A stretch of 64,000 bases of DNA, taken from contig NZ_BNBV01000001.1 of the NCBI RefSeq assembly GCF_014656135.1, positions 372,001 through 436,000 on the forward strand, in the 5' to 3' direction. Below are positions 1 through 64,000 of the stretch, piece by piece (position 1 is the stretch's first letter; each line of letters begins with the position of its first letter). This stretch comes from Streptomyces thermodiastaticus (GTDB taxonomy: Bacteria; Actinomycetota; Actinomycetes; Streptomycetales; Streptomycetaceae). The notes under the pieces are model-generated. The model made no database searches and was not told the DNA's origin. It worked only from the letters and a program-made list of their open reading frames with translations. The position numbers were made by a program, and so were the translations under genes.

Positions 1-162
1 CGCCGCGCCGGCGACCTGGTGTTCTTCCACCGGGGCTCGTACGTCTACCACGTCGGCATCTACGCGGGCCACGGCAAGATCTGGCACGCGCCGCGCACCG
101 GAGCCGTGGTGCGGCTGGAGAAGATCTGGACCAAGAACGTCTGGTACGGCAGGGTCAGGTGA
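1..162 (+). CDS. NlpC/P60 (C40) peptidoglycan hydrolase, 3' end only
   Basis: The gene enters from the left edge in frame 1 and only its last 53 residues are present. They contain the typical C-terminal half of an NlpC/P60 domain: a GDLVFF strand, a HVGIYAG segment carrying the second catalytic residue (His), and a following W-H-A-P stretch. The catalytic Cys lies outside the window. Members of this family are secreted cell-wall endopeptidases that cut D-Glu/mDAP bonds in stem peptides. The gene ends at TGA 160-162 and faces the minus-strand gene at 179-670 tail to tail, with only 16 bp between them. Confidence 0.85.
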   Translation, partial: RRAGDLVFFHRGSYVYHVGIYAGHGKIWHAPRTGAVVRLEKIWTKNVWYGRVR

Positions 163-178
163 CCGGGCCGGGTACCCG

Positions 179-670
179 TCACCGCACCCGGCGCGCACCC
201 CGTCCCGCGGGCCGCCCGGCTTCCGCCCGGGCCGTGTCCGCGGGGCGGTCGGGCAGGGTCCAGGGGAGTTCGACGCTGACCGTCTTGCCGCCCTCCCGGA
301 CGGGCCGCACGGTCATACGGCCGCCGCGCTCGGCGGTCAGCCACCGGATGATCACCAGACCCCGGCCGTTGTCCTGCTGGACAGCGGCCGGCAGTCGTCT
401 GGGCAGGCGCGGATGGCTGTCGGTGACGCCGATGCGCAGCCGTTCGTCGCGATCGAGAACGATGTCCACCGTGAAGGTGGGGGACTGCCCGAAGGTGTGC
501 TGGACGGCGTTGGTGGCGAGTTCGGAGACGATGAGCCGCACGGTGTCGGCGATGTCCGAGTCCGACGGCAGACCCCACTCCGCGAGAATGCCCACCGCAT
601 ATGCGCGGGCAGCGGACACCGAGGCGGGATCGCTCGGCAGAGTGACGGATGCTTCCCAATGGTCTGCCAT
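179..670 (-). CDS. ATP-binding protein, RsbW-like anti-sigma/HATPase
   Basis: A 163-residue single-domain GHKL ATPase of the kind found by the dozen in Streptomyces. The N box (E50 ... N54), the D84 motif and the G-rich lid N-G-R-G (101-104) are all present, so ATP binding looks intact. Family members act as anti-sigma-factor kinases or as partners of XRE/DUF397 regulators. The last 25 residues are Arg/Ala/Pro-rich and probably disordered. The gene is divergent from the XRE/DUF5753 and DUF397 genes at 927-2047. This is the classical three-gene arrangement of abaA/whiJ-type loci, so a shared regulatory role is likely but is inferred from context. Confidence 0.85.
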   Translation of the reverse strand: MADHWEASVTLPSDPASVSAARAYAVGILAEWGLPSDSDIADTVRLIVSELATNAVQHTFGQSPTFTVDIVLDRDERLRIGVTDSHPRLPRRLPAAVQQDNGRGLVIIRWLTAERGGRMTVRPVREGGKTVSVELPWTLPDRPADTARAEAGRPAGRGARRVR

Positions 671-794
671 GGCGACGTCGTCCCTTTCCCACGGGGCCGC
701 GTTCCGGCAAAAGCGGAGGTGCGCGTGCGGTCCCGGACCGGTGCTTGCCCGTCAGACTGCCATCACCGGGACGGTCACGGGTGGCGATCCACCA

Positions 795-810
795 AGATAT
801 GCATATATCT
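795..810. promoter_or_regulatory. Inverted repeat in divergent promoter
   Basis: AGATAT, 4-nt spacer, ATATCT lies in the 256-bp gap between the minus-strand ATPase (start 670) and the XRE regulator (start 927). It is conspicuously AT-rich in a 73% GC background. A TTGACA hexamer follows at 850-855. It is a reasonable operator candidate for the XRE protein, but no footprint is implied. Confidence 0.35.
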
Positions 811-926
811 GTCGCTCGAAGCGGTGAACTCTGCTACGGAAGAACGTATTTGACACCGGCCTGTGCAGCGGGCCATTGCCGCCGTCCCGATCCGCGGCGG
901 ACATTCCGAGAAGGCAAGGAGTTGCG

Positions 927-1787
927 ATGCATCACGGTCCTGAGGTGCGCCGGCGCAAGCTGGGCGCGGAACTGCGCGCCCTGCGCACGGCAGCGGGTCT
1001 CACCAGCGGCGAGGCGGCCCGCAGGGTGGGCTGGCACCAGTCCAAGGTGAGCCGGATCGAGACCGGCACCAGCGGAGTGAAACCGGCCGACGTCCGGTTA
1101 CTGCTCGACGCTTACGAGGTCGAGGACGCCCAACTGCGCGCATTGCTGCTGGCGTTGGCGGGCTCCGGTGACGCCGACGACCGTCACCCCTGGTGGCACG
1201 CCTACCGCGGGGTGCTGCCGCCGACCTACCGGGACTTCATCAGCCTGGAGTCCCAGGCCACCGGCATGCGCACCCTGGAGACCTCGGTCGTACCCGGGCT
1301 GCTGCAGACCCCCGAGTACGCCCGTGCGGTGACCCGGGCGGCCGTGGACGGGGTCGACGAGAAGCGGCTGGACACGCTGGTCCAAGTGCGGCTGACCCGG
1401 CAGGGCGTTCTGCGGGGCGACCCTCCGCTGCAGCTGAGCGCGGTGCTGGACGAGGCGGTGCTGCGCCGTCAGGTCGGCGGCCCGGAGGTGATGGCACGCC
1501 AGCTGGACCGCCTGATGGAGGCGGCCCGGCTTCCTCAAGTGACACTTCAGGTACTGCCCTTTTCCGCCGGTGCTCATATCGGCGTCACAGGCCCTTTCGT
1601 AATCTTCTCCTTTTCGAACACATCTGATCTCGACGTGGTAGTTCTCGACCATTTGACGAGTAGCCTCCATCTGGAGCGGAAAGAAGACCTGCAGGCCTAC
1701 TCGGAGGCCTTCGACACCCTTCGGCTCCACGCGATGCCGGCCGAGGACTCGTCGGAATACATCGCCGAGATACGCCAGGACTGGTGA
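927..1787 (+). CDS. XRE-family regulator with DUF5753 domain
   Basis: A 286-residue protein with an N-terminal helix-turn-helix (about residues 10-60, with recognition-helix residues W-H-Q-S-K-V-S-R) followed by a DUF5753 domain covering most of the rest. The ATG at 927 is chosen because AAGGAG sits just upstream; upstream in-frame starts lack a ribosome-binding site. Streptomyces encode many such proteins, paired with a small DUF397 protein and often with an RsbW-like ATPase. Known members (WhiJ type) control development or secondary metabolism. The DUF397 gene follows after 29 bp, so the two are probably co-transcribed. Confidence 0.9.
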   Translation: MHHGPEVRRRKLGAELRALRTAAGLTSGEAARRVGWHQSKVSRIETGTSGVKPADVRLLLDAYEVEDAQLRALLLALAGSGDADDRHPWWHAYRGVLPPTYRDFISLESQATGMRTLETSVVPGLLQTPEYARAVTRAAVDGVDEKRLDTLVQVRLTRQGVLRGDPPLQLSAVLDEAVLRRQVGGPEVMARQLDRLMEAARLPQVTLQVLPFSAGAHIGVTGPFVIFSFSNTSDLDVVVLDHLTSSLHLERKEDLQAYSEAFDTLRLHAMPAEDSSEYIAEIRQDW

Positions 1788-1816
1788 TACGGCGAGCGAC
1801 CGCGTAAGGAGGCACC

Positions 1817-2047
1817 ATGTCTGCTCTGCCGCGGAACGTACGCTCCAGCAACGCACTGCACGGCGTGCGGTGGCTGCGCAGCAGCTACAGCACGGGCGCC
1901 AACAACTGCGTCGAGACGGCCCGGCCGGCCTCGGGGCCCTGCGCCGGGCTGCTCGCCGTCCGCGACTCGAAGGATCCCGCCGGGCCCGCGCTGCTGTTCT
2001 CCCCCGCCAGCTGGACCCGGTTCACCGCCGCGGTGCACCGCATGTGA
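1817..2047 (+). CDS. DUF397 protein
   Basis: A 76-residue protein with the DUF397 signature: a W-x-x-S-S-Y-S core, then N-N-C-V-E, and a V-R-D-S-K-D motif before a terminal F-S-P-x-x-W. A strong ribosome-binding site (AAGGAGG, 1806-1812) precedes the ATG. In whiJ-like loci DUF397 proteins bind the cognate XRE regulator and relieve or modulate repression. The start lies 29 bp after the XRE/DUF5753 gene, which supports a functional pair. Confidence 0.9.
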   Translation: MSALPRNVRSSNALHGVRWLRSSYSTGANNCVETARPASGPCAGLLAVRDSKDPAGPALLFSPASWTRFTAAVHRM

Positions 2048-2098
2048 CCGCGGGCCGCCCCGGCCGCGTCCGGCACCGCACGGCCGTGCCGTGCCGGC

Positions 2099-3226
2099 TC
2101 ATGGCCGCGTGTCGCCGATCACCCGGACCGCGTGGTCGATCTGCGCCGGGGTGAGGTCCGCGCGGGCGCTCACCCTCAGCCGTGACACGCCGTCGGGCAC
2201 GGAGGGCGGCCGGAAGCATCCCACGGCCAGGCCGGCCCGGCGGCAGGCGGCCGCCCAGTCCACGGCCGCCTGCGCGGACGGTGCGCGCACGGAGACCACG
2301 GCGGCCTCCGGCCGCACCGCGTCGAGCCCCGCGGCGGTCAGACGCGCGTGCAGCTGTGCGGCCACCTCGCGGACCCGGTCCGCCCGCCACGGCTCGCGGC
2401 GCAGCAGCCGCAGCGCGGCCAGCGCCGCGCCCGCCGCGGCGGGCGCGAGGCCCGTGTCGAAGATGAACGTGCGGGCCGCGTTGACCAGATGAGCGACGAC
2501 CCGGGCCGGGCCGAGTACGACACCGCCCTGGCTGCCGAGCGACTTCGACAGCGTGGCGGTCACCACCACGTCGTCGGCGCCCACGAGACCGGCCGCGTGT
2601 GCCGCGCCGCGGCCGCCGGCGCCGACGACGCCCAGCCCGTGGGCGTCGTCCACGATCAGCCCCGCGCCGTGCTCCCGGCAGGCGGCGGCGTACCCGGCCA
2701 GCGGGGCGAGATCGCCGTCGACCGAGAACACCGTGTCGGAGACCAGGACCGCCGGACCGTCATGCGCGCCGAGCGCCTTGCGCGCGCCCTCGGCATCGCC
2801 GTGCCCGACCACCTGCACGGTGCCGCGGGCCAGCCGGCAGCCGTCGATGAGCGAGGCGTGGTTGCCCGCGTCGGAGACGATCAGTGAGCCGTGCGGCGCC
2901 AGCGCGGTGACCGCGGCGAGGTTGGCGGCGTACCCGGAGGAGAACACCAGAGCGGCCTGTGCGCCGCAGAAGTCCGCCAGTTCGTGCTCCAGCGTGCTGT
3001 GCAGCTCGGTGGTCCCGGTGACCAGCCGGGAGCCGGTGGCACCGGCGCCCCAGGTGCGCGCGGCGGCCGCGGCGCCCTCGACGACCTCGGGGTGGCGGGC
3101 CAGCCCCAGGTAGTCGTTGCTCGCCAGATCCAGCAGCCGCGCCTGCGCGGGCCGCGGCCGGAGGGTCCGCAGCAGTCCGGCCCGGCGGCGCGCATCGGCC
3201 TGCTCGTCGATCCAGCCGAACGCCAT
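2099..3226 (-). CDS. bioF: 8-amino-7-oxononanoate synthase
   Basis: A 375-residue PLP enzyme of the alpha-oxoamine synthase family. It condenses pimeloyl-ACP/CoA with alanine, the first committed step of biotin ring assembly. Visible landmarks are the S-N-D-Y-L-G-L N-terminal motif, D-D-A-H-G (193-197), and the PLP lysine K228 in T-L-S-K-S-L-G. Length is normal. The frame stays open about 95 codons upstream, but ATG 3226 has a GGAGG site and begins the family's usual N-terminus. It is divergent from bioB-bioA-bioD across a 147-bp gap, so the biotin genes form one locus with a shared control region. Confidence 0.95.
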   Translation of the reverse strand: MAFGWIDEQADARRRAGLLRTLRPRPAQARLLDLASNDYLGLARHPEVVEGAAAAARTWGAGATGSRLVTGTTELHSTLEHELADFCGAQAALVFSSGYAANLAAVTALAPHGSLIVSDAGNHASLIDGCRLARGTVQVVGHGDAEGARKALGAHDGPAVLVSDTVFSVDGDLAPLAGYAAACREHGAGLIVDDAHGLGVVGAGGRGAAHAAGLVGADDVVVTATLSKSLGSQGGVVLGPARVVAHLVNAARTFIFDTGLAPAAAGAALAALRLLRREPWRADRVREVAAQLHARLTAAGLDAVRPEAAVVSVRAPSAQAAVDWAAACRRAGLAVGCFRPPSVPDGVSRLRVSARADLTPAQIDHAVRVIGDTRP

Positions 3227-3286
3227 CGCCCCTCCGGATGTTTGTAGGCAGTGCACAGACCCTAACGCCCCGAGGGCCCGCTCATC

Positions 3287-3304
3287 GTGTGGCAATGTCC
3301 ACAC
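3287..3304. promoter_or_regulatory. Inverted repeat between bioF and bioB
   Basis: GTGTGG, 6-nt spacer, CCACAC, placed near the middle of the 147-bp bioF/bioB divergent region. Arms are perfect (6 bp). It does not match the BioQ box known from corynebacteria and mycobacteria, so which protein would bind it is unknown. Confidence 0.35.
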
Positions 3305-3373
3305 CTCGCCTGGCATGTCGTTGTGGGAAGTCTCCTTGGCCGCGGGCGGTCCGGTAGGACAAGATCGGCTTCC

Positions 3374-4540
3374 ATGGACCTGCTGAACACACTGGTGGAC
3401 AAGGGGCTTCGGCGTGAGCTGCCGACCCGCGACGAAGCTCTGGCCGTACTGGCCACCTCCGACGACGACCTGCTCGACGTGGTGGCCGCGGCCGGGAAGG
3501 TGCGCCGCCACTGGTTCGGCCGGCGGGTGAAACTCAACTACCTGGTCAACCTCAAGTCCGGGCTGTGCCCCGAGGACTGCTCCTACTGCTCCCAGCGGCT
3601 CGGCTCGACGGCGGACATCCTCACCTACACCTGGCTCAAGCCCGAGGAGGCCGCCCAGGCCGCGGCGGCCGGGCTCGCCGGCGGGGCCAAGCGGGTGTGC
3701 CTGGTGGCCAGCGGACGCGGCCCGACCGACCGTGACGTGGACCGTGTCTCACGGACCATCAAGGCGATCAAGGAGGCCCACGAGGACGCCGAGGTGTGCG
3801 CCTGTCTCGGGCTGCTCTCCGAGGGCCAGGCCGAGCGGCTGCGCGCGGCCGGCGCCGACGCCTACAACCACAACCTCAACACCTCCGAGGCGACGTACGG
3901 CGACATCACCACCACGCACACCTACGCCGACCGGGTGGACACGGTGCGCAAGGCGCACGCGGCCGGGCTGTCCGCCTGCTCCGGGCTCATCGCCGGGATG
4001 GGCGAGAGCGACGAGGACCTGGTGGACGTGGTGTTCGCGCTGCGCGCGCTGGACCCGGACTCCGTCCCGGTGAACTTCCTCATCCCGTTCGAGGGCACGC
4101 CGCTCGCGAAGGAGTGGAACCTGACCCCGCAGCACTGCCTGCGGATCCTCGCCATGGTCCGGTTCGTCTGCCCGGACGTGGAGGTGCGCATCGCCGGCGG
4201 CCGCGAGGTGCATCTGCGCTCCCTGCAGCCGCTCGCCCTGCACCTGGCCAACTCGATCTTCCTCGGCGACTATCTGACCAGCGAGGGCCAGGCCGGCAAG
4301 GCCGACCTGGAGATGATCGCGGATGCCGGCTTCGAGGTGGAGGGCGCCGGGGAGGCGACGCTCCCGGAGCACCGGGTCTGCGGCGGCCGGCCCGAGGACG
4401 GCGCGTGCGGGTCGGGCACCGGCGCGCCGTGCGCTGCGTCCGCGTCCTCGGCGACGTCGCCGGCGGCCGGCGGTCCTCGCCCGGACCTGGTCGCGGTGCG
4501 CCGCCGGGGCGCCGGAACGGATCTCGCGCCCAATGCCTGA
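3374..4540 (+). CDS. bioB: Biotin synthase (radical SAM)
   Basis: A 388-residue radical SAM enzyme that inserts sulfur into dethiobiotin to give biotin. The SAM-cluster motif C-P-E-D-C-S-Y-C places cysteines at residues 65, 69 and 72. The barrel motifs (Y-N-H-N-L-N-T-S, the G-x-I-x-G-M-G-E-S segment and the S-I-F-x-G-D-Y-L-T end) are present. The last ~40 residues are an Ala/Gly/Ser-rich tail that the enzyme family usually lacks or keeps short. ATG 3374 is the start; the frame is open upstream. The stop overlaps the bioA start by 8 nt, so bioB, bioA and bioD are almost certainly one transcript. Confidence 0.96.
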
Positions 4541-5822
4541 GGCGACCGGTCTGAGCGTGCCGGACCTGCTGGACCTGGACCGGCGCCACGTGTGGCACCC
4601 CTACGGTCCCATGCCCGGCCGGCAGGAACCGCTCGTCGTGGAGTCGGCGAGCGGGGTCCGGCTGAAGCTGGCCGGCGGCGCGGGCGAACTGGTCGACGGC
4701 ATGTCCTCCTGGTGGTCGGCCGTCCACGGCTACAACCACCCGGTGCTCAACGAGGCCGTGCGGGCCCAGCTGGACCGGATGAGCCATGTGATGTTCGGCG
4801 GGCTCACCCACGAGCCCGCCGTCCGGCTGGTGAAACACCTTGTCGACGTCACACCGGAAGGCCTGGAGCACGTGTTCCTCGCCGACTCGGGTTCGGTCTC
4901 GGTCGAGGTCGCCGTCAAGATGTGCCTGCAGTACTGGCGTTCGCTGGGCCGCCCGGACAAACGGCGCCTGCTGACCTGGCGGGGCGGCTACCACGGGGAC
5001 ACCTGGCATCCGATGTCGGTGTGCGACCCCGAGGGCGGCATGCACGAGCTGTGGACCGGTGTGCTGCCGCGCCAGGTGTTCGCCGACGCCCCGCCCGCCG
5101 CGTACGACGAGGCGTACGCCGCCCACCTGTGGGAGATGATCGAACGGCACGCCGGGGCACTGGCCGCCGTGATCGTCGAGCCGGTGGTGCAGGGCGCGGG
5201 CGGGATGCGGTTCCACTCCCCCGCGTATCTGCGGGTGCTGCGCGAGGCGTGCGACGCGCACGACGTGCTGCTGGTGTTCGACGAGATCGCGACCGGGTTC
5301 GGCCGCACCGGCGCCCTGTTCGCGGCCGGGCACGCGGGAATCGCGCCGGATGTGATGTGCGTGGGCAAGGCCCTGACCGGCGGTTACATGACGCTGGCGG
5401 CGACGCTGTGCACGGCTCGGGTGGCCGACGGCATCTCGCGCGGCGAGGTGCCGGTGCTGGCGCACGGGCCGACGTTCATGGGCAATCCGCTGGCCGCGGC
5501 CGTGGCCTGCGCCTCGATCGAGCTGCTGCTCGGCCAGGACTGGCGCGCCGAGGTCGAGCGGCTGGAGAAGGGGCTGCGGGAGGGCCTGGCGCCGGCCGCC
5601 CGGCTGGACGGCGTGAAGGACGTCCGGGTTCTCGGTGCCATCGGCGTCGTCCAGCTCGACCACGAGGTGGACCTGGCGGCGGCGACCCGGGCCGCCGTGC
5701 GCGAGGGCGTGTGGCTGCGGCCGTTCCGGGACCTGGTGTACACGATGCCGCCCTACGTCACCGGGGACGAGGACCTGGCTCGGATCGCACGCGCGGTGTG
5801 CGCCGCGGCACGGGAGGGATGA
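4533..5822 (+). CDS. bioA: Adenosylmethionine-8-amino-7-oxononanoate aminotransferase
   Basis: A 429-residue class-III aminotransferase converting KAPA to DAPA with SAM as amino donor. It begins with the characteristic W-H-P-Y-G-P-M motif and has S-S-W-W near residue 60, the [11 protein letters not shown] segment (250-260) and the PLP lysine K279 in [12 protein letters not shown] 4533 overlaps the end of bioB by 8 nt. bioD follows directly with one base between stop and start. Confidence 0.96.
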
Positions 5823-5823
5823 G

Positions 5824-6552
5824 ATGACGGTTGTGGTGATCACGGGCACGGGCACGGAGGTCGGCAAGACCGTCACCACGGCGGCCGTCGCCGCGGCGGC
5901 CCTGCGCGCCGGGCGGTCGGTGGCCGTGCTGAAGGCCGCGCAGACGGGCGTGGGCCCGGCAGAGCCCGGGGACGCGGCCGAGGTCGCGCGGCTGGCCGGT
6001 GCGGTGACCGCGAAGGAGGTGGCCCGCTATCCGGAAGCGCTCGCACCCGCGACCGCGGCCCGCCGCTCCGGCCGGGAGCCGGTGAGTCCGCGTCAGGTGG
6101 CCGAGGCCGCCGCCGCGCTGGCTGCCGAGCACGATCTGGTCCTGGTCGAAGGGGCGGGCGGCCTGCTCGTCCGGTTCGACGAGAAGGGCGGCACCCTGGC
6201 GGACGCGGCCGAGCGACTGGGGGCACCGGTCCTCGTCGTCGCTTCCGCCGGGCTCGGCACCCTGAACGCCACCGAGCTGACGGCCCGTGAACTGCGCTCG
6301 CGGGGGCTGGATCCGCTGGGCGTGGTGGTGGGCAGCTGGCCCGCCGAGCCCGGCCTCGCCTGCCGCTGCAACGTGGCCGACCTGCCTGAGGTGGCCGGCG
6401 CACCGCTGCTGGGCGCGCTGCCCGACGGTGCCGGGGCGCTGCCGCCCGCCGCCTTCCGGGCCGGGGCACCCGGGTGGCTGGCACCCGGCTTGCACGGCAC
6501 CTGGGACGCGGAGGCGTTCACGGCCCGGCACGCCCCGGAGCCGGCGGCGTAG
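5824..6552 (+). CDS. bioD: Dethiobiotin synthase
   Basis: A 242-residue P-loop ATPase that closes the ureido ring of dethiobiotin from DAPA, CO2 and ATP. The N-terminal G-T-G-T-E-V-G-K-T P-loop has the catalytic lysine at K15, and the E-G-A-G-G-L-L-V motif is present mid-protein. ATG 5824 follows the bioA stop with one base between. No bioC, bioH or bioI is seen in the window, so the pimeloyl precursor must come from genes elsewhere. Confidence 0.95.
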   Translation: MTVVVITGTGTEVGKTVTTAAVAAAALRAGRSVAVLKAAQTGVGPAEPGDAAEVARLAGAVTAKEVARYPEALAPATAARRSGREPVSPRQVAEAAAALAAEHDLVLVEGAGGLLVRFDEKGGTLADAAERLGAPVLVVASAGLGTLNATELTARELRSRGLDPLGVVVGSWPAEPGLACRCNVADLPEVAGAPLLGALPDGAGALPPAAFRAGAPGWLAPGLHGTWDAEAFTARHAPEPAA

Positions 6553-6726
6553 CCGGGCCGTCCGGGTGCACGGCACGGCCATCCGCCCGGCCGCCGGGCC
6601 GTTGGGGACGGTGCGCCGGACAGCCCGGTCGGCGGACGCGGGCGTGCGGTGCGGGCGGACGGGGGACACTCACCGTGGGCCGGTTCCCTCCACCCCGTGC
6701 GGCCCGGCCCGGTTCAGGAGGTCGTC

Positions 6727-7434
6727 ATGCCGCTGCGGTTCCCCGGCTCCGGCAGGACGGCGCGGGACGCCGTCCACCATCCGCTGTTCGCCCGCCGGTA
6801 CGCACGCTTCAGCACGGTCGCCGAGACCCGGCTGGGCCTCGCGGGCGTGCGCGAACGCCTGCTCGCCGAACTCACCGGCCGGGTCATCGAGATCGGCGCG
6901 GGCAACGGGCTGAACTTCGCGCACTACCCGGGCACCGTCGCGGAGGTCGTCGCCATCGAGCCGGAACGCCTGCTGCGGCACAGGGCGAGGGAGGCGGCAC
7001 TGCGCGCCGAGGTCCCCGTCGACGTGGTGCCCGGCTGTGCCGAGGCGCTGCCGGTCAAGAGCGAGGCCTTCGACGCGGCCGTGCTGTCGCTGGTGCTGTG
7101 CAGTGTGCGGGATGTGCCGAGGGCGCTCGCTGAGGTGCGGCGGGTGCTGCGGCCGGGCGGCGAGGTTCGGTTCTTCGAGCACGGCGCCGGCGGTGGCCCG
7201 GCCATGCGTCTGGCCCAGCGCCTGCTGGACCGCACCGTGTGGCCGGCGCTGAACGGTGGCTGCCATCTCTCCCGCGACCCGGTCGCGGCGCTGTGTGACG
7301 CCGGGTTCGAGCTGGGCTGCTGCCGCCCGGTGCGCATCCCCGCGTCGGGACCCGTCCTGCCCCACTCCTACTGCTCGCTGGGCAGCGCCCGGCGTCCGGC
7401 ACCGGCGCCGGACGAACCGCCCGGCGCGCGGTGA
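6727..7434 (+). CDS. Class I SAM-dependent methyltransferase, METTL7-like
   Basis: A 235-residue Rossmann methyltransferase. Motif I is I-E-I-G-A-G-N-G-L-N, followed by an acidic V-A-I-E-P, and motif IV/V is L-C-S-V-R-D-V ... V-L-R-P-G-G. A C-terminal G-C-H-L-S-R-D segment resembles METTL7/TMT thiol methyltransferases rather than BioC. CAGGAGG at about 6716-6722 supports the ATG at 6727. It lies 174 bp after bioD on the same strand, so read-through is possible, but a biotin role is not supported by the motifs. Substrate unknown. Confidence 0.85.
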   Translation: MPLRFPGSGRTARDAVHHPLFARRYARFSTVAETRLGLAGVRERLLAELTGRVIEIGAGNGLNFAHYPGTVAEVVAIEPERLLRHRAREAALRAEVPVDVVPGCAEALPVKSEAFDAAVLSLVLCSVRDVPRALAEVRRVLRPGGEVRFFEHGAGGGPAMRLAQRLLDRTVWPALNGGCHLSRDPVAALCDAGFELGCCRPVRIPASGPVLPHSYCSLGSARRPAPAPDEPPGAR

Positions 7435-7468
7435 GGTGCCGGGCGCGGGCGGTGCCGCCGCCGGCGGC

Positions 7469-7843
7469 TCACAGGATCCACTGGCGCAGTTCCCGGGCGA
7501 TGTCGTGCACGGTCGCCTCCCCGGTCTTGACCAGACGGGCCAGGTCCCGCACCTGCTCGGGCGAGGTGACGACCTTCAGGCCGCTGGCGACGAGGTAGGC
7601 GTAGGCGACCGCGGAGGCGAAGAGCACGTTGGAGCGCTCCAGGGCGGGCACGCGGACCAGCAGCTGCAGCAGCGCGGCGGCCCGCGTGTACGGGGTGTCG
7701 TAGACGGGGACGCCGAATATCTCGGCCTGGTGCCGCTCCACCGCGGCGACCAGGGCGCCCCAGTCGGTGACCTGGGGGTCTCCCGGCGTCATCCGTTCGG
7801 CCAGCATGAGCAGCCAGGCGAGGTCGATTCTGAGATCGTTCAA
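7469..7843 (-). CDS. Fic/Doc-family toxin-like protein, degenerate active site
   Basis: A 124-residue protein resembling the Doc-size 'Fic family toxin component' of Streptomyces. The helix that normally carries H-P-F-x-x-G-N-(K/R)-R is replaced by V-P-A-L-E-R-S-N-V-L-F-A, so the catalytic His and the anion-binding Gly-Asn are missing while the flanking helices are kept. It starts 4 bp after the stop of the ribbon-helix-helix gene at 7848-8099, the usual antitoxin-toxin order. If it is a toxin it cannot use the standard AMPylation chemistry. It may also be an inactive relic kept with its partner. Confidence 0.65.
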   Translation of the reverse strand: MNDLRIDLAWLLMLAERMTPGDPQVTDWGALVAAVERHQAEIFGVPVYDTPYTRAAALLQLLVRVPALERSNVLFASAVAYAYLVASGLKVVTSPEQVRDLARLVKTGEATVHDIARELRQWIL

Positions 7844-7847
7844 GGGT

Positions 7848-8099
7848 TCAGTGCCGGCCTTCGCTGCTGTGCCTGCGGCGGCCCTCCAGTTCGGCCCCGA
7901 ACTCCTCGGCGAAGACGGATTCGTAGCTCTTCATGAAGTCGGCGGCGGCCTCCACGAACGTGCGGCCGGCCTCGCCGGTGTCCTGGAGGACGAGTTCCTC
8001 GATGTAACGGTTGACGCTGATTCCGCGGGCCAGGGCGCGTTCCCGGGCGGCACGGGCTGTGCCCTCGTCCACCCTCACGTTCAATTGCGTCTTCGCCAT
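7848..8099 (-). CDS. Ribbon-helix-helix antitoxin
   Basis: An 83-residue protein with an N-terminal ribbon-helix-helix fold: K-T-Q-L-N-V-R-V-D beta strand, then helices ending in S-V-N-R-Y-I-E-E-L-V. The C-terminal half is a charged helix (about residues 45-83) of the sort that wraps a toxin. It lies immediately upstream of the Fic-like gene, and its start is 8 bp from a perfect 7-bp-arm inverted repeat (8108-8127). This is the expected layout for an autoregulated toxin-antitoxin operon. Confidence 0.75.
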   Translation of the reverse strand: MAKTQLNVRVDEGTARAARERALARGISVNRYIEELVLQDTGEAGRTFVEAAADFMKSYESVFAEEFGAELEGRRRHSSEGRH

Positions 8100-8107
8100 G
8101 CGTCGAC

Positions 8108-8127
8108 GCTAGCGCCGCACCGCTAGC
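8108..8127. promoter_or_regulatory. Probable operator of the RHH/Fic-like pair
   Basis: GCTAGCG, 6-nt spacer, CGCTAGC: perfect 7-bp arms ending 8 bp before the antitoxin start codon (8099, minus strand). A TAGCGT hexamer on the minus strand could serve as -10 inside the right place, so bound antitoxin would block the promoter. Confidence 0.55.
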
Positions 8128-8333
8128 ACCCACAAGTCCGGGACGGAGGCCGTCCCGGGCCACCGCTGCGCACGGCTCCCGCCCGTACCGGGACACCCCG
8201 GGCGTCTCCCGGCGCGATGCGGCTCGGCTCAACGGGGGATACCGGGTGTGCGGGCGGTCACATTAGGCTCGGCGGGGGACGAAGCAGTCAGGGCCGAGGA
8301 CGTTCCGCTCGGCGCACCACCGAGGAGGCCGCC

Positions 8334-9275
8334 GTGTCCCCATCCGCCGTGGCGACTGCCGACGCCGTCGCGGCCCGTGCCCGTGGGCTGACCAAGGCGT
8401 ACGGGTCGGGCGAGACCGCCGTGCTCGCGCTGGACTCGGTGGACGTCGACATCGCGCGCGGCCGCTTCACGGCGGTGATGGGCCCGTCCGGTTCGGGCAA
8501 GTCCACCCTGATGCACTGCCTGGCCGGGCTGGACAGCGTGTCGGCGGGGCGGGTGTGGATCGGGGACACCGAGATCACGGGGCTGAAGGACCGCGAGCTG
8601 ACCCGGCTGCGGCGGGACCGGATCGGGTTCATGTTCCAGTCGTTCAACCTGGTGCCCACGCTGAACGCCCTGGAGAACATCACGCTGCCCCTGGACATCG
8701 CCGGACGCCGGCCGGACGAGCAGTGGCTGGACCGGATCGTCGACACCCTGGGGCTGCGGGACCGGCTCGGCCACCGGCCTGCCCAGCTGTCCGGCGGCCA
8801 GCAGCAGCGGGTGGCCTGCGCGCGGGCGCTGGCCTCCCGGCCCGAGCTGATCTTCGCCGACGAGCCGACGGGCAACCTCGACTCCCGGGCCGGCCAGGAG
8901 GTGCTCGGCTTTCTGCGGGAGGCGGTCGACGGTCTGGGGCAGACGGTGGTGATGGTGACCCACGACCCGGGGGCGGCGGCCCGCGCCGATCTGGTCCTCT
9001 ATCTCGCGGACGGCCGGATCGTGGACCGGATGGAACACCCCACGGCACAGGCGGTGCTGGAGCGCATGCGCCTGTTCGCGCCGGGCCGCGGCGGCCGCCC
9101 CGGAGAGACGGACCGGGGGCCGGAGCACCCGGACCACCGGACGGACGCGCGCGGCACCGGCCCGCACCGGATCACGGCCGACCGGGTGCCGGAGCGCGGG
9201 CTCGCGCAGGAGCCGTGCGCCGCGGACGGGGCGTCACCCGGTGACGGCGACGCCGCGGCCGCCGAGGAGATGTGA
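8334..9275 (+). CDS. ABC transporter ATPase, MacB/LolD type
   Basis: A 313-residue ATPase with Walker [10 protein letters not shown] (K56), Q-loop, signature L-S-G-G-Q-Q-Q-R, Walker [11 protein letters not shown] and H-loop V-T-H-D. The GTG at 8334 is preferred over the upstream open frame because GAGGAGG stands 6 bp before it. After the ATPase core (about residue 240) there is a ~70-residue hydrophilic tail rich in Asp, Arg and Pro, which is longer than usual. The stop overlaps the start of the FtsX permease by 4 nt. Confidence 0.92.
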
Positions 9276-11848
9276 GCGGCGTGCTCAAGGCGACGTTGCG
9301 CGGTTTCCTGGCCCACCGGGGCAGGCTGCTGATGTCGGCCCTGGCGGTGGTGCTGTCCGTGGCGTTCGTCGCGGGCAGTCTGGTCTTCTCCGACACCGTC
9401 TCCCGGACCTTCGACCGGCTGTTCGCCTCCACCTCCGCCGATGTGTCGGTCACCCCTCGGCAGGACCTGAGGAGCCCTGTGCCCACCGGTGTGGTGCGGA
9501 CGCTTCCGGCGGACCTCGTGCGGCGCGTGGCCGAGGTGCCCGGCGTCGCGACGGTCCAGCTGGACGTCGTCGTGCGGAACGCGACGGTCGTCGACCGCCG
9601 CAACCGGCCGGTCGGCCCGGCCACCGGCAGCCCCATCACGGTGCGGAACTGGGAGGAGACCGGCCGCAGCCCGCTCCGGCTGGCCTCCGGCCGCACGCCG
9701 CGCGGCGACGGGGAGGCCGTGCTGGACGCGGACACCGCCAGGCGGCAGCAGGTACGCGTCGGCGATCCGCTGACGGTGCAGGCGCAGCCGGGCACGTTCC
9801 GGGTGCGGGTGGTCGGCATCGCCGCGTTCACCACGACCAATCCGGGCTCGGCGCTGGTCTGCCTCGACACCCCGGTCGCACAGCGGCGGCTGCTGGGCTC
9901 CACGGCCCGCGCGACCGGAATCTCCGCCGAGGCGGCGCCGGGAGTGAGCGACGCCCGGCTCAAGAGCCGGGTCGCCGCGGTGGTCGGGACGACGGCGTAC
10001 GACGTGCGCACCGCCGGCGAGCAGGCCAAGTCGGCCGCGGCGAGCCTGGGCTCGTTCCTGAAGATCATCAAGTTTGTGATGCTGGGTTTCGCCGGGATCG
10101 CGGTGCTCGTCGGCGTCTTCCTGATCGTCAACACCTACTCGATGCTGGTCGCCCAGCGCACCCGTGAGCTGGGGCTGCTGCGGGCGCTGGGCGCCGACCG
10201 CGGGCAGGTGCGACGGTCGGTGCTGACCGAGGCGGTGCTGCTGGGGCTCGTCGCCTCCGCACTGGGCCTGGCGGCGGGCATCGGGCTGGCGGCCGGGCTG
10301 ATCCGGCTGCTGAGCGTGTTCGGCATGAACCTGACGACGGCGGAGATGGCCGTCCGCTGGACCACGCCGGTGGCCGCCTGTGTGGTGGGCACCGGCGTGA
10401 CGTTCGTGGCGGCCTGTCTGCCGGCCCGGCGGGCGGCGGCGATCTCCCCGATGGCCGCCCTGACCGACACCGAGACCGCCGGAGTGGGGCGGCCGCTGAC
10501 GGTGCGGGCCGTGGCGGGTTCCGTGGTGGGCGCCGCGGGTGCCGCCGCGCTCGCGGGCTGCACACTGGTGTCCCGGACCGCGGCCGCCGTCTCACTGCTG
10601 GGCGTGGGCGTCGTGCTGACCCTGATCGCGACCGTGGTCGGCGGACCGCTGCTGGTGCGCCCGCTGATCCGGGTGCTGAGCGCGGCGTTCCCCGCGCTGT
10701 TCGGTCCGGTCGGGCGGATGAGCCGGCGCAACGCGCTGCGCAATCCGCGCCGCACCGGTGCCACCGCGGCCGCCCTGATGGTGGGCCTGGCGCTGGTCAC
10801 CGGGATGTCGGTGGCCGGCGCCAGTGTGACCCGGTCCGTGGACCGCCAGATCGACCGGACGCTGGGCGCGGACTACATCGTGCAGAACCGCACCTTCCTG
10901 CCCTTCCCGCAGCAGGTCACCGACGCGGTGCGGGACACCCCGGGCGCGGGCACCGTGGTACGGCAGCGGCTGGCGCCGATCGCGGTACGGCTGCCGGACG
11001 GCAAGCGGGTCCAGACGGTCGCCTCGGCCTACGACCGGCAGCTCGACTCCGTCGCCCGTCTGCGGTACGCGGCCGGGGACACCGCGGCCGCGCTCGCCGA
11101 CGGCCACCTGGCCATGGATGCCGGCTTCGCCCGCAGGCACGGTGTGCGGGCGGGCAGCGCGCTGCCGGCCGAGTTCCAGGGCGGGCGCCGCACCACGCTG
11201 ACCGTGGCGGCGCTGACCGACCAGGACCAGGCCGAGGGCTTCGGGGTGCAGGGCGGGCTGTTCATGGGCATGGGCACCTTCACCGAGCAGGTGCCGGAGG
11301 CCGCGGACGCCGCCCTGTACGTGAACGCGGCACCGGGCACGAGCACCGAGCAGCTGCGCGCCGCGCTGGACAAGGCGCTGGCTCCCTACCCGAACGTGCA
11401 GGTCAGGGACCAGGCGGACTACAAGGAGCTGGTGCACGACCAGATCGCGGTGCTGCTGTACCTCGTGTACGCGATGCTCGGGCTCGCCATCGTGATCGCG
11501 GTGCTCGGGGTCGTCAACACGCTGGCGCTGTCGGTGGTGGAACGCACCCGGGAGATCGGGCTGCTGCGGGCCATCGGGCTGGCCAGGCGGCAGCTGCGCC
11601 GGATGGTGCGGCTGGAGTCGGTGGTGATCGCGGTGTTCGGGGCGGTGCTCGGGCTGGCGCTGGGACTGGTGTGGGGGGTATGCGCACAGCGGGTGCTCGC
11701 GCTGCAGGGCATCACGGCACTGGCGATCCCCTGGGGCACCGTCGTCGCGGTGATGGCCGGCTCGGCCGTGGTGGGCGTGGTGGCGGCCGTGGTGCCGGCG
11801 GCGCGCGCCTCCCGCATGAATGTACTGGCGGCGATCGCGCACGAGTGA
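9272..11848 (+). CDS. FtsX-like ABC transporter permease
   Basis: An 858-residue integral membrane protein with an N-terminal transmembrane helix (about 15-40), a ~200-residue extracytoplasmic MacB_PCD-like domain, an FtsX domain (helices near 265-290, 315-345 and 365-385), a central hydrophobic pair (410-460), a second extracytoplasmic domain, and a second FtsX domain ending near 850. This duplicated layout is typical of actinobacterial MacB-type exporters or mechanotransducers. Translation starts at GTG 9272, coupled to the ATPase by a GTGA overlap. Substrate not deducible. Confidence 0.92.
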   Translation: MSGVLKATLRGFLAHRGRLLMSALAVVLSVAFVAGSLVFSDTVSRTFDRLFASTSADVSVTPRQDLRSPVPTGVVRTLPADLVRRVAEVPGVATVQLDVVVRNATVVDRRNRPVGPATGSPITVRNWEETGRSPLRLASGRTPRGDGEAVLDADTARRQQVRVGDPLTVQAQPGTFRVRVVGIAAFTTTNPGSALVCLDTPVAQRRLLGSTARATGISAEAAPGVSDARLKSRVAAVVGTTAYDVRTAGEQAKSAAASLGSFLKIIKFVMLGFAGIAVLVGVFLIVNTYSMLVAQRTRELGLLRALGADRGQVRRSVLTEAVLLGLVASALGLAAGIGLAAGLIRLLSVFGMNLTTAEMAVRWTTPVAACVVGTGVTFVAACLPARRAAAISPMAALTDTETAGVGRPLTVRAVAGSVVGAAGAAALAGCTLVSRTAAAVSLLGVGVVLTLIATVVGGPLLVRPLIRVLSAAFPALFGPVGRMSRRNALRNPRRTGATAAALMVGLALVTGMSVAGASVTRSVDRQIDRTLGADYIVQNRTFLPFPQQVTDAVRDTPGAGTVVRQRLAPIAVRLPDGKRVQTVASAYDRQLDSVARLRYAAGDTAAALADGHLAMDAGFARRHGVRAGSALPAEFQGGRRTTLTVAALTDQDQAEGFGVQGGLFMGMGTFTEQVPEAADAALYVNAAPGTSTEQLRAALDKALAPYPNVQVRDQADYKELVHDQIAVLLYLVYAMLGLAIVIAVLGVVNTLALSVVERTREIGLLRAIGLARRQLRRMVRLESVVIAVFGAVLGLALGLVWGVCAQRVLALQGITALAIPWGTVVAVMAGSAVVGVVAAVVPAARASRMNVLAAIAHE

Positions 11849-11894
11849 TGCAATCACGGCGGACGTCGAGGGAGACCGTCGAAGGGGAGAGATC

Positions 11895-12779
11895 ATGCCG
11901 CGCCCGTTCCGCTTCGGAGTCAACCTGTTCCGGCAGGCACCCGCCGCCGAGTGGCGTGCCACGTGCCGCAGGGCCGAGGACCTCGGCTACGACGTGCTCC
12001 TCGTCCCCGACCACCTCGGCAGTGTCGCGCCGTTCCCGGCGCTGGTGGCCGCCGCCCGGGCGACGACCCGGCCCCGGGTGGGGACGTTCGTGCTGAACGC
12101 GGGGTTCTGGAACCCGGTGCTGCTCGCCCGGGAGGCGGCGACGGTGGACGCGCTGACCGACGGCCGCCTGGAACTGGGGCTGGGCACCGGGTACGTCCGT
12201 GAGGAGCACGAGCGGGCCGGGCTGCCCTTCGGCTCTCCGGGCGAGCGCGTGGACCGCCTGCGGCGCACGGTCGAGGAGCTGGACCGTCTGCTGGGTTCCG
12301 AGGAGCACCTGCCGCGGCCCGTGCAGCGCCGGGTGCCGTTGCTGATCGGGGCGAACGGTGACCGGATGCTGCGGCTGACCGCGCGACACGCGGACATCGC
12401 GGCGTTCACGGCCGCGCGCTCCGCGCCGGGCAGCGCCACGGGACTGCTGCCGCTGGACGCCGGGGAGCTGGACGAGCGGGTGGCGCTGTACCGCAAGCTC
12501 GCGGCGGACCGCGCCGAGGAGGCCGAGCTGAACCTGCTGCTGCAGATCGTGGCGGTCACCGACGATCCCGAGGCAGTGCTCCGGCCGCTGCTGGAGCATG
12601 TGCCGGGCCTGACGCTGGAGCAGGCGCTGGCGCTGCCGGCGGTCCTGGTGGGCCCGCTGGAGCAGCTCGTCGAGCAGGTACGGGGGCTGCGCGACCGGTA
12701 CGGGTTCACCTATCTGACCGTGCTCGAGCCGTACATGGAGGTCTTCGCCGAGGTGATGGCGCGGCTGCGGGAGGCGTAG
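11895..12779 (+). CDS. LLM-class F420-dependent oxidoreductase
   Basis: A 294-residue TIM-barrel protein of the luciferase-like family, with the opening F-R-F-G-V-N and E-D-L-G-Y-D-V-L-L-V-P-D-H segments, A-R-E-A-A-T-V-D-A-L-T-D-G-R-L-E-L-G-L-G-T-G, and G-A-N-G-D. The pattern matches the actinobacterial subgroup described as TIGR03621 (F420-linked, substrate unknown). GGGGAGAG precedes the ATG at 11895. It follows the ABC permease by 46 bp on the same strand but has no obvious functional link with it. Confidence 0.88.
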   Translation: MPRPFRFGVNLFRQAPAAEWRATCRRAEDLGYDVLLVPDHLGSVAPFPALVAAARATTRPRVGTFVLNAGFWNPVLLAREAATVDALTDGRLELGLGTGYVREEHERAGLPFGSPGERVDRLRRTVEELDRLLGSEEHLPRPVQRRVPLLIGANGDRMLRLTARHADIAAFTAARSAPGSATGLLPLDAGELDERVALYRKLAADRAEEAELNLLLQIVAVTDDPEAVLRPLLEHVPGLTLEQALALPAVLVGPLEQLVEQVRGLRDRYGFTYLTVLEPYMEVFAEVMARLREA

Positions 12780-13035
12780 TCCGCGGGGTGTCGCGGGAGT
12801 CTCCGGTTCCGGCCCGCGCACGTTCCGGCCGGGGCGCCGTCGGCGCCGGGCGCGGGCCGCTCGCACGAGCGCCCCCTGGAACACCTCACACCCGCCCTTT
12901 ACCCATTCTTTACCTGAGGTGGAGAACTCGAACCTCCATGAGAGGTAGCCGGTATCCGCTCACGGACGACCCGCCCGATGTCCGCCGCCGCGCACGCGCC
13001 CTGGTCCTGTCCGACGATGGGACGGGGGTGAGCCG

Positions 13036-14421
13036 ATGACCGAGGTGCTCCTGCTGCTGGTGACGGTGGCGCTGTGCGTGGCCTGCGGCGGCTTCGTCGC
13101 GGCCGAGTTCTCGCTGACCACCGTGGAGCGCGGCGCCCTGGAGCGAGCGGCCCGGCACGGCGAGCGCGGTGCGGCCGGCGCCCTGAAGGCGGTACGGAAC
13201 CTGACCTTTCAGCTGTCCGGCGCCCAGCTCGGGATCACCGCCACCAATCTGGTGGTCGGCATGCTCGCCGAGCCGTCGATCGCCGCCCTGATCGCCGGAC
13301 CGCTGGAGCGGTTCGGCGTCTCCCGGTCCACGGCCGGCTCGGTGGCGCTGGTGCTGGGCACGGCGTTGTCCACGGTGTTCCTGATGGTGGTCGGCGAGCT
13401 GGTGCCGAAGAACTGGGCGATCTCCTCCCCGCTGGTGATGGCCCGCCGGGTGGGCACCGCGCTGCGCTGGTTCAGCGCGGCCTTCCGGCCGTTCATCACC
13501 CACCTGAACAACACCGCGAACCGTGTGGTGCGCCGGCTCGGGGTGGAGCCCGCCGAGGAGCTGGCCTCGGCGCGCGGCCCCCAGGAGCTGGCCGCGCTGG
13601 CCCGGTACTCCGCGCGCGCGGGCGCCCTGGAGCCGGACACCGCCGAGCTGTTCGTGCGGACCCTGAACCTGGCCGACCTGACCGCGGAGAACGTGATGAC
13701 CCCGCGCGTCCAGGTGGTGGCCCTGGACGCGCAGGCCACGTGCGAGGACGTGGCCAACGCGACCCGGGCGACCGGCCTGTCCCGCTTCCCCGTCTACCGC
13801 GGCAGCCTGGACGCGGTGGTGGGCACCGCCCACATCAAGGACGTGCTGGCGGTGCCCGCCGGGCAGCGCACCCGGACGCCCGTGTCGCAGATCATGCGCG
13901 AGCCGCTGTTCGTGCCCGCGTCGCTGACCGTGGACCGGCTGCTGGACCGGCTGGGCGGACGGCGCACCATGGCGGTCGTCATCGACGAGTACGGCGGCAC
14001 GGCGGGCGTGGCCACGCTGGAGGACATCGTCGAGGAGGTCGTCGGCGAGGTCCACGACGAGCACGACCTGCCCGAGACACCCGGCATCGTCCCGGCCGGC
14101 GCCGACGCCGCCGGACACGCCCTGTACTCCGCCGACGGCTCCGCCCGCGTGGACCAGCTGGCCCGTCTGGGGCTGCGGGCCCCCGAAGGCCCCTACGAGA
14201 CCCTCGCCGGCCTGGTCGCCACCCGGCTGGGCCGGATACCGGTGACCGGTGACGTGCTGCAGGTCGCCGGGTGGCGGCTGAACGTGGTGGACGCGACCGG
14301 GCACCGGGCCGCCCGGGTGCTGCTGCACGCGCCGCTCGACGACGCCCACCCGCCGGCCGCCCGGCACCCTGAGCAGCGGGGCGAGCAGCAAGTGGGCGAC
14401 GGGAAGGGGGCCGGCCCGTGA
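13036..14421 (+). CDS. CNNM/HlyC-CorC membrane protein, full length
   Basis: A 461-residue protein with an N-terminal DUF21/CNNM transmembrane domain (about residues 1-190, including G-A-Q-L-G-I-T and G-E-L-V-P-K-N), a tandem CBS pair (about 205-335, with I-D-E-Y-G-G-T-A-G-V), and a C-terminal CorC_HlyC domain (about 350-440). The family is linked to Mg2+/Co2+ transport or efflux; 'hemolysin' is a historical name. The 3' end overlaps the next paralogue by 4 nt (GTGA), so the two are translationally coupled and may form a heteromer. Confidence 0.92.
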   Translation: MTEVLLLLVTVALCVACGGFVAAEFSLTTVERGALERAARHGERGAAGALKAVRNLTFQLSGAQLGITATNLVVGMLAEPSIAALIAGPLERFGVSRSTAGSVALVLGTALSTVFLMVVGELVPKNWAISSPLVMARRVGTALRWFSAAFRPFITHLNNTANRVVRRLGVEPAEELASARGPQELAALARYSARAGALEPDTAELFVRTLNLADLTAENVMTPRVQVVALDAQATCEDVANATRATGLSRFPVYRGSLDAVVGTAHIKDVLAVPAGQRTRTPVSQIMREPLFVPASLTVDRLLDRLGGRRTMAVVIDEYGGTAGVATLEDIVEEVVGEVHDEHDLPETPGIVPAGADAAGHALYSADGSARVDQLARLGLRAPEGPYETLAGLVATRLGRIPVTGDVLQVAGWRLNVVDATGHRAARVLLHAPLDDAHPPAARHPEQRGEQQVGDGKGAGP

Positions 14422-15431
14422 CCGCCGTGCAGATCCTGATCGGTCTGGCGACCCTGGTCGTCAACGCCTTCTTCGTGGGCGCCGAGTTCGCGCTGATCTC
14501 GGTGCGCCGCAGCCAGGTCGAGCCGTACGCCGAGGCGGGCGACCGGCGGGCGCGCGGCGTGCTGTGGGGTCTGGAGCACGTCTCGGCGCTGCTGGCGGCC
14601 GCGCAGCTCGGGATCACCCTGTGCACCCTGGTGCTCGGCGTGGTCGCCGAACCGGCGATCGCGCACCTGCTCGAGCCCGTCTTCCACGCCCTGGGCGTGC
14701 CGGAGGGCGCCGGGCATGCGGTGTCCTTCGTGATCGCGCTGACTCTGGCCACGTATCTGCACATGCTGCTCGGGGAGATGGTGCCGAAGAACATCGCGCT
14801 GGCGGAGCCGGTGCGCAGCGCCCTGCTGCTCGGCCCGCCGCTGGTCGCGCTGTCCCGGGCCCTGCGGCCGGTGATCTTCACGGTGAACGCGTTCGCGAAC
14901 GGACTGCTGAGGCTGCTGCGGGTGGAGGCGAGGAACGAGGTCCCGGCGACCTACACGGACACCGAGCTGGCGGACATCGTCAAGGACGCGAGCCAGGCCG
15001 GTCTCATCGACGACCGGGCCCAGGAGCGGCTGAGCGACGCGCTGGAGCTGGGGCGCCGGCCGGTGCGGGACGTGGTGCTGCCGCTGGAGCGGGTCGTCTA
15101 CGCCCGTCTCGGCGTCACCCCGGAGCAGCTGGAGAAGCTGTCCGCCGACTCCGGATTCTCCCGGTTCCCCGTGGTCGACGAGGCCCGGCACATCATCGGC
15201 TATCTGCACGTCAAGGACGCCCTGGACACCTCGCCGCGCACCGAGCCGTTCCGGCTGCGGCACATGCGCCGCATCGCCCGGGTCAGAGAGAGCACGCCGC
15301 TGGACGACGTCCTCACCGCGATGCGGGCGGGCCGCACCCACCTCGCGGCGGTGCTCGGCGCGGACGGTCGCCTGGCCGGCCTGGTGACGATGGAGGACGT
15401 GCTGCGGCAGCTGTTCGGGCAGTCCGTGTGA
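14418..15431 (+). CDS. CNNM/HlyC-CorC membrane protein, short paralogue
   Basis: A 337-residue paralogue of the preceding protein with DUF21 (about 1-190, again with A-Q-L-G-I-T and G-E-M-V-P-K-N) and two CBS motifs, ending right after L-V-T-M-E-D-V-L. It lacks the CorC_HlyC domain found in its neighbour. GTG 14418 overlaps the upstream stop. Tandem long plus short CNNM proteins are common in actinobacteria. The pair suggests a two-subunit divalent cation system, but this is inference. Confidence 0.9.
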   Translation: MTAVQILIGLATLVVNAFFVGAEFALISVRRSQVEPYAEAGDRRARGVLWGLEHVSALLAAAQLGITLCTLVLGVVAEPAIAHLLEPVFHALGVPEGAGHAVSFVIALTLATYLHMLLGEMVPKNIALAEPVRSALLLGPPLVALSRALRPVIFTVNAFANGLLRLLRVEARNEVPATYTDTELADIVKDASQAGLIDDRAQERLSDALELGRRPVRDVVLPLERVVYARLGVTPEQLEKLSADSGFSRFPVVDEARHIIGYLHVKDALDTSPRTEPFRLRHMRRIARVRESTPLDDVLTAMRAGRTHLAAVLGADGRLAGLVTMEDVLRQLFGQSV

Positions 15432-15518
15432 CATGGCGGCCGAGCCGCACGGTGAGCGGAAGCGGCCGGCGAAACGGGACCGGACCGACCGCTTGGTATG
15501 CGCTCGGGCGGGCCGGGA

Positions 15519-15524
15519 TAGGAT
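15519..15524 (+). promoter_or_regulatory. Putative -10 element of the GDSL hydrolase gene
   Basis: TAGGAT lies 10 bp before the ATG at 15534, which would place the transcription start at or next to the start codon (leaderless or near-leaderless). A TTGGTA hexamer at 15493-15498 is a weak -35 with a long (20 bp) spacer. Confidence 0.3.
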
Positions 15525-15533
15525 CGCCCCGCC

Positions 15534-16358
15534 ATGCAGACGCTCCCCGCATCCCCCGCACACACCAGCCTGGTCGCGGTCGGCGACTCCTTCACCGAGG
15601 GCATGTCGGACCAGCTGCCGGACGGCTCCTACCGGGGCTGGGCCGACCTGCTGGCGGCCCGGATGGCCGCCCGCACGCCCGGTTTCCGGTACGCCAACCT
15701 CGCCGTGCGCGGCAAGCTGATCGGGCAGATCCTCCACGAGCAGGTCGACGTGGCGGCGGCCATGGGGGCCGACGTGGTGACGCTGGTCGGCGGGCTCAAC
15801 GACGTGCTGCGGCCCCGGTGCGACATGGGCCGGGTGCGGGGCCTGCTGACGGAGGCGGTGGAGCGGCTGGCGCCGTCCTGCGAGCAGCTGGTGCTGATGC
15901 GCAGCCCCGGCCGGCGGGGCCCCGTCCTGGAGCGGGTCCGGCCGCGCATGGAGCAGCTGTACGCCTGCATCGACGACCTCGCCGCCCGGCACGGTGCCGT
16001 GGTCGTCGACCTGTACGGCGCCCCGTCGCTGGCCGACCCCCGGATGTGGGCCGTGGACCGGCTGCACCTGACCGCCGAGGGCCATCGCCGGGTCGCCGAG
16101 GCGGTGTGGCAGGCCCTCGGCTACGAGCCGGAGGACCCCGAGTGGCGCACCCCCTTGCCGCCGACCGCGCCGCCGGGCTGGGTCAGCCGCCGGATCTCCG
16201 ACCTCCGTTTCACCCGCGAGCATCTGCTGCCCTGGATAGGCCGGCGCCTGACCGGCCGCTCCTCCGGCGACGGCCGCCCGCCCAAGCGGCCCGAGCTGCT
16301 CCCCTGCCCCGCGGCCGCGGCCCGCGCGGCGGACACGGCCGGGACGCGCCCGGCCTGA
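15534..16358 (+). CDS. SGNH/GDSL hydrolase
   Basis: A 274-residue esterase-fold protein. All three catalytic blocks are visible: block I G-D-S-F-T-E-G (Ser nucleophile), block III G-G-L-N-D-V, and block V D-R-L-H-L-T with the Asp/His pair. No signal peptide is apparent, so a cytoplasmic acyl-hydrolase is most likely. After about residue 215 the protein carries a basic, Pro/Arg-rich tail of ~60 residues. No ribosome-binding site is seen; the -10-like TAGGAT 10 bp upstream suggests a leaderless message. Confidence 0.88.
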   Translation: MQTLPASPAHTSLVAVGDSFTEGMSDQLPDGSYRGWADLLAARMAARTPGFRYANLAVRGKLIGQILHEQVDVAAAMGADVVTLVGGLNDVLRPRCDMGRVRGLLTEAVERLAPSCEQLVLMRSPGRRGPVLERVRPRMEQLYACIDDLAARHGAVVVDLYGAPSLADPRMWAVDRLHLTAEGHRRVAEAVWQALGYEPEDPEWRTPLPPTAPPGWVSRRISDLRFTREHLLPWIGRRLTGRSSGDGRPPKRPELLPCPAAAARAADTAGTRPA

Positions 16359-16417
16359 CGGTGCTCTCGTAGCTTCCGACGAACACCCCCGTGGCGCTGG
16401 CCTGCACGAATCGCCAG

Positions 16418-16423
16418 TAGAAT
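16418..16423 (+). promoter_or_regulatory. Putative -10 element of purB
   Basis: TAGAAT ends 8 bp before the GTG start of purB at 16432. There is no ribosome-binding site in between, consistent with a leaderless purB transcript. No clear -35 is seen. Confidence 0.4.
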
Positions 16424-16431
16424 CCGTACAC

Positions 16432-17874
16432 GTGACTTCTGCGCCCGCCAAGCCCCGTATCCCGAACGTCCTCGCCGGACGCTACGCCTCCGCCCAGCTC
16501 GCCACGCTGTGGTCGCCCGAGCACAAGGTGAAGCTGGAGCGCCGGCTCTGGCTCGCCGTACTGCGCGCCCAGAAGGACCTCGGGATCGAGGTGCCCGAGG
16601 AGGCGATCGCCGACTACGAGCGGGTGTCGGACCAGGTCGACCTGGCCTCCATCGCCGAGCGCGAGAAGGTCACGCGGCACGACGTGAAGGCCCGCATCGA
16701 GGAGTTCAACGCCCTGGCCGGGCACGAGCACGTGCACAAGGGCATGACCTCCCGCGATCTGACGGAGAACGTCGAGCAGCTGCAGATCCGCCTGTCGCTG
16801 GAGCTGATGCGCGACCGCACGGTCGCCGTCCTGGCCCGGCTCGGCAAGCTGGCCGCCGAGCACGGCGAGCTGGTCATGGCCGGCCGCTCGCACAACGTCG
16901 CCGCGCAGGCCACCACCCTGGGCAAGCGGTTCGCCACCGCCGCCGACGAGCTGCTGGTCGCCTACGAGCGTCTGGAGGCGCTGCTGGGCCGCTATCCGCT
17001 GCGCGGCATCAAAGGCCCGGTCGGCACCGCGCAGGACATGCTGGACCTGCTGGACGGCGACGCCGGAAAGCTGGCCGAGCTGGAGCGCCGGATCGCCGAG
17101 CACCTGGGCTTCTCGCAGGCCTTCACCTCCGTCGGGCAGGTCTACCCGCGCTCCCTGGACTACGAGGTCGTCACCACCCTGGTGCAGCTGGCGGCGGCGC
17201 CGTCGTCGCTGGCGAAGACGATCCGGCTGATGGCCGGGCACGAGCTGGTCACCGAGGGCTTCAAGCCGGGGCAGGTCGGCTCCTCGGCGATGCCGCACAA
17301 GATGAACACCCGCTCCTGCGAGCGCGTCAACGGCCTGATGGTGATCCTGCGCGGTTACGCGTCGATGACCGGGGAGCTGGCGGGCGACCAGTGGAACGAG
17401 GGCGACGTGTCCTGCTCGGTGGTGCGCCGGGTCGCGCTGCCGGACGCCTTCTTCGCCCTGGACGGCCTGCTGGAGACGTTTCTGACGGTCCTCGACGAGT
17501 TCGGCGCGTTCCCCGCCGTCATCTCCCGGGAGCTGGACCGTTACCTGCCGTTCCTGGCCACCACCAAGGTCCTCATGGGCGCGGTGCGGGCCGGGGTCGG
17601 CCGGGAGGTCGCGCACGAGGCGATCAAGGAGAACGCCGTCGCCACCGCACTCGCGATGCGCGAGCAGGGCGCCGAGCGCAACGACCTGCTCGACAAGCTC
17701 GCCGCCGACGAGCGCCTGCCGCTCGACCGTGAGCAGCTCGAGGCTCTCATGGCCGACAGGCTGTCCTTCACCGGTGCGGCGGCCGACCAGGTCGGCACGG
17801 TGGTCGCCCGGATCGAGAAGATCGTCGAGCAGCACCCTCAGGCCGCCGGCTACGTCCCGGGGGCGATCCTCTGA
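16432..17874 (+). CDS. purB: Adenylosuccinate lyase
   Basis: A 480-residue member of the fumarase/aspartase superfamily that acts twice in purine synthesis, cleaving SAICAR and adenylosuccinate. The family signature S-S-A-M-P-H-K-M-N is intact, as are the H-K-G-M-T-S-R-D segment (catalytic His region) and the G-R-S-H-N-V-A-A-Q region. Length agrees with actinobacterial PurB. The GTG at 16432 begins the normal N-terminus. The downstream glycosylase gene follows very closely and may share its transcript. Confidence 0.95.
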   Translation: MTSAPAKPRIPNVLAGRYASAQLATLWSPEHKVKLERRLWLAVLRAQKDLGIEVPEEAIADYERVSDQVDLASIAEREKVTRHDVKARIEEFNALAGHEHVHKGMTSRDLTENVEQLQIRLSLELMRDRTVAVLARLGKLAAEHGELVMAGRSHNVAAQATTLGKRFATAADELLVAYERLEALLGRYPLRGIKGPVGTAQDMLDLLDGDAGKLAELERRIAEHLGFSQAFTSVGQVYPRSLDYEVVTTLVQLAAAPSSLAKTIRLMAGHELVTEGFKPGQVGSSAMPHKMNTRSCERVNGLMVILRGYASMTGELAGDQWNEGDVSCSVVRRVALPDAFFALDGLLETFLTVLDEFGAFPAVISRELDRYLPFLATTKVLMGAVRAGVGREVAHEAIKENAVATALAMREQGAERNDLLDKLAADERLPLDREQLEALMADRLSFTGAAADQVGTVVARIEKIVEQHPQAAGYVPGAIL

Positions 17875-17918
17875 CGCGCTTCACCCCGCAGGAACTCGAG
17901 GCTGCCCGCGGCCGGCGC

Positions 17919-18419
17919 GTGCCGGACGTGGTCGGCGAGGACCTGCGGGTGCTGTTCTGCGGCATCAACCCCAGCCTGATGACGGCCGCGACGGGGCATC
18001 ACTTCGCGTGGCCGGGCAACCGGTTCTGGCCGGTGCTGCACCTGTCGGGGTTCACTCCGAGGCTGCTGAAGCCGTCCGAGCAGGGCGAGCTGCCGTCGTA
18101 CGGGCTGGGCATCACCAACGTCGTGGCGCGTCCCACGGCACGGGCGGACGAGCTGACGCCGCAGGAGTACCGCGAGGGCGGGCGGCTGCTGGTGGAGAAG
18201 GTGGCCCGGCTGCGGCCCCGGTGGCTGGCCGTGGTCGGTGTGACCGCCTACCGGGCGGCCTTCGGGGAGCCGAAGGCGCAGGTGGGGGAACAGCCACGGA
18301 CGATCGGCGGCACACGGGTGTGGGTACTGCCCAACCCCAGCGGCCTGAACGCACACTGGACGGCCGAGACGCTGGCGCAGGAGTTCGCCCGGCTGCGCGA
18401 AGCGGCACAGGCCGGCTGA
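17919..18419 (+). CDS. Mismatch-specific (G:T/U) DNA glycosylase, Mug-like
   Basis: A uracil-DNA-glycosylase family-2 protein that removes U or T opposite G. Motif 1 is C-G-I-N-P-S-L and the second motif is L-P-N-P-S-G-L-N. From GTG 17919 it has 166 residues. The frame continues upstream through residues T-R-F-T-P-Q-E-L-E-A-A-R-G-R, which look like the usual N-terminus of the family. The only codon available there is CTG at 17871, which overlaps the purB stop (CTGA). The true start may therefore be CTG 17871 (182 residues); see findings. Confidence 0.85.
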   Translation: MPDVVGEDLRVLFCGINPSLMTAATGHHFAWPGNRFWPVLHLSGFTPRLLKPSEQGELPSYGLGITNVVARPTARADELTPQEYREGGRLLVEKVARLRPRWLAVVGVTAYRAAFGEPKAQVGEQPRTIGGTRVWVLPNPSGLNAHWTAETLAQEFARLREAAQAG

Positions 18420-18481
18420 CGGAGAAGGCGGGGCACGCAGGTCGGCTGACGCCGTCGCGCGGCCGCCCGGCCGGGATGACG

Positions 18482-18922
18482 TCACGGCGGATCCTGGTCG
18501 GTGACCACGGCGAGCAGCTGGAACGGCAGTTCGGCGTCCCACTGGGAGATCCCCAGGCCCGTCCACCGGCCGGCTTCCTCGTGCCGCCACACCGTGAGGT
18601 CCACGACATGGCCGCTCAGCGAGGCCCACGGCTCGGCGAGCTCCTCCCCCTCCATGGTCCGTTCCAGGACGCTGTAGAGGCCGAACGTCTGCGGCGGCCC
18701 CCAGCGTTCCGCCAGCCGGGCCGCCAGCGCCTCCCGGTCGCACTCGACCTGCTCCCGCGCCTCCTCCCGCCGCGAGCAGTCCTCCCAGAAGTCCTCGCTG
18801 GTCTCAAGTTCGGCCACCTCCCAGCCCGGTCCGGCCGTGCCGGTGTCCGTCCGGGCGTGCTGCCGCGGCAGCGGTGCGGACCACAGCCGGTCGATCACGG
18901 CGAGAGCCTGCGCGATGTCCAT
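18482..18922 (-). CDS. Conserved hypothetical protein
   Basis: A 146-residue acidic protein that I do not recognise as a named family. It starts with an amphipathic helix (M-D-I-A-Q-A-L-A-V-I-D-R-L-W), has a charged Glu/Arg-rich middle, and ends in a beta-rich part with several Trp residues (W-A-S-L, L-T-V-W-R-H, W-T-G-L-G-I-S-Q-W-D). ATG 18922 is chosen; a GTG at 19033 would extend it by 37 residues but would almost touch the divergent ROK gene. Position-specific GC bias supports real coding. No signal peptide or membrane segment. Confidence 0.6.
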   Translation of the reverse strand: MDIAQALAVIDRLWSAPLPRQHARTDTGTAGPGWEVAELETSEDFWEDCSRREEAREQVECDREALAARLAERWGPPQTFGLYSVLERTMEGEELAEPWASLSGHVVDLTVWRHEEAGRWTGLGISQWDAELPFQLLAVVTDQDPP

Positions 18923-19059
18923 GCGGTCCAGTAAAGCGTCCGGCACTGACAGTTGGCGGTGCGTCAGGTCCCACGGCGACGGCCGGTACCGGCGTTCGCC
19001 GCCGCGCTCCGCGCCGAGTACGATCCGCCCCACACGCGCTCGAGCTGGGAGGACGGACG

Positions 19060-20217
19060 GTGGGGCGGCTGACCGGCGGGGATCCCTCGCTGCTGCGGAG
19101 GATCAACTCCGCCGTGGTGCTGCACGCGCTGCGTGCGGCGGACCGCGCGACGCTCACGGAGATCGCCCGGGTGACCGGGCTGTCCCGGCCCACGGTGGAG
19201 GGCGTCGTGGAGGATCTGGCCGCCGCCGGGCTCGCCGTCGAGGCGGCACCCGAGGAGAACACGGCCCGGCGGCAGGGGCGGCCCGCCCGCCGGTTCCGTT
19301 TCCGCGCGGAGGCCGGGCACCTGCTGGGCCTGGAGATCGGCGCCCGCCGGGTCGCCGCGCTGCTGTCCGACCTGGACGGCCGGGTGCTCGGCGCGCAGGC
19401 CAGGGACGTGCCGGAGACGGCCCCGGCCGACGAACGGCTGGAGCGGCTGCGCACCGCGGTCGCGGAGCTGCTGCGCCGGGCCGGGGTGCCGCGCAGCTCG
19501 CTGCGGGCCGTCGGCGTCGGCACCCCCGGCATCGTGGAGGCGGACGGCACCGTGCGGCTGAGCACCGCGCTGCCGGGGTGGACGGGGCTGCGGCTGGGTG
19601 CGCGGCTGCGCCGCTCCTTCCGGTGCCCCGTGCTGGTGGAGAACGACGCCAACGTGGCGGCGGTCGCCGAGCATTGGAAGGGCGCCGCGACCGGCTGTGA
19701 CGACGTCGTCTTCGTCCTGGCCGGGCTGAGCCCGGGGGCGGGTTCGCTGATCGGCGGCCGGCTGCACCGCGGGTTCGGCGGGGCCGCCGGGGAGATCGGC
19801 GCTCTGCATCTGCTGGGCCGGGGAGAGACCCCCGAGACCCTGCTGTCGACCACGGGCCGGCCGCTGCATCCGCTGGACGAGCAGGCGGTGACCGAGGTGT
19901 TCGCGCTGGCCCGCGAGGGCGACCCGCGGGCCCTGGCCGCGGTGGACCGGTTCGTGCAGCGGCTGGTGCAGGACGTGGCCGCGCTGGTGCTGGCCCTGGA
20001 CCCGGAGCTGGTGGTGATCGGCGGCCTGGCGGCCGGCCTGGACGGCGTCCTGGAGCCGCTGCGCCGGGAACTCGCCCGCTGCTGCCTGCGCCCGCCGCAG
20101 GTGGCGCTGTCCTCGCTCGGCGAGGCGGTCGTGGCGACCGGCGCGCTGCGGCTGGCCCTGGACCATGCGGAGCAGCGGCTCTTCGCGGTCGAAGGCACGG
20201 TGACGGCCCGTCGCTGA
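19060..20217 (+). CDS. ROK-family transcriptional regulator
   Basis: A 385-residue protein with an N-terminal winged helix (about residues 15-65: L-T-E-I-A-R-V-T-G-L-S-R-P-T-V) followed by a ROK sugar-kinase-like fold (V-E-N-D-A-N-V-A-A-V, and G-G-A-A-G-E-I-G). The usual kinase zinc-binding C-x-C-x(4)-C is absent, so it is probably a regulator and not a glucokinase. GTG 19060 has GGGAGGA upstream; the frame is open further 5' but without a better start. Such proteins usually control sugar uptake. No sugar operon is adjacent, so the target is unknown. Confidence 0.88.
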   Translation: MGRLTGGDPSLLRRINSAVVLHALRAADRATLTEIARVTGLSRPTVEGVVEDLAAAGLAVEAAPEENTARRQGRPARRFRFRAEAGHLLGLEIGARRVAALLSDLDGRVLGAQARDVPETAPADERLERLRTAVAELLRRAGVPRSSLRAVGVGTPGIVEADGTVRLSTALPGWTGLRLGARLRRSFRCPVLVENDANVAAVAEHWKGAATGCDDVVFVLAGLSPGAGSLIGGRLHRGFGGAAGEIGALHLLGRGETPETLLSTTGRPLHPLDEQAVTEVFALAREGDPRALAAVDRFVQRLVQDVAALVLALDPELVVIGGLAAGLDGVLEPLRRELARCCLRPPQVALSSLGEAVVATGALRLALDHAEQRLFAVEGTVTARR

Positions 20218-20338
20218 ACGCGGCCGGCCGCCGGGCTCCATGCGCGACCGCGGGCGGCCACGGGTGTGCCGCCGTCGGCCGCCCGGGGCGGCGGGGCCTG
20301 CGGTCAGTGCGGCCGGCAGGCCCCGCCCGCCGGCGAGG

Positions 20339-21100
20339 TCACGACGCCTGGCGCTCGGGATCGTGGTGGATCTCCACGGCGCCGGAGTCCGAGAAGGTCA
20401 GCCGGCAGGTGTCCGCGCGGTAGGTGGCCACGGCCAGCGCCGCGGTCCGCCCGCCGGACAGGAAACGGGTGGTGACGACGAGGACCGGCGCACCGGGCAG
20501 CCGGTCGAGTTCCCTCGCGTCGTCCGCGCGGGCGGAGCCCAGTTCGACGGCGCTCTCCCGGCCCTGCAGTTCCAGACGCTGCAGTTCACGCAGCACGGCA
20601 CGCGCGCGTGCCGCTCCCGAGGGTGCGTCGATGGCGGTGAGGCCGGGCACCGACGACGCCGGGATGTACAGCAGCTCGGCCGCGACCGGCTGGCCGTCAC
20701 TGGTGCGCAGACGGCGGACGGTGTGCACCTCGTCGGCGCGGCCCGTCCCCAGGGCGTCGGCGACGGCGGCCGGCGGGACCTTCAGGGAGCAGTCCACGGG
20801 CTCCCAGGCGTCCGAGGGGGCGCCCGGCCAGGTGTGCTGCTCGGTGCCCACGGCCACACCCACCCGCGGCGGTGCGACGGTCGTACCCACACCGCGGCGG
20901 CGCAGCAGCCGACCCTCCAGTTCCAGCTGCTCCAGCGCCTGGCGGAGCGTGGCGCGCGCCACTCCGAAGCGCGCGGCCAGCTCCCGCTCGTTCGGCAGGA
21001 CCTCACCGACCGAGAAGTCGGAGTCCAGTGCCTCACTGAGCACGGTCTTCAGGTGCCAGTACTTCGGCTCCGGCACCGTTTCCAGCTGCGTGGTCCCCAC
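20339..21100 (-). CDS. GntR-family regulator (HutC/UTRA subfamily)
   Basis: A 253-residue protein with a GntR winged helix (about residues 12-75: L-P-N-E-R-E-L-A-A-R-F-G-V-A-R-A-T-L-R-Q-A) and a C-terminal UTRA effector domain (about 95-245). GTG 21100 is supported by GGAGGA 6 bp upstream; the frame runs further but through non-coding-looking sequence. HutC-type regulators, including DasR, bind T-G-G-T-C-N-N-G-A-C-C-A palindromes. Exactly such a site lies 136-149 bp upstream (21236-21249), which suggests autoregulation and/or control of the divergent hydrolase gene at 21424. Confidence 0.88.
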   Translation of the reverse strand: MGTTQLETVPEPKYWHLKTVLSEALDSDFSVGEVLPNERELAARFGVARATLRQALEQLELEGRLLRRRGVGTTVAPPRVGVAVGTEQHTWPGAPSDAWEPVDCSLKVPPAAVADALGTGRADEVHTVRRLRTSDGQPVAAELLYIPASSVPGLTAIDAPSGAARARAVLRELQRLELQGRESAVELGSARADDARELDRLPGAPVLVVTTRFLSGGRTAALAVATYRADTCRLTFSDSGAVEIHHDPERQAS

Positions 21101-21235
21101 CCTGATCCTCCGGAGTCCGCCCGCCGGAGTCCGCCGGCCGGCGGTGTTGGGGCGCCCCTGTTCACCAGGTGTTTCGACGCCCGCGTTTATGAAAGGTTGT
21201 TGCACTTTCCTGCGACCATAGAACCGCCCCCAGTC

Positions 21236-21249
21236 TTGGTCAAGACCAA
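21236..21249. promoter_or_regulatory. GntR/HutC-type operator (dre-like)
   Basis: TTGGTC-AA-GACCAA: perfect 6-bp arms around a 2-bp centre. The core GGTC-N2-GACC is that of HutC/DasR operators. It lies in the 323-bp gap between the divergent GntR gene (start 21100) and the alpha/beta hydrolase (start 21424). Confidence 0.6.
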
Positions 21250-21348
21250 TCGTCCCGAAGAGTGCGGGTTCGCGCCGCCTGTGTCGTACGCGCTTCACGC
21301 ACTGTTCGCACAGCACCGGCAGGTCGGGCAGGTCTGCGCACGTATAGC

Positions 21349-21364
21349 ACTACCGGTCGGTAGT
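21349..21364. promoter_or_regulatory. Second palindrome upstream of the hydrolase gene
   Basis: ACTACCG-GT-CGGTAGT: perfect 7-bp arms with a 2-bp centre, 60-75 bp before the hydrolase ATG. Its size and symmetry resemble TetR-family operators. No TetR gene is present in the window, so any regulator acts from elsewhere. Confidence 0.5.
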
Positions 21365-21423
21365 AATTGCTGACAAGCTGTCTACCCCCTCTGTCAGCGA
21401 TGCACCGATTCGAGGAGCCCCCC

Positions 21424-22254
21424 ATGCCCGCGATCGCCTCCTTCCCGGTCCCCTCCGTGCACGGCCCGCGGACCGTGAGCGTCTCCTATGCCCGCACGGG
21501 CCGCGGCGAGCCGCTGCTCCTGCTGCACGGCATCGGCCATCACCGGCAGGCCTGGGACCCGGTGATCCCCGTCCTGGCGGCCGAGCGGGACGTGATCAGC
21601 GTGGACCTGCCCGGCTTCGGCGACTCGCCGGCGCTGCCCGAGGGGCTGCGGCACGATCTGCCGACCACGACGGCCGTGCTGGGCGCCCTGTGCGAGGCAC
21701 TGGAGATCGAACGTCCTCATGTGGCGGGCAATTCCCTGGGCGGCCTGCTGGCGCTGGAGCTGGGCCGGACACGGCTCGCGCGGTCCGTCACGGCGCTGTC
21801 GCCGGCCGGTTTCTGGACACGGGCCGAGCAGCGCTACGCCTTCACGGTGCTGCTGACGATGCGGGCGGCCGCCCGGCGGATGCCGGTGCCGGTGGTCGAA
21901 CGGCTCTCCCGCACGGCCGCCGGCCGCGCCGCCCTGACCAGCACCGTCTACGCCCGCCCCGGCCGGCGCGCGCCGGAGGCGGTGGTCGCCGACACCCTCG
22001 CACTGGCCCGGGCCACCGGTTTCGAGCGGACCCTGCGCGCGGGCTCGGACGTCCTGTTCACGGACGACGTCCCCGGCATCCCGGTCACCGTGGCCTGGGG
22101 CAGCAAGGACCGCCTGCTGCTGCCGCGCCAGGGAGTGCGGGCCAAGCGGATCCTGCCCCACGCCCGGCTGGTGCGGCTGCCCGGCTGCGGACACGTGCCC
22201 ATGAACGACGACCCGGCGCTGGTGGCCCGGGTGATCCTGGACGGCAGCCGCTGA
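21424..22254 (+). CDS. Alpha/beta hydrolase
   Basis: A 276-residue alpha/beta-hydrolase fold protein. The oxyanion-hole motif L-L-L-L-H-G-I-G, nucleophile elbow G-N-S-L-G-G, acid region (W-G-S-K-D) and catalytic His (G-C-G-H-V-P) are all visible. GAGGAG before ATG 21424 fixes the start. Substrate unknown; the family includes esterases, lipases and haloperoxidase-like enzymes. It is divergent from a GntR regulator and carries two strong palindromes upstream, so tight regulation is expected. Confidence 0.88.
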   Translation: MPAIASFPVPSVHGPRTVSVSYARTGRGEPLLLLHGIGHHRQAWDPVIPVLAAERDVISVDLPGFGDSPALPEGLRHDLPTTTAVLGALCEALEIERPHVAGNSLGGLLALELGRTRLARSVTALSPAGFWTRAEQRYAFTVLLTMRAAARRMPVPVVERLSRTAAGRAALTSTVYARPGRRAPEAVVADTLALARATGFERTLRAGSDVLFTDDVPGIPVTVAWGSKDRLLLPRQGVRAKRILPHARLVRLPGCGHVPMNDDPALVARVILDGSR

Positions 22255-22266
22255 CCGCCGCCCCGG

Positions 22267-22312
22267 CCGCTTCCGCCGTGCGGCCTTCGCCGACCGCTTC
22301 CGCCGTGCGGCC
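22267..22312. repeat. 19-bp direct repeat, two copies (27-bp period)
   Basis: Two identical 19-bp copies (22267-22285 and 22294-22312) are separated by 8 bp just after the hydrolase stop. It is a local duplication in non-coding DNA with no visible function. Confidence 0.7.
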
Positions 22313-22473
22313 CTCACCGGCTCCGCACACCGGGCCCGCCGTCAGGCGGGCCCGGCCGCCCGACGCCCGTCGTTCGTCGTCCGCTGTCCGGCTCGCCCCG
22401 CACCGGCCGGCGGGCGACGCGCCGGGCGGCCGCGTAACGGAGCAACTGCCGTGTTTCCCTTACCCTTTGAGCT

Positions 22474-22510
22474 GTGCCGCGCACCGGCGTCATCCCCCGG
22501 CGCGCGGCAC
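22474..22510. terminator. Hairpin, possible terminator or leader structure
   Basis: Nine-bp perfect arms (22474-22482 and 22502-22510) with an additional inner 4-bp CCGG pairing. There is no T-run. It is 220 bp after the hydrolase stop and 244 bp before the next start, so either role is possible. Confidence 0.35.
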
Positions 22511-22753
22511 ACGTCACTCGGCCGCCGACCGTACGCCCGCACTGTGCCGCCGGCCCGGAAACCGGGCCCGGGACGCACACGCACGGTGAATGCGGCGTGG
22601 CTCCCGCCCCGGCGCGACGCGCGCCGCGAAACGGCGCCAAGCACGCGTACGCGGATGCTTCACCGCAGAGCGGGATTCTTCTCCCAACACGCCTTTACCC
22701 ACACGTCACAGGGCGTTCGCGACCGGGCAACACGGTGCGTCCACAGTGACAGC

Positions 22754-24196
22754 ATGACGCATGACGTGTCCGACGTGACTCACAGGAAGCACGGCCGGCC
22801 GGTCCACCACTGGCGGCGGGATCTGGTCGAGCTGGCCGCACTGTTCACGGCCGTCGCCGTCGCGGACGGGGTGGCCAACCTGATCGGGCACGGCCCCGAC
22901 GGCCCGGCCCTGCTGCTGGTCTCCGCGGTGGTCCTGATCGCCACGGCCGCCTTCCACACCTGGTGGGCACGGCGCCACGGCCACGCGCCTCCCGCGGCGG
23001 AGGCCGGCGCCCGGCCTGCCGCCGGCCTCCGGCAGGCCCGGCCCCGCGCCGCCGGTCCGGCCGAGAGCCGGGAGGCGCCGGAGGACCGCGAGGAGGAGCC
23101 GGCCGCGCACACCCTGTGGCGGATGCGGACGACGGTGAAGGACCAGCCCGGTTCGCTGGCCGCGCTGTGCATGGCGCTGGCCGCCCGGCAGGCGGACATC
23201 CTCACCCTGCAGACGCACCCGCTGGCCGAGGGAACGGTGGACGAGTTCCTGCTGCGGGTCCCGGCCGGCATCGAGGCCGCGCAGCTCACCGAGGCGGCCG
23301 CGCTGGCCGGCGGCACCGACACCTGGATCGAGCGGGCCGACGTCCACGACCTGGTGGACGCGCCCACCCGCGTGCTGAACCTGGCCGCCCGCACCGCCCT
23401 CGACCCGGCCGAACTACCGCTGGCACTGCGTCAGTTGCTCGGCCGGTGCACCATCCGTTCACTGCCGGCCCACAAGGCGCCCGCGGAGGGGACGCTGGAG
23501 GGGACGGTGCTGCGCCTGCGGCAGCCGGACGGCGGGGTGATCAGCGTGGAGCGGCCGTATCTGCCGTTCACGCCCGCCGAGTTCGCGCGGGCCCGTGCGC
23601 TGGTGGACCTGGACGCCCGGCTCGGCCCGCGCCTGCCGCGCGGCCGGGAGATGCTGACCCTGCCCGAGGGCTCTTCGGTCACCGTGCGCAGGGCCGACAC
23701 CCGTGACGTCGACGCGGCCCGGCAGATGCACCAGCGGTGCTCGGCCCGGACCCTCTCGATGCGCTACCACGGCCCCGTCCGCGACGCCGACCGCTATCTC
23801 GACCATCTGCTCAGCCCTCGCTTCGGCCGGACCCTCGCCGCGTGCACGGCCTCGGGGCGGATCGTCGGCCTGGGCCATCTGCTGTGGGACGGCGACGAGA
23901 CGGAGGTCGCGCTGCTCGTCGAGGACGAGTGGCAGGGCCGCGGCATAGGCTCCGAACTGCTGGGCCGCCTGGTGGCGATGGCCGCCGAGGCGGGCTGCGC
24001 CACCGTGTACGCCGTGACGCAGGCGTCGAACACCGCCATGGTCGCCGCCATGCGCGGTCTGGGTCTGCCGCTGGACTACCAGGTCGAGGGCGGCACCCTG
24101 GTGATCACCGCCGGACTCGACGAACCGCCGGTGCCGGCGTGGCAGCCGTCCGAGGGCGCGGCGGAGGAGTCCGGCGGTCCGGCCCAGCGCGACTGA
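22754..24196 (+). CDS. Membrane-anchored ACT-domain GNAT acetyltransferase
   Basis: A 480-residue protein. Two hydrophobic helices at about 24-45 and 51-71 are followed by a Pro/Ala-rich linker, an ACT domain (about 123-190, with K-D-Q-P-G-S-L-A-A-L), a middle region, and a C-terminal GNAT domain (about 320-460, acetyl-CoA loop Q-G-R-G-I-G-S). Actinobacterial ACT-GNAT proteins are known as amino-acid-gated protein lysine acetyltransferases. The added transmembrane pair would place this one at the membrane. ATG 22754 lacks a strong ribosome-binding site, so the exact start is uncertain. It probably senses an amino acid and acetylates a partner; which ones is unknown. Confidence 0.8.
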   Translation: MTHDVSDVTHRKHGRPVHHWRRDLVELAALFTAVAVADGVANLIGHGPDGPALLLVSAVVLIATAAFHTWWARRHGHAPPAAEAGARPAAGLRQARPRAAGPAESREAPEDREEEPAAHTLWRMRTTVKDQPGSLAALCMALAARQADILTLQTHPLAEGTVDEFLLRVPAGIEAAQLTEAAALAGGTDTWIERADVHDLVDAPTRVLNLAARTALDPAELPLALRQLLGRCTIRSLPAHKAPAEGTLEGTVLRLRQPDGGVISVERPYLPFTPAEFARARALVDLDARLGPRLPRGREMLTLPEGSSVTVRRADTRDVDAARQMHQRCSARTLSMRYHGPVRDADRYLDHLLSPRFGRTLAACTASGRIVGLGHLLWDGDETEVALLVEDEWQGRGIGSELLGRLVAMAAEAGCATVYAVTQASNTAMVAAMRGLGLPLDYQVEGGTLVITAGLDEPPVPAWQPSEGAAEESGGPAQRD

Positions 24197-24572
24197 CGGC
24201 CTGCGCCGGGTCGCGCGGCGAGCGGCGGCCCGGCACGCCTGAGGGAGCCGGGTGCGACAGCGCGGTCCACGCGTTGGCGCGCCCGCCTTCCGGCGTCAGT
24301 GCATGTCCCCGCGCGCGCAGCGCCTGTCCTGGCGTGCGTGCAGCAACGTGTCCATGTGGTGAATGACGTGCACACCTGACTCGCCCGACTGCACACGCCG
24401 CAACCCGAATGTCTCCTACGGACCAGGCCCGCTGCTTTTGACATGGGCACGGGTCGCCCCAGGCCCGGCGGCACAGGAAGACCAGGGCGACCTGACGCCA
24501 CCGGGGCGCACCAGGTCCCAGCTCGTGTCCCCGCTGTCGTGGATGCCGTCGTGGCCCGGCTCGTCGGTGCGC
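24197..24572. other. 376-bp gap without a supported gene
   Basis: Convergent gap between the ACT-GNAT gene and the minus-strand hypothetical. Base composition drops around 24300-24440 and codon bias is lost on both strands. I see no domain, repeat or strong hairpin. It may be remains of degraded coding DNA. Confidence 0.4.
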
Positions 24573-25199
24573 TCACCGCGCGGCTCCGCCCACGGCAGCC
24601 AGGCAGCTCACGCCGCGCTGGGCCAGCTTGCGCACCAGCCGTGGATCGCACAGCTCGCCGGCGCTCTCCATGGGCACGGCCCAGTAGGCGCGCATCTGCG
24701 GGGCGTCCGGGAAGGGCGACGGCACGCCCAGGTAGCAGCCCCGGCCGAGCACGGCCAGCCCGCGCGGTCCCCTGTCTCTCAGGCTCCAGGCGGTGGAGGC
24801 CGGCGTCAGCGCGTAGTAGTGGTCGGCATACGGGTCCGCGATCACCGGGCCGCCCTCCAGGGCTCCCCGAACACAGGCGTCCATCTCGCCCGGGTCCCGC
24901 GTGCCCGCGGCGGCGCGCAGCAGATATCCGGGCAGCCGGATCGCGGCGAAGAGCCCGCCGCAGGCCAGGAGGGCCGCACCCCCTTCCCGCCAGCGCTGCT
25001 GGGCCGCCTCCACGTCCTCGGCGGCGGCGCACAGGAGCCAGTGCGCGACGGCGTGCGCGCGCTCCCTCGCGGTCACCAGCTGCGTGGGGGCCGTCACAGA
25101 CCGCCCGCCGTCCGCGCCGTGCGCGGCTCCCGCTCGGCCGGCCTCCGTCACGACGCGGCCGCGGCGCGCCGAGGCGGTCACGGGCGTTGTGGCGCTCAT
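24573..25199 (-). CDS. Conserved actinobacterial hypothetical protein
   Basis: A 208-residue protein with no domain I can name. After a variable N-terminus (about 45 residues) comes an Ala-rich helical part, then a core with G-P-V-I-A-D-P-Y-A-D-H-Y-Y-A-L, L-G-R-G-C-Y-L-G-V-P and Y-W-A-V-P-M-E. I believe this core recurs in Streptomyces proteins of unknown function. ATG 25199 is preferred over upstream starts. Upstream lies an unusually AT-rich stretch with nested inverted repeats (25327-25380), probably its promoter region. Confidence 0.6.
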   Translation of the reverse strand: MSATTPVTASARRGRVVTEAGRAGAAHGADGGRSVTAPTQLVTARERAHAVAHWLLCAAAEDVEAAQQRWREGGAALLACGGLFAAIRLPGYLLRAAAGTRDPGEMDACVRGALEGGPVIADPYADHYYALTPASTAWSLRDRGPRGLAVLGRGCYLGVPSPFPDAPQMRAYWAVPMESAGELCDPRLVRKLAQRGVSCLAAVGGAAR

Positions 25200-25326
25200 G
25201 GAGAGATCGGCCAGCTCAAGACGCCGTTGCCGTTCCCCTGGAGTTCTCCGCATGGTCCATGTTCCTGCCGTTGGCTGGTGCTTGGGTGCCCAGGAAGGTA
25301 CGGCAGGACAGGGACCCGTGACCACT

Positions 25327-25380
25327 AAGCGTGTTTGTCATTTCACCCTTGGTTATCGACGTGAGCGGTTAACCACGCTT
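25327..25380. promoter_or_regulatory. Nested inverted repeats in AT-rich promoter region
   Basis: Outer arms AAGCGTG (25327-25333) and CACGCTT (25374-25380) enclose inner arms TGGTTA (25350-25355) and TAACCA (25370-25375). Two similar direct copies ending in ATTTCAC also occur nearby. The stretch is the most AT-rich around and lies about 130-180 bp upstream of the minus-strand gene at 24573-25199. Confidence 0.4.
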
Positions 25381-25481
25381 GGTATTTCACTGATGTGCGT
25401 TCTGTGATCATCTCGCTGCGTCGCAGATCACCGGCGAACGGATCCGGAACTACCAAGCGCGGTGGTACGTCTGCGGGTCGG

Positions 25482-26449
25482 TCAGGCGTGCACGTCGAGA
25501 TGTGCTGCCATCTCCCGCATCTCCTTGGTCAGGGTGCGCTTCCGGGTGCGCAGGATGTCCTCCATGACGTAGCGGGCCATCGGCTGGTGCCTGATCCACT
25601 CAGCGGTCGTCCTCTTGATGTGGACCAGCTCGTCCATGGCGTCCTGCGTGGAGCCCAGCTCCACGTGGGCTCGCGCCACATCGAGCCTGTGACGGTTGTA
25701 GTTGATGTCCGAGGGGCGGCCGATCTTCGTCATGGCGCTCGGCCGGAGAAGCCCATCGTCCGCTCGGCGCAGTACGGCGCGGTAGTCCCCGGTCAGACAC
25801 AGGTCTTCGACCGCTTTCAGCTCCGCGGTCACCGGGCCGAACCGCGCCCAGTGAGCACGGTTGTCGGCGTGTTCCGTGCCGATGGCCGATGCCGCGGTGG
25901 CCGCCATCCTGCGCGCCTCCCTCGCCTCGTCCGGCTTGTTGTTCCGGATGGCGGCGGCCGCGACACGCAGGTGGAGTTCTCCCCACGCGGCCAGCTGACC
26001 GTGAGAGGCGCGGTGGACAGTTTCGGCTCGATGGCCTCTGCCGTGGCGGCCGCGAGGTGTGCGCACTCGTCGAACCTGTCCTGGCGGAGGAACAACCAGC
26101 ACAGGCCGACGACACCGGTTGCCGCGGTGAGCATGCTGCCCGACTCCCGGCCCAGCCGGATGCCCTCCGCGAGCGCCTGGTACGCCAGGTCGCACTGCCT
26201 CACCTGGGTCAGGTACTTCCCGGCCAGGAGAAGGGCGTCCGCTCGCACGAGTACGGCCTTGTGACGAGTCTCGTCATCTCCGGCCGCCGCCGTCGCAGCC
26301 TCCGCGGACCGCAGCAGGGCGGGGAGCGTCCGGGCCACACTGTGAGTGGGCCATACCGGGACCTCCCGTCCAGACGTCGACACTCCCACGGTACTGCCGT
26401 CAACGCCCCGTCGTGGCGCCGAGTTGACAGGGCGTCGATGTCCTGGCAT
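25482..26449 (-). pseudogene. Frameshifted, 5'-truncated TPR-type regulator
   Basis: Two minus-strand frames together encode the C-terminal helical-repeat part of a Streptomyces XRE/TPR regulator. The upstream frame (from about 26449 to 26010) gives A-L-L-L-A-G-K-Y-L-T-Q-V ... A-E-A-I-E-P-K-L. The downstream frame continues with H-G-Q-L-A-A-W-G-E-L-H-L-R to the stop at 25482. The switch occurs near 26005-26012, consistent with one small indel. The N-terminal DNA-binding domain expected in this family is missing. GC content is lower than in neighbouring genes. It is most likely a dead regulator in a decayed accessory segment. Confidence 0.65.
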
Positions 26450-26727
26450 GCCGGGCGGGCCGGTGATGGCCGCGGCCTTGGCGCGGTGGCGGACTTGGCG
26501 GATCTTGGGCGACTTGTTCTGGACGAGTTCACGGCGCGCCGGGAGGTGGCCCGGATGGAGACGCGGCTGGTGTGCCGGCAGGGCACCGCGGCCCCGTGCC
26601 GCCGCCGGGCACCGCGGCCAGGCCGCCCGGCAGCGGCAGGTGCGGGGATCGGATCTCGGACGTCCCGCGGCACGCCCTCGCCTATGAGGGCTGACGTGGG
26701 CCGTGTCCTCGTACGAGGATGGTCCGC

Positions 26728-28416
26728 ATGTCAGAGACCAACAGCCTGCTGCCCCGTCAGGTCGCCGACGCCTATGTCGACGACCTCATCGCCCTCGACC
26801 CGATCACCGGCACCTACCTGGGGGTGAAGGAGAGTTCGAGCAAACTGCCCGACACCTCCCCCGCGGGCCAGGAGGCACTGGCCGAGCTGGCGCGGACCAC
26901 CCTGGCCCGGCTGGACGAGGCCGAGCGCCTGCCCGGAGCGGACAGCGCCATCGAGCGCCGGTGCGCGCGCCTGCTGCGCGAGCGGCTGACCGCCGAACTC
27001 GCCGTGCACGAGGCCGACGAGGGCCTGCGTGTGGTCAGCAACATCCACAGCCCCGTCCACTCGGTGCGCGAGGTCTTCACCGTCACCCCCGCCGAGACCG
27101 AGGAGGACTGGGCGGCGATCGCCGAACGGCTGCGTGCCGTGCCCCAGGCGCTGCGCGGCTACCGCGAGTCCGTCGCGCTCGGCCTGGAGCGCAAGCTGTA
27201 CGGCGGTCCGCGGCCGACGGCCACCTTCATCGACCAGCTCACCGAGTGGGCGGACACCGGGAAGGGACGCGGCTGGTTCGAGGACTTCGCCTCCGCCGGT
27301 CCCGAGGCGCTGCGCGCGGAACTGGACGAGGCCGCCCGGGCGGCGACCGCGGCCGTGGCCGAACTGCGCGACTGGATGCGCGACGTGTACGCGCCGGCGA
27401 TCGAGGGCGCGCCGGACACGGTCGGCCGGGAGCGCTACGCCCGCTTCTCCCGCTACTTCAACGGCACCGACCTGGACCTGGACGAGGCGTACGCCTACGG
27501 CTGGTCGGAGTTCCACCGCATCCTCGGCGAGATGAAGCAGGAGGCGGAGAAGATCCTGCCGGGTGCCGAGACGCCGTGGGTGGCGCTGCAGCACCTGGAC
27601 GAGCACGGGGCGCACATCGAGGGTGTGGACGAGGTGCGCACCTGGCTCCAGGGGCTGATGGACGAGGCGATGGACGCGCTCGACGGCACCCACTTCGATC
27701 TCGCCGAGCGGGTGCGGAAGGTGGAGGCGCACATCGCGCCGCCCGGCGGTGCCGCCGCCCCCTACTACACGCCGCCGTCCGCCGACTTCTCCCGCCCGGG
27801 CCGCACCTGGCTGCCGACCATGGGGCAGACCCGGTTCCCCGTCTACGACCTGGTGTCGACCTGGTACCACGAGGGCGTCCCCGGCCACCATCTGCAGCTG
27901 GCGCAGTGGGTGCACGTGGCGGACGACCTGTCCCGCTACCAGGCGACCGTGGGCATGGTCAGCGCCAACGCGGAGGGCTGGGCGCTGTACGCGGAGCGCC
28001 TGATGGACGAACTCGGTTTCCTGACCGACCCGGAGCGGCGCCTGGGCTACCTGGACGCGCAGATGATGCGGGCGGCGCGTGTCATCGTCGACATCGGCAT
28101 GCATCTGGAGCTGGAGATCCCGGAGCACTCGCCGTTCCACCCCGGTGAGCGCTGGACTCCCGCGCTGGCGCAGGAGTTCTTCGGCCGGCACAGCAGCCGG
28201 CCGCGGGACTTCGTGGAGAGCGAGCTGGTGCGGTACCTGTCGATGCCGGGCCAGGCGATCGGCTACAAGCTGGGCGAGCGTGCCTGGCTGACCGGCCGGG
28301 AGAACGCCCGCAAGCGGCACGGCGACGCCTTCGACGCGAAGGCCTGGCACATGGCGGCCCTGTCCCTGGGATCCCTGGGCCTGGACGACCTGGTGGACGA
28401 GCTGTCGCAGCTCTGA
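26728..28416 (+). CDS. DUF885 family protein, putative metallopeptidase
   Basis: A 562-residue protein spanning the whole DUF885 family. The zinc-binding-like motif H-E-G-V-P-G-H-H is at about residues 380-387, and a downstream E-G-W-A-L-Y-A-E could supply the third ligand. No signal peptide is seen, so it is probably cytoplasmic. GAGGA 8 bp before ATG 26728 supports that start over the ATG at 26719. The family is predicted to be a peptidase, but its substrates are poorly known. It is the first intact gene after the decayed region. Confidence 0.88.
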   Translation: MSETNSLLPRQVADAYVDDLIALDPITGTYLGVKESSSKLPDTSPAGQEALAELARTTLARLDEAERLPGADSAIERRCARLLRERLTAELAVHEADEGLRVVSNIHSPVHSVREVFTVTPAETEEDWAAIAERLRAVPQALRGYRESVALGLERKLYGGPRPTATFIDQLTEWADTGKGRGWFEDFASAGPEALRAELDEAARAATAAVAELRDWMRDVYAPAIEGAPDTVGRERYARFSRYFNGTDLDLDEAYAYGWSEFHRILGEMKQEAEKILPGAETPWVALQHLDEHGAHIEGVDEVRTWLQGLMDEAMDALDGTHFDLAERVRKVEAHIAPPGGAAAPYYTPPSADFSRPGRTWLPTMGQTRFPVYDLVSTWYHEGVPGHHLQLAQWVHVADDLSRYQATVGMVSANAEGWALYAERLMDELGFLTDPERRLGYLDAQMMRAARVIVDIGMHLELEIPEHSPFHPGERWTPALAQEFFGRHSSRPRDFVESELVRYLSMPGQAIGYKLGERAWLTGRENARKRHGDAFDAKAWHMAALSLGSLGLDDLVDELSQL

Positions 28417-28604
28417 CGCCCGGCCGGCGTGTGCGACGGGGGACGGCCGGCGCCCGGTCGTCCCCGGTCGTTCCCGGTCTCCGGGTTCGGCGTCCCCGAT
28501 CGGTCATCCGGACCGCTCGCCGGTGCCTGCCCGGTCTTAGGATCCGTGCCGGACCGCCGCATGTGCCGCGCGACGCCCCGAAGGCGGCCCGTGCCGGTTG
28601 TCGT

Positions 28605-31598
28605 TCAGCCCGCCCCGTGCTGCCGCAGCGACGACCCCGAGCGGTCCTTGACGACCTCCAGGCGGGCGTGGATGCGCCGGCGCAGGTCGGCGACGTGGCT
28701 GACGATGCCGACGCTGCGGTCGCGTTCCCGCAGGGAGTCCAGTACGTCCAGAACCTCGTCGAGGGTCTGCTCGTCGAGGCTGCCGAAGCCCTCGTCGATG
28801 AAGAGGGTGTCCAGGCGCACCCCGCCCGCCTCCTCGGTGACCACGTCGGCGAGGCCGAGGGCGAGGGCGAGGGAGGCGAAGAACGTCTCGCCGCCCGAGA
28901 GGGTGGCCGTGTCCCGCTGCCGGCCGGTCCAGGCGTCCACCACGTGCAGGCCGAGGCCGCTGCGGCCGCGTCCGGTGCGGTCGTCGGAGTGGACCAGGGT
29001 GTAGCGGCCGGAGGACATGCGCTGCAGCCGTACGGAGGCAGCGGCCGCGACCTGTTCCAGCCGGGCGGCCAGGACGTAGGACTCCAGGCGCATCCGGCGT
29101 TCGTTCTCGGCGGAGGTGCCCGCGGTGAGGGCGGCGAGGCGGGCCACACGGTCGTACTCCTGCCGCAGCGGTGCCAGGCGGGCCGCGCCGCGGGCGGCGC
29201 GAGCGGAGAGCCGGTCCAGTTCGGCGCAGCGGCGGGCGGCGGCGTCCCGCGCGGAGACGGCCTCGCGCAGCAGGCGGCCGCCCTCGGCCTCGGCGGCCTC
29301 GGCGGCGGTGACGTCGGCGGGCGGCTGTGCGGCGGCGGCCACGGTGTCGGCCTCGGCGAGCACCGCGCGGACGTTGGCCTCCTCGCGCTGCCAGGCGTCC
29401 AGACGGTGCTGCAGCTCACGGTGCGTGGCGTCGTCGAGGAGGGCCGCGGCGGCGGCCTCGGGGGTGTCGAACCCGGCCTTGAAGGCGGCCTCGGCGAGCC
29501 GTCCGTCGGCTTCCTTGAGCCGCTCGGCGCTCTCCGCGGCGACGCGCGCGGCCTGTGCCGCCTCGGTGAGCAGGGCCGCCTGCCGTTCCAGCTGTGCGGC
29601 GCGCGCGGCGACGCTCGGCGCGTCGCCCCGTGCCTCGGCCAGTTCGGTTTCCAGGGCGGCCTGTTGCCGCTCCAGTTCCTCCCGGCGGGTGAGCCGGGCG
29701 GCGGCCCGGACCTCGGCCTGCCGCCGGTCGGCCAGGCGCCGTTCGCGTTCCTGCTCGGCGCGGCGCAGCTCCTCCTGCGCGGCGTGCAGTCCGGAGGCGG
29801 TCTCGCGGGCCCGGGTGAGCTGCCGTCGCAGGTCCTCGGCGGCGTCGGCGAGTTCGCCGACGGGGGTGTGGCCGGCCTCGGCGCCGGCGGCGGCCAGGGC
29901 GGCGCGCAGGTCGCCCAGGCGGCGTTCGGCGGTGCTGCGCCGTTCCTCTGCGTCCTGGTAGGCGGCCAGCGCCTGTTCCTCGGCCTCGGGGTCGACGTGC
30001 CCGGCGGTCTTCCGGGCCGGTGCGGGGTGTTCGGTGGCGCCGCACACGGCGCAGGGCTCGCCGTCGGTGAGGTGGGCGGCCAGCTCGGCGGCGATGCCGT
30101 TCAGGCGCTGTTCCTTCAGGTGCAGCCAATGGTCCTTGGCGCGGGCCGCGTGCTCGGCCGCGTCGAGGGCCCGCTGCCGTGCCTCGTCGGCCTCCTCGGC
30201 CAGCCGGTCCCGGGTCCGGGCCGCCTCCAGGCGCGTCCGTGCGGTGTCGTACCGCACGGCGAGCTGTTCGGCCCGCGCGGCGGCCTCCTGGGCGGTGTCG
30301 ATGCGGCGCCGCAGCGCGGCTCGGGTCGTCTCCCATCCGTCGAGCCAGGCCTCGGCCTCGCGCAGGGCGTCCTCGTCGGCGCGTTCCTGGCGGTCGGCTT
30401 CGGAGCGTTCGGCGACGAGGGCGGCGAGGCGGCGTTCGGCGCGGCGGGCGGAGTCCAGGCCGCCCAGTTCCTCGGTGGCGCGACGTGCGGCGGCGGCGAG
30501 CCCGGCCGCGCCGTCCTCGGCGTGCTCCCGCGGAAGCCGGGCGCGAGCGCGGGCCTCGGCGGCGGCGGCCCGCCGGTGCTCGGCGTCGGCGGCCTGCCGC
30601 AGCTCGAACGCCGGGGCCACGGTCTGCGCCCTGCGGCCGCGTTCCATGCGTTCCACCGCTTCCCGGTGCGCGCCGGCCCGTTCCTGAAGGCGTGCGGCGC
30701 GCTCGCGGGCCTCGGCGAACCGGCGCTGCAGACGGCCCCGTTCCCGCACCTCGGCCAGGGTGTCCTCGGCGGCCCGCTGGGCGGTCTCGGCGGCCGTGAG
30801 CCGCATCTCGGCGATCGTCAGCTGCTCGCGTGCGGTGCTGCGGGCGACAGCCGCGGCGCTCAGCACGGTCTCGGCCAGCCCGGGCTCGCCGGGGGCGAGG
30901 TCCGGCAGGGGCAGGGTGTCCCCGGCCTCCTGCTGCATGCGGTGGGCGTCGGCGAGCAGTGCGGCGTCGCCCTCGCGTACCTGGGCCTCGGTGGCGCGGC
31001 GGCGGTCGGCGAGGCGTTTTTCGACGTCGGCGAAGCGCTGGGTGTCGAACAGCCGGCCCAGCAGCTTGCCGCGGGCCTCGGCGTCGGCGCGCAGGAAGCG
31101 GGCGAAGTCGCCCTGCGGCAGCAGCACGACCTGGCAGAACTGGTCCCGGCTCATGCCGATCAGCTGGGTGATCTCCTCGCCGATCTCCTGGTGGGAGCGG
31201 CTGAGGTCCTTCCAGGTGCCGGTGCCGGCGTCCCACTCGCGCAGCCAGGTCTGCGCCTTGTCCACGGTCGTGCCGGTGCCGCGACGCTTGGGACGCTCCC
31301 ACGGCGGCTGCCGGGTGATCTCCAGGCGGCGTCCGGCGACGGTGAGGTCGAGGGTGACCTGGGTGCGGGTGGACGCGGCGGCGTGGTCGCTGCGCAGCGT
31401 CATGCCCTGCCCGCTCTGCCGGGCGCCGGGCACCGAGCCGTACAGGGCGTAGCACACGGCGTCCAGGACGGAGGTCTTGCCGGCGCCGGTCGGCCCGTGC
31501 AGCAGGAACAGCCCGGCGGCCGAGAGCGCGTCGAAGTCGATGCTCTGGGTGCCGGCGAAGGGGCCGAAGGCGGTGATGTCGAGCCGGTGCAGCCTCAT
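28605..31598 (-). CDS. sbcC: SbcC-type SMC/Rad50 exonuclease ATPase
   Basis: A 997-residue Rad50-like ATPase, partner of the SbcD nuclease, which opens hairpins and trims blocked DNA ends. Walker A G-P-T-G-A-G-K-T is at 35-42. Long Ala/Glu/Arg-rich coiled coils flank a zinc hook C-A-V-C at about residues 516-520. The signature and Walker B region (T-L-S-G-G-E, L-F-I-D-E-G-F-G-S-L-D) lies near 890-940. The start M-R-L-H-R-L-D-I-T-A-F-G is canonical. It is 121 bp downstream of sbcD, with a 12-bp tandem repeat between the two. Confidence 0.94.
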   Translation of the reverse strand: MRLHRLDITAFGPFAGTQSIDFDALSAAGLFLLHGPTGAGKTSVLDAVCYALYGSVPGARQSGQGMTLRSDHAAASTRTQVTLDLTVAGRRLEITRQPPWERPKRRGTGTTVDKAQTWLREWDAGTGTWKDLSRSHQEIGEEITQLIGMSRDQFCQVVLLPQGDFARFLRADAEARGKLLGRLFDTQRFADVEKRLADRRRATEAQVREGDAALLADAHRMQQEAGDTLPLPDLAPGEPGLAETVLSAAAVARSTAREQLTIAEMRLTAAETAQRAAEDTLAEVRERGRLQRRFAEARERAARLQERAGAHREAVERMERGRRAQTVAPAFELRQAADAEHRRAAAAEARARARLPREHAEDGAAGLAAAARRATEELGGLDSARRAERRLAALVAERSEADRQERADEDALREAEAWLDGWETTRAALRRRIDTAQEAAARAEQLAVRYDTARTRLEAARTRDRLAEEADEARQRALDAAEHAARAKDHWLHLKEQRLNGIAAELAAHLTDGEPCAVCGATEHPAPARKTAGHVDPEAEEQALAAYQDAEERRSTAERRLGDLRAALAAAGAEAGHTPVGELADAAEDLRRQLTRARETASGLHAAQEELRRAEQERERRLADRRQAEVRAAARLTRREELERQQAALETELAEARGDAPSVAARAAQLERQAALLTEAAQAARVAAESAERLKEADGRLAEAAFKAGFDTPEAAAAALLDDATHRELQHRLDAWQREEANVRAVLAEADTVAAAAQPPADVTAAEAAEAEGGRLLREAVSARDAAARRCAELDRLSARAARGAARLAPLRQEYDRVARLAALTAGTSAENERRMRLESYVLAARLEQVAAAASVRLQRMSSGRYTLVHSDDRTGRGRSGLGLHVVDAWTGRQRDTATLSGGETFFASLALALGLADVVTEEAGGVRLDTLFIDEGFGSLDEQTLDEVLDVLDSLRERDRSVGIVSHVADLRRRIHARLEVVKDRSGSSLRQHGAG

Positions 31599-31685
31599 GC
31601 GGTCCGCCTCAGCTCGTCACCGCCGGGCACGCGCCCGCGGACCGGGCGGGAGTGCGCCCCCGTGCCGCGCGCCTCGTCACCGCCT

Positions 31686-31721
31686 ACCTGTGTGCTCACC
31701 TGTGTGCTCACCGGCGTGTTC
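31686..31721. repeat. 12-bp tandem repeat, three copies, sbcD-sbcC junction
   Basis: ACCTGTGTGCTC occurs twice in tandem (31686-31697 and 31698-31709), then a diverged third copy ACCGGCGTGTTC (31710-31721). The sbcD stop codon lies within the last copy. Being a multiple of 3, unit gain or loss would be frame-neutral. Confidence 0.75.
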
Positions 31722-32886
31722 ACCGGGCCACCGCCTCTCGTTCCGCGGCGTCCACGCGGACGGCGTCGAAGGCCTCGCGCAGGATGTCCCGCTCGTACGG
31801 GTCCGGGCCGGCGCCGCGGACGTGGGCCACGAAGTCCTCCGCGATCTGCTGGTCGCTGCGGCCGGCGAGCCGGCGGGCGTAGGTGAGGACCGGGTCGCCG
31901 GGGGCGCGTTCCGGGGCGAAGACCAGGCTGAGGATGTGCGGGAAGCGTTCGGCGAGCCGGGCCATGGGCTCGACGGGCCGGACCGCGTCGGTGAGCGTGG
32001 CCTCCACCCACGATGCCTCGTGACGGGCGAGCGCGGGATCGGCGAGCAGCTCCTCCAGGGTGCCGCGGATGCGGGCCAGCGGGCGCGGCACGGGGCAGTC
32101 GATCCGCTCTGCGCTGACCTGCCCATCGGCGTCCAGGTCGACCAGCCACATGCTCTTGCGGTGGCCGGCCTCCGAGAAGGAGTACGGCAGCGGGGAGCCG
32201 GAGTAGCGCACCCGCTCGGTGATGGTCTGGCAGCCGTGCAGGTGGCCCAGCGCGACGTAGTCGACGCCGTCGAAGACGCCCGCGGGGACGGAGGCGACAC
32301 CACCGACCGTGATGTCCCGTTCACTGTCACTGGGCTCGCCGCCGGTGACGAAGGCGTGCGCGAGGACGACGGAGCGGGTGCCGGGCGCACGGCCGGCGAG
32401 GTCGGCGCGCACCCGGTCCATGGCGGCCGTCAGCACGTCTTCGTGGCCGGCCCGGTCCACCCCGAACTCGCCCTTGACGACAGCGGGTTCGAGGTAGGGC
32501 AGCCCGTAGAAGGCGACGTCGCCGAAGGCGTCGCGCAGCACCACGGGGGTGCCGCAGCCGGCCGGATCGGTCCGCAGATGTATGCCGGCGCGGTCGATGA
32601 GCCCGGCGCCGACACCGAGCCGGCGCGCCGAGTCGTGGTTGCCCGAGATCATCACCGTGGGCACACCGAGGCCGGCGAGCCGGTGCAGCGCGTCGTCGAA
32701 CAGGTCGACCGCGGCCAGCGGGGGCACCGCCCGGTCGTACACGTCTCCCGACACGACCACCGCGTCGACGTCCCGTTCCCGCACGGTCGTCACGAGGTGG
32801 GCGATGAAGTCGGCCTGGGCGCCGAGCATGTTCACGCGGTGGAACGCCCGGCCCAGATGCCAGTCGGAAGTGTGCAGCAGCCTCAT
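31720..32886 (-). CDS. sbcD: SbcD-type exonuclease (Mre11-like)
   Basis: A 388-residue calcineurin-like phosphoesterase. The metal-binding motifs are D-W-H-L-G (residues 8-12), G-D-V-Y-D-R, S-G-N-H-D, a late H-A-F and G-H-L-H-G. With SbcC it forms an ATP-dependent nuclease acting on double-strand-break ends and palindromic hairpins. ATG 32886 gives the standard M-R-L-L-H-T-S-D-W-H start. It is the first gene of the two-gene operon and lies next to a decayed patch at 33041-33614. Confidence 0.95.
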   Translation of the reverse strand: MRLLHTSDWHLGRAFHRVNMLGAQADFIAHLVTTVRERDVDAVVVSGDVYDRAVPPLAAVDLFDDALHRLAGLGVPTVMISGNHDSARRLGVGAGLIDRAGIHLRTDPAGCGTPVVLRDAFGDVAFYGLPYLEPAVVKGEFGVDRAGHEDVLTAAMDRVRADLAGRAPGTRSVVLAHAFVTGGEPSDSERDITVGGVASVPAGVFDGVDYVALGHLHGCQTITERVRYSGSPLPYSFSEAGHRKSMWLVDLDADGQVSAERIDCPVPRPLARIRGTLEELLADPALARHEASWVEATLTDAVRPVEPMARLAERFPHILSLVFAPERAPGDPVLTYARRLAGRSDQQIAEDFVAHVRGAGPDPYERDILREAFDAVRVDAAEREAVAR

Positions 32887-33040
32887 GGTCGTCGAAGACT
32901 ATCGGCCGGGTCTGACAGCGGGGGCGGCCGCTCCTCCGCGCGGCCGCCGCGTGCACCTGCCGCCGCCCCGCCGGGGCACTCCGTCAGGGGGGAAGCCGGC
33001 CGCCGTGCCATCGCACGACCGCCCGCCGCGAGGTTCGCAC

Positions 33041-33180
33041 CGCCGGCTCCAGCTCGCCGCCCGGCTCGGCCTCACGATTCCGCCGACGCTGGTCGCCAAC
33101 GACGTCTCGAGCGCGCCCGCAAGTCCGCCGCCGGCCACGGCGCTGTCGGCTCCAGAACTCGCCGCGGCCTCCCGCGATGA
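33041..33180 (+). pseudogene. Fragment of an ATP-grasp peptide maturase
   Basis: One plus-strand frame reads R-L-Q-L-A-A-R-L-G-L-T-I-P-P-T-L-V-A-N-D, the stretch that opens the ATP-grasp domain of MvdD/TgmB-like ribosomal peptide maturases. A one-frame shift near 33110 continues it as R-K-S-A-A-G-H-G-A-V before a stop at 33180. No start codon, ATP-binding core or catalytic C-terminus remains. The identification rests on about 35 residues and is tentative. Confidence 0.45.
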
Positions 33181-33225
33181 GGACGCACACACCGGCGCGG
33201 TCTGGGCCCAGCGCGTGGACTGCGG

Positions 33226-33360
33226 GACTTCGACGAGACGCTCGCGGGTGGCCGCCCACCTGTTCCAGGGAGAACTGAGGTCGGTGACGTCTTCGATGAC
33301 GCCACCGCCTGCCTGACCGATGAACTGTGCGGTACAGCGGTGCGGAAGGGTCTGGCATGA
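33226..33360 (+). pseudogene. Headless C-terminal ORF fragment
   Basis: An open frame with acidic residues (D-F-D-E-T-L-A-G-G, then V-F-D-D-A-T-A-C-L-T-D-E-L-C-G-T) ends at TGA 33358-33360 and overlaps the caspase-like start by 4 nt (ATGA). The overlap suggests it was once the upstream gene of an operon. No start codon is available and I cannot name the family. Confidence 0.35.
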
Positions 33361-33614
33361 ACACCTACGGCATGCGCGAGTCGCGGGGCGAGCGCGAGCA
33401 TGAGCCGCGGCGTTTTCTCATCGCCACCGCCGTCTCCCGCTGCCCCAAGAACCCCGCGTGGGACCGTGCCGGCCTGGAGCAGGCCCGCCAGGACGTCATC
33501 GAGCTGTTCACGACCCAGCTGGGCTGTCGCCACGAGACCGCGCTGGGCCTGGACCCGACCGGTACTCAGCTCACTGGCCATCTGCGAGCCTTCTGCACCT
33601 CTCCTCGAAGGCGG
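33357..33614 (+). pseudogene. N-terminal fragment of a caspase-like protein
   Basis: From ATG 33357 the frame encodes about 86 residues that match the opening of Streptomyces caspase-family proteins as I know them: R-R-F-L-I-A-T-A-V-S, W-D-R-A-G-L-E-Q-A-R, I-E-L-F-T-T-Q-L-G, and H-L-R-A-F-C-T-S. The catalytic His and Cys that should follow are missing, because the sequence runs straight into the 3' end of the opposing yigZ gene. It is a truncation, most likely by deletion. Confidence 0.55.
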
Positions 33615-33619
33615 AAGGC

Positions 33620-34246
33620 TCACACGTCCCCGTACGTCTCCCCGCCCAGCTCGAAGCCCGCGGTGCCCGCGGTGGCGTCGGCCAGCCAGGTCCGGAAGGC
33701 ATCGACCTCGGCGTCCGGCAGACCGATCTCCAGGGTGACCGCCTCGCCGTAGCGCACGTCGCGCACCACGCGGCCGGTGGCCCGCAGGTCGTTCTGCACC
33801 TTGCCCGCCCGCTGGTGGTCCACGGTCACCGTGGCGAGCCGGAAGCGCCGGCGGGTGCGGGTGCCGAGCACGTCCAGGGTTTCGCCGACCGCGCCCCCGT
33901 AGGCCCGGATGAGGCCGCCGGCGCCGAGCTTGACGCCGCCGAAGTAACGGGTGACGACGGCCACCACGTAACGCATCTCGCGGCGCAGCAGCATCTGGAG
34001 CATGGGCACGCCGGCGGTGCCGCCCGGTTCGCCGTCGTCGCTGGCCTTCTGGATGCCGGCGTCGGCGCCGATGACGTAGGCCCAGCAGTTGTGGGTGGCG
34101 GTGGCGTGCTCCCTGCGGACCGCCGCGATGAAGTCCTGTGCCTCCTGCTCGGTGGCCGCGGGCGCGAGGGAGCACAGGAAGCGAGAGCGGTTGATCTCGA
34201 TCTCGTGCGTGCCCGGGCGGGCGACGGTGCGGTACTCGTCCTGCAT
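33620..34246 (-). CDS. YigZ/IMPACT family protein
   Basis: A 208-residue protein of the UPF0029 family, related to E. coli YigZ and eukaryotic IMPACT. The signature D-D-G-E-P-G-G-T-A-G-V-P is present, as are H-N-C-W-A-Y and R-Y-F-G-G-V-K-L-G-A-G-G-L-I-R-A-Y. Function is unsettled; translation control or nucleic-acid binding has been suggested for relatives. It abuts the truncated caspase-like fragment tail to tail. Confidence 0.9.
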   Translation of the reverse strand: MQDEYRTVARPGTHEIEINRSRFLCSLAPAATEQEAQDFIAAVRREHATATHNCWAYVIGADAGIQKASDDGEPGGTAGVPMLQMLLRREMRYVVAVVTRYFGGVKLGAGGLIRAYGGAVGETLDVLGTRTRRRFRLATVTVDHQRAGKVQNDLRATGRVVRDVRYGEAVTLEIGLPDAEVDAFRTWLADATAGTAGFELGGETYGDV

Positions 34247-34420
34247 CCGGCCAGCCTATGCGCACCGCGCGGGCGCCCGGTCCCCCGCACCGGCCGAGCG
34301 GGCGGCGCGGTGCGGGGAATGGGCGGCCCGGGCGCGCTGTTGCCTGGACGCACCCCTTTCGGGGCGCCGCGGGCGGCCGCGACGGGCGCACGCGTCGCGA
34401 GGCTGAAGGAGACCGGAGCA

Positions 34421-34831
34421 GTGGGGTACGGTGACGAGGCGACGATCCGGAGGATCCTGACCGAGGCCGGTGACACGTGGGCCGTGGTGGGCCTGTCGAA
34501 CAACCGCGACCGCGCCGCGTACGGGGTGGCGCAGGTGCTGCAGCGGTTCGGCAAGCGCATCGTCCCGGTGCACCCGAAGGCGGAGACCGTGCACGGCGAG
34601 CAGGGGTACGCCTCGCTCGCGGACATCCCGTTCGACGTGGACGTGGTGGACGTGTTCGTCAACAGCGCCCTGGCCGGTGCGGTGGCCGACGAGGCGGTCG
34701 CCAAGGGCGCGAAGGCGGTGTGGTTCCAGCTCGGGGTCGTCGACGAGGACGCCTGCGCACGGACCCGGGCCGCGGGGCTGGACATGGTGATGGACCGCTG
34801 CCCGGCGATCGAGATCCCCCGTCTGCGGTAG
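34421..34831 (+). CDS. CoA-binding domain protein
   Basis: A 136-residue single-domain protein of the CoA_binding family, a Rossmann fold with V-V-G-L-S-N-N-R-D-R-A and I-V-P-V-H-P, ending in the D-R-C-P-A-I-E motif conserved in YccU-like proteins. AAGGAG precedes GTG 34421. Stand-alone members are thought to bind CoA or CoA thioesters, or to sense them. No metabolic partner is adjacent. Confidence 0.9.
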   Translation: MGYGDEATIRRILTEAGDTWAVVGLSNNRDRAAYGVAQVLQRFGKRIVPVHPKAETVHGEQGYASLADIPFDVDVVDVFVNSALAGAVADEAVAKGAKAVWFQLGVVDEDACARTRAAGLDMVMDRCPAIEIPRLR

Positions 34832-34928
34832 CGCGCCGCCCTGCCGGCAGCCGCCCTGGCCAGGGCCTGCGGACGTGGGGCCGGCCGGGGGGCGGCGACA
34901 GGGATGCACCCGGAGCAGGGAGCTGACC

Positions 34929-36179
34929 GTGCACCGTCATAATGCGCGGGTGATACACGATTCCCAGCACCCGGACACGTCGTGCCGTCCTGAATACGTC
35001 CCGGTCGTCGTCCTCGGCGCCGGTCCCGCGGGACTCACCGTCGCCGGCATCCTGCGTGCCGCCTCCATCGACTGCCTGGTCCTGGAGACCGAGTCCCGGT
35101 CGTTCATCGAAGAGCGGCCGCGCGCCGGGGTCCTGGAGGAGCCGGCCGTCCGCGGGCTGATGCAGCGCGGCCTGGCGGTGGAGCTGCTGCGGCACGCCGA
35201 ACGGCACACCGCGTGCGAGTTCCGCTTCGACGGCGAGGCCCGCCGTCTGGACTACGCCGGGCTGACGGGGCACCACCACGTGGTCTGTCCGCAGCCGCGG
35301 CTGGTGAAGGCCCTGGTGCACGAGTACGCCGACGTCCGGGGCGGCGCCATACGCTTCCAGGTCCGGGACGTCGCCCTGCACGACATCGACACCGGCCGGC
35401 CGTCGGTGTCCTACGTCTGCCCGGAGACGGGCCGGCGCCGGCAGGTGCACTGCGACTTCATCGCCGGGTGCGACGGTGCGCGCGGCGTGAGCCGGGCGGC
35501 GCTGACCGGTGCCGGGCACGCCCGGATCGCCCGGTACGACCACGGCGTCGGCTGGCTGGCGCTGCTCGCCGAGACCCCGCCGTCCTCCGACTGCGTCCTG
35601 TTCGGCGTCCACCCGCGGGGCTTCGCCGGCCAGATGCCCCGCAGCCCCGAGGTCACCCGGTTCTACCTGCAGTGCCCGCCCGGCGACGACCCCGAGGCCT
35701 GGCCGCACGAACGGGTCTGGGCCGAGCTGCGGGAGCGGCTCGCGGCGGCGGACGTGCCGCCGCCGCAGGAGGGCAGACTGCTGGAGAAGCGGGTCCTCGG
35801 CATGCACGACTACGTCGTGGAGCCGATGGCGGCCGGCCGTCTCTTCCTGGCCGGTGACGCCGCCCACCTCACCGCGCCCATCGCGGCCAAGGGCATGAAC
35901 CTGGCCCTGTACGACGCCTTCCTGCTCGGCGACGCGCTCACCGCCCGTCTCACGAAGGACGACGACAGCGGCCTGGCGGGCTATTCGGCGGCGAGCCTGC
36001 GGCGGGTGTGGGACTACGAGGAGTTCTCGCACTGGCTGTCCGACGTCTTCCACGGCGCGGCCTCCGGCGACCCGTACCGCGCGGGCACCGCCCTGGCCCG
36101 TCTGCGCCGTCTGTTCGCCTCGCGGGCCGCCGCCTCCGCCTTCGCCGAGCGGTACCTCGGCACGGCGAGCCACTACTGA
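34929..36179 (+). CDS. pobA: FAD-dependent 4-hydroxybenzoate 3-monooxygenase-like protein
   Basis: A 416-residue class A flavoprotein monooxygenase. It has the dinucleotide motif G-A-G-P-A-G-L, the flavin-contact R-P-R-A-G-V-L-E segment, R-F-Y-L-Q-C-P (matching the R-Y-Y-x-Q substrate segment of PobA), and G-D-A-A-H-L-T-A-P-I-A-A-K-G-M-N-L-A. This pattern is specific to p-hydroxybenzoate hydroxylases, which give protocatechuate. GTG 34929 has AGGGAG 6 bp upstream; GTG 34950 is the alternative. No beta-ketoadipate genes or PobR regulator lie nearby, so the pathway role is inferred. Confidence 0.8.
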   Translation: MHRHNARVIHDSQHPDTSCRPEYVPVVVLGAGPAGLTVAGILRAASIDCLVLETESRSFIEERPRAGVLEEPAVRGLMQRGLAVELLRHAERHTACEFRFDGEARRLDYAGLTGHHHVVCPQPRLVKALVHEYADVRGGAIRFQVRDVALHDIDTGRPSVSYVCPETGRRRQVHCDFIAGCDGARGVSRAALTGAGHARIARYDHGVGWLALLAETPPSSDCVLFGVHPRGFAGQMPRSPEVTRFYLQCPPGDDPEAWPHERVWAELRERLAAADVPPPQEGRLLEKRVLGMHDYVVEPMAAGRLFLAGDAAHLTAPIAAKGMNLALYDAFLLGDALTARLTKDDDSGLAGYSAASLRRVWDYEEFSHWLSDVFHGAASGDPYRAGTALARLRRLFASRAAASAFAERYLGTASHY

Positions 36180-36205
36180 GGAATGGTTCCTGCCGGGGGC
36201 GGGTA

Positions 36206-36246
36206 CGCCGGCGCCCGTGCCCCGAGTGCCAGGCCGGGCGCCGGCG
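36206..36246. terminator. Bidirectional terminator hairpin
   Basis: Perfect 12-bp arms, CGCCGGCGCCCG (36206-36217) and CGGGCGCCGGCG (36235-36246), with a 17-nt loop. It lies exactly between the convergent stops at 36179 and 36250 and has no T-run on either side, as is usual in Streptomyces. Confidence 0.65.
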
Positions 36247-36249
36247 CGG

Positions 36250-36804
36250 TCAGATCCCGAGCCCCTCCAGCACCTCGGCCCCGGGCAGCTCGGCGAAGGC
36301 CTTGCCGGGCACGAGCAGCTTGCCGCGGCGGCGGCCGCTGCCCACCAGGACGTACGGCAGCTCGACGACCGCGGCGTCGACCAGGACGGGCCAGTGTTGC
36401 GGCAGGCCGATCGGCGTGATGCCGCCGTACTCCATGCCGGTCTCGCCCGTGGCCACCTCCCTGGGCGCGAACGAGGCCTTGCGCACGCCGAGGTGCCGGC
36501 GCACGAGCCCGTTGACGTCGACACGGGTGGTGGACAGTGCCAGGCAGGCGGCCAGCCGGGTCTCGCCGGCGCGCTTGCCCGCCACCACCACGCAGTTCGC
36601 GGACGTGTTCAGCAGGTCGCGGCCGTAGTGCTCGACGAAGACGGCGGTATCGGCCCAGTCCGGTTCGGTGTCCACGTACAGGATCTGCCCGGCGGGCACG
36701 CCGCCGCGCCAGTGCCGTACGGCGTCGGCGACGGGACGGATCAGCTCGCCGAGGCAGTCGGGAGCGGGGGTGGCCTGGTCGAAGTTGCCGATGGGTGCAC
36801 GCAT
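36250..36804 (-). CDS. YbaK/aminoacyl-tRNA deacylase family protein
   Basis: A 184-residue YbaK/EbsC-type editing-domain protein, with N-C-V-V-V-A-G-K, the V-D-V-N-G-L-V-R-R-H-L-G segment (binding-pocket lysine later in R-K-A-S-F-A), and G-G-I-T-P-I-G-L-P. Relatives hydrolyse mischarged tRNA such as Cys-tRNA(Pro). ATG 36804 gives a normal length. It is transcribed toward the pobA-like gene with a strong hairpin in between. Confidence 0.88.
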   Translation of the reverse strand: MRAPIGNFDQATPAPDCLGELIRPVADAVRHWRGGVPAGQILYVDTEPDWADTAVFVEHYGRDLLNTSANCVVVAGKRAGETRLAACLALSTTRVDVNGLVRRHLGVRKASFAPREVATGETGMEYGGITPIGLPQHWPVLVDAAVVELPYVLVGSGRRRGKLLVPGKAFAELPGAEVLEGLGI

Positions 36805-36918
36805 GACGGCACGCTAGCAGTGGTCTCGCCGGGCCGGGCGGCGTCCCGGGTGCCCGGGTCCGCCCGCGGTGACCGGGCTGTCCCGCGCCGCGCGCATCCG
36901 GCCCAGCGGGACGGAGCC

Positions 36919-37704
36919 TCAGGGCCGTGCGCCCTGGCTCCGCTGGGTCTCGCCGAGCGCGGACAGCCGGGCGGCGGCCTCCTCGTCCAGCTCGTCCAGG
37001 GCGATCAGCTGCTTCGAGGTGACCCCGTCCGGTATCGGCACCGGCGGCGGGGTGCGCAGGGGCGGCTGCCAGCCCTCGTCCGGTGTCCAGCGGCGGACGA
37101 CCCGGGCGGGTGCCCCGGCCACGACGGCATGGTCGGGCACCTCGCCGCGGACCACCGAGCCGGCCGCGACCACCGCGTTCCGTCCGAGCCGCGCGCCGGG
37201 CAGGATCACCGCGCCGGTGCCGATCCAGCAGCCGGGTCCGATCTCCACCGGTTCCATGCGCGGCCACTGCTTGCCGACGGGCTGGTGCGGGTCGTCGTAG
37301 GAGTGGTTGGTGGAGGTGATGTAGACGTACGGGCCGATGTAGCAGTCGTTGCCGAGGGTGACCGTGGTGTCGGCGACGACATGGCTGCCGCGGCCGAGGA
37401 CGACGCCGTCGCCGATGCGCAGGATCGGGTCCGGGCCGAGGTCGAGGTCGGGCATGAGACCGGCGGTCAGGGTGACCTGTTCGCCGATGATGCAGTGGGC
37501 GCCGAGATGGATCCACGGTTCGCCGAAGACCGTGCCGAGCGGGAAGGCGAGTCTGGTACCTGTTCCTATCGCCCCGAATCGGAACCGCCCGGGATGCTCG
37601 GCCGTGACGGAGCCCGTGCGCTGCACCCAGGACCAGGCCGCATGGACGGCGCGCTGGGCGAGGCGGCGCCGCCAGGACGAGAACGTGTTCTTGCGCGTGG
37701 GCAC
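36919..37704 (-). CDS. Left-handed beta-helix acyltransferase
   Basis: A 261-residue hexapeptide-repeat protein. Repeats of the form [LIV]-G-x-x-x run from about residue 85 to 205 (I-G-P-Y-V-Y-I, I-G-P-G-C-W-I-G, G-A-V-I-L-P-G), with the catalytic-type His in S-T-N-H-S-Y. GTG 37704 starts the characteristic V-P-T-R-K-N-T-F-S-S-W; the frame upstream runs into the promoter of the divergent carbonic anhydrase gene. Likely an O- or N-acyltransferase of a sugar or envelope polymer; acceptor unknown. Confidence 0.85.
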   Translation of the reverse strand: MPTRKNTFSSWRRRLAQRAVHAAWSWVQRTGSVTAEHPGRFRFGAIGTGTRLAFPLGTVFGEPWIHLGAHCIIGEQVTLTAGLMPDLDLGPDPILRIGDGVVLGRGSHVVADTTVTLGNDCYIGPYVYITSTNHSYDDPHQPVGKQWPRMEPVEIGPGCWIGTGAVILPGARLGRNAVVAAGSVVRGEVPDHAVVAGAPARVVRRWTPDEGWQPPLRTPPPVPIPDGVTSKQLIALDELDEEAAARLSALGETQRSQGARP

Positions 37705-37838
37705 CCGCAGACTGTACTCAGCCCGAACGGCCGCCCGGGCTGCGGGCACCTGTGATCTTCGCCCCACCCGATGTCGTACGGTTCCGGTGGGGCGGTCCGG
37801 ACGGCGGGACCGCCGGCCGACTCGGGAAGGCGGGACAG

Positions 37839-38366
37839 ATGACGCACGAGGAGCTGATCATCGGGATCGGCGGCCGGTGGCCGCGCGTGGACGAGCAGGC
37901 GTTCGTCGCGCCCACGGCCACGGTGATCGGTGACGTGGTGCTCGGCGCGGGGGCGAGCGTGTGGTACGGCGCGGTGCTGCGGGGCGACGTGGAGCGGATC
38001 GCCGTGGGCGCGCACAGCAACGTCCAGGACAACTGCACCCTGCATGCCGACCCCGGGTTCCCGGTCGAGGTCGGCGAGCGTGTCTCCATCGGCCACAACG
38101 CGGTGGTGCACGGTGCGACCGTGGAGGACGACTGCCTGATCGGCATGGGTGCGACCGTGCTGAACGGCGCGGTGATCGGCACCGGTTCCCTGGTGGCCGC
38201 GCAGGCGCTGGTGCCGCAGGGGATGCGGGTGCCGCCTGGGTCGCTGGTCGCGGGGGTGCCCGCGAAGGTCCGGCGGGAGCTGACGCGGGAAGAGCGCGAG
38301 GGGATCACGCTCAACGGCACGATGTACGCGGAGCTGGCCATGGCGCACCGGGACGTGTACGCCTGA
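37839..38366 (+). CDS. Gamma-class carbonic anhydrase-like protein
   Basis: A 175-residue trimeric left-handed beta-helix protein. The three metal-binding histidines appear as A-H-S-N-V-Q-D (H then N), the T-L-H-A-D segment, and I-G-H-N-A-V-V-H-G. The fold and the V-W-Y-G-A-V-L-R-G-D start match the CamH/YrdA subgroup, many of which lack measurable CO2 hydration. Short acidic loops suggest the YrdA-like type. It is divergent from the beta-helix acyltransferase with a 134-bp gap. Confidence 0.88.
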   Translation: MTHEELIIGIGGRWPRVDEQAFVAPTATVIGDVVLGAGASVWYGAVLRGDVERIAVGAHSNVQDNCTLHADPGFPVEVGERVSIGHNAVVHGATVEDDCLIGMGATVLNGAVIGTGSLVAAQALVPQGMRVPPGSLVAGVPAKVRRELTREEREGITLNGTMYAELAMAHRDVYA

Positions 38367-38397
38367 GCCATGAGCCGCGGCCGGGCCGCGCCGGCGG

Positions 38398-39051
38398 TCA
38401 CTCGCGGGCGGCGACCGGCTCGGCCTCCTCCGTCTCCTGGTGCGCGGCCTGCGCCTTCTTCGCCCGGCGCTTGACCACCAGCATCGACACCAGGCCGATG
38501 AGCACGGCCGCCACCAGGCCCAGATAGGAGAACTTCTTCAGCCAGGACTCGGCGACGACGCCGACGTAGTAGATGACGGCCGTGGTGCCGCCGGCCCAGC
38601 ACAAGCCGCCGAGCATGTTGGCGATGAGGAACTTCCAGTAGGGCATGTGCAGCACGCCGGCGAGCGGGCCGGCGAAGATGCGCAGCAGGGCGACGAAGCG
38701 GCCGAAGAACACCGCCCACATGCCCCACTTCTCGAAGGACCGCTCGGCGGTGGCCACATGCCCCTCGCCGAAGTGCTTGGGGAACTTCTTGCCCAGCCAG
38801 GCGAGCAGCGGCCTGCCGCCCTTGCGCCCGATGGCGTAGCCGATGGAGTCGCCCACCACCGCGCCGGCGGTGGCGCAGGCGCCCAGCACGACGGGATTGA
38901 TGTGGGAGTGCTGGGAGGACATCAGGGCGGCCGACACCAGAACGATCTCGCCCGGCAGCGGGATGCCCAGGCTCTCCATGCCGATCACCAGGGCCACCAC
39001 GGCGTAGACGGCACCCGGTGGCACCGTGTCGAGCCATTCCTGGACGTGCAC
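38398..39051 (-). CDS. DedA-family membrane protein
   Basis: A 217-residue polytopic membrane protein. The SNARE-associated/DedA core is visible: E-S-L-G-I-P-L-P-G-E near residue 27-36, D-S-I-G-Y-A-I-G-R, and F-G-R-F-V-A-L-L-R-I-F-A-G-P-L-A-G. DedA proteins flip or recycle lipid carriers (undecaprenyl phosphate, phosphatidylethanolamine) and support membrane homeostasis. GTG start at 39051. A charged, Glu-rich tail of about 20 residues ends the protein. Confidence 0.9.
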   Translation of the reverse strand: MHVQEWLDTVPPGAVYAVVALVIGMESLGIPLPGEIVLVSAALMSSQHSHINPVVLGACATAGAVVGDSIGYAIGRKGGRPLLAWLGKKFPKHFGEGHVATAERSFEKWGMWAVFFGRFVALLRIFAGPLAGVLHMPYWKFLIANMLGGLCWAGGTTAVIYYVGVVAESWLKKFSYLGLVAAVLIGLVSMLVVKRRAKKAQAAHQETEEAEPVAARE

Positions 39052-39241
39052 CGCCGGTTCCTCCCCGTTCGCGTCCGTGCCATGCCTGGGCGTCGCGAGA
39101 GACGCCCCGAAAAGCGTACCCGGTCGGCCGCACCGGACGGCGTGTCACCGTCGCCCGGGGACCGGCCCGGACACCGTCCGCTACCGCCCTGTCCATGCCC
39201 GGTGACCGAATCGTGTCCCTGGCCTTCTAGGGTTGCTGCCC

Positions 39242-40348
39242 ATGTGGCCAGGACAGCAGCCGCCCGGGGGCGAGCAGAACCCGCAGAACAACCCGTACCA
39301 GCAGCCGCCCGGGGGCGGGGGGAACCAGCAGAGCAACCCGTACCAGCAGCCGCCCGGCGGGGGAACCCAGCAGAACAACCCCTACCAGCAGCCGAACCCG
39401 TATCAGCAGCCGGGTTATCAGCAGCCCAATCCGTACCAGCAGCCGGGCTACCAGCAGCCCGGCCCCTACGCCCAGCAGCAGCCCTGGGGCAGTGCCGTGC
39501 CCGCGGGAACGCCGCAGCCGGGGCCCGGCGGGTCCGGCCCGGGCGGTGACGGCCGCAACCGCACCAAGCTCGTGGCGATCGTCGCGGCCGCGGCTGTCGT
39601 GGTGGCCGCCGGTGTCACCGGATTCCTGGTCCTGGGCGGCGGGACGTCGGACGACGCCAAGGGCGGCGGCGGGTCCGCCTCCCCGACGGTGACGACGAGC
39701 CCGTCCGCATCGGCATCCGAGGACAACCCGCGCGGCACCGAGACCCTCAAGCCGGAGATCGCCGGCTGGAAGGTCGTCGTCAACTCGAAGTGGGGCGTGG
39801 CCTACGACGTGCCGCAGGACTGGGAGGTGCTGCCCCCCGGCATGAGCGTCTACGTGGAGGACCTGAAGGAAGGCAAGCCGCTGCAGGTGATGGGCGGCGC
39901 CTCCCAGTACAAGTCGAAGTGGTGCACCTCCGACGACGACAAGGACGGTTACACGGACGACACCTCGCTGGGGACGGCGGGTGTCAAGGGCGGCCGCGGC
40001 GCGAAGAACACCGACGAGGTCGCGGTCAACACGGCCGGATGGTGGGTCTACGGCGCCTACACCCAGCCCGACAAGAAGAGCCTGGTGCTCCCCGACAAGG
40101 CCGAGCCGTACACCACCACGTCGGGTCTCGAGGGCAGCATCGCCTGGGCCAGCTCGAAGAACACGCCGCAGAAGGGCAAGTGCGCGAGCGACGGCCAGGC
40201 GGTCAGCTTCGGCTTCAAGAACTCCGCCGGTGACTTCGTGTCCTGGAGCTTCTACGGCGCCACGGGAGTGGAGGGCGCGGTGTCCAAGGAGACCATCGTG
40301 AAGATCCTCAGCACCGTGCGCCTGCACGGCACGCCCAACTCCGACTGA
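39242..40348 (+). CDS. DUF8017 protein with PQ-rich N-terminus
   Basis: A 368-residue membrane-anchored protein. Residues 1-85 are a repetitive N-P-Y-Q-Q-P/G-Y-Q-Q-P tract, a transmembrane helix lies at about 105-130, then a Ser/Thr linker (about 140-160), then an external globular domain (about 165-365) rich in Trp, with two conserved Cys (K-W-C-T-S and K-G-K-C-A-S). The layout matches DUF8017 proteins of streptomycetes, function unknown. ATG 39242 is chosen over TTG 39233. TAGGGT at 39228-39233 is a possible -10 that would make the transcript leaderless. Confidence 0.85.
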   Translation: MWPGQQPPGGEQNPQNNPYQQPPGGGGNQQSNPYQQPPGGGTQQNNPYQQPNPYQQPGYQQPNPYQQPGYQQPGPYAQQQPWGSAVPAGTPQPGPGGSGPGGDGRNRTKLVAIVAAAAVVVAAGVTGFLVLGGGTSDDAKGGGGSASPTVTTSPSASASEDNPRGTETLKPEIAGWKVVVNSKWGVAYDVPQDWEVLPPGMSVYVEDLKEGKPLQVMGGASQYKSKWCTSDDDKDGYTDDTSLGTAGVKGGRGAKNTDEVAVNTAGWWVYGAYTQPDKKSLVLPDKAEPYTTTSGLEGSIAWASSKNTPQKGKCASDGQAVSFGFKNSAGDFVSWSFYGATGVEGAVSKETIVKILSTVRLHGTPNSD

Positions 40349-40387
40349 CCGCCTGCCGGCCGCCCGCCGCCGTGGACGGCCGCGTCC

Positions 40388-41233
40388 TCAGCCGATGGTG
40401 AAGGCGCCGTCCGGCGGCTGCGGCGACGGTACGGCGTTCTCGTCCCGCACGACGGCGGCGTCGCCGGTGAAGTCCCGCAGGGCGTCGCCGTGCGCGACGC
40501 GGGCCGGGAACGCGTCGGCCGCGGTCAGCCGGGCCAGGGCGGCGGTGTCGACGGGCCGGTGGGCGGCGACGAGCACGGCGTTGCCGAAGCGCCGGCCGCG
40601 CAGCATCGCCGGCTCGGCGATCACCGCCAGCTCCTCGAACACCTCGGCGAACGTGGCCAGCTGGGAGCGGAGGAAGGCGAACGGCGCACCGTCGGGGAGG
40701 TTGGCGAGGTAGACGCCGCCGGGCCGCAGCACCCGCCGGACCTCGCGGGCGTAGGCGAGCGAGGTGAGATGGGCCGGGACGCGGGAGCCGCCGAAGACGT
40801 CGGCGATCAGTACGTCCGCCGAGCCGTCCGGGGCCTGCCCGAGCCAGGCCCGGGCGTCGGCGGTGTGCACCGTGATGCCGCTGTTCTCCGGCAGCGGCAG
40901 GTGACCGGTGACCAGCTCCAGCAGGGCCCGGTCGTTCTCGACGACCTCCTGCCGGGAGCCGGGGCGGGTGGCCGCCACGTACCGGGGCAGGGTGAGCGCG
41001 CCGCCACCCAGGTGCAGCACGTCCAGCGGGCGGCCCGGCTCGGCGATCGTGTCCAGCACGTGCCCGACCCGGCGGGCGTACTCGAACTCCAGGTGGGTGG
41101 GCGCGTCCAGGTCGACGTACGACTGCGGCGCGCCGTCCACCGTCAGCAGCCATGCCCGCGCTCGGTCGACGTCGGGCATCAGCTTGGCGGTCCCGTGGTC
41201 CACGGCACGGGTCACGGGGATCGGTTCGGTCAC
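40388..41233 (-). CDS. Spermidine synthase-like protein
   Basis: A 281-residue Rossmann protein of the spermidine-synthase superfamily. Motifs visible are L-D-V-L-H-L-G-G-G-A-L-T-L-P-R (SAM/dcSAM site), V-E-N-D-R-A-L-L, D-A-R-A-W-L, and V-L-I-A-D-V-F-G-G. The N-terminal strand domain is short and the catalytic Asp context differs from true SpeE, so it may be a methyltransferase-like paralogue. GTG start at 41233. It is convergent with the DUF8017 gene, with 39 bp between stops. Confidence 0.82.
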   Translation of the reverse strand: MTEPIPVTRAVDHGTAKLMPDVDRARAWLLTVDGAPQSYVDLDAPTHLEFEYARRVGHVLDTIAEPGRPLDVLHLGGGALTLPRYVAATRPGSRQEVVENDRALLELVTGHLPLPENSGITVHTADARAWLGQAPDGSADVLIADVFGGSRVPAHLTSLAYAREVRRVLRPGGVYLANLPDGAPFAFLRSQLATFAEVFEELAVIAEPAMLRGRRFGNAVLVAAHRPVDTAALARLTAADAFPARVAHGDALRDFTGDAAVVRDENAVPSPQPPDGAFTIG

Positions 41234-41491
41234 CGTCCCATTGTGCCGCCGGGCGGCCGGGGCGGTGCGGCGGGTGCCCGCCCGCCCTTCCTGATCGTCC
41301 GGCGCGCGGACGGCAGGACGTGCCCCGCCGGGCCGGGCGGCGGCGCTGATCCTCTGCGTGACGTGGCCGGCGCGGCCCGGCCGCGGCCTGCCGCGCGTCG
41401 GGCGGTCGGTGTGCGCCGGAGGGGAGTTGAGAGCGCGTCAGCCCCCGGGGTCCTGCGGCGATCACCGCCGTCCGTCGGTTAATGTCACCAG

Positions 41492-42268
41492 ATGTTCGAT
41501 GCCACCGACCGCTCCGGGGGTGCCGCCACGGCCTCTGATCACACCCGTACCGCGGAATCCGCCGCCGTTCCCGCGGCCGCCGCGCTCCGGACGGGACGGT
41601 CGGCCCGCCTGGTCCGTGTCCTGCTGTCGCCCTGGTCCCGGCTGTCGCTGCTGCTGGTGCTGCTCGCGGGCGCCGGATCGTGTGTGCTGCTGTTCCAGCC
41701 ACAGCGGCTGCTGGCCCACGGCTGGCCGCCGCAACTGGGCGGGGTCGCCGCGGCGGCGGCGTTCGCGGTGGCGTACGGGGTGTGCACGGTGGCGTTCGTG
41801 CCGCGGCCGCTGCTGAACCTGGCCGCGGGCGCCCTGTTCGGCACGCCGCTGGGGCTCGCGGCCGCGGTGGCCGGCACGGTCCTGGGCGCGGGGACCTCCT
41901 TCGGTCTCGGCCGGGTGCTCGGGCAGGACGCGCTGCGCCCGCTGCTGCGCGGCCGGCTGTTGAAGGCGGCGGACGGGCAGCTCAGCCGGCACGGCTTCCG
42001 TTCGATGCTGGCGGCCCGGCTGTTCCCCGGGGTGCCGTTCTGGGCGGCGAACTACGGCGCCGCCGTGTCCCGCATGAGCGCTCCGGCGTTCCTGTGCGCG
42101 ACCGCGCTCGGCGTGCTGCCGAACACGGCCGCCTATGTCGTGGCCGGTGCCCGTGCCACCGCGCCGGCCTCGCCGGCGTTCCTGATCGCGGCGGCGTGCA
42201 TCGCCCTGCCCGCTCTGGCGGGCGCGGTGGTGGCCTGGCGCAAACGCCACCGGCTCAGGGGCCGCTGA
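41492..42268 (+). CDS. TVP38/TMEM64 family membrane protein
   Basis: A 258-residue VTT-domain (SNARE-associated) membrane protein with about five hydrophobic segments between residues 45 and 250 and the signature A-A-G-A-L-F-G-T-P-L-G plus A-A-R-L-F-P-G-V-P-F. It is the second DedA-superfamily protein in the window (the first is at 38398-39051). A TAATGT hexamer 7 bp before the ATG could be a -10 element, giving a leaderless transcript. Confidence 0.88.
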   Translation: MFDATDRSGGAATASDHTRTAESAAVPAAAALRTGRSARLVRVLLSPWSRLSLLLVLLAGAGSCVLLFQPQRLLAHGWPPQLGGVAAAAAFAVAYGVCTVAFVPRPLLNLAAGALFGTPLGLAAAVAGTVLGAGTSFGLGRVLGQDALRPLLRGRLLKAADGQLSRHGFRSMLAARLFPGVPFWAANYGAAVSRMSAPAFLCATALGVLPNTAAYVVAGARATAPASPAFLIAAACIALPALAGAVVAWRKRHRLRGR

Positions 42269-42335
42269 GCGCCGTTCCCGCTGTTTCGTAGCCGTCCGGT
42301 AGCGGAGCGTCAGTGCTTGCCCCTAGGCTTGGGGC

Positions 42336-42515
42336 ATGTCCCCCGATTCCAACGCCTCTGGTTCCGTGCGCTCCGCTGCCGAGCTGAACGAGCAGATCCG
42401 GGCGCTGTGGCTGCGTTCGGGCGGCTCCTTGTCCGCCCAGGAACGCGCGGAGTACGAACTGCTGGTGGTCGAGTGGGCCGCCGCCGTGCGCAGCGAGGTG
42501 ATCAAGGCGGCCTGA
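42336..42515 (+). CDS. Small conserved hypothetical protein (59 aa)
   Basis: A 59-residue acidic, fully helical protein: S-A-A-E-L-N-E-Q-I-R-A-L-W-L-R, then a short turn (S-G-G-S-L-S) and Y-E-L-L-V-V-E-W-A-A-A-V. The composition and strong third-position GC mark it as real, and I recall near-identical short proteins in other streptomycetes. TAGGCT at 42324-42329 is 6 bp before the ATG, again hinting at a leaderless message. Function unknown; it could be a small adaptor or antitoxin-like helix pair. Confidence 0.7.
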   Translation: MSPDSNASGSVRSAAELNEQIRALWLRSGGSLSAQERAEYELLVVEWAAAVRSEVIKAA

Positions 42516-42549
42516 GGGCGGCCCGCCGTCGCCGGTCCGCCCGGTGGGG

Positions 42550-43290
42550 TCAGCGGCCGCCCGACACCCGCAGCACCGCTCCGGAGGTGTAGGAGGCGTC
42601 CGGTGACATCAGCCAGGCGACGGCGGTGGCGATCTCCTCGGCCCGGCCGGCCCGGCCCAGCGGGACCGCCGGGCCGACGCGCCGGATCCGGTCCGGATCG
42701 CCCGACGCGGCATGGATCCCGGTGTCGATCAGGCCGGGTGCCACCGCGTTGACGCGAATGCCGTCCGGGCCGAGTTCCTTGGCCAGGCCGATCGTCAGGG
42801 CGTCGACGGCGGCCTTGGTGGCCGCGTAGTGGACGTAGTCCCCCGGGCTGCCGAGCGTGGCCGCGACGGAGGAGATGTTCACGATCACGCCGTTGCGGCG
42901 TGGCGTCATGAGCTGCGCGGCGCGGCGGCAGCAGAGCAGGGTGCCGAGCAGATTGACGTCCACCACCCGGCGCAGGTCGGCGGTGTCCGTGTCGGCGAGC
43001 CGGCCGAGCGGGCCGGCCACTCCGGCGTTGTTCACCAGTCCGGTCACCGGGCCGAGGCGTTGCTCCGCCGTGGCGAACAGCCTCTCGACGTCCGCCTCCG
43101 CCGAGGTGTCCACGCGGACGGCGATGCCGCGCGCCCCTGCTTCCAGCACCTCGTCGGCCACGGCTTCGGCGGCCTTGGTGTCGAGGGCGTAACCGATCAC
43201 CACGTCGTGCCCGTCGGCGGCCAGCCTGCGGCAGACGGCGGCGCCGATGCCCCGGCTGCCGCCGGTGACGACGGTGACGAGACGCTTCAT
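42550..43290 (-). CDS. SDR-family oxidoreductase
   Basis: A 246-residue classical short-chain dehydrogenase: T-G-G-S-R-G-I-G (NAD(P) loop), N-N-A-G-V-A, catalytic S-S-V ... Y-A-A-T-K (Y/K dyad in H-Y-A-A-T-K), and a C-terminal T-S-G-A-V-L-R-V-S-G-G. The Arg after the Gly loop suggests NADPH. ATG 43290 is taken as the start because the frame continues upstream into GC-rich non-coding DNA. Substrate unknown. Confidence 0.9.
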   Translation of the reverse strand: MKRLVTVVTGGSRGIGAAVCRRLAADGHDVVIGYALDTKAAEAVADEVLEAGARGIAVRVDTSAEADVERLFATAEQRLGPVTGLVNNAGVAGPLGRLADTDTADLRRVVDVNLLGTLLCCRRAAQLMTPRRNGVIVNISSVAATLGSPGDYVHYAATKAAVDALTIGLAKELGPDGIRVNAVAPGLIDTGIHAASGDPDRIRRVGPAVPLGRAGRAEEIATAVAWLMSPDASYTSGAVLRVSGGR

Positions 43291-43597
43291 GCGGACCTCC
43301 GCTGCTTGCCGGGCCGGGCCCCGTGTCGCCGCACGCGCTGCCGGGGCGTCCGCGCACCTCCAGTATGCGGACGGGCCGCGCGCCGCGCCCTGCCTCGCGC
43401 CGGGCACCGCGCGGCGCTGTCGTCCGGCCGCGTGACCGGGACGCTGTGCGCGAAGGAGCGCGGCGACGGCCGCTCCGGTCGCCGTGCGGCGAGCGGCGCC
43501 GCCGGCCCCGGAGGCGGGCTGCCGCACCCGGCGCCGGAACCTGCACACTGGAGGCGTCGGTGAGGTCGCGGCACGGTCCGGGGTAGGAGGACACACT
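43291..43597. other. 307-bp divergent gap between SDR and lnt
   Basis: Carries the promoters of both divergent genes. I see no strong palindrome, repeat or small gene. A good ribosome-binding site (TAGGAGG) is at its right end, belonging to lnt. Confidence 0.5.
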
Positions 43598-45172
43598 GTG
43601 CAGACCTGCGGCCGCCGGCTCGTCTCCGGCCGGTCACGCTCGCTGCTCGCGGTGCTCGCGGGCAGCCTGCCGGTGTTCGCTTTCCCCGCGCCCTCGCTGT
43701 GGTGGGTCGCCTGCGTCGCCCTCGTGCCGTGGATCCTGCTCACCCGTACCGCGCCGACGGGCGGCCGGGCCGTGGTGGACGGGTGGTGCGGCGGGCTGGG
43801 TTTCATGCTCGCGGTGCACCACTGGCTGCTGCCCAGCACCCATGTGTTCACGGTGGTGCTGGCGGCGCTGCTGGGGGCGCTGTGGGGGCCGTGGGGGTGG
43901 CTGGTGCGGCGGCTGCTGGGCGGGCCGCTGTCGCCGGGCCGGGCGGCGGCAGCCCTGGTGGTGCTTCCGTCGGGCTGGCTGGCGGTGGAGCTGGTGCGTT
44001 CCTGGCAGGGGCTGGGCGGGCCGTGGGGCATGCTCGGCGCCGGGCTGTGGCAGGTGGCACCGGCGCTGCGGCTGGCCTCGGTGGGCGGGGTGTGGCTGGT
44101 GAGCTTCCTGGTGGTGGCGGTCGATGTGGCCGTCGCCGTCCTGCTGGCCGGCCGCGCGGCCCGGGTGGTCGCCGCGGCCGGGCTGGCGGCCACGGCGGCA
44201 GCGGTGTGGGCGGCCTGGGCGTGGGCGCCGCGCCCGGAGACGGCCGGCTCCGTCCGTGTCGCCGTGGTGCAGCCAGGGCAGATCGCGGGCACGGACGGCG
44301 CGCTGCGGCGGTTCGCCCGCGCGGAGCAGCTGACGCGCGGCCTGGCCGGGCAGCGGGCCGACCTGGTCGTGTGGGGCGAGAGCAGCGTCGGGTTCGACCT
44401 GCGGGAGCGGCCGTATCTGGCGCGGCGGCTGGCGGCGCTGTCCCGGGCGACGGGGGCGCCGGTGCTCGTCAATGTCGACGCGCGGCGCTCGGACCGGCCG
44501 GGCGTCTACAAGAGTTCCGTGCTCGTCGGACCGGACGGCCCGGCCGGCGACCAGTACGACAAGATGCGCCTGGTGCCGTTCGGGGAGTACATACCGCTGC
44601 GTCCGCTGCTCGGCTGGGCGACCTGGGTGGGCAGGGCGGCCGGCGAGGACCGTGGCCGGGGCCGCGAGCAGGTGGTGATGGACACCGGGCGCGGGCTGCG
44701 GGTCGGGCCGCTGATCTGTTTCGAATCCGCCTTCCCGGACATGAGCCGGAACCTGGCACGCCGGGGTGCCGATGTGCTGGTGGCGCAGTCGTCGACGTCC
44801 ACGTTCCAGCACAGCTGGGCGCCCGCCCAGCATGCCTCGCTGGCCGCGCTGCGGGCCGCCGAGACCGGGCGGCCCATGGTGCACGCCACCCTCACCGGGG
44901 TGTCCGCCGGGTACGGACCGGACGGGCGGCCCGCCGGAGCCTGGCTGGGCACGGACGCGAGCACGGCCCGGGTGTACGAGGTGCCGACCGCGCGCGGCGG
45001 CACGCTGTACGTCCGCCTCGGCGACTGGCCGGTGCACGCGGCCCTGGCGGTGCTCGGCGTGTTCGGCGTGCGGGAGGGGGTGCGGTCGGTCAGGCGGCGC
45101 CGGAGCGTTCCAGCAGCGTCTGCACGACCCGCTCGCACAGCTCATGGGTCTCCAGCGCGTCGCGGGCACTGA
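43598..45172 (+). CDS. lnt: Apolipoprotein N-acyltransferase
   Basis: A 524-residue protein with six to eight N-terminal transmembrane helices (about residues 10-220) and a C-terminal nitrilase domain. The catalytic Glu (V-W-G-E-S-S), Lys (Y-D-K-M-R-L-V-P-F-G-E-Y) and Cys (L-I-C-F-E-S) are all present. It adds the third acyl chain to the N-terminal Cys of lipoproteins, such as those at 46226 and 51552. Streptomyces usually carry two Lnt paralogues. GTG 43598 follows GGAGG. Its last 83 bp overlap, tail to tail, the Gfo/Idh gene on the other strand. Confidence 0.93.
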   Translation: MQTCGRRLVSGRSRSLLAVLAGSLPVFAFPAPSLWWVACVALVPWILLTRTAPTGGRAVVDGWCGGLGFMLAVHHWLLPSTHVFTVVLAALLGALWGPWGWLVRRLLGGPLSPGRAAAALVVLPSGWLAVELVRSWQGLGGPWGMLGAGLWQVAPALRLASVGGVWLVSFLVVAVDVAVAVLLAGRAARVVAAAGLAATAAAVWAAWAWAPRPETAGSVRVAVVQPGQIAGTDGALRRFARAEQLTRGLAGQRADLVVWGESSVGFDLRERPYLARRLAALSRATGAPVLVNVDARRSDRPGVYKSSVLVGPDGPAGDQYDKMRLVPFGEYIPLRPLLGWATWVGRAAGEDRGRGREQVVMDTGRGLRVGPLICFESAFPDMSRNLARRGADVLVAQSSTSTFQHSWAPAQHASLAALRAAETGRPMVHATLTGVSAGYGPDGRPAGAWLGTDASTARVYEVPTARGGTLYVRLGDWPVHAALAVLGVFGVREGVRSVRRRRSVPAASARPARTAHGSPARRGH

Positions 45173-46001
45173 GCACCGTGCCGGCGCGGACCGCGTCGAG
45201 GAAGGTCAGCACGGCCTGCTCGATGCCGCGCTGCCGGGCCACCGGCACCCAGTCGCCGCGCCGCCGCACGGTCGGCTGGCCCTTGTGGTCGACGGTCTCG
45301 GCGAGGTTCAGCACCTGGCGTTTGGTGTCGTGGCCGGACACCTCGAGGATCTCCTCGGTGGAACCGCTCATGCGGTTCATCACTCCGAGCGCGGTGAAGC
45401 CGTCGCCGGCGAGCTGCAGGACCACGTGGTGCAGCAGGCCGTCCCGCATCCGGCCGTGCACGGTGACGTCGTCGACCGGGCCGGGCACCAGGAATCGCAG
45501 CGTGTCCACGACATGGATGAAGTCGTCGAGGATCATCGTGCGGGGCTCCTCGGGCAGCCCGACGCGGTTCTTCTGCATCAGGATCAGCTCGCGGGGATGG
45601 TCGGCGCACTGCACGTATCCGGGGGCGTGACGCCGGTTGAAGCCCACCATGAGGGAGACGTTCCGCTCCTCGGCGAGCGCGACCAGCCGCCGGGAGTCGG
45701 CGATCCGGTAGGCCAGCGGCTTGTCGACGTACGTCGGCACGCCCGCTTCCAGCAGCCGGGTGACGAGCTCCGGGTGGGCCGCGGTGGAAGCGTGCACGAA
45801 CGCGGCGTCGAGTCCCTGGGCGAGGAGACGGTCCAGGCCGGCGTGGCGCTGCGCGGCGGGCAGGTGCAGGCTGTCGGCCACCCGCTGCAGGGTCGCGGGT
45901 GTCCGGGTGTGCAGATGCAGCTCCACCCCGGGCAGCATGCCGAGCACCGGCAGATACGCCTTGGTGGCGATGTCGCCCAGTCCGATGCAGCCGACCCGCA
46001 T
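45090..46001 (-). CDS. Gfo/Idh/MocA family oxidoreductase
   Basis: A 303-residue NAD(P)-dependent sugar-type dehydrogenase with the N-terminal G-L-G-D-I-A Rossmann motif and the family's D-K-P-L-A-Y (E/D-K-P) around residue 95. It ends in the C-terminal alpha/beta domain. ATG 46001 is the natural start (M-R-V-G-C-I-G-L-G-D). The 3' end overlaps lnt by 83 bp on the opposite strand. Substrate cannot be read from the sequence. Confidence 0.88.
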   Translation of the reverse strand: MRVGCIGLGDIATKAYLPVLGMLPGVELHLHTRTPATLQRVADSLHLPAAQRHAGLDRLLAQGLDAAFVHASTAAHPELVTRLLEAGVPTYVDKPLAYRIADSRRLVALAEERNVSLMVGFNRRHAPGYVQCADHPRELILMQKNRVGLPEEPRTMILDDFIHVVDTLRFLVPGPVDDVTVHGRMRDGLLHHVVLQLAGDGFTALGVMNRMSGSTEEILEVSGHDTKRQVLNLAETVDHKGQPTVRRRGDWVPVARQRGIEQAVLTFLDAVRAGTVLSARDALETHELCERVVQTLLERSGAA

Positions 46002-46225
46002 GTGTCCTCCCCTGCCGTCCCGCCCACGTTCTCGCCGGTGCCTTTGTGCCTCCGCAGCATACGGGGGCCGTCCGGGCCGCCGGCCGGTGATGCGGCACCC
46101 CCGGGACGGCGGCGGACGGGCGTCACCTTCGGGTACCGCACCCAACCCTCCAGGGGCGTGCGGGGTCACCCGTGCGGGGCATCCTCGGCCTGTCCCCCGG
46201 CCGCCGGCACGGCGACCCGAGCAGA

Positions 46226-46735
46226 GTGGCACGGGTGCATCGACCGACGACCACCGCAACGCTTCTCGTCATGGCGGCCGTTTCGGCCCTGACCGGCTGC
46301 GTCACGGTCCAGCGGACGCCCGAGCCGGGCCATGCCGCGGCCACCGCACGGCCGCCGGGGCCCCGTCCGGACGGCGCCGCCGCGCCGGATTCGCAGGCCT
46401 CGCCGCGGCAGGCGCTGGAACGGACCGCCCCGTCCGCCGCTCCCGACCCGGCCGGCCGGCCCCCCTCCCGGCCCGCGGCCGGGGCCGGCGCCGACGCCGG
46501 GGCAGCGCAGCCCGCGGCGCCGGCACCACGCTTGCACGAGCGCCATGAGCGGCCTCAGGCACCACGTCCACGGCAGACGCAGCGCAGCCCGCACACGCAC
46601 GCCCCGCTTCCCGTGCCCGGTCTGCCGAACCCCGCGGCCCGGGCTTCGGGTCTGTGCGCGCTCGGCACGCAGTACGGCCGCTGGCGGATCGGCAGTCCGG
46701 AGGAGAAGATCTGCGGGCAGACCTTCGGCCGCTGA
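46226..46735 (+). CDS. Small Pro/Ala-rich lipoprotein
   Basis: A 169-residue protein with a type-II signal peptide. From GTG 46226 a hydrophobic helix ends in L-T-G-C, putting the lipidated Cys at residue 25. The middle (about 30-125) is disordered and rich in Pro, Ala and Arg. The end (about 140-169) is a compact C-A-L-G-x-x-Y-G-R-W ... I-C motif that recurs in streptomycete lipoproteins. GTG 46235 is an alternative start. It is divergent from the Gfo/Idh gene and close to lnt. Confidence 0.7.
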   Translation: MARVHRPTTTATLLVMAAVSALTGCVTVQRTPEPGHAAATARPPGPRPDGAAAPDSQASPRQALERTAPSAAPDPAGRPPSRPAAGAGADAGAAQPAAPAPRLHERHERPQAPRPRQTQRSPHTHAPLPVPGLPNPAARASGLCALGTQYGRWRIGSPEEKICGQTFGR

Positions 46736-46783
46736 TCCGTCCCCGGCCGGGTGCGGCAGCACGCCGGTGCGGCCGCGGTGGTC

Positions 46784-47302
46784 TCAGGACCGCTGCCGGG
46801 GCGGTCCGCCCGGGCCGCCGTTGCCGTCGTCCTGTCCCAGCCGCTGTTCCAGCCGCCGGATCGCCGCGCGCACCGAGGCTCCGTAGCTGTCGTCGGGCAG
46901 GGTGTCGGCCGCCGCCCGCGCGCGGCGCAGATGGCTCCGGGCGGCCTCCGCACGGCCGAGCCGGGCGTAGTCGGCGGCCAGGTCGAGGTGGAGGCAGGGG
47001 TAGAGGGCGCGGGCGGCCGGCGCTCCGGCGTGGCCGCCGAGCCGGTCGTCCCGCAGTTCCTCGGCGGCGGACAGCGCTCTGAGGTCCCAGGCCAGCGCGT
47101 CCGCGGGATCGTCCTGGGTGTCGGCCATGTAGTGGGCCACTGTGCAGCGGTGCAGCGGATCGCCGTCCTCGGCGATCTCGTGCCACAGATCGAGCAGCCG
47201 CAGCCGTGCCTCCTCGCGGTCCCCGGCGTGGTGCAGCAGCACGCTCTGGCCGATCCGCGTCAGCACGGCGTCCGCCGCCGTCTGCTCCTGTCGTTCCGTC
47301 AC
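46784..47302 (-). CDS. Tetratricopeptide-like helical protein
   Basis: A 172-residue all-helical protein with repeats of about 34 residues (R-L-L-D-L-W-H-E-I ... L-H-R-C-T-V-A-H-Y-M-A-D; A-L-A-W-D-L-R-A-L-S-A-A-E-E-L; L-H-L-D-L-A-A-D-Y-A-R-L-G-R). GTG 47302 is preferred; the frame continues 17 codons upstream. It resembles proteins annotated as TPR proteins in Streptomyces. Function unknown. Confidence 0.75.
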   Translation of the reverse strand: MTERQEQTAADAVLTRIGQSVLLHHAGDREEARLRLLDLWHEIAEDGDPLHRCTVAHYMADTQDDPADALAWDLRALSAAEELRDDRLGGHAGAPAARALYPCLHLDLAADYARLGRAEAARSHLRRARAAADTLPDDSYGASVRAAIRRLEQRLGQDDGNGGPGGPPRQRS

Positions 47303-47464
47303 CCGGCCTCCAGCCCTGTCCCGACCGACGTGTACGACGCTAGCCGCAGCCACGGGCCATCCAGGTCAGGCGGCCCGGGACACGACGGACACGCCCACGC
47401 AATGCGGTCCCGCCTCCCGCCGGCCGCCCCCGGACCGCCCCGGCCGGCGGGAGTGCGGCCTCGC

Positions 47465-48148
47465 TCAGCCCAGGTCCGGGATCTGCCAGTCGATCGGCTC
47501 GTGGCCCTGGCGGGCCACCGCCTCGTCGATCTGGGAGAAGGGGCGGGAGCCGAAGAACTTGCGGGCGGACAGCGGGGAGGGGTGGGCGCCCTTGACGACC
47601 ACGTGCCGGTTCTGGTCGATCAGCGGGAGCTTCTTCTGGGCGTAGTTGCCCCACAGCACGAAGACCGCCGGGTCCGGCCGCTCGGCGACCGCGCGGATCA
47701 CCGCGTCCGTGAACCGCTCCCAGCCGCGCCCCTTGTGCGAGTTGGCCTCGCCGGCGCGGACCGTGAGCACCGCGTTGAGCAGCAGCACGCCCTGCCGGGC
47801 CCACGGCATGAGGTAGCCGTTGTCCGGGACGGGGACGCCCAGGTCCTCGTGCAGCTCCTTGTAGATGTTGCGCAGCGACGGCGGGATCTTCACCCCGGGG
47901 CGGACGGAGAAGCACAGGCCATGGCCCTGGCCCTCGCCGTGGTAGGGGTCCTGCCCGAGGATCAGCACCTTCACCCGGTCGTACGGCGTGGCCTCCAGCG
48001 CGGCGAAGACCTCCTCGCGCGGCGGGTACACGGGACCGTTCGCCCGCTCCTTCTCGACGAACTCGGTCAGCTCCTGGAAGTAGGGCTGCTGCAGCTCGTC
48101 GCCCAGAACCCCGCGCCAGGACTCGGGCAGCATGGCGATGTCGGTCAC
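47465..48148 (-). CDS. ung: Uracil-DNA glycosylase, family 1
   Basis: A 227-residue Ung. The catalytic water-activating motif G-Q-D-P-Y-H-G, the uracil-binding N/F region (G-L-C-F-S-V) and the H-P-S-P-L-S leucine loop are all intact. It removes uracil from DNA in base-excision repair. GTG 48148 starts M-T-D-I-A-M-L-P. Together with the Mug-like protein at 17919 it gives the window two uracil-excision enzymes of different families. Confidence 0.95.
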   Translation of the reverse strand: MTDIAMLPESWRGVLGDELQQPYFQELTEFVEKERANGPVYPPREEVFAALEATPYDRVKVLILGQDPYHGEGQGHGLCFSVRPGVKIPPSLRNIYKELHEDLGVPVPDNGYLMPWARQGVLLLNAVLTVRAGEANSHKGRGWERFTDAVIRAVAERPDPAVFVLWGNYAQKKLPLIDQNRHVVVKGAHPSPLSARKFFGSRPFSQIDEAVARQGHEPIDWQIPDLG

Positions 48149-48474
48149 GTCGTTCGTCCTTCAACGGTGTGCGGTCACTTGCAGGACTCCGAACCTACCG
48201 GCGACCACTGACAACGCCCCACCGCGGCGGAAACGTCCCGCGCCGGCGGCTGTTCCTGCGGGACAGCTCCCCCGTCTCCCTGGTCGACGACGGACCGGGA
48301 GCCCGCTCTTGGCCGGCGACGCCGTCGTCGGCCGCCGCGGATGCGGGCGGCGGAGAGCTTCACCGCCCGCCCGTGTCGCGGGCGGCCGTCGGCACCCGGC
48401 CTGCCACGTGAGCGGGCCCGGGTGCCGTCCCAGGAGGGCGGCCGTCGTGACCGGATCGCGACCGCCGGCGCGTC
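48149..48474. other. 326-bp gap between ung and SDR
   Basis: No supported gene. A hairpin at 48363-48385 (CCGCCCGC with GCGGGCGG, 7-nt loop) may end transcription of the SDR/FabG operon, whose last gene stops at 48475. The half nearest 48148 holds the ung promoter. Confidence 0.45.
48363..48385. terminator. Hairpin downstream of the SDR-FabG operon
   Basis: Perfect 8-bp arms CCGCCCGC (48363-48370) and GCGGGCGG (48378-48385) with a 7-nt loop. It sits about 90 nt past the minus-strand SDR stop. No T-run. Confidence 0.35.
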
Positions 48475-49242
48475 TCAGCCGACGCCGGCGTTGAGGAAGA
48501 TGCCGCCGTCGATGACGAGAGTCTGCCCGGTGATCCAGTCGGACTGCTCGGAGGTGAGGAACGCCGCCGCACCGCCGATGTCGGAGGGCACCCCGAGCCG
48601 GCCCAGCGGATAGGCGGCGGCCGCCTCCTCCTCACGGCCCTCGTACAAAGCCGCGGCGAACTTGGTCTTCACCACCGCGGGCGCGATCGCGTTGACCCGC
48701 ACCTTGGGCGCGTATTCGTGTGCCAGCTGCTGGGTGAGGTTGACCAGCGCGGCCTTGCTGACGCCGTACGCCGCGATGAACGGCGAGGGGGCCAGGCCCG
48801 CGATGGAGGCGATGTTGACGATCGCGCCGCCGTTGTCCTTCTGCCAGGCGTGCCAGGTGCGCTGGGCGAACCCGAGCGCGGAGAGGACGTTGGTCTCGAA
48901 GACCTTGCGCGCCACGTTCAGGTCGAGGTCGGCGAGCGGGCCGAACACCGGGTTGGTGCCGGCGTTGTTGACCAGGTAGTCGATGCGGCCGAACGTCTCC
49001 ATGACGCGTTCGACGGCCTCGTGCTGGTGGGCCTCGTCGTGCGCCTTGCCCGCGACGGTCATCACCCGCTTCGAGCCCAGCCGTTCGGCGGCCTCCTTCA
49101 GCGCCTCCTCGTTGCGGCCGGTGATGCACACCCGGTCGCCGCGGGCGACCAGCGCCTCGGCCACGCCGTAGCCGATGCCGCGGCTGGCGCCGGTGACGAG
49201 GGCGACCTTGCCCGACTCCTCGGGCAGTTCTACGGAAGTCAT
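48475..49242 (-). CDS. SDR-family oxidoreductase
   Basis: A 255-residue short-chain dehydrogenase with T-G-A-S-R-G-I-G, N-N-A-G-T-N, catalytic S-I-A ... Y-G-V-S-K, and a C-terminal W-I-T-G-Q-T-L-V-I-D-G-G. It follows FabG by 11 bp on the same strand, so the two form an operon. The pairing is seen in actinobacteria, often in fatty-acid or CoA-ester metabolism, but the substrate is unknown. Confidence 0.92.
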   Translation of the reverse strand: MTSVELPEESGKVALVTGASRGIGYGVAEALVARGDRVCITGRNEEALKEAAERLGSKRVMTVAGKAHDEAHQHEAVERVMETFGRIDYLVNNAGTNPVFGPLADLDLNVARKVFETNVLSALGFAQRTWHAWQKDNGGAIVNIASIAGLAPSPFIAAYGVSKAALVNLTQQLAHEYAPKVRVNAIAPAVVKTKFAAALYEGREEEAAAAYPLGRLGVPSDIGGAAAFLTSEQSDWITGQTLVIDGGIFLNAGVG

Positions 49243-49253
49243 CTGGTCGTTCC

Positions 49254-50015
49254 TCAGTTCAGCGGTCCGCCGGCGACGTACAGCACCTGGCCGGAGACGA
49301 AGCCGGCCGCGTCGCCCGTGAAGAAGGCGATGGCGTTGGCGACGTCCTCCGGCTCGCCGACGCGCTGCACCGGGATCTGGGTGGCGGCCGCGGCCTTGAA
49401 GTCCTCGAAGCCCATGCCGACCCGCTCGGCGGTGGCCTTGGTCATCTCGGTGGCGATGAAGCCGGGGGCGACGGCGTTGGCGGTGATGCCGAACTTGCCC
49501 AGCTCCTTGGCCAGAGTCTTGGTGAAGCCCTGCAGACCGGCCTTGGCCGCGGAGTAGTTGACCTGGCCGCGGTTGCCGAGCGCGGAGGACGAGGAGAGGT
49601 TGACGATGCGTCCGAAGCCGGCGTCGACCATGTACTTCTGGCAGGCACGGGTCATCAGGAACGAGCCGCGCAGGTGCACGTTCATGACGGTGTCCCAGTC
49701 GGACACGCTCATCTTGAACAGCAGGTTGTCGCGGAGCACGCCCGCGTTGTTGACCAGGATGGTGGGCGCGCCGAGTTCCTCGACCACGCGGGCGACGGCG
49801 GCCTCGACCTGCGCCTCGTCGGAGACGTCGGCGCCGACGGCGAGGGCTTGGCCCCCGGACGCGGTGATCTTCTCCACGGTGTCCTTGCAGGCGGACTCGT
49901 CGAGGTCGATCACGGCGACCGCGCGCCCCTCGGCGGCCAGACGGACGGCGGTGGCCGCGCCGATGCCGCGCGCGGCACCGGTGACGACGGCTACCCGCTG
50001 CTCAGTGGTGGACAT
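49254..50015 (-). CDS. fabG: FabG-like 3-oxoacyl-ACP/CoA reductase
   Basis: A 253-residue SDR with T-G-A-A-R-G-I-G, N-N-A-G-V-L, S-S-S ... Y-S-A-A-K and V-S-G-Q-V-L-Y-V-A-G-G. The N-N-A-G-V-L-R-D-N-L-L segment is typical of FabG and its 3-oxoacyl-CoA relatives. ATG 50015 is the start. The divergent region upstream contains a TetR-like palindrome (50092-50105). A catabolic role in acyl-CoA chemistry fits that operator better than housekeeping synthesis, but this is inference. Confidence 0.9.
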   Translation of the reverse strand: MSTTEQRVAVVTGAARGIGAATAVRLAAEGRAVAVIDLDESACKDTVEKITASGGQALAVGADVSDEAQVEAAVARVVEELGAPTILVNNAGVLRDNLLFKMSVSDWDTVMNVHLRGSFLMTRACQKYMVDAGFGRIVNLSSSSALGNRGQVNYSAAKAGLQGFTKTLAKELGKFGITANAVAPGFIATEMTKATAERVGMGFEDFKAAAATQIPVQRVGEPEDVANAIAFFTGDAAGFVSGQVLYVAGGPLN

Positions 50016-50091
50016 TGCTGCTTCTCCTCGCCCTAGACATCGCCCTGGGGACAACCCGGTCCGGGTCGTCGGAACCCGGTCCGGCCTACGG

Positions 50092-50105
50092 TGAGCGACC
50101 GCTTA
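50092..50105. promoter_or_regulatory. Palindrome upstream of fabG (TetR-type)
   Basis: TGAGCGACCGCTTA: inner perfect AGCG-AC-CGCT with partly symmetrical flanks. It is 77-90 bp upstream of the FabG start. Similar AAGCG-N2-CGCTT sites are common before acyl-CoA dehydrogenase and thiolase genes of actinobacteria, where TetR-family regulators bind. Confidence 0.5.
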
Positions 50106-50136
50106 GTACCTTCGGCAGACGTGACGCTAGAAGCCC

Positions 50137-50169
50137 TCACACCCGGTGTCAACGGGACACCGGGTGTGA
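50137..50169. terminator. 14-bp-stem hairpin after DUF3037 gene
   Basis: Perfect 14-bp arms, TCACACCCGGTGTC (50137-50150) and GACACCGGGTGTGA (50156-50169), 5-nt loop. It begins 10 bp past the stop of the minus-strand DUF3037 gene (50179), so it is most likely its terminator. It could also be an operator for the divergent region. Confidence 0.6.
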
Positions 50170-50178
50170 TGTGATCCA

Positions 50179-50628
50179 TTACCTCACCAGGAGCCGCAGC
50201 AACCGTTCCGTCTCGGCCACCGGGTCGGTGGTCAGACCGGTGTGGACCGGGCCGGGCTGCAGGATCGTCGAGCGGGGCGCGACGAGCCAGCGGAACCGCC
50301 GCCCGGGGTCGTCGCCGCCCACCGCCCCGGCCGCCTCGCCTCCAACGCACACCTTCTCCACGGCCTCCAGCGCGGCCCGCACCCCCGCCACATCGGCCGC
50401 CGGGTCGAGGGCCAGCAGCCGTGCCTCGTCCAGGTGGGTGCGGGCGCCGACGTAGGAGCGGGCCCGGCAGTAGACGACGACGCCCGCATTGACGCACTCG
50501 CCGCGCTCCACGCGCGGCACGACGCGCAGCAGCGCGTACTCGAAGACGTCCCGGCCGCGGCCCTGGCCGGCCCGGGTGATGTGACGCTCGCCCGCCTGCC
50601 GGCCGCCGAGCACAGGACGGTCGCTCAT
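50179..50628 (-). CDS. DUF3037 protein, partner of HipA kinase
   Basis: A 149-residue DUF3037 family protein with F-E-Y-A-L-L-R-V-V-P-R-V-E-R-G-E and the N-A-G-V-V-V-Y segment near the start. Its ATG at 50628 overlaps the HipA-like stop by 4 nt (ATGA), so the two are translationally coupled. DUF3037 is commonly found beside HipA-like kinases. It may be substrate, regulator or neutraliser; biochemistry is lacking as far as I know. Confidence 0.85.
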   Translation of the reverse strand: MSDRPVLGGRQAGERHITRAGQGRGRDVFEYALLRVVPRVERGECVNAGVVVYCRARSYVGARTHLDEARLLALDPAADVAGVRAALEAVEKVCVGGEAAGAVGGDDPGRRFRWLVAPRSTILQPGPVHTGLTTDPVAETERLLRLLVR

Positions 50629-51389
50629 CGGGTTCCCTCCAGACCGGTGATGCGTTCGTGGACGACGGCCGCGCGGGTCAGCAGCGGGCGCGCGTAGGCC
50701 CGGCGCACCTCGTCCGGTGCGGCGAAGCCGGGCTCGTCGCTCAACCAGACGTCGGGGATCTCGGCCGTCACCTCGGCCAGCAGGTCCTCGGTGACGAGCG
50801 GGGCGAGATCGGCCGCAGCCGCCGCGACGTCGGGGGCGAAGGCGGCCAGCGCGTGGTCGGAGGCGTCGTAGGGGCGCGCGGCGGAGGCCTCGGCGCCGGG
50901 CCAGTTGTGGTGCCAGATCATGGTGGCGCCGTGGTCGATGAGCCACAGCTCGCCGTGCCAGCGCAGCAGGTTGGGGTTGCGCCAGGAGCGGTCCACGTTG
51001 TTCACCAGGGCGTCGAACCACACGATCCGCCCGGCCTCCTCGGCGTCCACCGGGAAGGCGAGCGGGTCGAACCCGAGGGCGCCGGAGAGGAAGTCCATCC
51101 CGAGGTTTGTTCCGCCGCTGGACCTGAGCAGGTCCTGCACCCGCTCGTCGGGTTCGCCGACGCCGAGCACCGGGTCGAGGCCGATGGTCACCAGGCGCGG
51201 CACCCGCAGGCCCAGCCGGCGGGCCAGTTCGCCGCACACCACCTCGGCGATCAGTGTCTTGCGGCCCTGTCCGGCGCCGGTGAACTTCAGCACGTACGTT
51301 TCGAAGTCGTCGGCCTCGACGAGCCCCGGCAGCGATCCGCCCTCGCGCAACGGCGCGATGAACCGGGTCGCGTTGACTTCCTTCAGCAT
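50625..51389 (-). CDS. HipA-like kinase
   Basis: A 254-residue compact HipA-type Ser/Thr kinase fold. K35 in Y-V-L-K-F-T-G fits the ATP lysine. N-N-V-D-R-S-W-R-N-P-N gives catalytic D133 and N138, and L-I-D-H-G gives metal-binding D152. It lacks the longer N-terminal Couple_hipA part of E. coli HipA and is paired with a DUF3037 protein rather than HipB. Such kinases phosphorylate tRNA synthetases or other targets in toxin-antitoxin systems. Active-site residues look intact. Confidence 0.85.
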   Translation of the reverse strand: MLKEVNATRFIAPLREGGSLPGLVEADDFETYVLKFTGAGQGRKTLIAEVVCGELARRLGLRVPRLVTIGLDPVLGVGEPDERVQDLLRSSGGTNLGMDFLSGALGFDPLAFPVDAEEAGRIVWFDALVNNVDRSWRNPNLLRWHGELWLIDHGATMIWHHNWPGAEASAARPYDASDHALAAFAPDVAAAAADLAPLVTEDLLAEVTAEIPDVWLSDEPGFAAPDEVRRAYARPLLTRAAVVHERITGLEGTR

Positions 51390-51468
51390 CGCCCCAGGTT
51401 ATCGGCGTTCCGGCCGGGCTGTGGCGCGCGGGTGAACGCGCGGAGGCCGGCGGCCGTACCCCTGTGCG

Positions 51469-51537
51469 CATCAGCACGGCACGTCCTTGCACATCAGCAC
51501 GGCACATCCTTGCACATCAGCACGGCACGTCCTGACG
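51469..51537. repeat. 23-bp tandem repeat, three copies
   Basis: Three near-identical 23-bp units (51469-51491, 51492-51514, 51515-51537), the second with one substitution and the third changed at its end. They end 14 bp before the ATG of the Rieske gene, so the array spans its promoter/leader. Confidence 0.85.
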
Positions 51538-51551
51538 AAAGGAACACGGGT

Positions 51552-52046
51552 ATGTCGGTGACCTCGAGCAGCGAAGCGGGTGCGGCGCGCGGTCCGCAGG
51601 CGGCGCCGGCCCGCCGCACCGTCGTGGCAGCGGCGGGTGCGGCGGGCCTGGCGGCGGTCCTGGCCGCGTGCGGCTCGGACGACACGTCCGGCTCCGGCGC
51701 GGCCCCCTCCCGGAGTGCCGACGGCACCGGCGGCGACAGCGCCGCGGCCGGCTCCTTCGGCACCGTCCTGGCGAAGACCTCCGACATCCCGGAGGGCGGC
51801 GGCAAGGTCTTCGGCTCGCAGGGGGTGGTGGTGACGCAGCCGGCGAAGGGGCAGTTCAAGGCGTTCTCGTCGACGTGCACCCACCAGGGCTGCACGGTCG
51901 CCCGGATCACCGACGGGAAGATCATGTGCCCCTGTCACGGCAGCGCCTTCTCCGCCACCGACGGCAGCGTCCGCAACGGCCCGGCGACCCGGCCGCTGCC
52001 CGCCCGGACGATCTCCGTGTCCGGGGACGAGATCAGGCTCGCCTGA
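51552..52046 (+). CDS. Tat-exported Rieske (2Fe-2S) lipoprotein
   Basis: A 164-residue protein. The signal has twin arginines (R21-R22 in R-R-T-V-V) and a lipobox L-A-A-C with the lipidated Cys at residue 40. The Rieske fold carries C-T-H-Q-G-C and C-P-C-H-G-S-A-F for the 2Fe-2S cluster. Such actinobacterial proteins are thought to be electron carriers on the outer face of the membrane; the redox partner is unknown. Its leader contains a 23-bp tandem repeat array. Confidence 0.9.
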   Translation: MSVTSSSEAGAARGPQAAPARRTVVAAAGAAGLAAVLAACGSDDTSGSGAAPSRSADGTGGDSAAAGSFGTVLAKTSDIPEGGGKVFGSQGVVVTQPAKGQFKAFSSTCTHQGCTVARITDGKIMCPCHGSAFSATDGSVRNGPATRPLPARTISVSGDEIRLA

Positions 52047-52099
52047 GCCGGCCGTGCCGGCCCGTGCGCACCCGCCGGGCCAAGCGTCCCGACGCCGTC

Positions 52100-52350
52100 G
52101 ACCGACCCGCTCCCCCGCCGTCCGCAACGCCTCCACGGCGGCGCGGATCGAGGGCCGCCGGTCGGCGTCGGTGCGCCAGACCGCGTAGACGTGCCGGCGC
52201 ACCGTAGACGTGCCGGCGCACCGTAGACGTGCCGGCGCACCGCCTCGCGGATCACGTATGTCGTCCGGTCATCGCCACGGCCGCGGGGGTCGCCGTGCTC
52301 GGTGGGCAAGCTGACCTGGTCGACACCGGTGGGTGCGGTGATCGTGCCGA
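52100..52350 (-). pseudogene. LysR regulator relic, frameshifted by repeat expansion
   Basis: Minus-strand reading gives V-S-L-P-T-E-H-G-D-P-R-G-R and T-T-Y-V-I-R-E-A-V-R-R-H-V-Y, typical of the C-terminal end of Streptomyces LysR proteins, then goes out of frame. The break coincides with a 19-bp unit present three times (52184-52240). Removing two copies (38 bp) restores ... R-R-H-V-Y-A-V-W-R-T-D-A-D-R-R-P-S-I-R. The N-terminal HTH and most of the effector domain are not found upstream, so the gene is both truncated and shifted. Confidence 0.65.
52184..52240. repeat. 19-bp tandem repeat, three perfect copies
   Basis: Three identical 19-bp units (52184-52202, 52203-52221, 52222-52240) inside the LysR relic. 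The unit is not a multiple of 3, and the two additional copies explain its frameshift exactly. Confidence 0.9.
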
Positions 52351-52557
52351 CGGGCGCGGCCCTGACGCAGGTCCGCTGCCGGGGGCGGCGCCGGGCGGCC
52401 GACGCCGTCCAGGCGGCGCACACGGGACGGCCAGCCGGTGCGACCGGTGCCGCGCCGACCGGGGAAGCCCTGACCTGCCCTCAGACGTACCTGGCGTGGT
52501 CTGAGATGCAGCTCCGCGCCGGACCACTGTCGCACACAGGTCCGCACCGGACCGCTG

Positions 52558-53895
52558 TCACACGTAGGTCCGCGCGGGCCCCGGCGCGAGTGCGGCCGCC
52601 ACCGCGTCCGCCAGGGCCGGTGCCTCGTGCTCCGGGAGTGTGGAGACGGTGATCCGGATGCCCGGGGGCGCGCCGAGCCGGTAGCGCGCGCCGGGGGCGA
52701 CGGCCCAGCCGGCGTGCAGCAGCCGGGCCACCGCTGTCGTCTCGTCCGGTACCGGCACCCACACGTTCAGGCCGCTGCGCCCGTGGGCGGCGACGCCGCG
52801 CTCGGCCAGCGCGCCGCTCAGCGCCCGGCGTCGGCGGTCGTAGGCGGCCGCCACCGCGCTCACGTCGAAGCCGTCGTCGTCCCACAGTCGTACGACGGCG
52901 CGCTGCACCAGCAGGCTCACCCAGCCGGGACCGAGCCGCTGCCGTCCGCGCACCCGGTCCACGGTGGTCTCGTCCCCGGTGAGGACGGCCAGGCGCAGAT
53001 CGGGGCCGTAGGCCTTCGCGGCCGAGCGGACGAAGGCCCAGTGCCGGGTGGCGCCGGCGAGCGGGTGGAGGGGGAGGCCGACGATGCCGTGACCGTGGTC
53101 GTCCTCGACGAGCAGGGTGTCCGGGTGGTCGCGCAGCACGGTGCGCAGGACGCGGGCGCGCGGGGCGCTCAGTGCGGCTCCGGTCGGGTTCTGCGCGCGG
53201 TCGGTGACGATCAGGGCGCGGGCGCCGCCGTCCAGGGCGCGCGCGACGTCGTCGGGGAGCGGGCCGTCGTCGTCGACGCCGACGGGGGCGAGGTGCAGTC
53301 CGAGCGCGGGCACCAGGTCGAGCGTCCGGCCCCAGCCGGGGTCCTCGACCGCGACCGTGTCGCCCGGTTTGAGGTGCGCGGCCAGGATGCGTTCGATGCC
53401 GTCCAGGGAGCCGGACACCACCGCGAGCGGGCCTGCGGGCACCCCGTCCGCGTCCAGTGCGGCCCGCGCGCGGCGCTCCAGTTCCTCGTCCAGCAGGGCG
53501 TGGCCGTAGAGCACCGGTGCGCGGTCCTGGCGGGCGGCGGCCGCCGCGAACGCCGGGGCCAGCGGCGGCAGCAGCGCGGGGTCGGGGTTGCCGCTGGAGA
53601 CGTCGCGCACCCCCTCGGGCACCTCCACACGGATGTGATGTCCGGTGGTCGCGGGCGCGGGGCGGACCCGGCTGCCGCGGCGCCCGGCGGTCTCGACGAC
53701 CCCGCGTTCGCGCAGTACGCGGTACGCGGCCGCCACGGTGTTCGGGTTGACCTGCAGACGGGCCGCCAGCTTACGGATCGGCGGCAGCAGGTGACCTGGT
53801 TCCAGCGTCCCCGAGCCCACCGCGCGCTCGATGCTCGCGGCGATGTCCGCCGCACGACGCCCTTCGATCGGATATTCTCCTAGCACAATGTGCAT
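52558..53895 (-). CDS. MocR/GntR regulator with aminotransferase domain
   Basis: A 445-residue protein with a GntR winged helix (about 15-75: K-L-A-A-R-L-Q-V-N-P-N-T-V-A-A-A-Y) fused to a fold-type-I aminotransferase domain, whose PLP lysine is in S-A-A-K-A-Y-G. MocR/PdxR proteins sense PLP and often control vitamin B6 genes. It is divergent from a PNPOx-like gene (25 bp between starts). The annotated ATG at 53895 lies inside the shared operator; a TACAAT -10 directly before it suggests that a leaderless start at GTG 53886 is more likely. Confidence 0.88.
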   Translation of the reverse strand: MHIVLGEYPIEGRRAADIAASIERAVGSGTLEPGHLLPPIRKLAARLQVNPNTVAAAYRVLRERGVVETAGRRGSRVRPAPATTGHHIRVEVPEGVRDVSSGNPDPALLPPLAPAFAAAAARQDRAPVLYGHALLDEELERRARAALDADGVPAGPLAVVSGSLDGIERILAAHLKPGDTVAVEDPGWGRTLDLVPALGLHLAPVGVDDDGPLPDDVARALDGGARALIVTDRAQNPTGAALSAPRARVLRTVLRDHPDTLLVEDDHGHGIVGLPLHPLAGATRHWAFVRSAAKAYGPDLRLAVLTGDETTVDRVRGRQRLGPGWVSLLVQRAVVRLWDDDGFDVSAVAAAYDRRRRALSGALAERGVAAHGRSGLNVWVPVPDETTAVARLLHAGWAVAPGARYRLGAPPGIRITVSTLPEHEAPALADAVAAALAPGPARTYV

Positions 53896-53909
53896 ATTGT
53901 ACTAGTACA
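53885..53909. promoter_or_regulatory. Divergent MocR/PNPOx operator-promoter
   Basis: Two overlapping symmetrical elements: ACAAT ... ATTGT (53885-53889 and 53896-53900) and the perfect 12-bp palindrome TGTACTAGTACA (53898-53909). TACAAT (minus) and TATTGT (plus) are possible divergent -10 boxes within it. One protein could block both promoters. Confidence 0.55.
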
Positions 53910-53920
53910 GAGGAGTCGTC

Positions 53921-54592
53921 ATGGGGACCCCGCCGCCCTCCGCCGTCTACGAGCCCACCGACCGCACCGTGCCCACCCGCAGCGCGCACCGGGTCTCGTA
54001 CGACCGGGAGCTGGTGCACGCGATCCTGGACGAGGGCCGGGTCTGCCACCTCGGCTTCGTGCGCGACGGGGCGCCCGTGGTGCTGCCGACGCTGTACGCG
54101 CGGGCCGGCGAGCGGCTGTACGTGCACGGCTCGACGGGTTCGCGTCCGCTGCGCACGGCCGGCCGGTCCGGTGCCGGACTGCCGGTATGCCTGACGGTCA
54201 CCCATGTCGACGGTCTGGTCCTGGCCCGTTCCGCCTTCCATCACTCGGTGAACTACCGCTCCGTGGTGGTGCACGGCACGGCCCGCCCGGTCACCGACGA
54301 GCAGGAGAAGCGGGCGGCGCTGGACGCCCTGGTCGACCATGCCGTGCCGGGCCGCTCCGCCGACTGCCGCCCGGCGAACGCCAAGGAGCTGGCCGCGACC
54401 GCCGTGCTCCGCCTGGACCTGGCGGAGGTGTCGGCCAAGGTGCGCACCGGCGGCGTCCACGACGAACCGGAGGACCTGGCGCTGCCCCACTGGGCCGGGG
54501 TGATACCGGTGCGGCAGCGCTACGGCACCCCGGCCGCCGCGGAGGACCTGGCCCCCGGCGTCGCCGTCCCCGCATACCTGGCGGCGCTGTGA
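53921..54592 (+). CDS. Pyridoxamine-phosphate-oxidase-like flavoprotein
   Basis: A 223-residue split-barrel FMN-binding protein (PNPOx-like fold) with V-C-H-L-G-F-V-R-D-G-A-P-V-V-L-P and H-G-S-T-G-S-R near the N-terminal half. AGAGGAG precedes ATG 53921. The divergent MocR gene suggests regulation in response to a B6 vitamer or amino compound. Similar proteins include antibiotic-nitroreductase-like and heme-utilising enzymes, so the activity is open. Confidence 0.85.
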   Translation: MGTPPPSAVYEPTDRTVPTRSAHRVSYDRELVHAILDEGRVCHLGFVRDGAPVVLPTLYARAGERLYVHGSTGSRPLRTAGRSGAGLPVCLTVTHVDGLVLARSAFHHSVNYRSVVVHGTARPVTDEQEKRAALDALVDHAVPGRSADCRPANAKELAATAVLRLDLAEVSAKVRTGGVHDEPEDLALPHWAGVIPVRQRYGTPAAAEDLAPGVAVPAYLAAL

Positions 54593-54817
54593 TGCTGATC
54601 CCTCCCCGGGACGCGCCCCTGGAGACACCGCGTGGCAGGACTGGCCGGCCGGCCGCGACGTCGGCCGGCTCGCCGCGCCGGCGCGGAGGCTGAGGCGGTC
54701 CTGGGCGTGTCCACGGCGGAAGGCCGGCGGTGTCCGTCCCGTGGTACGCCCCGGCCCCGGACCGGACGGGCGGGGGCCGGTGAGGTCTCCGGCCCCCGCC
54801 GACCGGACGGACGGCGG

Positions 54818-55798
54818 TCACACCACGGCCGGCTCCTCGGCGTGTCCTGCTCCGTCGTGGTCACCGGGTCCGCCGCGGATGCCGCGCGCCTCCGCGAGGG
54901 CGAGACCGGTGACCGACCCGAGCAGCAGCACGGCGCCCAGGCAGGTCGCCGCGGTCAGCCGCTCGCCGAGCAGCGCGACGGCCAGCACGGCCGCGCCGAC
55001 CGGCTCCAGCAGCATGATCACGGAGACGGTGGCCGAGCGGACGACGGCCGCGCCCGCGAAGTACAGGGCGTAGGCGAGGGCCGTGGGCACCGACCCGATC
55101 CAGGCCAGCAGCGCCAGCAGCCGGACGGGGTCCCCGGTGTGCGGCACCAGCCCCTCCGCCAGGGCGAACGGCAGCAGGCACACGCAGCAGACCGCGAACG
55201 TCTCGACGGTGGTGGCCGCGTCGCCGGCGCCGCCCGACCGGCCCCAGCGCCGGGTCAGCAGCGTCATCGCGCCGTAGCCGGCCGCCGAGGCGAGGGCGAG
55301 CAGCACGCCGAGCGGGCGCACCTCTCCCCCGCCGTTGCCCAGCACCAGCACGCCCAGTCCGGCCAGCGCCCCGCCCACGGCGGCCGCTCCGCCCCGGCCG
55401 AGCCGTTCGCCCAGGGTGAGACGGGCGCCGAGAGCGATGAGGACGGGCCCGGCGCCGAGGGTGACGACGGTCGCCACGGCGAGCCCGGTGGCCTCGACGG
55501 CGGCGAAGTACGCCGTCTGGAACACGGCCAGCCCGGCACCGGTGGCACAGGCCCGCAGCAGCCGCCGGGCGAGCGGCAGGGACGGCGCGGGGCGCCGGGT
55601 GCGCGGGCGCAGCAGCCGCACGCCGGCCAGCAGGGCGGCGCCGGTCACGCAGCGCCAGAAGGACAGGGCGGCGGGGCCCATGTCGCTGACCCGGTAGACC
55701 AGGGAGCCGGCCGCACCCGCGGTGCCCCACGCGGTACCGGCGACGATCAGGTAGAGCAGGCCGCGCCCGACGGGCAGGCCTGAGGAAGCTTGTGACAC
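54818..55798 (-). CDS. EamA-family transporter
   Basis: A 326-residue DMT-superfamily exporter with two five-helix EamA repeats (about 12-145 and 160-295), including E-R-L-G-R-G and E-R-L-T-A-A signature ends. GTG 55798 has GGAGAG upstream. A 35-residue Cys-rich mini-ORF (55747-55854, minus) overlaps its start, and two stable hairpins lie further upstream, so its expression may be under leader control. EamA members export amino acids such as cysteine; the substrate is not proven here. Confidence 0.88.
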
Positions 55799-55854
55799 GT
55801 TTTCTCTCCGCAGAGCAGAAGCACACAGGGGAAACCCCGGTGCGTCGGGGTCAT
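55747..55854 (-). CDS. Possible Cys-rich leader peptide overlapping EamA start
   Basis: A 35-codon minus-strand ORF with AAGGAAG 6-9 nt before its ATG. The peptide contains five Cys (...[15 protein letters not shown]... and C-P-S-G-A-A-C). It overlaps the first 52 bp of the eamA gene in another frame. Its size, its spacing and the hairpins upstream suggest a translated regulatory leader, but it could also be chance. Confidence 0.3.
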
Positions 55855-55884
55855 GGAACTTCCTTCTGCGGGCAGCACCGTTCG

Positions 55885-55927
55885 GGCCTGTCGCAGCGCG
55901 CGGCGGTCACCGCCTGCGCGACAGGCC
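55885..55927. promoter_or_regulatory. Two-tier hairpin in eamA leader
   Basis: Outer 10-bp arms GGCCTGTCGC (55885-55894) and GCGACAGGCC (55918-55927) enclose an inner stem GGCGGT-C-ACCGCC (55902-55914). The structure would form in the minus-strand mRNA about 90 nt before the EamA start. Confidence 0.5.
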
Positions 55928-55975
55928 GACGCCTCTCGCCGGACGCAGAGGTCTGGTCCGGTCGCAAGGCCATCA

Positions 55976-55996
55976 GGCCCGGCGTCGTGCCGGGCC
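55976..55996. terminator. Hairpin between the two EamA genes
   Basis: GGCCCGGC (55976-55983) and GCCGGGCC (55989-55996) with a 5-nt loop. In minus-strand mRNA it follows the mini-ORF at 56014-56055 and could terminate the upstream eamA transcript or act as an attenuator. Confidence 0.45.
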
Positions 55997-56013
55997 GTCC
56001 ACCGGGGCCCGCC

Positions 56014-56055
56014 TCAGGCGGCGGGGGGCGGAAGAACGAGTGCTTTCGCGTGCAT
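56014..56055 (-). CDS. Possible 13-aa peptide after the second EamA gene
   Basis: ATG 56055, 10 nt after the stop of the EamA gene at 56066, encodes M-H-A-K-A-L-V-L-P-P-P-A-A. Three consecutive Pro codons could stall ribosomes just before the hairpin at 55976-55996. Very short; likely only if comparative evidence supports it. Confidence 0.2.
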   Translation of the reverse strand: MHAKALVLPPPAA

Positions 56056-56065
56056 GAGCGGAACC

Positions 56066-57070
56066 TTAAGCCGTGGTCCCCCGCGCCGGCAACGTCCGGT
56101 CCGCGCCGCCGTCGGCCACCGGTTCCGCCGCGCCCTCGGCGGGGGTCGAGGACTGTGCGATGAACGCGCCCAACAGCACGACGGCACCGCCGGCCGCCTG
56201 GGGCGCGGAGAGGTGCTCGCCCAGCAGCACCCAGGCCAGCACCGTGGCGACCACCGCTTCCAGGCAGGCCACGACGCCCGCGACCTGCGGGGTGAGCCGG
56301 CGCACCGAGACGACCCCGGTGACATAGGCAAGGACGGTCGCGATCAGCACGATCCAGCCCAGCAGGACGGCGGCCGGGACCGGGGTGCCGTCGAGGTGTG
56401 CGGTTCCGCCGAGCACCGTCCAGTCCATGGTCCAGGGCCGGGACACGGCGGTCAGTGCGACGGCGCCGACGAGCAGCCCGTAGGCGATGACGCCGAGCGG
56501 GTCGGGGGCGGCGCGGCCGCCGCCGGCGCCCTGGTCGGAGAGCACGAAGTAGCCGGTCTGGCAGCCGGCCGCGCCCAGCGCGAGCAGCAGCCCGAGCGGA
56601 TCGAAACCCAGACCCGACCAGACCTCCACGACGCAGGCGAGTCCGCCGGCCGCGAGGACCACGCCGAGCACGGCGGCCCGGGACACCGGCCGCCGCCGCA
56701 CGAACCGCACCCAGCCCAGCACCAGCGCGGGAGCCAGGTATTCGATGAGCAGGGCGACCCCGACGGGGATCCGGGAGAGCGCGGCGAAGTAGCAGGCCTG
56801 CACCCCGGCGACCGCGAGCAGCCCGAATCCGGCCAGCAGCGCGGGCCGTTGCCGCAGCAGCGCCCGGTGGCGCACCGCGAGCGGCAGCATGACCAGCGCC
56901 GCGCCGGTGACCCGCAGCCACACCACCTGCAGCGGGTCGAGACCCGCCTCGATCAACGGCTTGGCCGCCACTCCGGACCCGCCGAAGGACAGGGCGGACA
57001 CCAACGCGACACCGAGCCCGACAGCCTTGCCGGGCGGCCTGCGACCGATCGACGACGTCACCACCGGCAC
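56066..57070 (-). CDS. EamA-family transporter
   Basis: A 334-residue DMT transporter with ten predicted helices in two repeats (about 18-150 and 160-310). Motifs include the S-F-G-G-S-G opening and the final E-A-V-V-A-T-V-L-A-W-V-L-L-G-E-H-L-S. GTG 57070 start. It lies upstream on the same strand as the other EamA gene (54818-55798), separated by a 267-bp structured leader. Two EamA genes in a row may serve different substrates. Confidence 0.88.
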   Translation of the reverse strand: MPVVTSSIGRRPPGKAVGLGVALVSALSFGGSGVAAKPLIEAGLDPLQVVWLRVTGAALVMLPLAVRHRALLRQRPALLAGFGLLAVAGVQACYFAALSRIPVGVALLIEYLAPALVLGWVRFVRRRPVSRAAVLGVVLAAGGLACVVEVWSGLGFDPLGLLLALGAAGCQTGYFVLSDQGAGGGRAAPDPLGVIAYGLLVGAVALTAVSRPWTMDWTVLGGTAHLDGTPVPAAVLLGWIVLIATVLAYVTGVVSVRRLTPQVAGVVACLEAVVATVLAWVLLGEHLSAPQAAGGAVVLLGAFIAQSSTPAEGAAEPVADGGADRTLPARGTTA

Positions 57071-57176
57071 ATGATGACAGGCGCAGACACCAGCGTCACC
57101 CCCGTTGACACCTGTCTCACCGGCCGGACGGTGCCGCCGTGCGGCTCACCGGTCGTCGGACGATCCAACGGCCGGG

Positions 57177-57770
57177 TCAGGCGGGATCGGGGAGGCCGGC
57201 GTGGTTCCCGTGCGAGGTGTCGTGGGGCCGGGTCCGGGCGTCGTCGTCGAGCCGGGCGGCCAGTTCGTCCAGGCAGGCCCCGGCGCGGGTGAGCACCTCG
57301 GCGGCCCGCGACCGGGGGTCGGCGAGGAGGCCGGCGAGCAGATCCAGGCCGCACGCCGCATCCCGGCCGTGCCGTGCGGCGCGCCTGCGGGCGTGGGCGA
57401 GGGCGGCGCAGGCCGCCGGCGAGCAGCGCCGGCCGTCCGCCCCGGACCGCGCGTCCTCGGTGAGCACGGGCAGAGCCCCAAAGTCCTCGACGCTGCCGCG
57501 CCAGCGCAGCCCGTAACCGATGCTGCGCTGGACCAGTTAGCCGAGCAGCCGGGCGATCAGCGGGCCGTCGCCTAGGACGGCGCGCACCTCGGGGTCGGCC
57601 TCCAGCAGGGCGTGCAGCAGGTGGGCGGTGTCGGTGTGCCGGTCCGCGTCGCGGACCGCCCTCCTGCGGGCGGCGGTGACCACGGCCGCCAGCTCGGCGC
57701 CGAGCCCGGCGCCCTCACCGGGAGCGCAGCCGTCCTCAGGGGCCGGCTGCCTGGGGATACGGGGTTGCAC
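57177..57770 (-). pseudogene. Clp N-domain protein interrupted by one stop codon
   Basis: A single minus-strand frame runs from ATG 57770 to the stop at 57177, broken only by TAA at 57537-57539. The first part (77 residues) has a Clp_N-like motif (D-T-A-H-L-L-H-A-L-L-E-A-D). After the stop the frame continues with L-V-Q-R-S-I-G-Y-G-L-R-W and a second Clp_N-like half (G-L-D-L-L-A-G-L-L-A-D-P). In homologues I believe a Tyr follows R-L-L-G, so TAC to TAA is the simplest change. Probably inactive or making only an N-terminal fragment. Confidence 0.65.
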
Positions 57771-58003
57771 CCCTCCACCTCATCAGTCCCGCGGCCCGCA
57801 CGCATCGCCGACGGGAAGCATCCGCGCGTCCCTCGCCAAGCGGATCCGACCGGCCGGAATCTCCTCCTTACGGATGAGATCAGGCCAATGTTCGCAGGCT
57901 GCGCACAGCGGACCGGCCGCACGCGGGTGCCCCGCGCGTCCCGCACGAGGCACCCTGCACCGACGTACCGTCACCCGGCAGCCCTGCCTCCCCGGTGGCC
58001 GGG

Positions 58004-58627
58004 TCAGTCGTCGCCGGCGAGGATCAGGTACAGCTTCTTGCGCGTCTCGGCGAGGACGGCGAGCGCCTTCTCCCGCTGCTCCTCGGTGCCGGTCCTCCAG
58101 ACCTGCCCGAAGGCCTCCATCACACCGAAGCCGGCCTGGCGTATCTCGCCGAGGGCCTCCCGGTCGATGCCGCGGGCGGCCTCCTCCCAGGGGGCGTCCG
58201 GCCCCTCGTCGGCCGCGGCGCGGCCCGCTTCGGTGAGCGAGTACAGCTTCTTGCCGCCCTCGAAGGCGCCGACGACGAGCCCCTCGTCCTCCAGCAGCTG
58301 GAGGGTGGGGTAGACCGAGCCGGGGCTGGGTTTCCACGCCCCGCCGCTGCGCTCGGTGATCTCCTGGATCATCTCGTAGCCGTGCATGGGCCGGTCCTTG
58401 AGCAGCGCCAGGATCGAGGCCCGCACATCACCGCGCCGTGCCCTGCCGCGGGGCCCGCCGCGCCCCCGGCCGCCCCAGGGGCCGGGACCGAAGCCCGGAC
58501 CGAATCCCCCGAACGCCGGACCGCCCGGGCCGAACGGTCCGAAGGCGGCCCGCCGGCCGTCGAAGCCGGACGGCCCCCGCCACAAAGCGCCGCGCCGGTG
58601 CCCGCGGCCGAAACCGTGGACCTGCAT
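58004..58627 (-). CDS. PadR-family transcriptional regulator
   Basis: A 207-residue protein. The first 60 residues are Gly/Phe/Arg-rich and flexible. The PadR winged helix (about 68-150) has the opening I-L-A-L-L-K-D-R-P-M-H-G-Y-E-M-I-Q and S-V-Y-P-T-L-Q-L-L-E-D-E-G-L-V. A C-terminal helix ends the protein. ATG 58627 is the start; the frame is open upstream into the PhzF gene's antisense strand. A perfect CGATATATCG palindrome 48-57 bp upstream is a probable autoregulatory site. The protein likely senses a small aromatic or drug-like ligand. Confidence 0.88.
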   Translation of the reverse strand: MQVHGFGRGHRRGALWRGPSGFDGRRAAFGPFGPGGPAFGGFGPGFGPGPWGGRGRGGPRGRARRGDVRASILALLKDRPMHGYEMIQEITERSGGAWKPSPGSVYPTLQLLEDEGLVVGAFEGGKKLYSLTEAGRAAADEGPDAPWEEAARGIDREALGEIRQAGFGVMEAFGQVWRTGTEEQREKALAVLAETRKKLYLILAGDD

Positions 58628-58674
58628 CTCCCCCACTTCCTTCCCTCGTTTGCCGATCCGTCGCGATGCCTCGA

Positions 58675-58684
58675 CGATATATCG
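58675..58684. promoter_or_regulatory. PadR operator candidate
   Basis: CGATATATCG, a perfect 10-bp palindrome, lies between the divergent padR-like gene (start 58627) and phzF-like gene (start 58784). ATAT-cored palindromes are typical for PadR proteins. A single element could serve both genes. Confidence 0.55.
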
Positions 58685-58783
58685 GTGACTGTAGAGCGAC
58701 AAGACCCCGATCCGGCCCCGCCCGAGCCGTGCCGGCCCGCGTCCGCCTTGGCCGCGGGCCGTGTCCACCCGTACCGTCAGGGC

Positions 58784-59593
58784 ATGCGCATGCGAATCGT
58801 GGACGCCTTCACCGACCGCCCCTTCACCGGCAACCCCGCCGGGGTCCTCCTCCTGGACGCCTTCCCGGAGGACGACTGGCTCCAGCGGGTGGCACGGGAG
58901 GTCAACCACTCCGAGACGGCGTTCGCGCACCCGCTGCCCGAGGACGCGGAGGCGGACTGGGCGCTGCGCTGGTTCACGCCCGCCACCGAGGTCGCGATGT
59001 GCGGTCACGCCACGCTCGCCACCGCCCATGTCCTGCACACCACCGGCGCCCACACCGGGCCGGTGCGCTTCGCCACCCGCAGCGGTGTGCTGACGGCGAC
59101 CCCGGCGGACGACGGCTCGATCACCCTGGACTTCCCGACCGCGCCGCTGACGCCGGTCGAGGTGCCCGACGGTGTCGCCGACGCGCTGGGCGCCGCACCG
59201 AGCACGGCCATGGACACCGGGGCAGCCGTCGGCGACCTGTTGGTGGAGCTCACCGACGAGAAGACCGTCCGCGCACTGGAACCGGATCCGAAGGCCCTGG
59301 CCGCCTACTCCGCGCGCGGCATCATCGCCACCGCCCGCGCCGAGGACCCGGCACGCGGCTACGACTACGTCTCGCGCTGTTTCTTCCCGAACGTCGGCAT
59401 CGACGAGGACCCGGTGACCGGCAGCGCCCACACCGCGCTGGCCCCGTTCTGGTCCGCGCGCCTGGGCCGCGACGACCTCACCGGACTGCAGGCCTCCGTC
59501 CGCTCCGGGCTGGTGCGCACCACCGTGCGCGGCGAGCGCACCCTGCTGACCGGGCACGCGGTCACCGTCATCGAGGGCGACCTGCTGGCGTAG
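58784..59593 (+). CDS. PhzF-family isomerase-like protein
   Basis: A 269-residue PhzF/diaminopimelate-epimerase-fold protein. Motifs: F-T-G-N-P-A-G-V near residue 13, N-H-S-E-T-A-F (catalytic Glu), M-C-G-H-A-T-L-A, and D-E-D-P-V-T-G-S-A-H near the end. ATG 58784 is preferred; ATG 58790 is close by. It is divergent from padR with the palindrome between them. No phenazine cluster is present, so it is a stand-alone member, perhaps a detoxification isomerase. Confidence 0.9.
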   Translation: MRMRIVDAFTDRPFTGNPAGVLLLDAFPEDDWLQRVAREVNHSETAFAHPLPEDAEADWALRWFTPATEVAMCGHATLATAHVLHTTGAHTGPVRFATRSGVLTATPADDGSITLDFPTAPLTPVEVPDGVADALGAAPSTAMDTGAAVGDLLVELTDEKTVRALEPDPKALAAYSARGIIATARAEDPARGYDYVSRCFFPNVGIDEDPVTGSAHTALAPFWSARLGRDDLTGLQASVRSGLVRTTVRGERTLLTGHAVTVIEGDLLA

Positions 59594-59679
59594 CGGCCGC
59601 GGCTGTTCTGCGGCGGGGCGGGTCCTGCGTGCCCCCTTTTGCGGCCGAACGCCCTGCTCGCGGCGGGCCGGTGCCCGCG

Positions 59680-60492
59680 CTATGCCGTGGGGAGCCAGCC
59701 GACCTTGCCGGCGAGCAGGGCGTAGCCCACGAAGGCACCGATGTCGAGCAGGGAGTGCGCCACCACCAGCGGGCCGACCCGTCCCCACCGCCGGTACAGC
59801 CGCACGAACACCAGGCCCATCACCACGTTGCCGAGGAAGCCGCCGACGCCCTGGTAGAGGTGGTACGAGCCGCGCAGGACGGAGCTGGCCGCCAGCGACC
59901 GCCCCGCCGTCCAGCCCAGCTGATCCAGCCTGCGCAGCAGGAACCCGACGACGATCACTTCCTCCAGCACCGCGTTCTGCACCGCGGACAGGATGAGCAC
60001 CGGGTACTTCCACCACACCGAGGGCAGTGCCTCGGGCACGACGGTGAGGTTGAAGCCCAGGCCGCGCGCGGCCAGGTAGAAGGCGATGCCGGCGCTGCCG
60101 ATCAGCGCCGCGATCACCGCGCCGCGGCCGAGGTCCGGCCAGGGACGGGAGCGGTCGAAGCCGAGGGTGCGCAGGCTGCGTCCCTCGCGCAGCAGCAGGT
60201 GGGCGACCAGCGCCACCGGCACGAGCGCGGTGGCGATCCCGAACAGTTGCCAGGCCAGGTCGAGCCAGGGGCGGCCCGGCGCGGCGGAGGCGTTGAGGGT
60301 GGCCGCCTGGTCCTTCAGACCGCCCGGCTTCGTCACCGAGCCGACGAAGCTGATCACGGCGGACACCCCGCTGGCGCCCAGCGAGAGCGCGAGGACGAGC
60401 AGTGTCTCGTCCCGCAGGATCCGCCGTGACGGCCGTTCTCGGGACTCGGTTGCGGCCATCGGCCCGGTCTCGGACTGCACGCGCGCCTCCAC
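59680..60492 (-). CDS. CPBP (Abi-like) intramembrane protein
   Basis: A 270-residue polytopic protein with about seven helices and a C-terminal CPBP domain: motif 1 has E-E-V-I-V-V where CPBP proteases usually have E-E-x-x-x-R, motif 2 has G-S-Y-H-L-Y-Q, and the last helix has V-A-H-S-L-L-D. The missing Arg means protease activity is doubtful. GTG 60492 is used; ATG 60459 is the alternative. It may work in membrane-protein handling or immunity-like functions. Confidence 0.8.
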   Translation of the reverse strand: MEARVQSETGPMAATESRERPSRRILRDETLLVLALSLGASGVSAVISFVGSVTKPGGLKDQAATLNASAAPGRPWLDLAWQLFGIATALVPVALVAHLLLREGRSLRTLGFDRSRPWPDLGRGAVIAALIGSAGIAFYLAARGLGFNLTVVPEALPSVWWKYPVLILSAVQNAVLEEVIVVGFLLRRLDQLGWTAGRSLAASSVLRGSYHLYQGVGGFLGNVVMGLVFVRLYRRWGRVGPLVVAHSLLDIGAFVGYALLAGKVGWLPTA

Positions 60493-60583
60493 TCCACCGT
60501 CTCGGGACGTCTCAGCTTGCCCGATCAGCCCGGAAGGGGAGCGACCGGGGCCCGGCGGCGCGCCCGGACGGTGCCGGCGGCAC

Positions 60584-62107
60584 TCAGGTCAGCGGCACCA
60601 CTTCCGGCTCCGGAACACCGACCGGCCAGGTGTGCACCGGATCGTCGCGCCACATCAGCTCGCGGTAGCGGCGTGTCGTGGCGGCCAGCGCCTCCTGCCG
60701 GTCCAGGCCGCGTTCCATGGCCCGGTGGAAGGTCGCGGCCTGCCACTGGGCACCGTTGGCCCTGAGCCGGCACCGTTCCTCGATCACCCCGAGATACCGG
60801 TCCCGGTCCGCGGGCTCCACGCCCCACGCATTCAGCCCGGCCTCGGCCAGCGGCAGCAGTTCGTCCCGGACGAGGGTGACGGCATCGACCTCGGCGGTGC
60901 CGGACAGGCGGCCGCGCCGGGGCCAGACCAGCCGGGCGTCGATCCCGTGCCGGCAGGCGGCGTCGAAGTTGGCGGCCGCGGCCCGGAACGGCAGCCGGGT
61001 CCACACCGGGCGCGGCTCCTCCGCGAGGGCGCGCACCAGGCCGTAGTAGAAGACGGCGTTGGCGATGACGTCGGTGACCGTCGGCCCGGCGGGCAGCACC
61101 CGGTTCTCGACCCGCAGATGCGGGACGCCGTCGGCGATGTCGTACACCGGCCGGTTCCAGCGGTAGACGGTGCCGTTGTGCAGAACCAGCTCGGCCAGCC
61201 GGGGCACCCCGCCGGCCTCCAGCACCTCGAGCGGGTCCTCCTCGTCGCAGATCGGCAGCAGCGCCGGGAAGTAGCGCACGTTCTCCTCGAACAGGTCGAA
61301 CACCGAGGTCACCCAGCGCTCGCCGAACCAGGTGCGCGGACGCACCCCCTGGGCCTGCAGTTCCGGCGGCCGGGTGTCGGTGGACTGCTGGAACAGCGGC
61401 GGGCGGGACTCCCGCCACAGCTCACGGCCGAAGAGGAAAGGGGAGTTGGCGCCGACGGCGATCTGCGCCGCGCTCGCCGCCTGGGCCGCGTTCCACACGT
61501 CCGCGAACCGGCCGGGGGTGACCTGCAGGTGCAGCTGCACGGAGGTGCAGGCGGCCTCGGGCACGATCGACTGGGAGGTGCAGGTCAGACGCTCCACGCC
61601 GTCGATGTCCAGGGTGAAGTCCTCGCCGCGGGCCGCGACGATCTGGTCGTTGAGCAGGGTGTACCGGTCGACGGCGGACAGATTCGAGGAGACGAGGTCG
61701 TCCCGGTTGAGGGTGGGAAGAATGCCGATCATCGCTATTCCGGCATCGACCTCGGCAGCCTTGCGGTCGGCATATGCCAGCGACGTGCGCAGCTCCTCGG
61801 CGAGCCGGTCGAATACCCGGCCGCCCAGCCGGTGGGGCGCTATGTTCACTTCAAGGTTGAACATGGCGAGTTCCGTCTGGAAGTCCCGGCTGGCGATGCG
61901 CTCGAGTACTTGCGCATTCAGCATTTTCGGCAATCCGTCGGCGCCGAGCAGATTCAATTCGATCTCCAGCCCCATGAGGTTCTGGGGCCGGTCGAACCGT
62001 TTCTGTTCCAGCAGCCGCGCCAGTGCCTCCAAGCACCGCCTGAGCTTCTCACGGTAACGGTTGCGATCGGACAGGTCGAACTCGCCTGCGACGACCTTCT
62101 CGCCCAT
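60584..62107 (-). CDS. Glutamate-cysteine ligase-like protein (GCS2 family)
   Basis: A 507-residue ATP-dependent carboxylate-amine ligase fold. It shows an E-I-E-L-N motif (about residue 47), T-S-V-Q-L-H-L-Q-V (mid-protein), and an R-V-E-N-R-V-L-P segment. Actinobacteria use such enzymes for gamma-glutamylcysteine or related amides, while mycothiol is their main thiol, so the actual product may differ. ATG 62107 start. A 7-bp repeat array lies ~250 bp upstream. Confidence 0.85.
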   Translation of the reverse strand: MGEKVVAGEFDLSDRNRYREKLRRCLEALARLLEQKRFDRPQNLMGLEIELNLLGADGLPKMLNAQVLERIASRDFQTELAMFNLEVNIAPHRLGGRVFDRLAEELRTSLAYADRKAAEVDAGIAMIGILPTLNRDDLVSSNLSAVDRYTLLNDQIVAARGEDFTLDIDGVERLTCTSQSIVPEAACTSVQLHLQVTPGRFADVWNAAQAASAAQIAVGANSPFLFGRELWRESRPPLFQQSTDTRPPELQAQGVRPRTWFGERWVTSVFDLFEENVRYFPALLPICDEEDPLEVLEAGGVPRLAELVLHNGTVYRWNRPVYDIADGVPHLRVENRVLPAGPTVTDVIANAVFYYGLVRALAEEPRPVWTRLPFRAAAANFDAACRHGIDARLVWPRRGRLSGTAEVDAVTLVRDELLPLAEAGLNAWGVEPADRDRYLGVIEERCRLRANGAQWQAATFHRAMERGLDRQEALAATTRRYRELMWRDDPVHTWPVGVPEPEVVPLT

Positions 62108-62716
62108 CGCGGCGTCCTCCCTCGCTCGGGCCGGCCCTGGCTCCGGCCGCCGGGATCGAAGTCAGGTGGGATGATGCCCCGCATACACGATCGATAACGT
62201 CCCGTTCTCCCCGCTTCCCCGGGCCCCGGACCGCTGGAGCGGAGGCACATTCGACGGGCATGAGGCGGCGGCATCTCCTGGTACCCCCGGCACCCGGAGA
62301 AAAACACCGACGGCGACGGACCCGCCACGCGGCAGCGGCGGCGACGGGAGGGCCACGCACGGCACCCGGCACCCGGCACCCGGCACCCGGCACCCGGCAC
62401 CCGGCAAGAGACCATCGGCACTCAGAATTCCGGCCGAATAGCGCCTTGTTGTACCCGCCGGAAACAGCTACCGAAACACCATCTGAACATGTGTCGTATA
62501 AACTCTCCACCAGGCAGAAGGTCGGCACCCGTGGCGCTGGACCGCGGGCGGGGTCATGTCCGGATACCTTGTCGTCCGTTTTCCTTCCTTCGTCACGGAC
62601 CCGGGATCCGAGGCACCAGGCGGCCTCGTTCGCCCCCTTCGCCCTCCGAGAGCTGACAGCGCCGTCCGCCCCCACCCCTCGCGTCATCGTGCCTGTCGAA
62701 CGAGAGGCGACCCACC
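62108..62716. other. 609-bp divergent gap with 7-bp repeats
   Basis: No gene that I can support. It carries the promoters of the ligase (minus) and of the gene at 62717 (plus), the (GGCACCC)6 array at 62361-62402, and an AT-rich patch at about 62445-62520. Frames that stay open across the array look like artefacts of its composition. Confidence 0.5.
62361..62402. repeat. 7-bp tandem repeat (GGCACCC), six copies
   Basis: Six perfect copies of GGCACCC followed by a partial GGCA. It is in the ligase/62717 divergent region. This kind of tract mutates easily, so copy number may vary between strains. Confidence 0.9.
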
Positions 62717-63301
62717 ATGCCGCTGCACATACCCCCGGCTCCCGCTCCCGCCCTGCGCTCCGTCCTCACGGCCCTCGACTCCCCCACCGCGGTCCGCGAG
62801 GCACCCACCCCCGCCCTGCGGTCCGCCCAGGAACCGGCGACCCCGGACCGTGCGCTTCCGGTGCACGTCCTGGAGCAGTTCACCCCTCAGGGGGTCTCCG
62901 CGACCCGGCTGGCCGGGTGGCGGTTCCTCATCCGCTGCGGCGACCGTGCGGTGGCCGCCGCCGAGACCAGGCTCACCCCTGACGGCTGGGCCTTCGCGCA
63001 CTTCTTCGAAGGCCCCTACGTCGCCTCCACCGAGCGCGCGCTGCGCCAGGCGGAGTCCCTGAGCCAGCACTACCAGCCGCGGCTGCTGTCCATGCCCAGC
63101 CTCTACATGCTCACCCTGTGGCTGCACGGCGACCTCTCCGACGACGGCGCCGGCGGCCATCCGGCGGCCACGGATCTGCTGGTGCCGCTGGCCCCGGCCC
63201 CGCCCGGCATCCCGTCCCATGTGCCGCACCGCGTGGCCGACCTGCTCCCGGTCCTCACCCACCGGGTGACTCCTGTCCGGCTCATGGGGTCGCCCGCCTG
63301 A
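62717..63301 (+). CDS. Conserved hypothetical protein
   Basis: A 194-residue protein. The first ~45 residues are Pro/Ala-rich. The rest is a mixed alpha/beta domain with W-R-F-L-I-R-C-G-D-R-A-V-A-A-A-E-T and F-A-H-F-F-E-G-P-Y-V. It has no signal peptide or transmembrane helix. I do not recognise the family by name, though coding bias is strong. GAGAGG precedes ATG 62717. Confidence 0.65.
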   Translation: MPLHIPPAPAPALRSVLTALDSPTAVREAPTPALRSAQEPATPDRALPVHVLEQFTPQGVSATRLAGWRFLIRCGDRAVAAAETRLTPDGWAFAHFFEGPYVASTERALRQAESLSQHYQPRLLSMPSLYMLTLWLHGDLSDDGAGGHPAATDLLVPLAPAPPGIPSHVPHRVADLLPVLTHRVTPVRLMGSPA

Positions 63302-63610
63302 GCGGCCCCCGTCCGGTCCGGCAGACCCGCCGCGTGCCTCGCTGCCCTGCGTCGCAGTGGGGCACGCGGCGTCCAGTGCGGGCCTCGTCCCCCGGCGCTC
63401 ATGCTGCGCCGCCGGCCAGGCGGTGCACCGGCGCACACCGCCTGCCGGTGGCGAACCCCATGGCCGCCGGATGCGCCCTGTTCCGCTGAACCGCGGACGC
63501 CGCCGGCGCGTCCTGTACCGGTGAGCAGCGCTGCGGCGACCGGCCCGCGGGCACCGCACGCGCGAGCTCAGCACGGGTATCGGTCCCACTCACTGTTTCG
63601 GGGGACGGCC
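63302..63610. other. 309-bp gap without a gene
   Basis: Nothing convincing: no good start with ribosome-binding site in either orientation except the GGGGGA site at the end, which serves the gene at 63611. A few weak inverted repeats only. Confidence 0.45.
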
Positions 63611-63892
63611 ATGGAGCATGCCACCAGCCGCAGGACAGACAATACGAGCGCCCAGGGCCCCACGGCACAGCACGTCCCGCCCCGTGTGTGCCCGCACCAG
63701 CCGCCGTGCCCGCCGGCCGACTCCGCCGGCCGGGAGTCCGCCCGCCGTGTGGCGCACCATCCGGAGCAGGGCTGGAGCCTGCTCTGCAACGGCGTCCTGC
63801 TCTTCGAGGACACCGGTGAGCTGCTGCCGGACGGCCGGATCATCGACCCGCACCGCCCGCTGGACGGCGACCAGGCGGTGACCACCGTCTGA
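63611..63892 (+). CDS. DUF5999 family protein
   Basis: A 93-residue protein. The DUF5999 core starts at V-C-P-H-Q-P-P-C-P and continues with R-V-A-H-H-P-E-Q-G-W-S-L-L-C-N-G-V-L-L-F-E-D-T-G-E-L-L-P. This C-x-x-x-x-x-C plus H-H pattern may bind a metal. The family is usually about 65-70 residues long and begins at this Cys segment; here ATG 63611, with GGGGGA in front, adds 25 residues. GTG 63686 would give the short form. Confidence 0.8.
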   Translation: MEHATSRRTDNTSAQGPTAQHVPPRVCPHQPPCPPADSAGRESARRVAHHPEQGWSLLCNGVLLFEDTGELLPDGRIIDPHRPLDGDQAVTTV

Positions 63893-64000
63893 CCTCCCGG
63901 GCGCCGGGCAGGGCCTGCAACGACGTGTCAGGGCCGCACTGCCGCCCGTTCCGCCGGCGTGCACGCCGTGCTCGGCACGGCACATCAGGCGGGGCGGAAG

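Follow-up and report, generated by a model that had tools for sequence, protein, structure and literature searches.

Two described systems come closest to the gene remains analysed here. Graspetide synthases of the TIGR04187 type (GRASP_SAV_5884) work in a system with the TIGR04188 methyltransferase, named as a frequent partner in the available part of a graspetide survey (PMC8939145); graspetides include the microviridins, which are serine protease inhibitors (PMC13039773, from the portion available). The second is the pairing of an alpha/beta-hydrolase with a caspase in NTP-dependent conflict systems, already described in the excerpted text of Kaur et al. 2020 (PMC7159879).

We have examined a window of 64 kb (contig 1, 372001-436000, of a 6.1-Mb genome) in which remains of both kinds lie between sbcD and yigZ, two genes separated by 733 bp (32887-33619). 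The synthase piece shares up to 80% DNA identity with genes of the TIGR04187 plus TIGR04188 system and differs from it in that the window retains ~86 of ~327 codons, with a broken frame, and with neither a precursor gene nor a methyltransferase seen beside them. What the other remains have in common with the pair excerpted from Kaur et al. 2020 is found in their relatives, where a caspase gene adjoins an alpha/beta-hydrolase gene, whereas in the window a hydrolase tail and the ATGA overlap are all that is left, and truncation has removed the catalytic His and Cys. The patch is ordinary: accessory genes of two known kinds have left a scar at a site that varies between relatives. With a probability of roughly 90%, it is dead DNA, the remainder of one or two insertions at the yigZ-sbcD junction that were later cut down by deletions.

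Gene pieces between sbcD and yigZ

Both genes bordering the patch are intact (Table 1). The first we take to be sbcD, from the name given in a preliminary description of this DNA, and the second is presumably yigZ, as named there. That description placed three decayed plus-strand pieces between them, an arrangement that we recovered with the same family assignments. Pfam profiles gave zero family matches on the fragments.

Table 1. Coordinates of the patch and of the presumed flanking genes in the window.
Feature	Position	Strand	Evidence and remarks
sbcD (presumed)	31720..32886	-	intact flank; 388-aa open frame; 82-90% identity in 67/80 junction loci
Relic A, decayed internal graspetide synthase piece (ATP-grasp peptide maturase, TIGR04187 type)	33023..33280	+	blastn, tblastn, TIGR04187
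Relic A/relic B fusion point	33281..33295		limits approximate; ends of DNA matches
Relic B1, end of alpha/beta-hydrolase gene (~20 codons plus stop)	33296..33360	+	tail match to L106; blastn to L114, L113
Relic B2, first ~84 caspase-gene codons	33357..33608	+	protein and DNA matches; cut before catalytic His and Cys
yigZ (presumed)	33620..34246	-	intact flank; 208 aa; 86-93% identity in best 80 of at least 510 confirmed YigZ loci

Relic A has lost both gene ends. Its 227-bp core (33043-33269) shares 77-80% DNA identity with the closest intact synthase genes by blastn; among 392 genomes the best DNA matches were in G123 (E 3.6e-51, up to 80%) and G349, and the alignment to G017 begins at 33023. 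By tblastn, residues 119-209 of the intact synthase map to 32993-33277 (E 3e-16). Because the MvdD pre-ATP-grasp domain of the intact protein spans residues 4-119, relic A starts where the ATP-grasp domain starts, in agreement with the frameshifted domain start described earlier: when aligned with intact genes, the core has four small gaps, by which the frame is lost and regained. The TIGR04187 profile scored 29.9 bits on relic A (E 3e-7), against a curated cut-off of 350. Judged by this score, relic A is a fragment of a TIGR04187 member and not itself a member.

The second piece had been described as a headless ORF tail. It is real but composite: only the last ~20 codons derive from a hydrolase gene, and the upstream part of the frame is synthase DNA read in another frame. 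The tail DDATACLTDELCGTAVRKGLA corresponds to HDATAYLTDKLCGQAIAAGLA in L106, and the blastn match to L114 and L113 runs from relic B1 on into the caspase gene. Best DNA matches to synthases stop at 33269-33282 and those to hydrolase-caspase pairs start at 33296, which places the approximate fusion of relics A and B. The ATG at 33357 and the TGA at 33358 form the ATGA overlap (33357-33360) from which a former operon of the last two pieces had been proposed; this proposal holds, and the overlap recurs in intact pairs.

Relic B2 matches longer frames with 68% identity in G034 (L106; E 2e-28) and 54% in G020 (L107; E 1e-19), so that the caspase-like head of the preliminary description is confirmed; a query with the L106 caspase domain likewise finds the head in the window at E 3e-27. 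Given these values, together with those of the synthase piece by tblastn and blastn, chance resemblance of the fragments was rejected. The DNA match of relic B2 reaches 33605, and the piece ends ahead of the HG and CxSG motifs present in intact copies. Across ~310 bp of relic B there are zero frame-breaking gaps and from its start codon on the caspase head is unbroken; such gaps as occur relative to relatives fall in the poorly conserved caspase leader and amount to a net multiple of three against L114. The codon-position pattern of relic B2 is 0.97 (65 codons), compared with 0.95 over 136 intact pairs and 0.73-1.17 for single intact genes, as calculated from ungapped segments only in 17 of 22 loci. 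A value inside the intact range suggests a recent loss, on a codon count that is small.

Intact relatives of the two families

Searches covered 392 genomes, an even draw from a larger group, which we call Streptomyces since that genus accounts for 79 of the 80 top YigZ matches (the other is labelled Actinobacteria bacterium OV320). With five candidates scored per genome, the synthase query found 194 genomes at E <= 1e-40, the source genome included; the latter carries one synthase of another subfamily at this threshold (C5:1746-2693, 50% identity, frame open). The intact synthase P0002 (L007) reached 394 bits with TIGR04187, above the cut-off of 350, and its neighbour, aligned to positions 1-249 of the 363 in TIGR04188, scored 342.5 bits, short of the cut-off of 380 for that model. 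A methyltransferase match was present in 23 of 24 synthase loci (the exception is L110) and adjoined the synthase except in L109, where it lies ~5 kb from the synthase body. A small gene with a median of 107 aa recurs in 18 of the 24, and the small gene directly upstream of the L109 synthase would fit a precursor. By family, the intact synthase would introduce cross-links into a small precursor peptide, in which an aspartate would be the target of the methyltransferase partner.

Several synthase loci show features of their own. At L109:3847-10167 (G006) the synthase is split, its last ~33 codons lying ~5.3 kb from the body and beside the methyltransferase, as after an insertion. The G017 methyltransferase frame (L007:324-1142, L108:6544-7737) has 272 aa compared with the 363 positions of the TIGR04188 model, and the separate 89-aa frame that closely follows may represent the end that broke off. 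Matches to the synthase piece occurred in four plasmid records, three of them with a tgmB annotation. Several synthase relatives (L144, L145, L150, L157 and plasmid hits H17-H20) are located close to the end of a chromosome or on a large plasmid, and others in the interior.

The caspase-domain query (six candidates scored per genome) found 42 of 392 genomes at E <= 1e-20, including the fragment in the window and thus 41 of 391 others, with identities from 100% in the query source down to ~30%; the source genome gave no further caspase match at this threshold. Intact caspase genes encode 1421 aa in L106 and 1426 aa in L107. The L107 protein combines Peptidase_C14, an NPHP3_N-type NTPase and WD40 repeats according to Pfam profiles, and the L106 architecture, where a stretch is masked, is similar by eye. 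Of 30 relatives, 20 contain the His motif and 21 the Cys motif as defined by two strict text patterns. In 29 of the 30 fetched loci the caspase gene is preceded by an alpha/beta-hydrolase gene (L125 is without it; L134 has a tail alignment only), and direct search located the hydrolase in 21 of 22 loci fetched with wider flanks. In half of the fetched loci (15/30) a candidate ATG, GTG or TTG start forms an ATGA-type overlap with the hydrolase stop, and ORF coordinates place the end of the hydrolase gene inside the caspase start in L107 (= L123). When predicted genes were clustered, any further gene was shared by at most 7 of the 22 caspase loci, as counted with a simple gene caller that misses genes (it picked up the caspase in 18 loci and the hydrolase in 13).

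L106:6258-11602, L107:12594-17803 and L112-L141 are laid out as two-gene alpha/beta-hydrolase and caspase units. Outside the genus, the two genes also occur on a plasmid of the cyanobacterium Leptolyngbya, where they share 4 bp, and in Rhodococcus a plasmid carries a hydrolase gene followed by a WD40 gene. The pair is fairly common in the genus, and some carrier genomes are distant.

The intact pair was compared with described systems. In the excerpted text of Kaur et al. 2020 (PMC7159879) the caspase is the VMAP component of MoxR-vWA systems, whereas in L107 it forms one protein with an NPHP3_N-type NTPase and WD40 repeats; this NTPase-WD40 form was not found in the available part of that paper, and we claim no novelty for it from a literature search that was not exhaustive. 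The L107 protein also matches the EACC1-associated caspase NF047832 (System 4 of Kaur et al. 2020; E 3e-15), but at 56.3 bits it stays below the cut-off of 140 and its upstream partner is a hydrolase, not EACC1. Among the models of known anti-phage defence systems in PADLOC 2.0.0, none matched the L107 caspase protein, the L107 hydrolase or P0002 at E <= 0.01. Among solved structures none matched the intact caspase domain, and the single match of the hydrolase (E 0.099) was taken as chance. From these family assignments, hydrolase and caspase would act jointly, the NTPase and WD40 parts serving to sense and switch and the two enzymes to execute.

Linkage of the families and the yigZ-sbcD junction

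The preliminary description had regarded the patch as the decayed form of a possible undescribed ATP-grasp and caspase module. The intact relatives disagree: the families stood apart in every locus examined, and the actual partner of the caspase is the hydrolase. With flanks of up to ~10 kb, some of them shortened by contig ends, none of 22 caspase loci contained a synthase and none of 24 synthase loci contained a caspase or a hydrolase; neither sbcD nor yigZ occurred in these 46. The 22 represent as many of the 41 other caspase-positive genomes, and the 24 come from synthase-positive genomes with at least 69% identity to the query. No locus among those examined in the genus had ATP-grasp gene, middle ORF and caspase gene in this order. 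A DNA search with the patch matched 37 of 392 genomes at E <= 1e-8, the source included, and among the matches listed, with two candidates scored per genome, only the source genome had a match spanning both pieces. In G349 both families share a contig, 72 kb apart. Overall, 22 of the 41 caspase-positive genomes also carry a synthase, against 20.2 expected (P 0.34; source genome left out; both-family genomes read by eye from the two search results). A phage as carrier of the fused patch found no phage match in its support, and a plasmid carrier fared no better, since each of the four plasmid records has the synthase piece only.

Alignment of sbcD-yigZ junctions from close relatives, proposed in the same description, uncovered a variable site but no intact module in it. 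We analysed 80 loci, the best YigZ matches of at least 510 confirmed and not a random draw; the nearest relatives among them are Streptomyces. Where both genes lie on the fetched stretch (67 of 80 loci), they are a median of 126 bp apart. In 56 of 77 measurable loci the gap is 300 bp or less, and in the other 21 it is 0.7-28 kb, namely 0.7-4.1 kb in 11 and about 6-28 kb in 10, the latter worked out by hand from contig coordinates (L045, L054 and L091 could not be measured). On the sbcD side, homology of the window to the S. mexicanus junction breaks off at ~32948; it returns at 33620, the yigZ end. Caspase, hydrolase and synthase were all missing, at E <= 1e-4, from 22 stretches taken at 21 enlarged junctions.

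Origin of the patch

We infer deletion as the cause of the present state, and likewise the number and order of insertions. Accessory genes would have entered the short yigZ-sbcD spacer, once or in two steps, and most of them would then have been deleted. A deletion at about 33285 would have removed the rest of the synthase, whatever came after it, and the hydrolase gene except for its last ~20 codons; a second loss would have cut the caspase gene after ~84 codons, within 15 bp of the yigZ end. In favour of this account are the different partners of the intact homologues, their lack of linkage and of excess co-occurrence, the absence outside the source genome of a match spanning both pieces, the four gaps of relic A, the end of the caspase head ahead of its motifs, the lack of a further caspase match in the source genome, the variable junction and the break in homology to S. 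mexicanus. Two observations pull the other way. The relics are neighbours on the same strand, as they would also be if one ancestral island had held both, and the caspase head is unbroken with an intact-like codon pattern. A further point against it is that no intermediate state of deletion was found among the relatives examined.

Within the dead-patch account, one island may have carried both a graspetide cluster and a hydrolase-caspase pair, with no functional link, and then suffered internal deletions; we hold this for a real possibility at somewhat under even odds. The shared strand and adjacency of the relics in one gap speak for it, as do the ten relatives with about 6-28 kb at the junction, while the enlarged junctions yielded neither family and no examined intact locus holds both. 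Against it also stands the uneven decay, with four gaps in 227 bp of relic A and no frame-breaking gap in ~310 bp of relic B, a contrast expected in about 3% of cases by chance at equal decay rates. The unequal gaps therefore mildly favour separate ages of the relics, and hence two separate insertions.

Whether one insertion or two, the patch as dead DNA leaves room for a short peptide that could be expressed from 33357. That the caspase head is still translated, giving a peptide of ~86-132 aa with a regulatory role, appears very improbable: its open frame does extend to 33752 with an undisturbed codon pattern, but the extension runs into yigZ antisense, the catalytic and sensing parts are gone, and none of the matches listed for the 392 genomes shows this truncation.

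An equally slim chance attaches to a functional three-part module in which a graspetide regulates or inhibits the caspase. Apart from the adjacency of the pieces in the window, it draws on peptide-processing systems that are accessories of related conflict systems in the excerpted text of Kaur et al. 2020 (PMC7159879), and on a peptidase, 'possibly' of the alpha/beta hydrolase family, likely co-expressed with Branch 2 ATP-grasps in the available part of PMC8939145. The three-gene module was nevertheless rejected on the absence of linkage in 22 and 24 loci and of any excess co-occurrence over background. In addition, the word caspase is absent from the main text of the graspetide survey (PMC8939145) as available, and 'ATP-grasp' from the main text of Kaur et al. 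2020 (PMC7159879); the combination is not described in the accessible part of a follow-up paper (PMC8195603), and no system of ATP-grasp and caspase genes is apparent from the titles and abstract openings of the papers listed. Least probable of all is that the lost island was a working unit, its graspetide restraining or tuning the hydrolase-caspase pair, that survives intact only in unsampled lineages. That no module is left standing spares others the chase.

The yigZ-sbcD spacer is itself a variable site in Streptomyces, with cargo of RiPP type and of NTPase type in some relatives, and the content of enlarged junctions differs between relatives (L026-L105, L219-L229). At L028:6829-10274 and L074:6791-10203 a radical SAM peptide maturase lies beside an AAA/TPR protein; the L028 maturase scores 507 bits with the AmcB model (cut-off 425) and the L074 copy is 88% identical to it. 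L223:390-5986 holds a gene that weakly matches nSTAND3 and HEAT, with a small unnamed gene ahead of it and further unnamed genes behind, and L219 and L225 contain genes similar to this set by eye. A row of genes occupies L224:745-7446, namely a kinase-like one that weakly matches lanthionine synthetase models, a vWA gene and some without a name, and L221 has a gene similar, by eye, to the one in L224.
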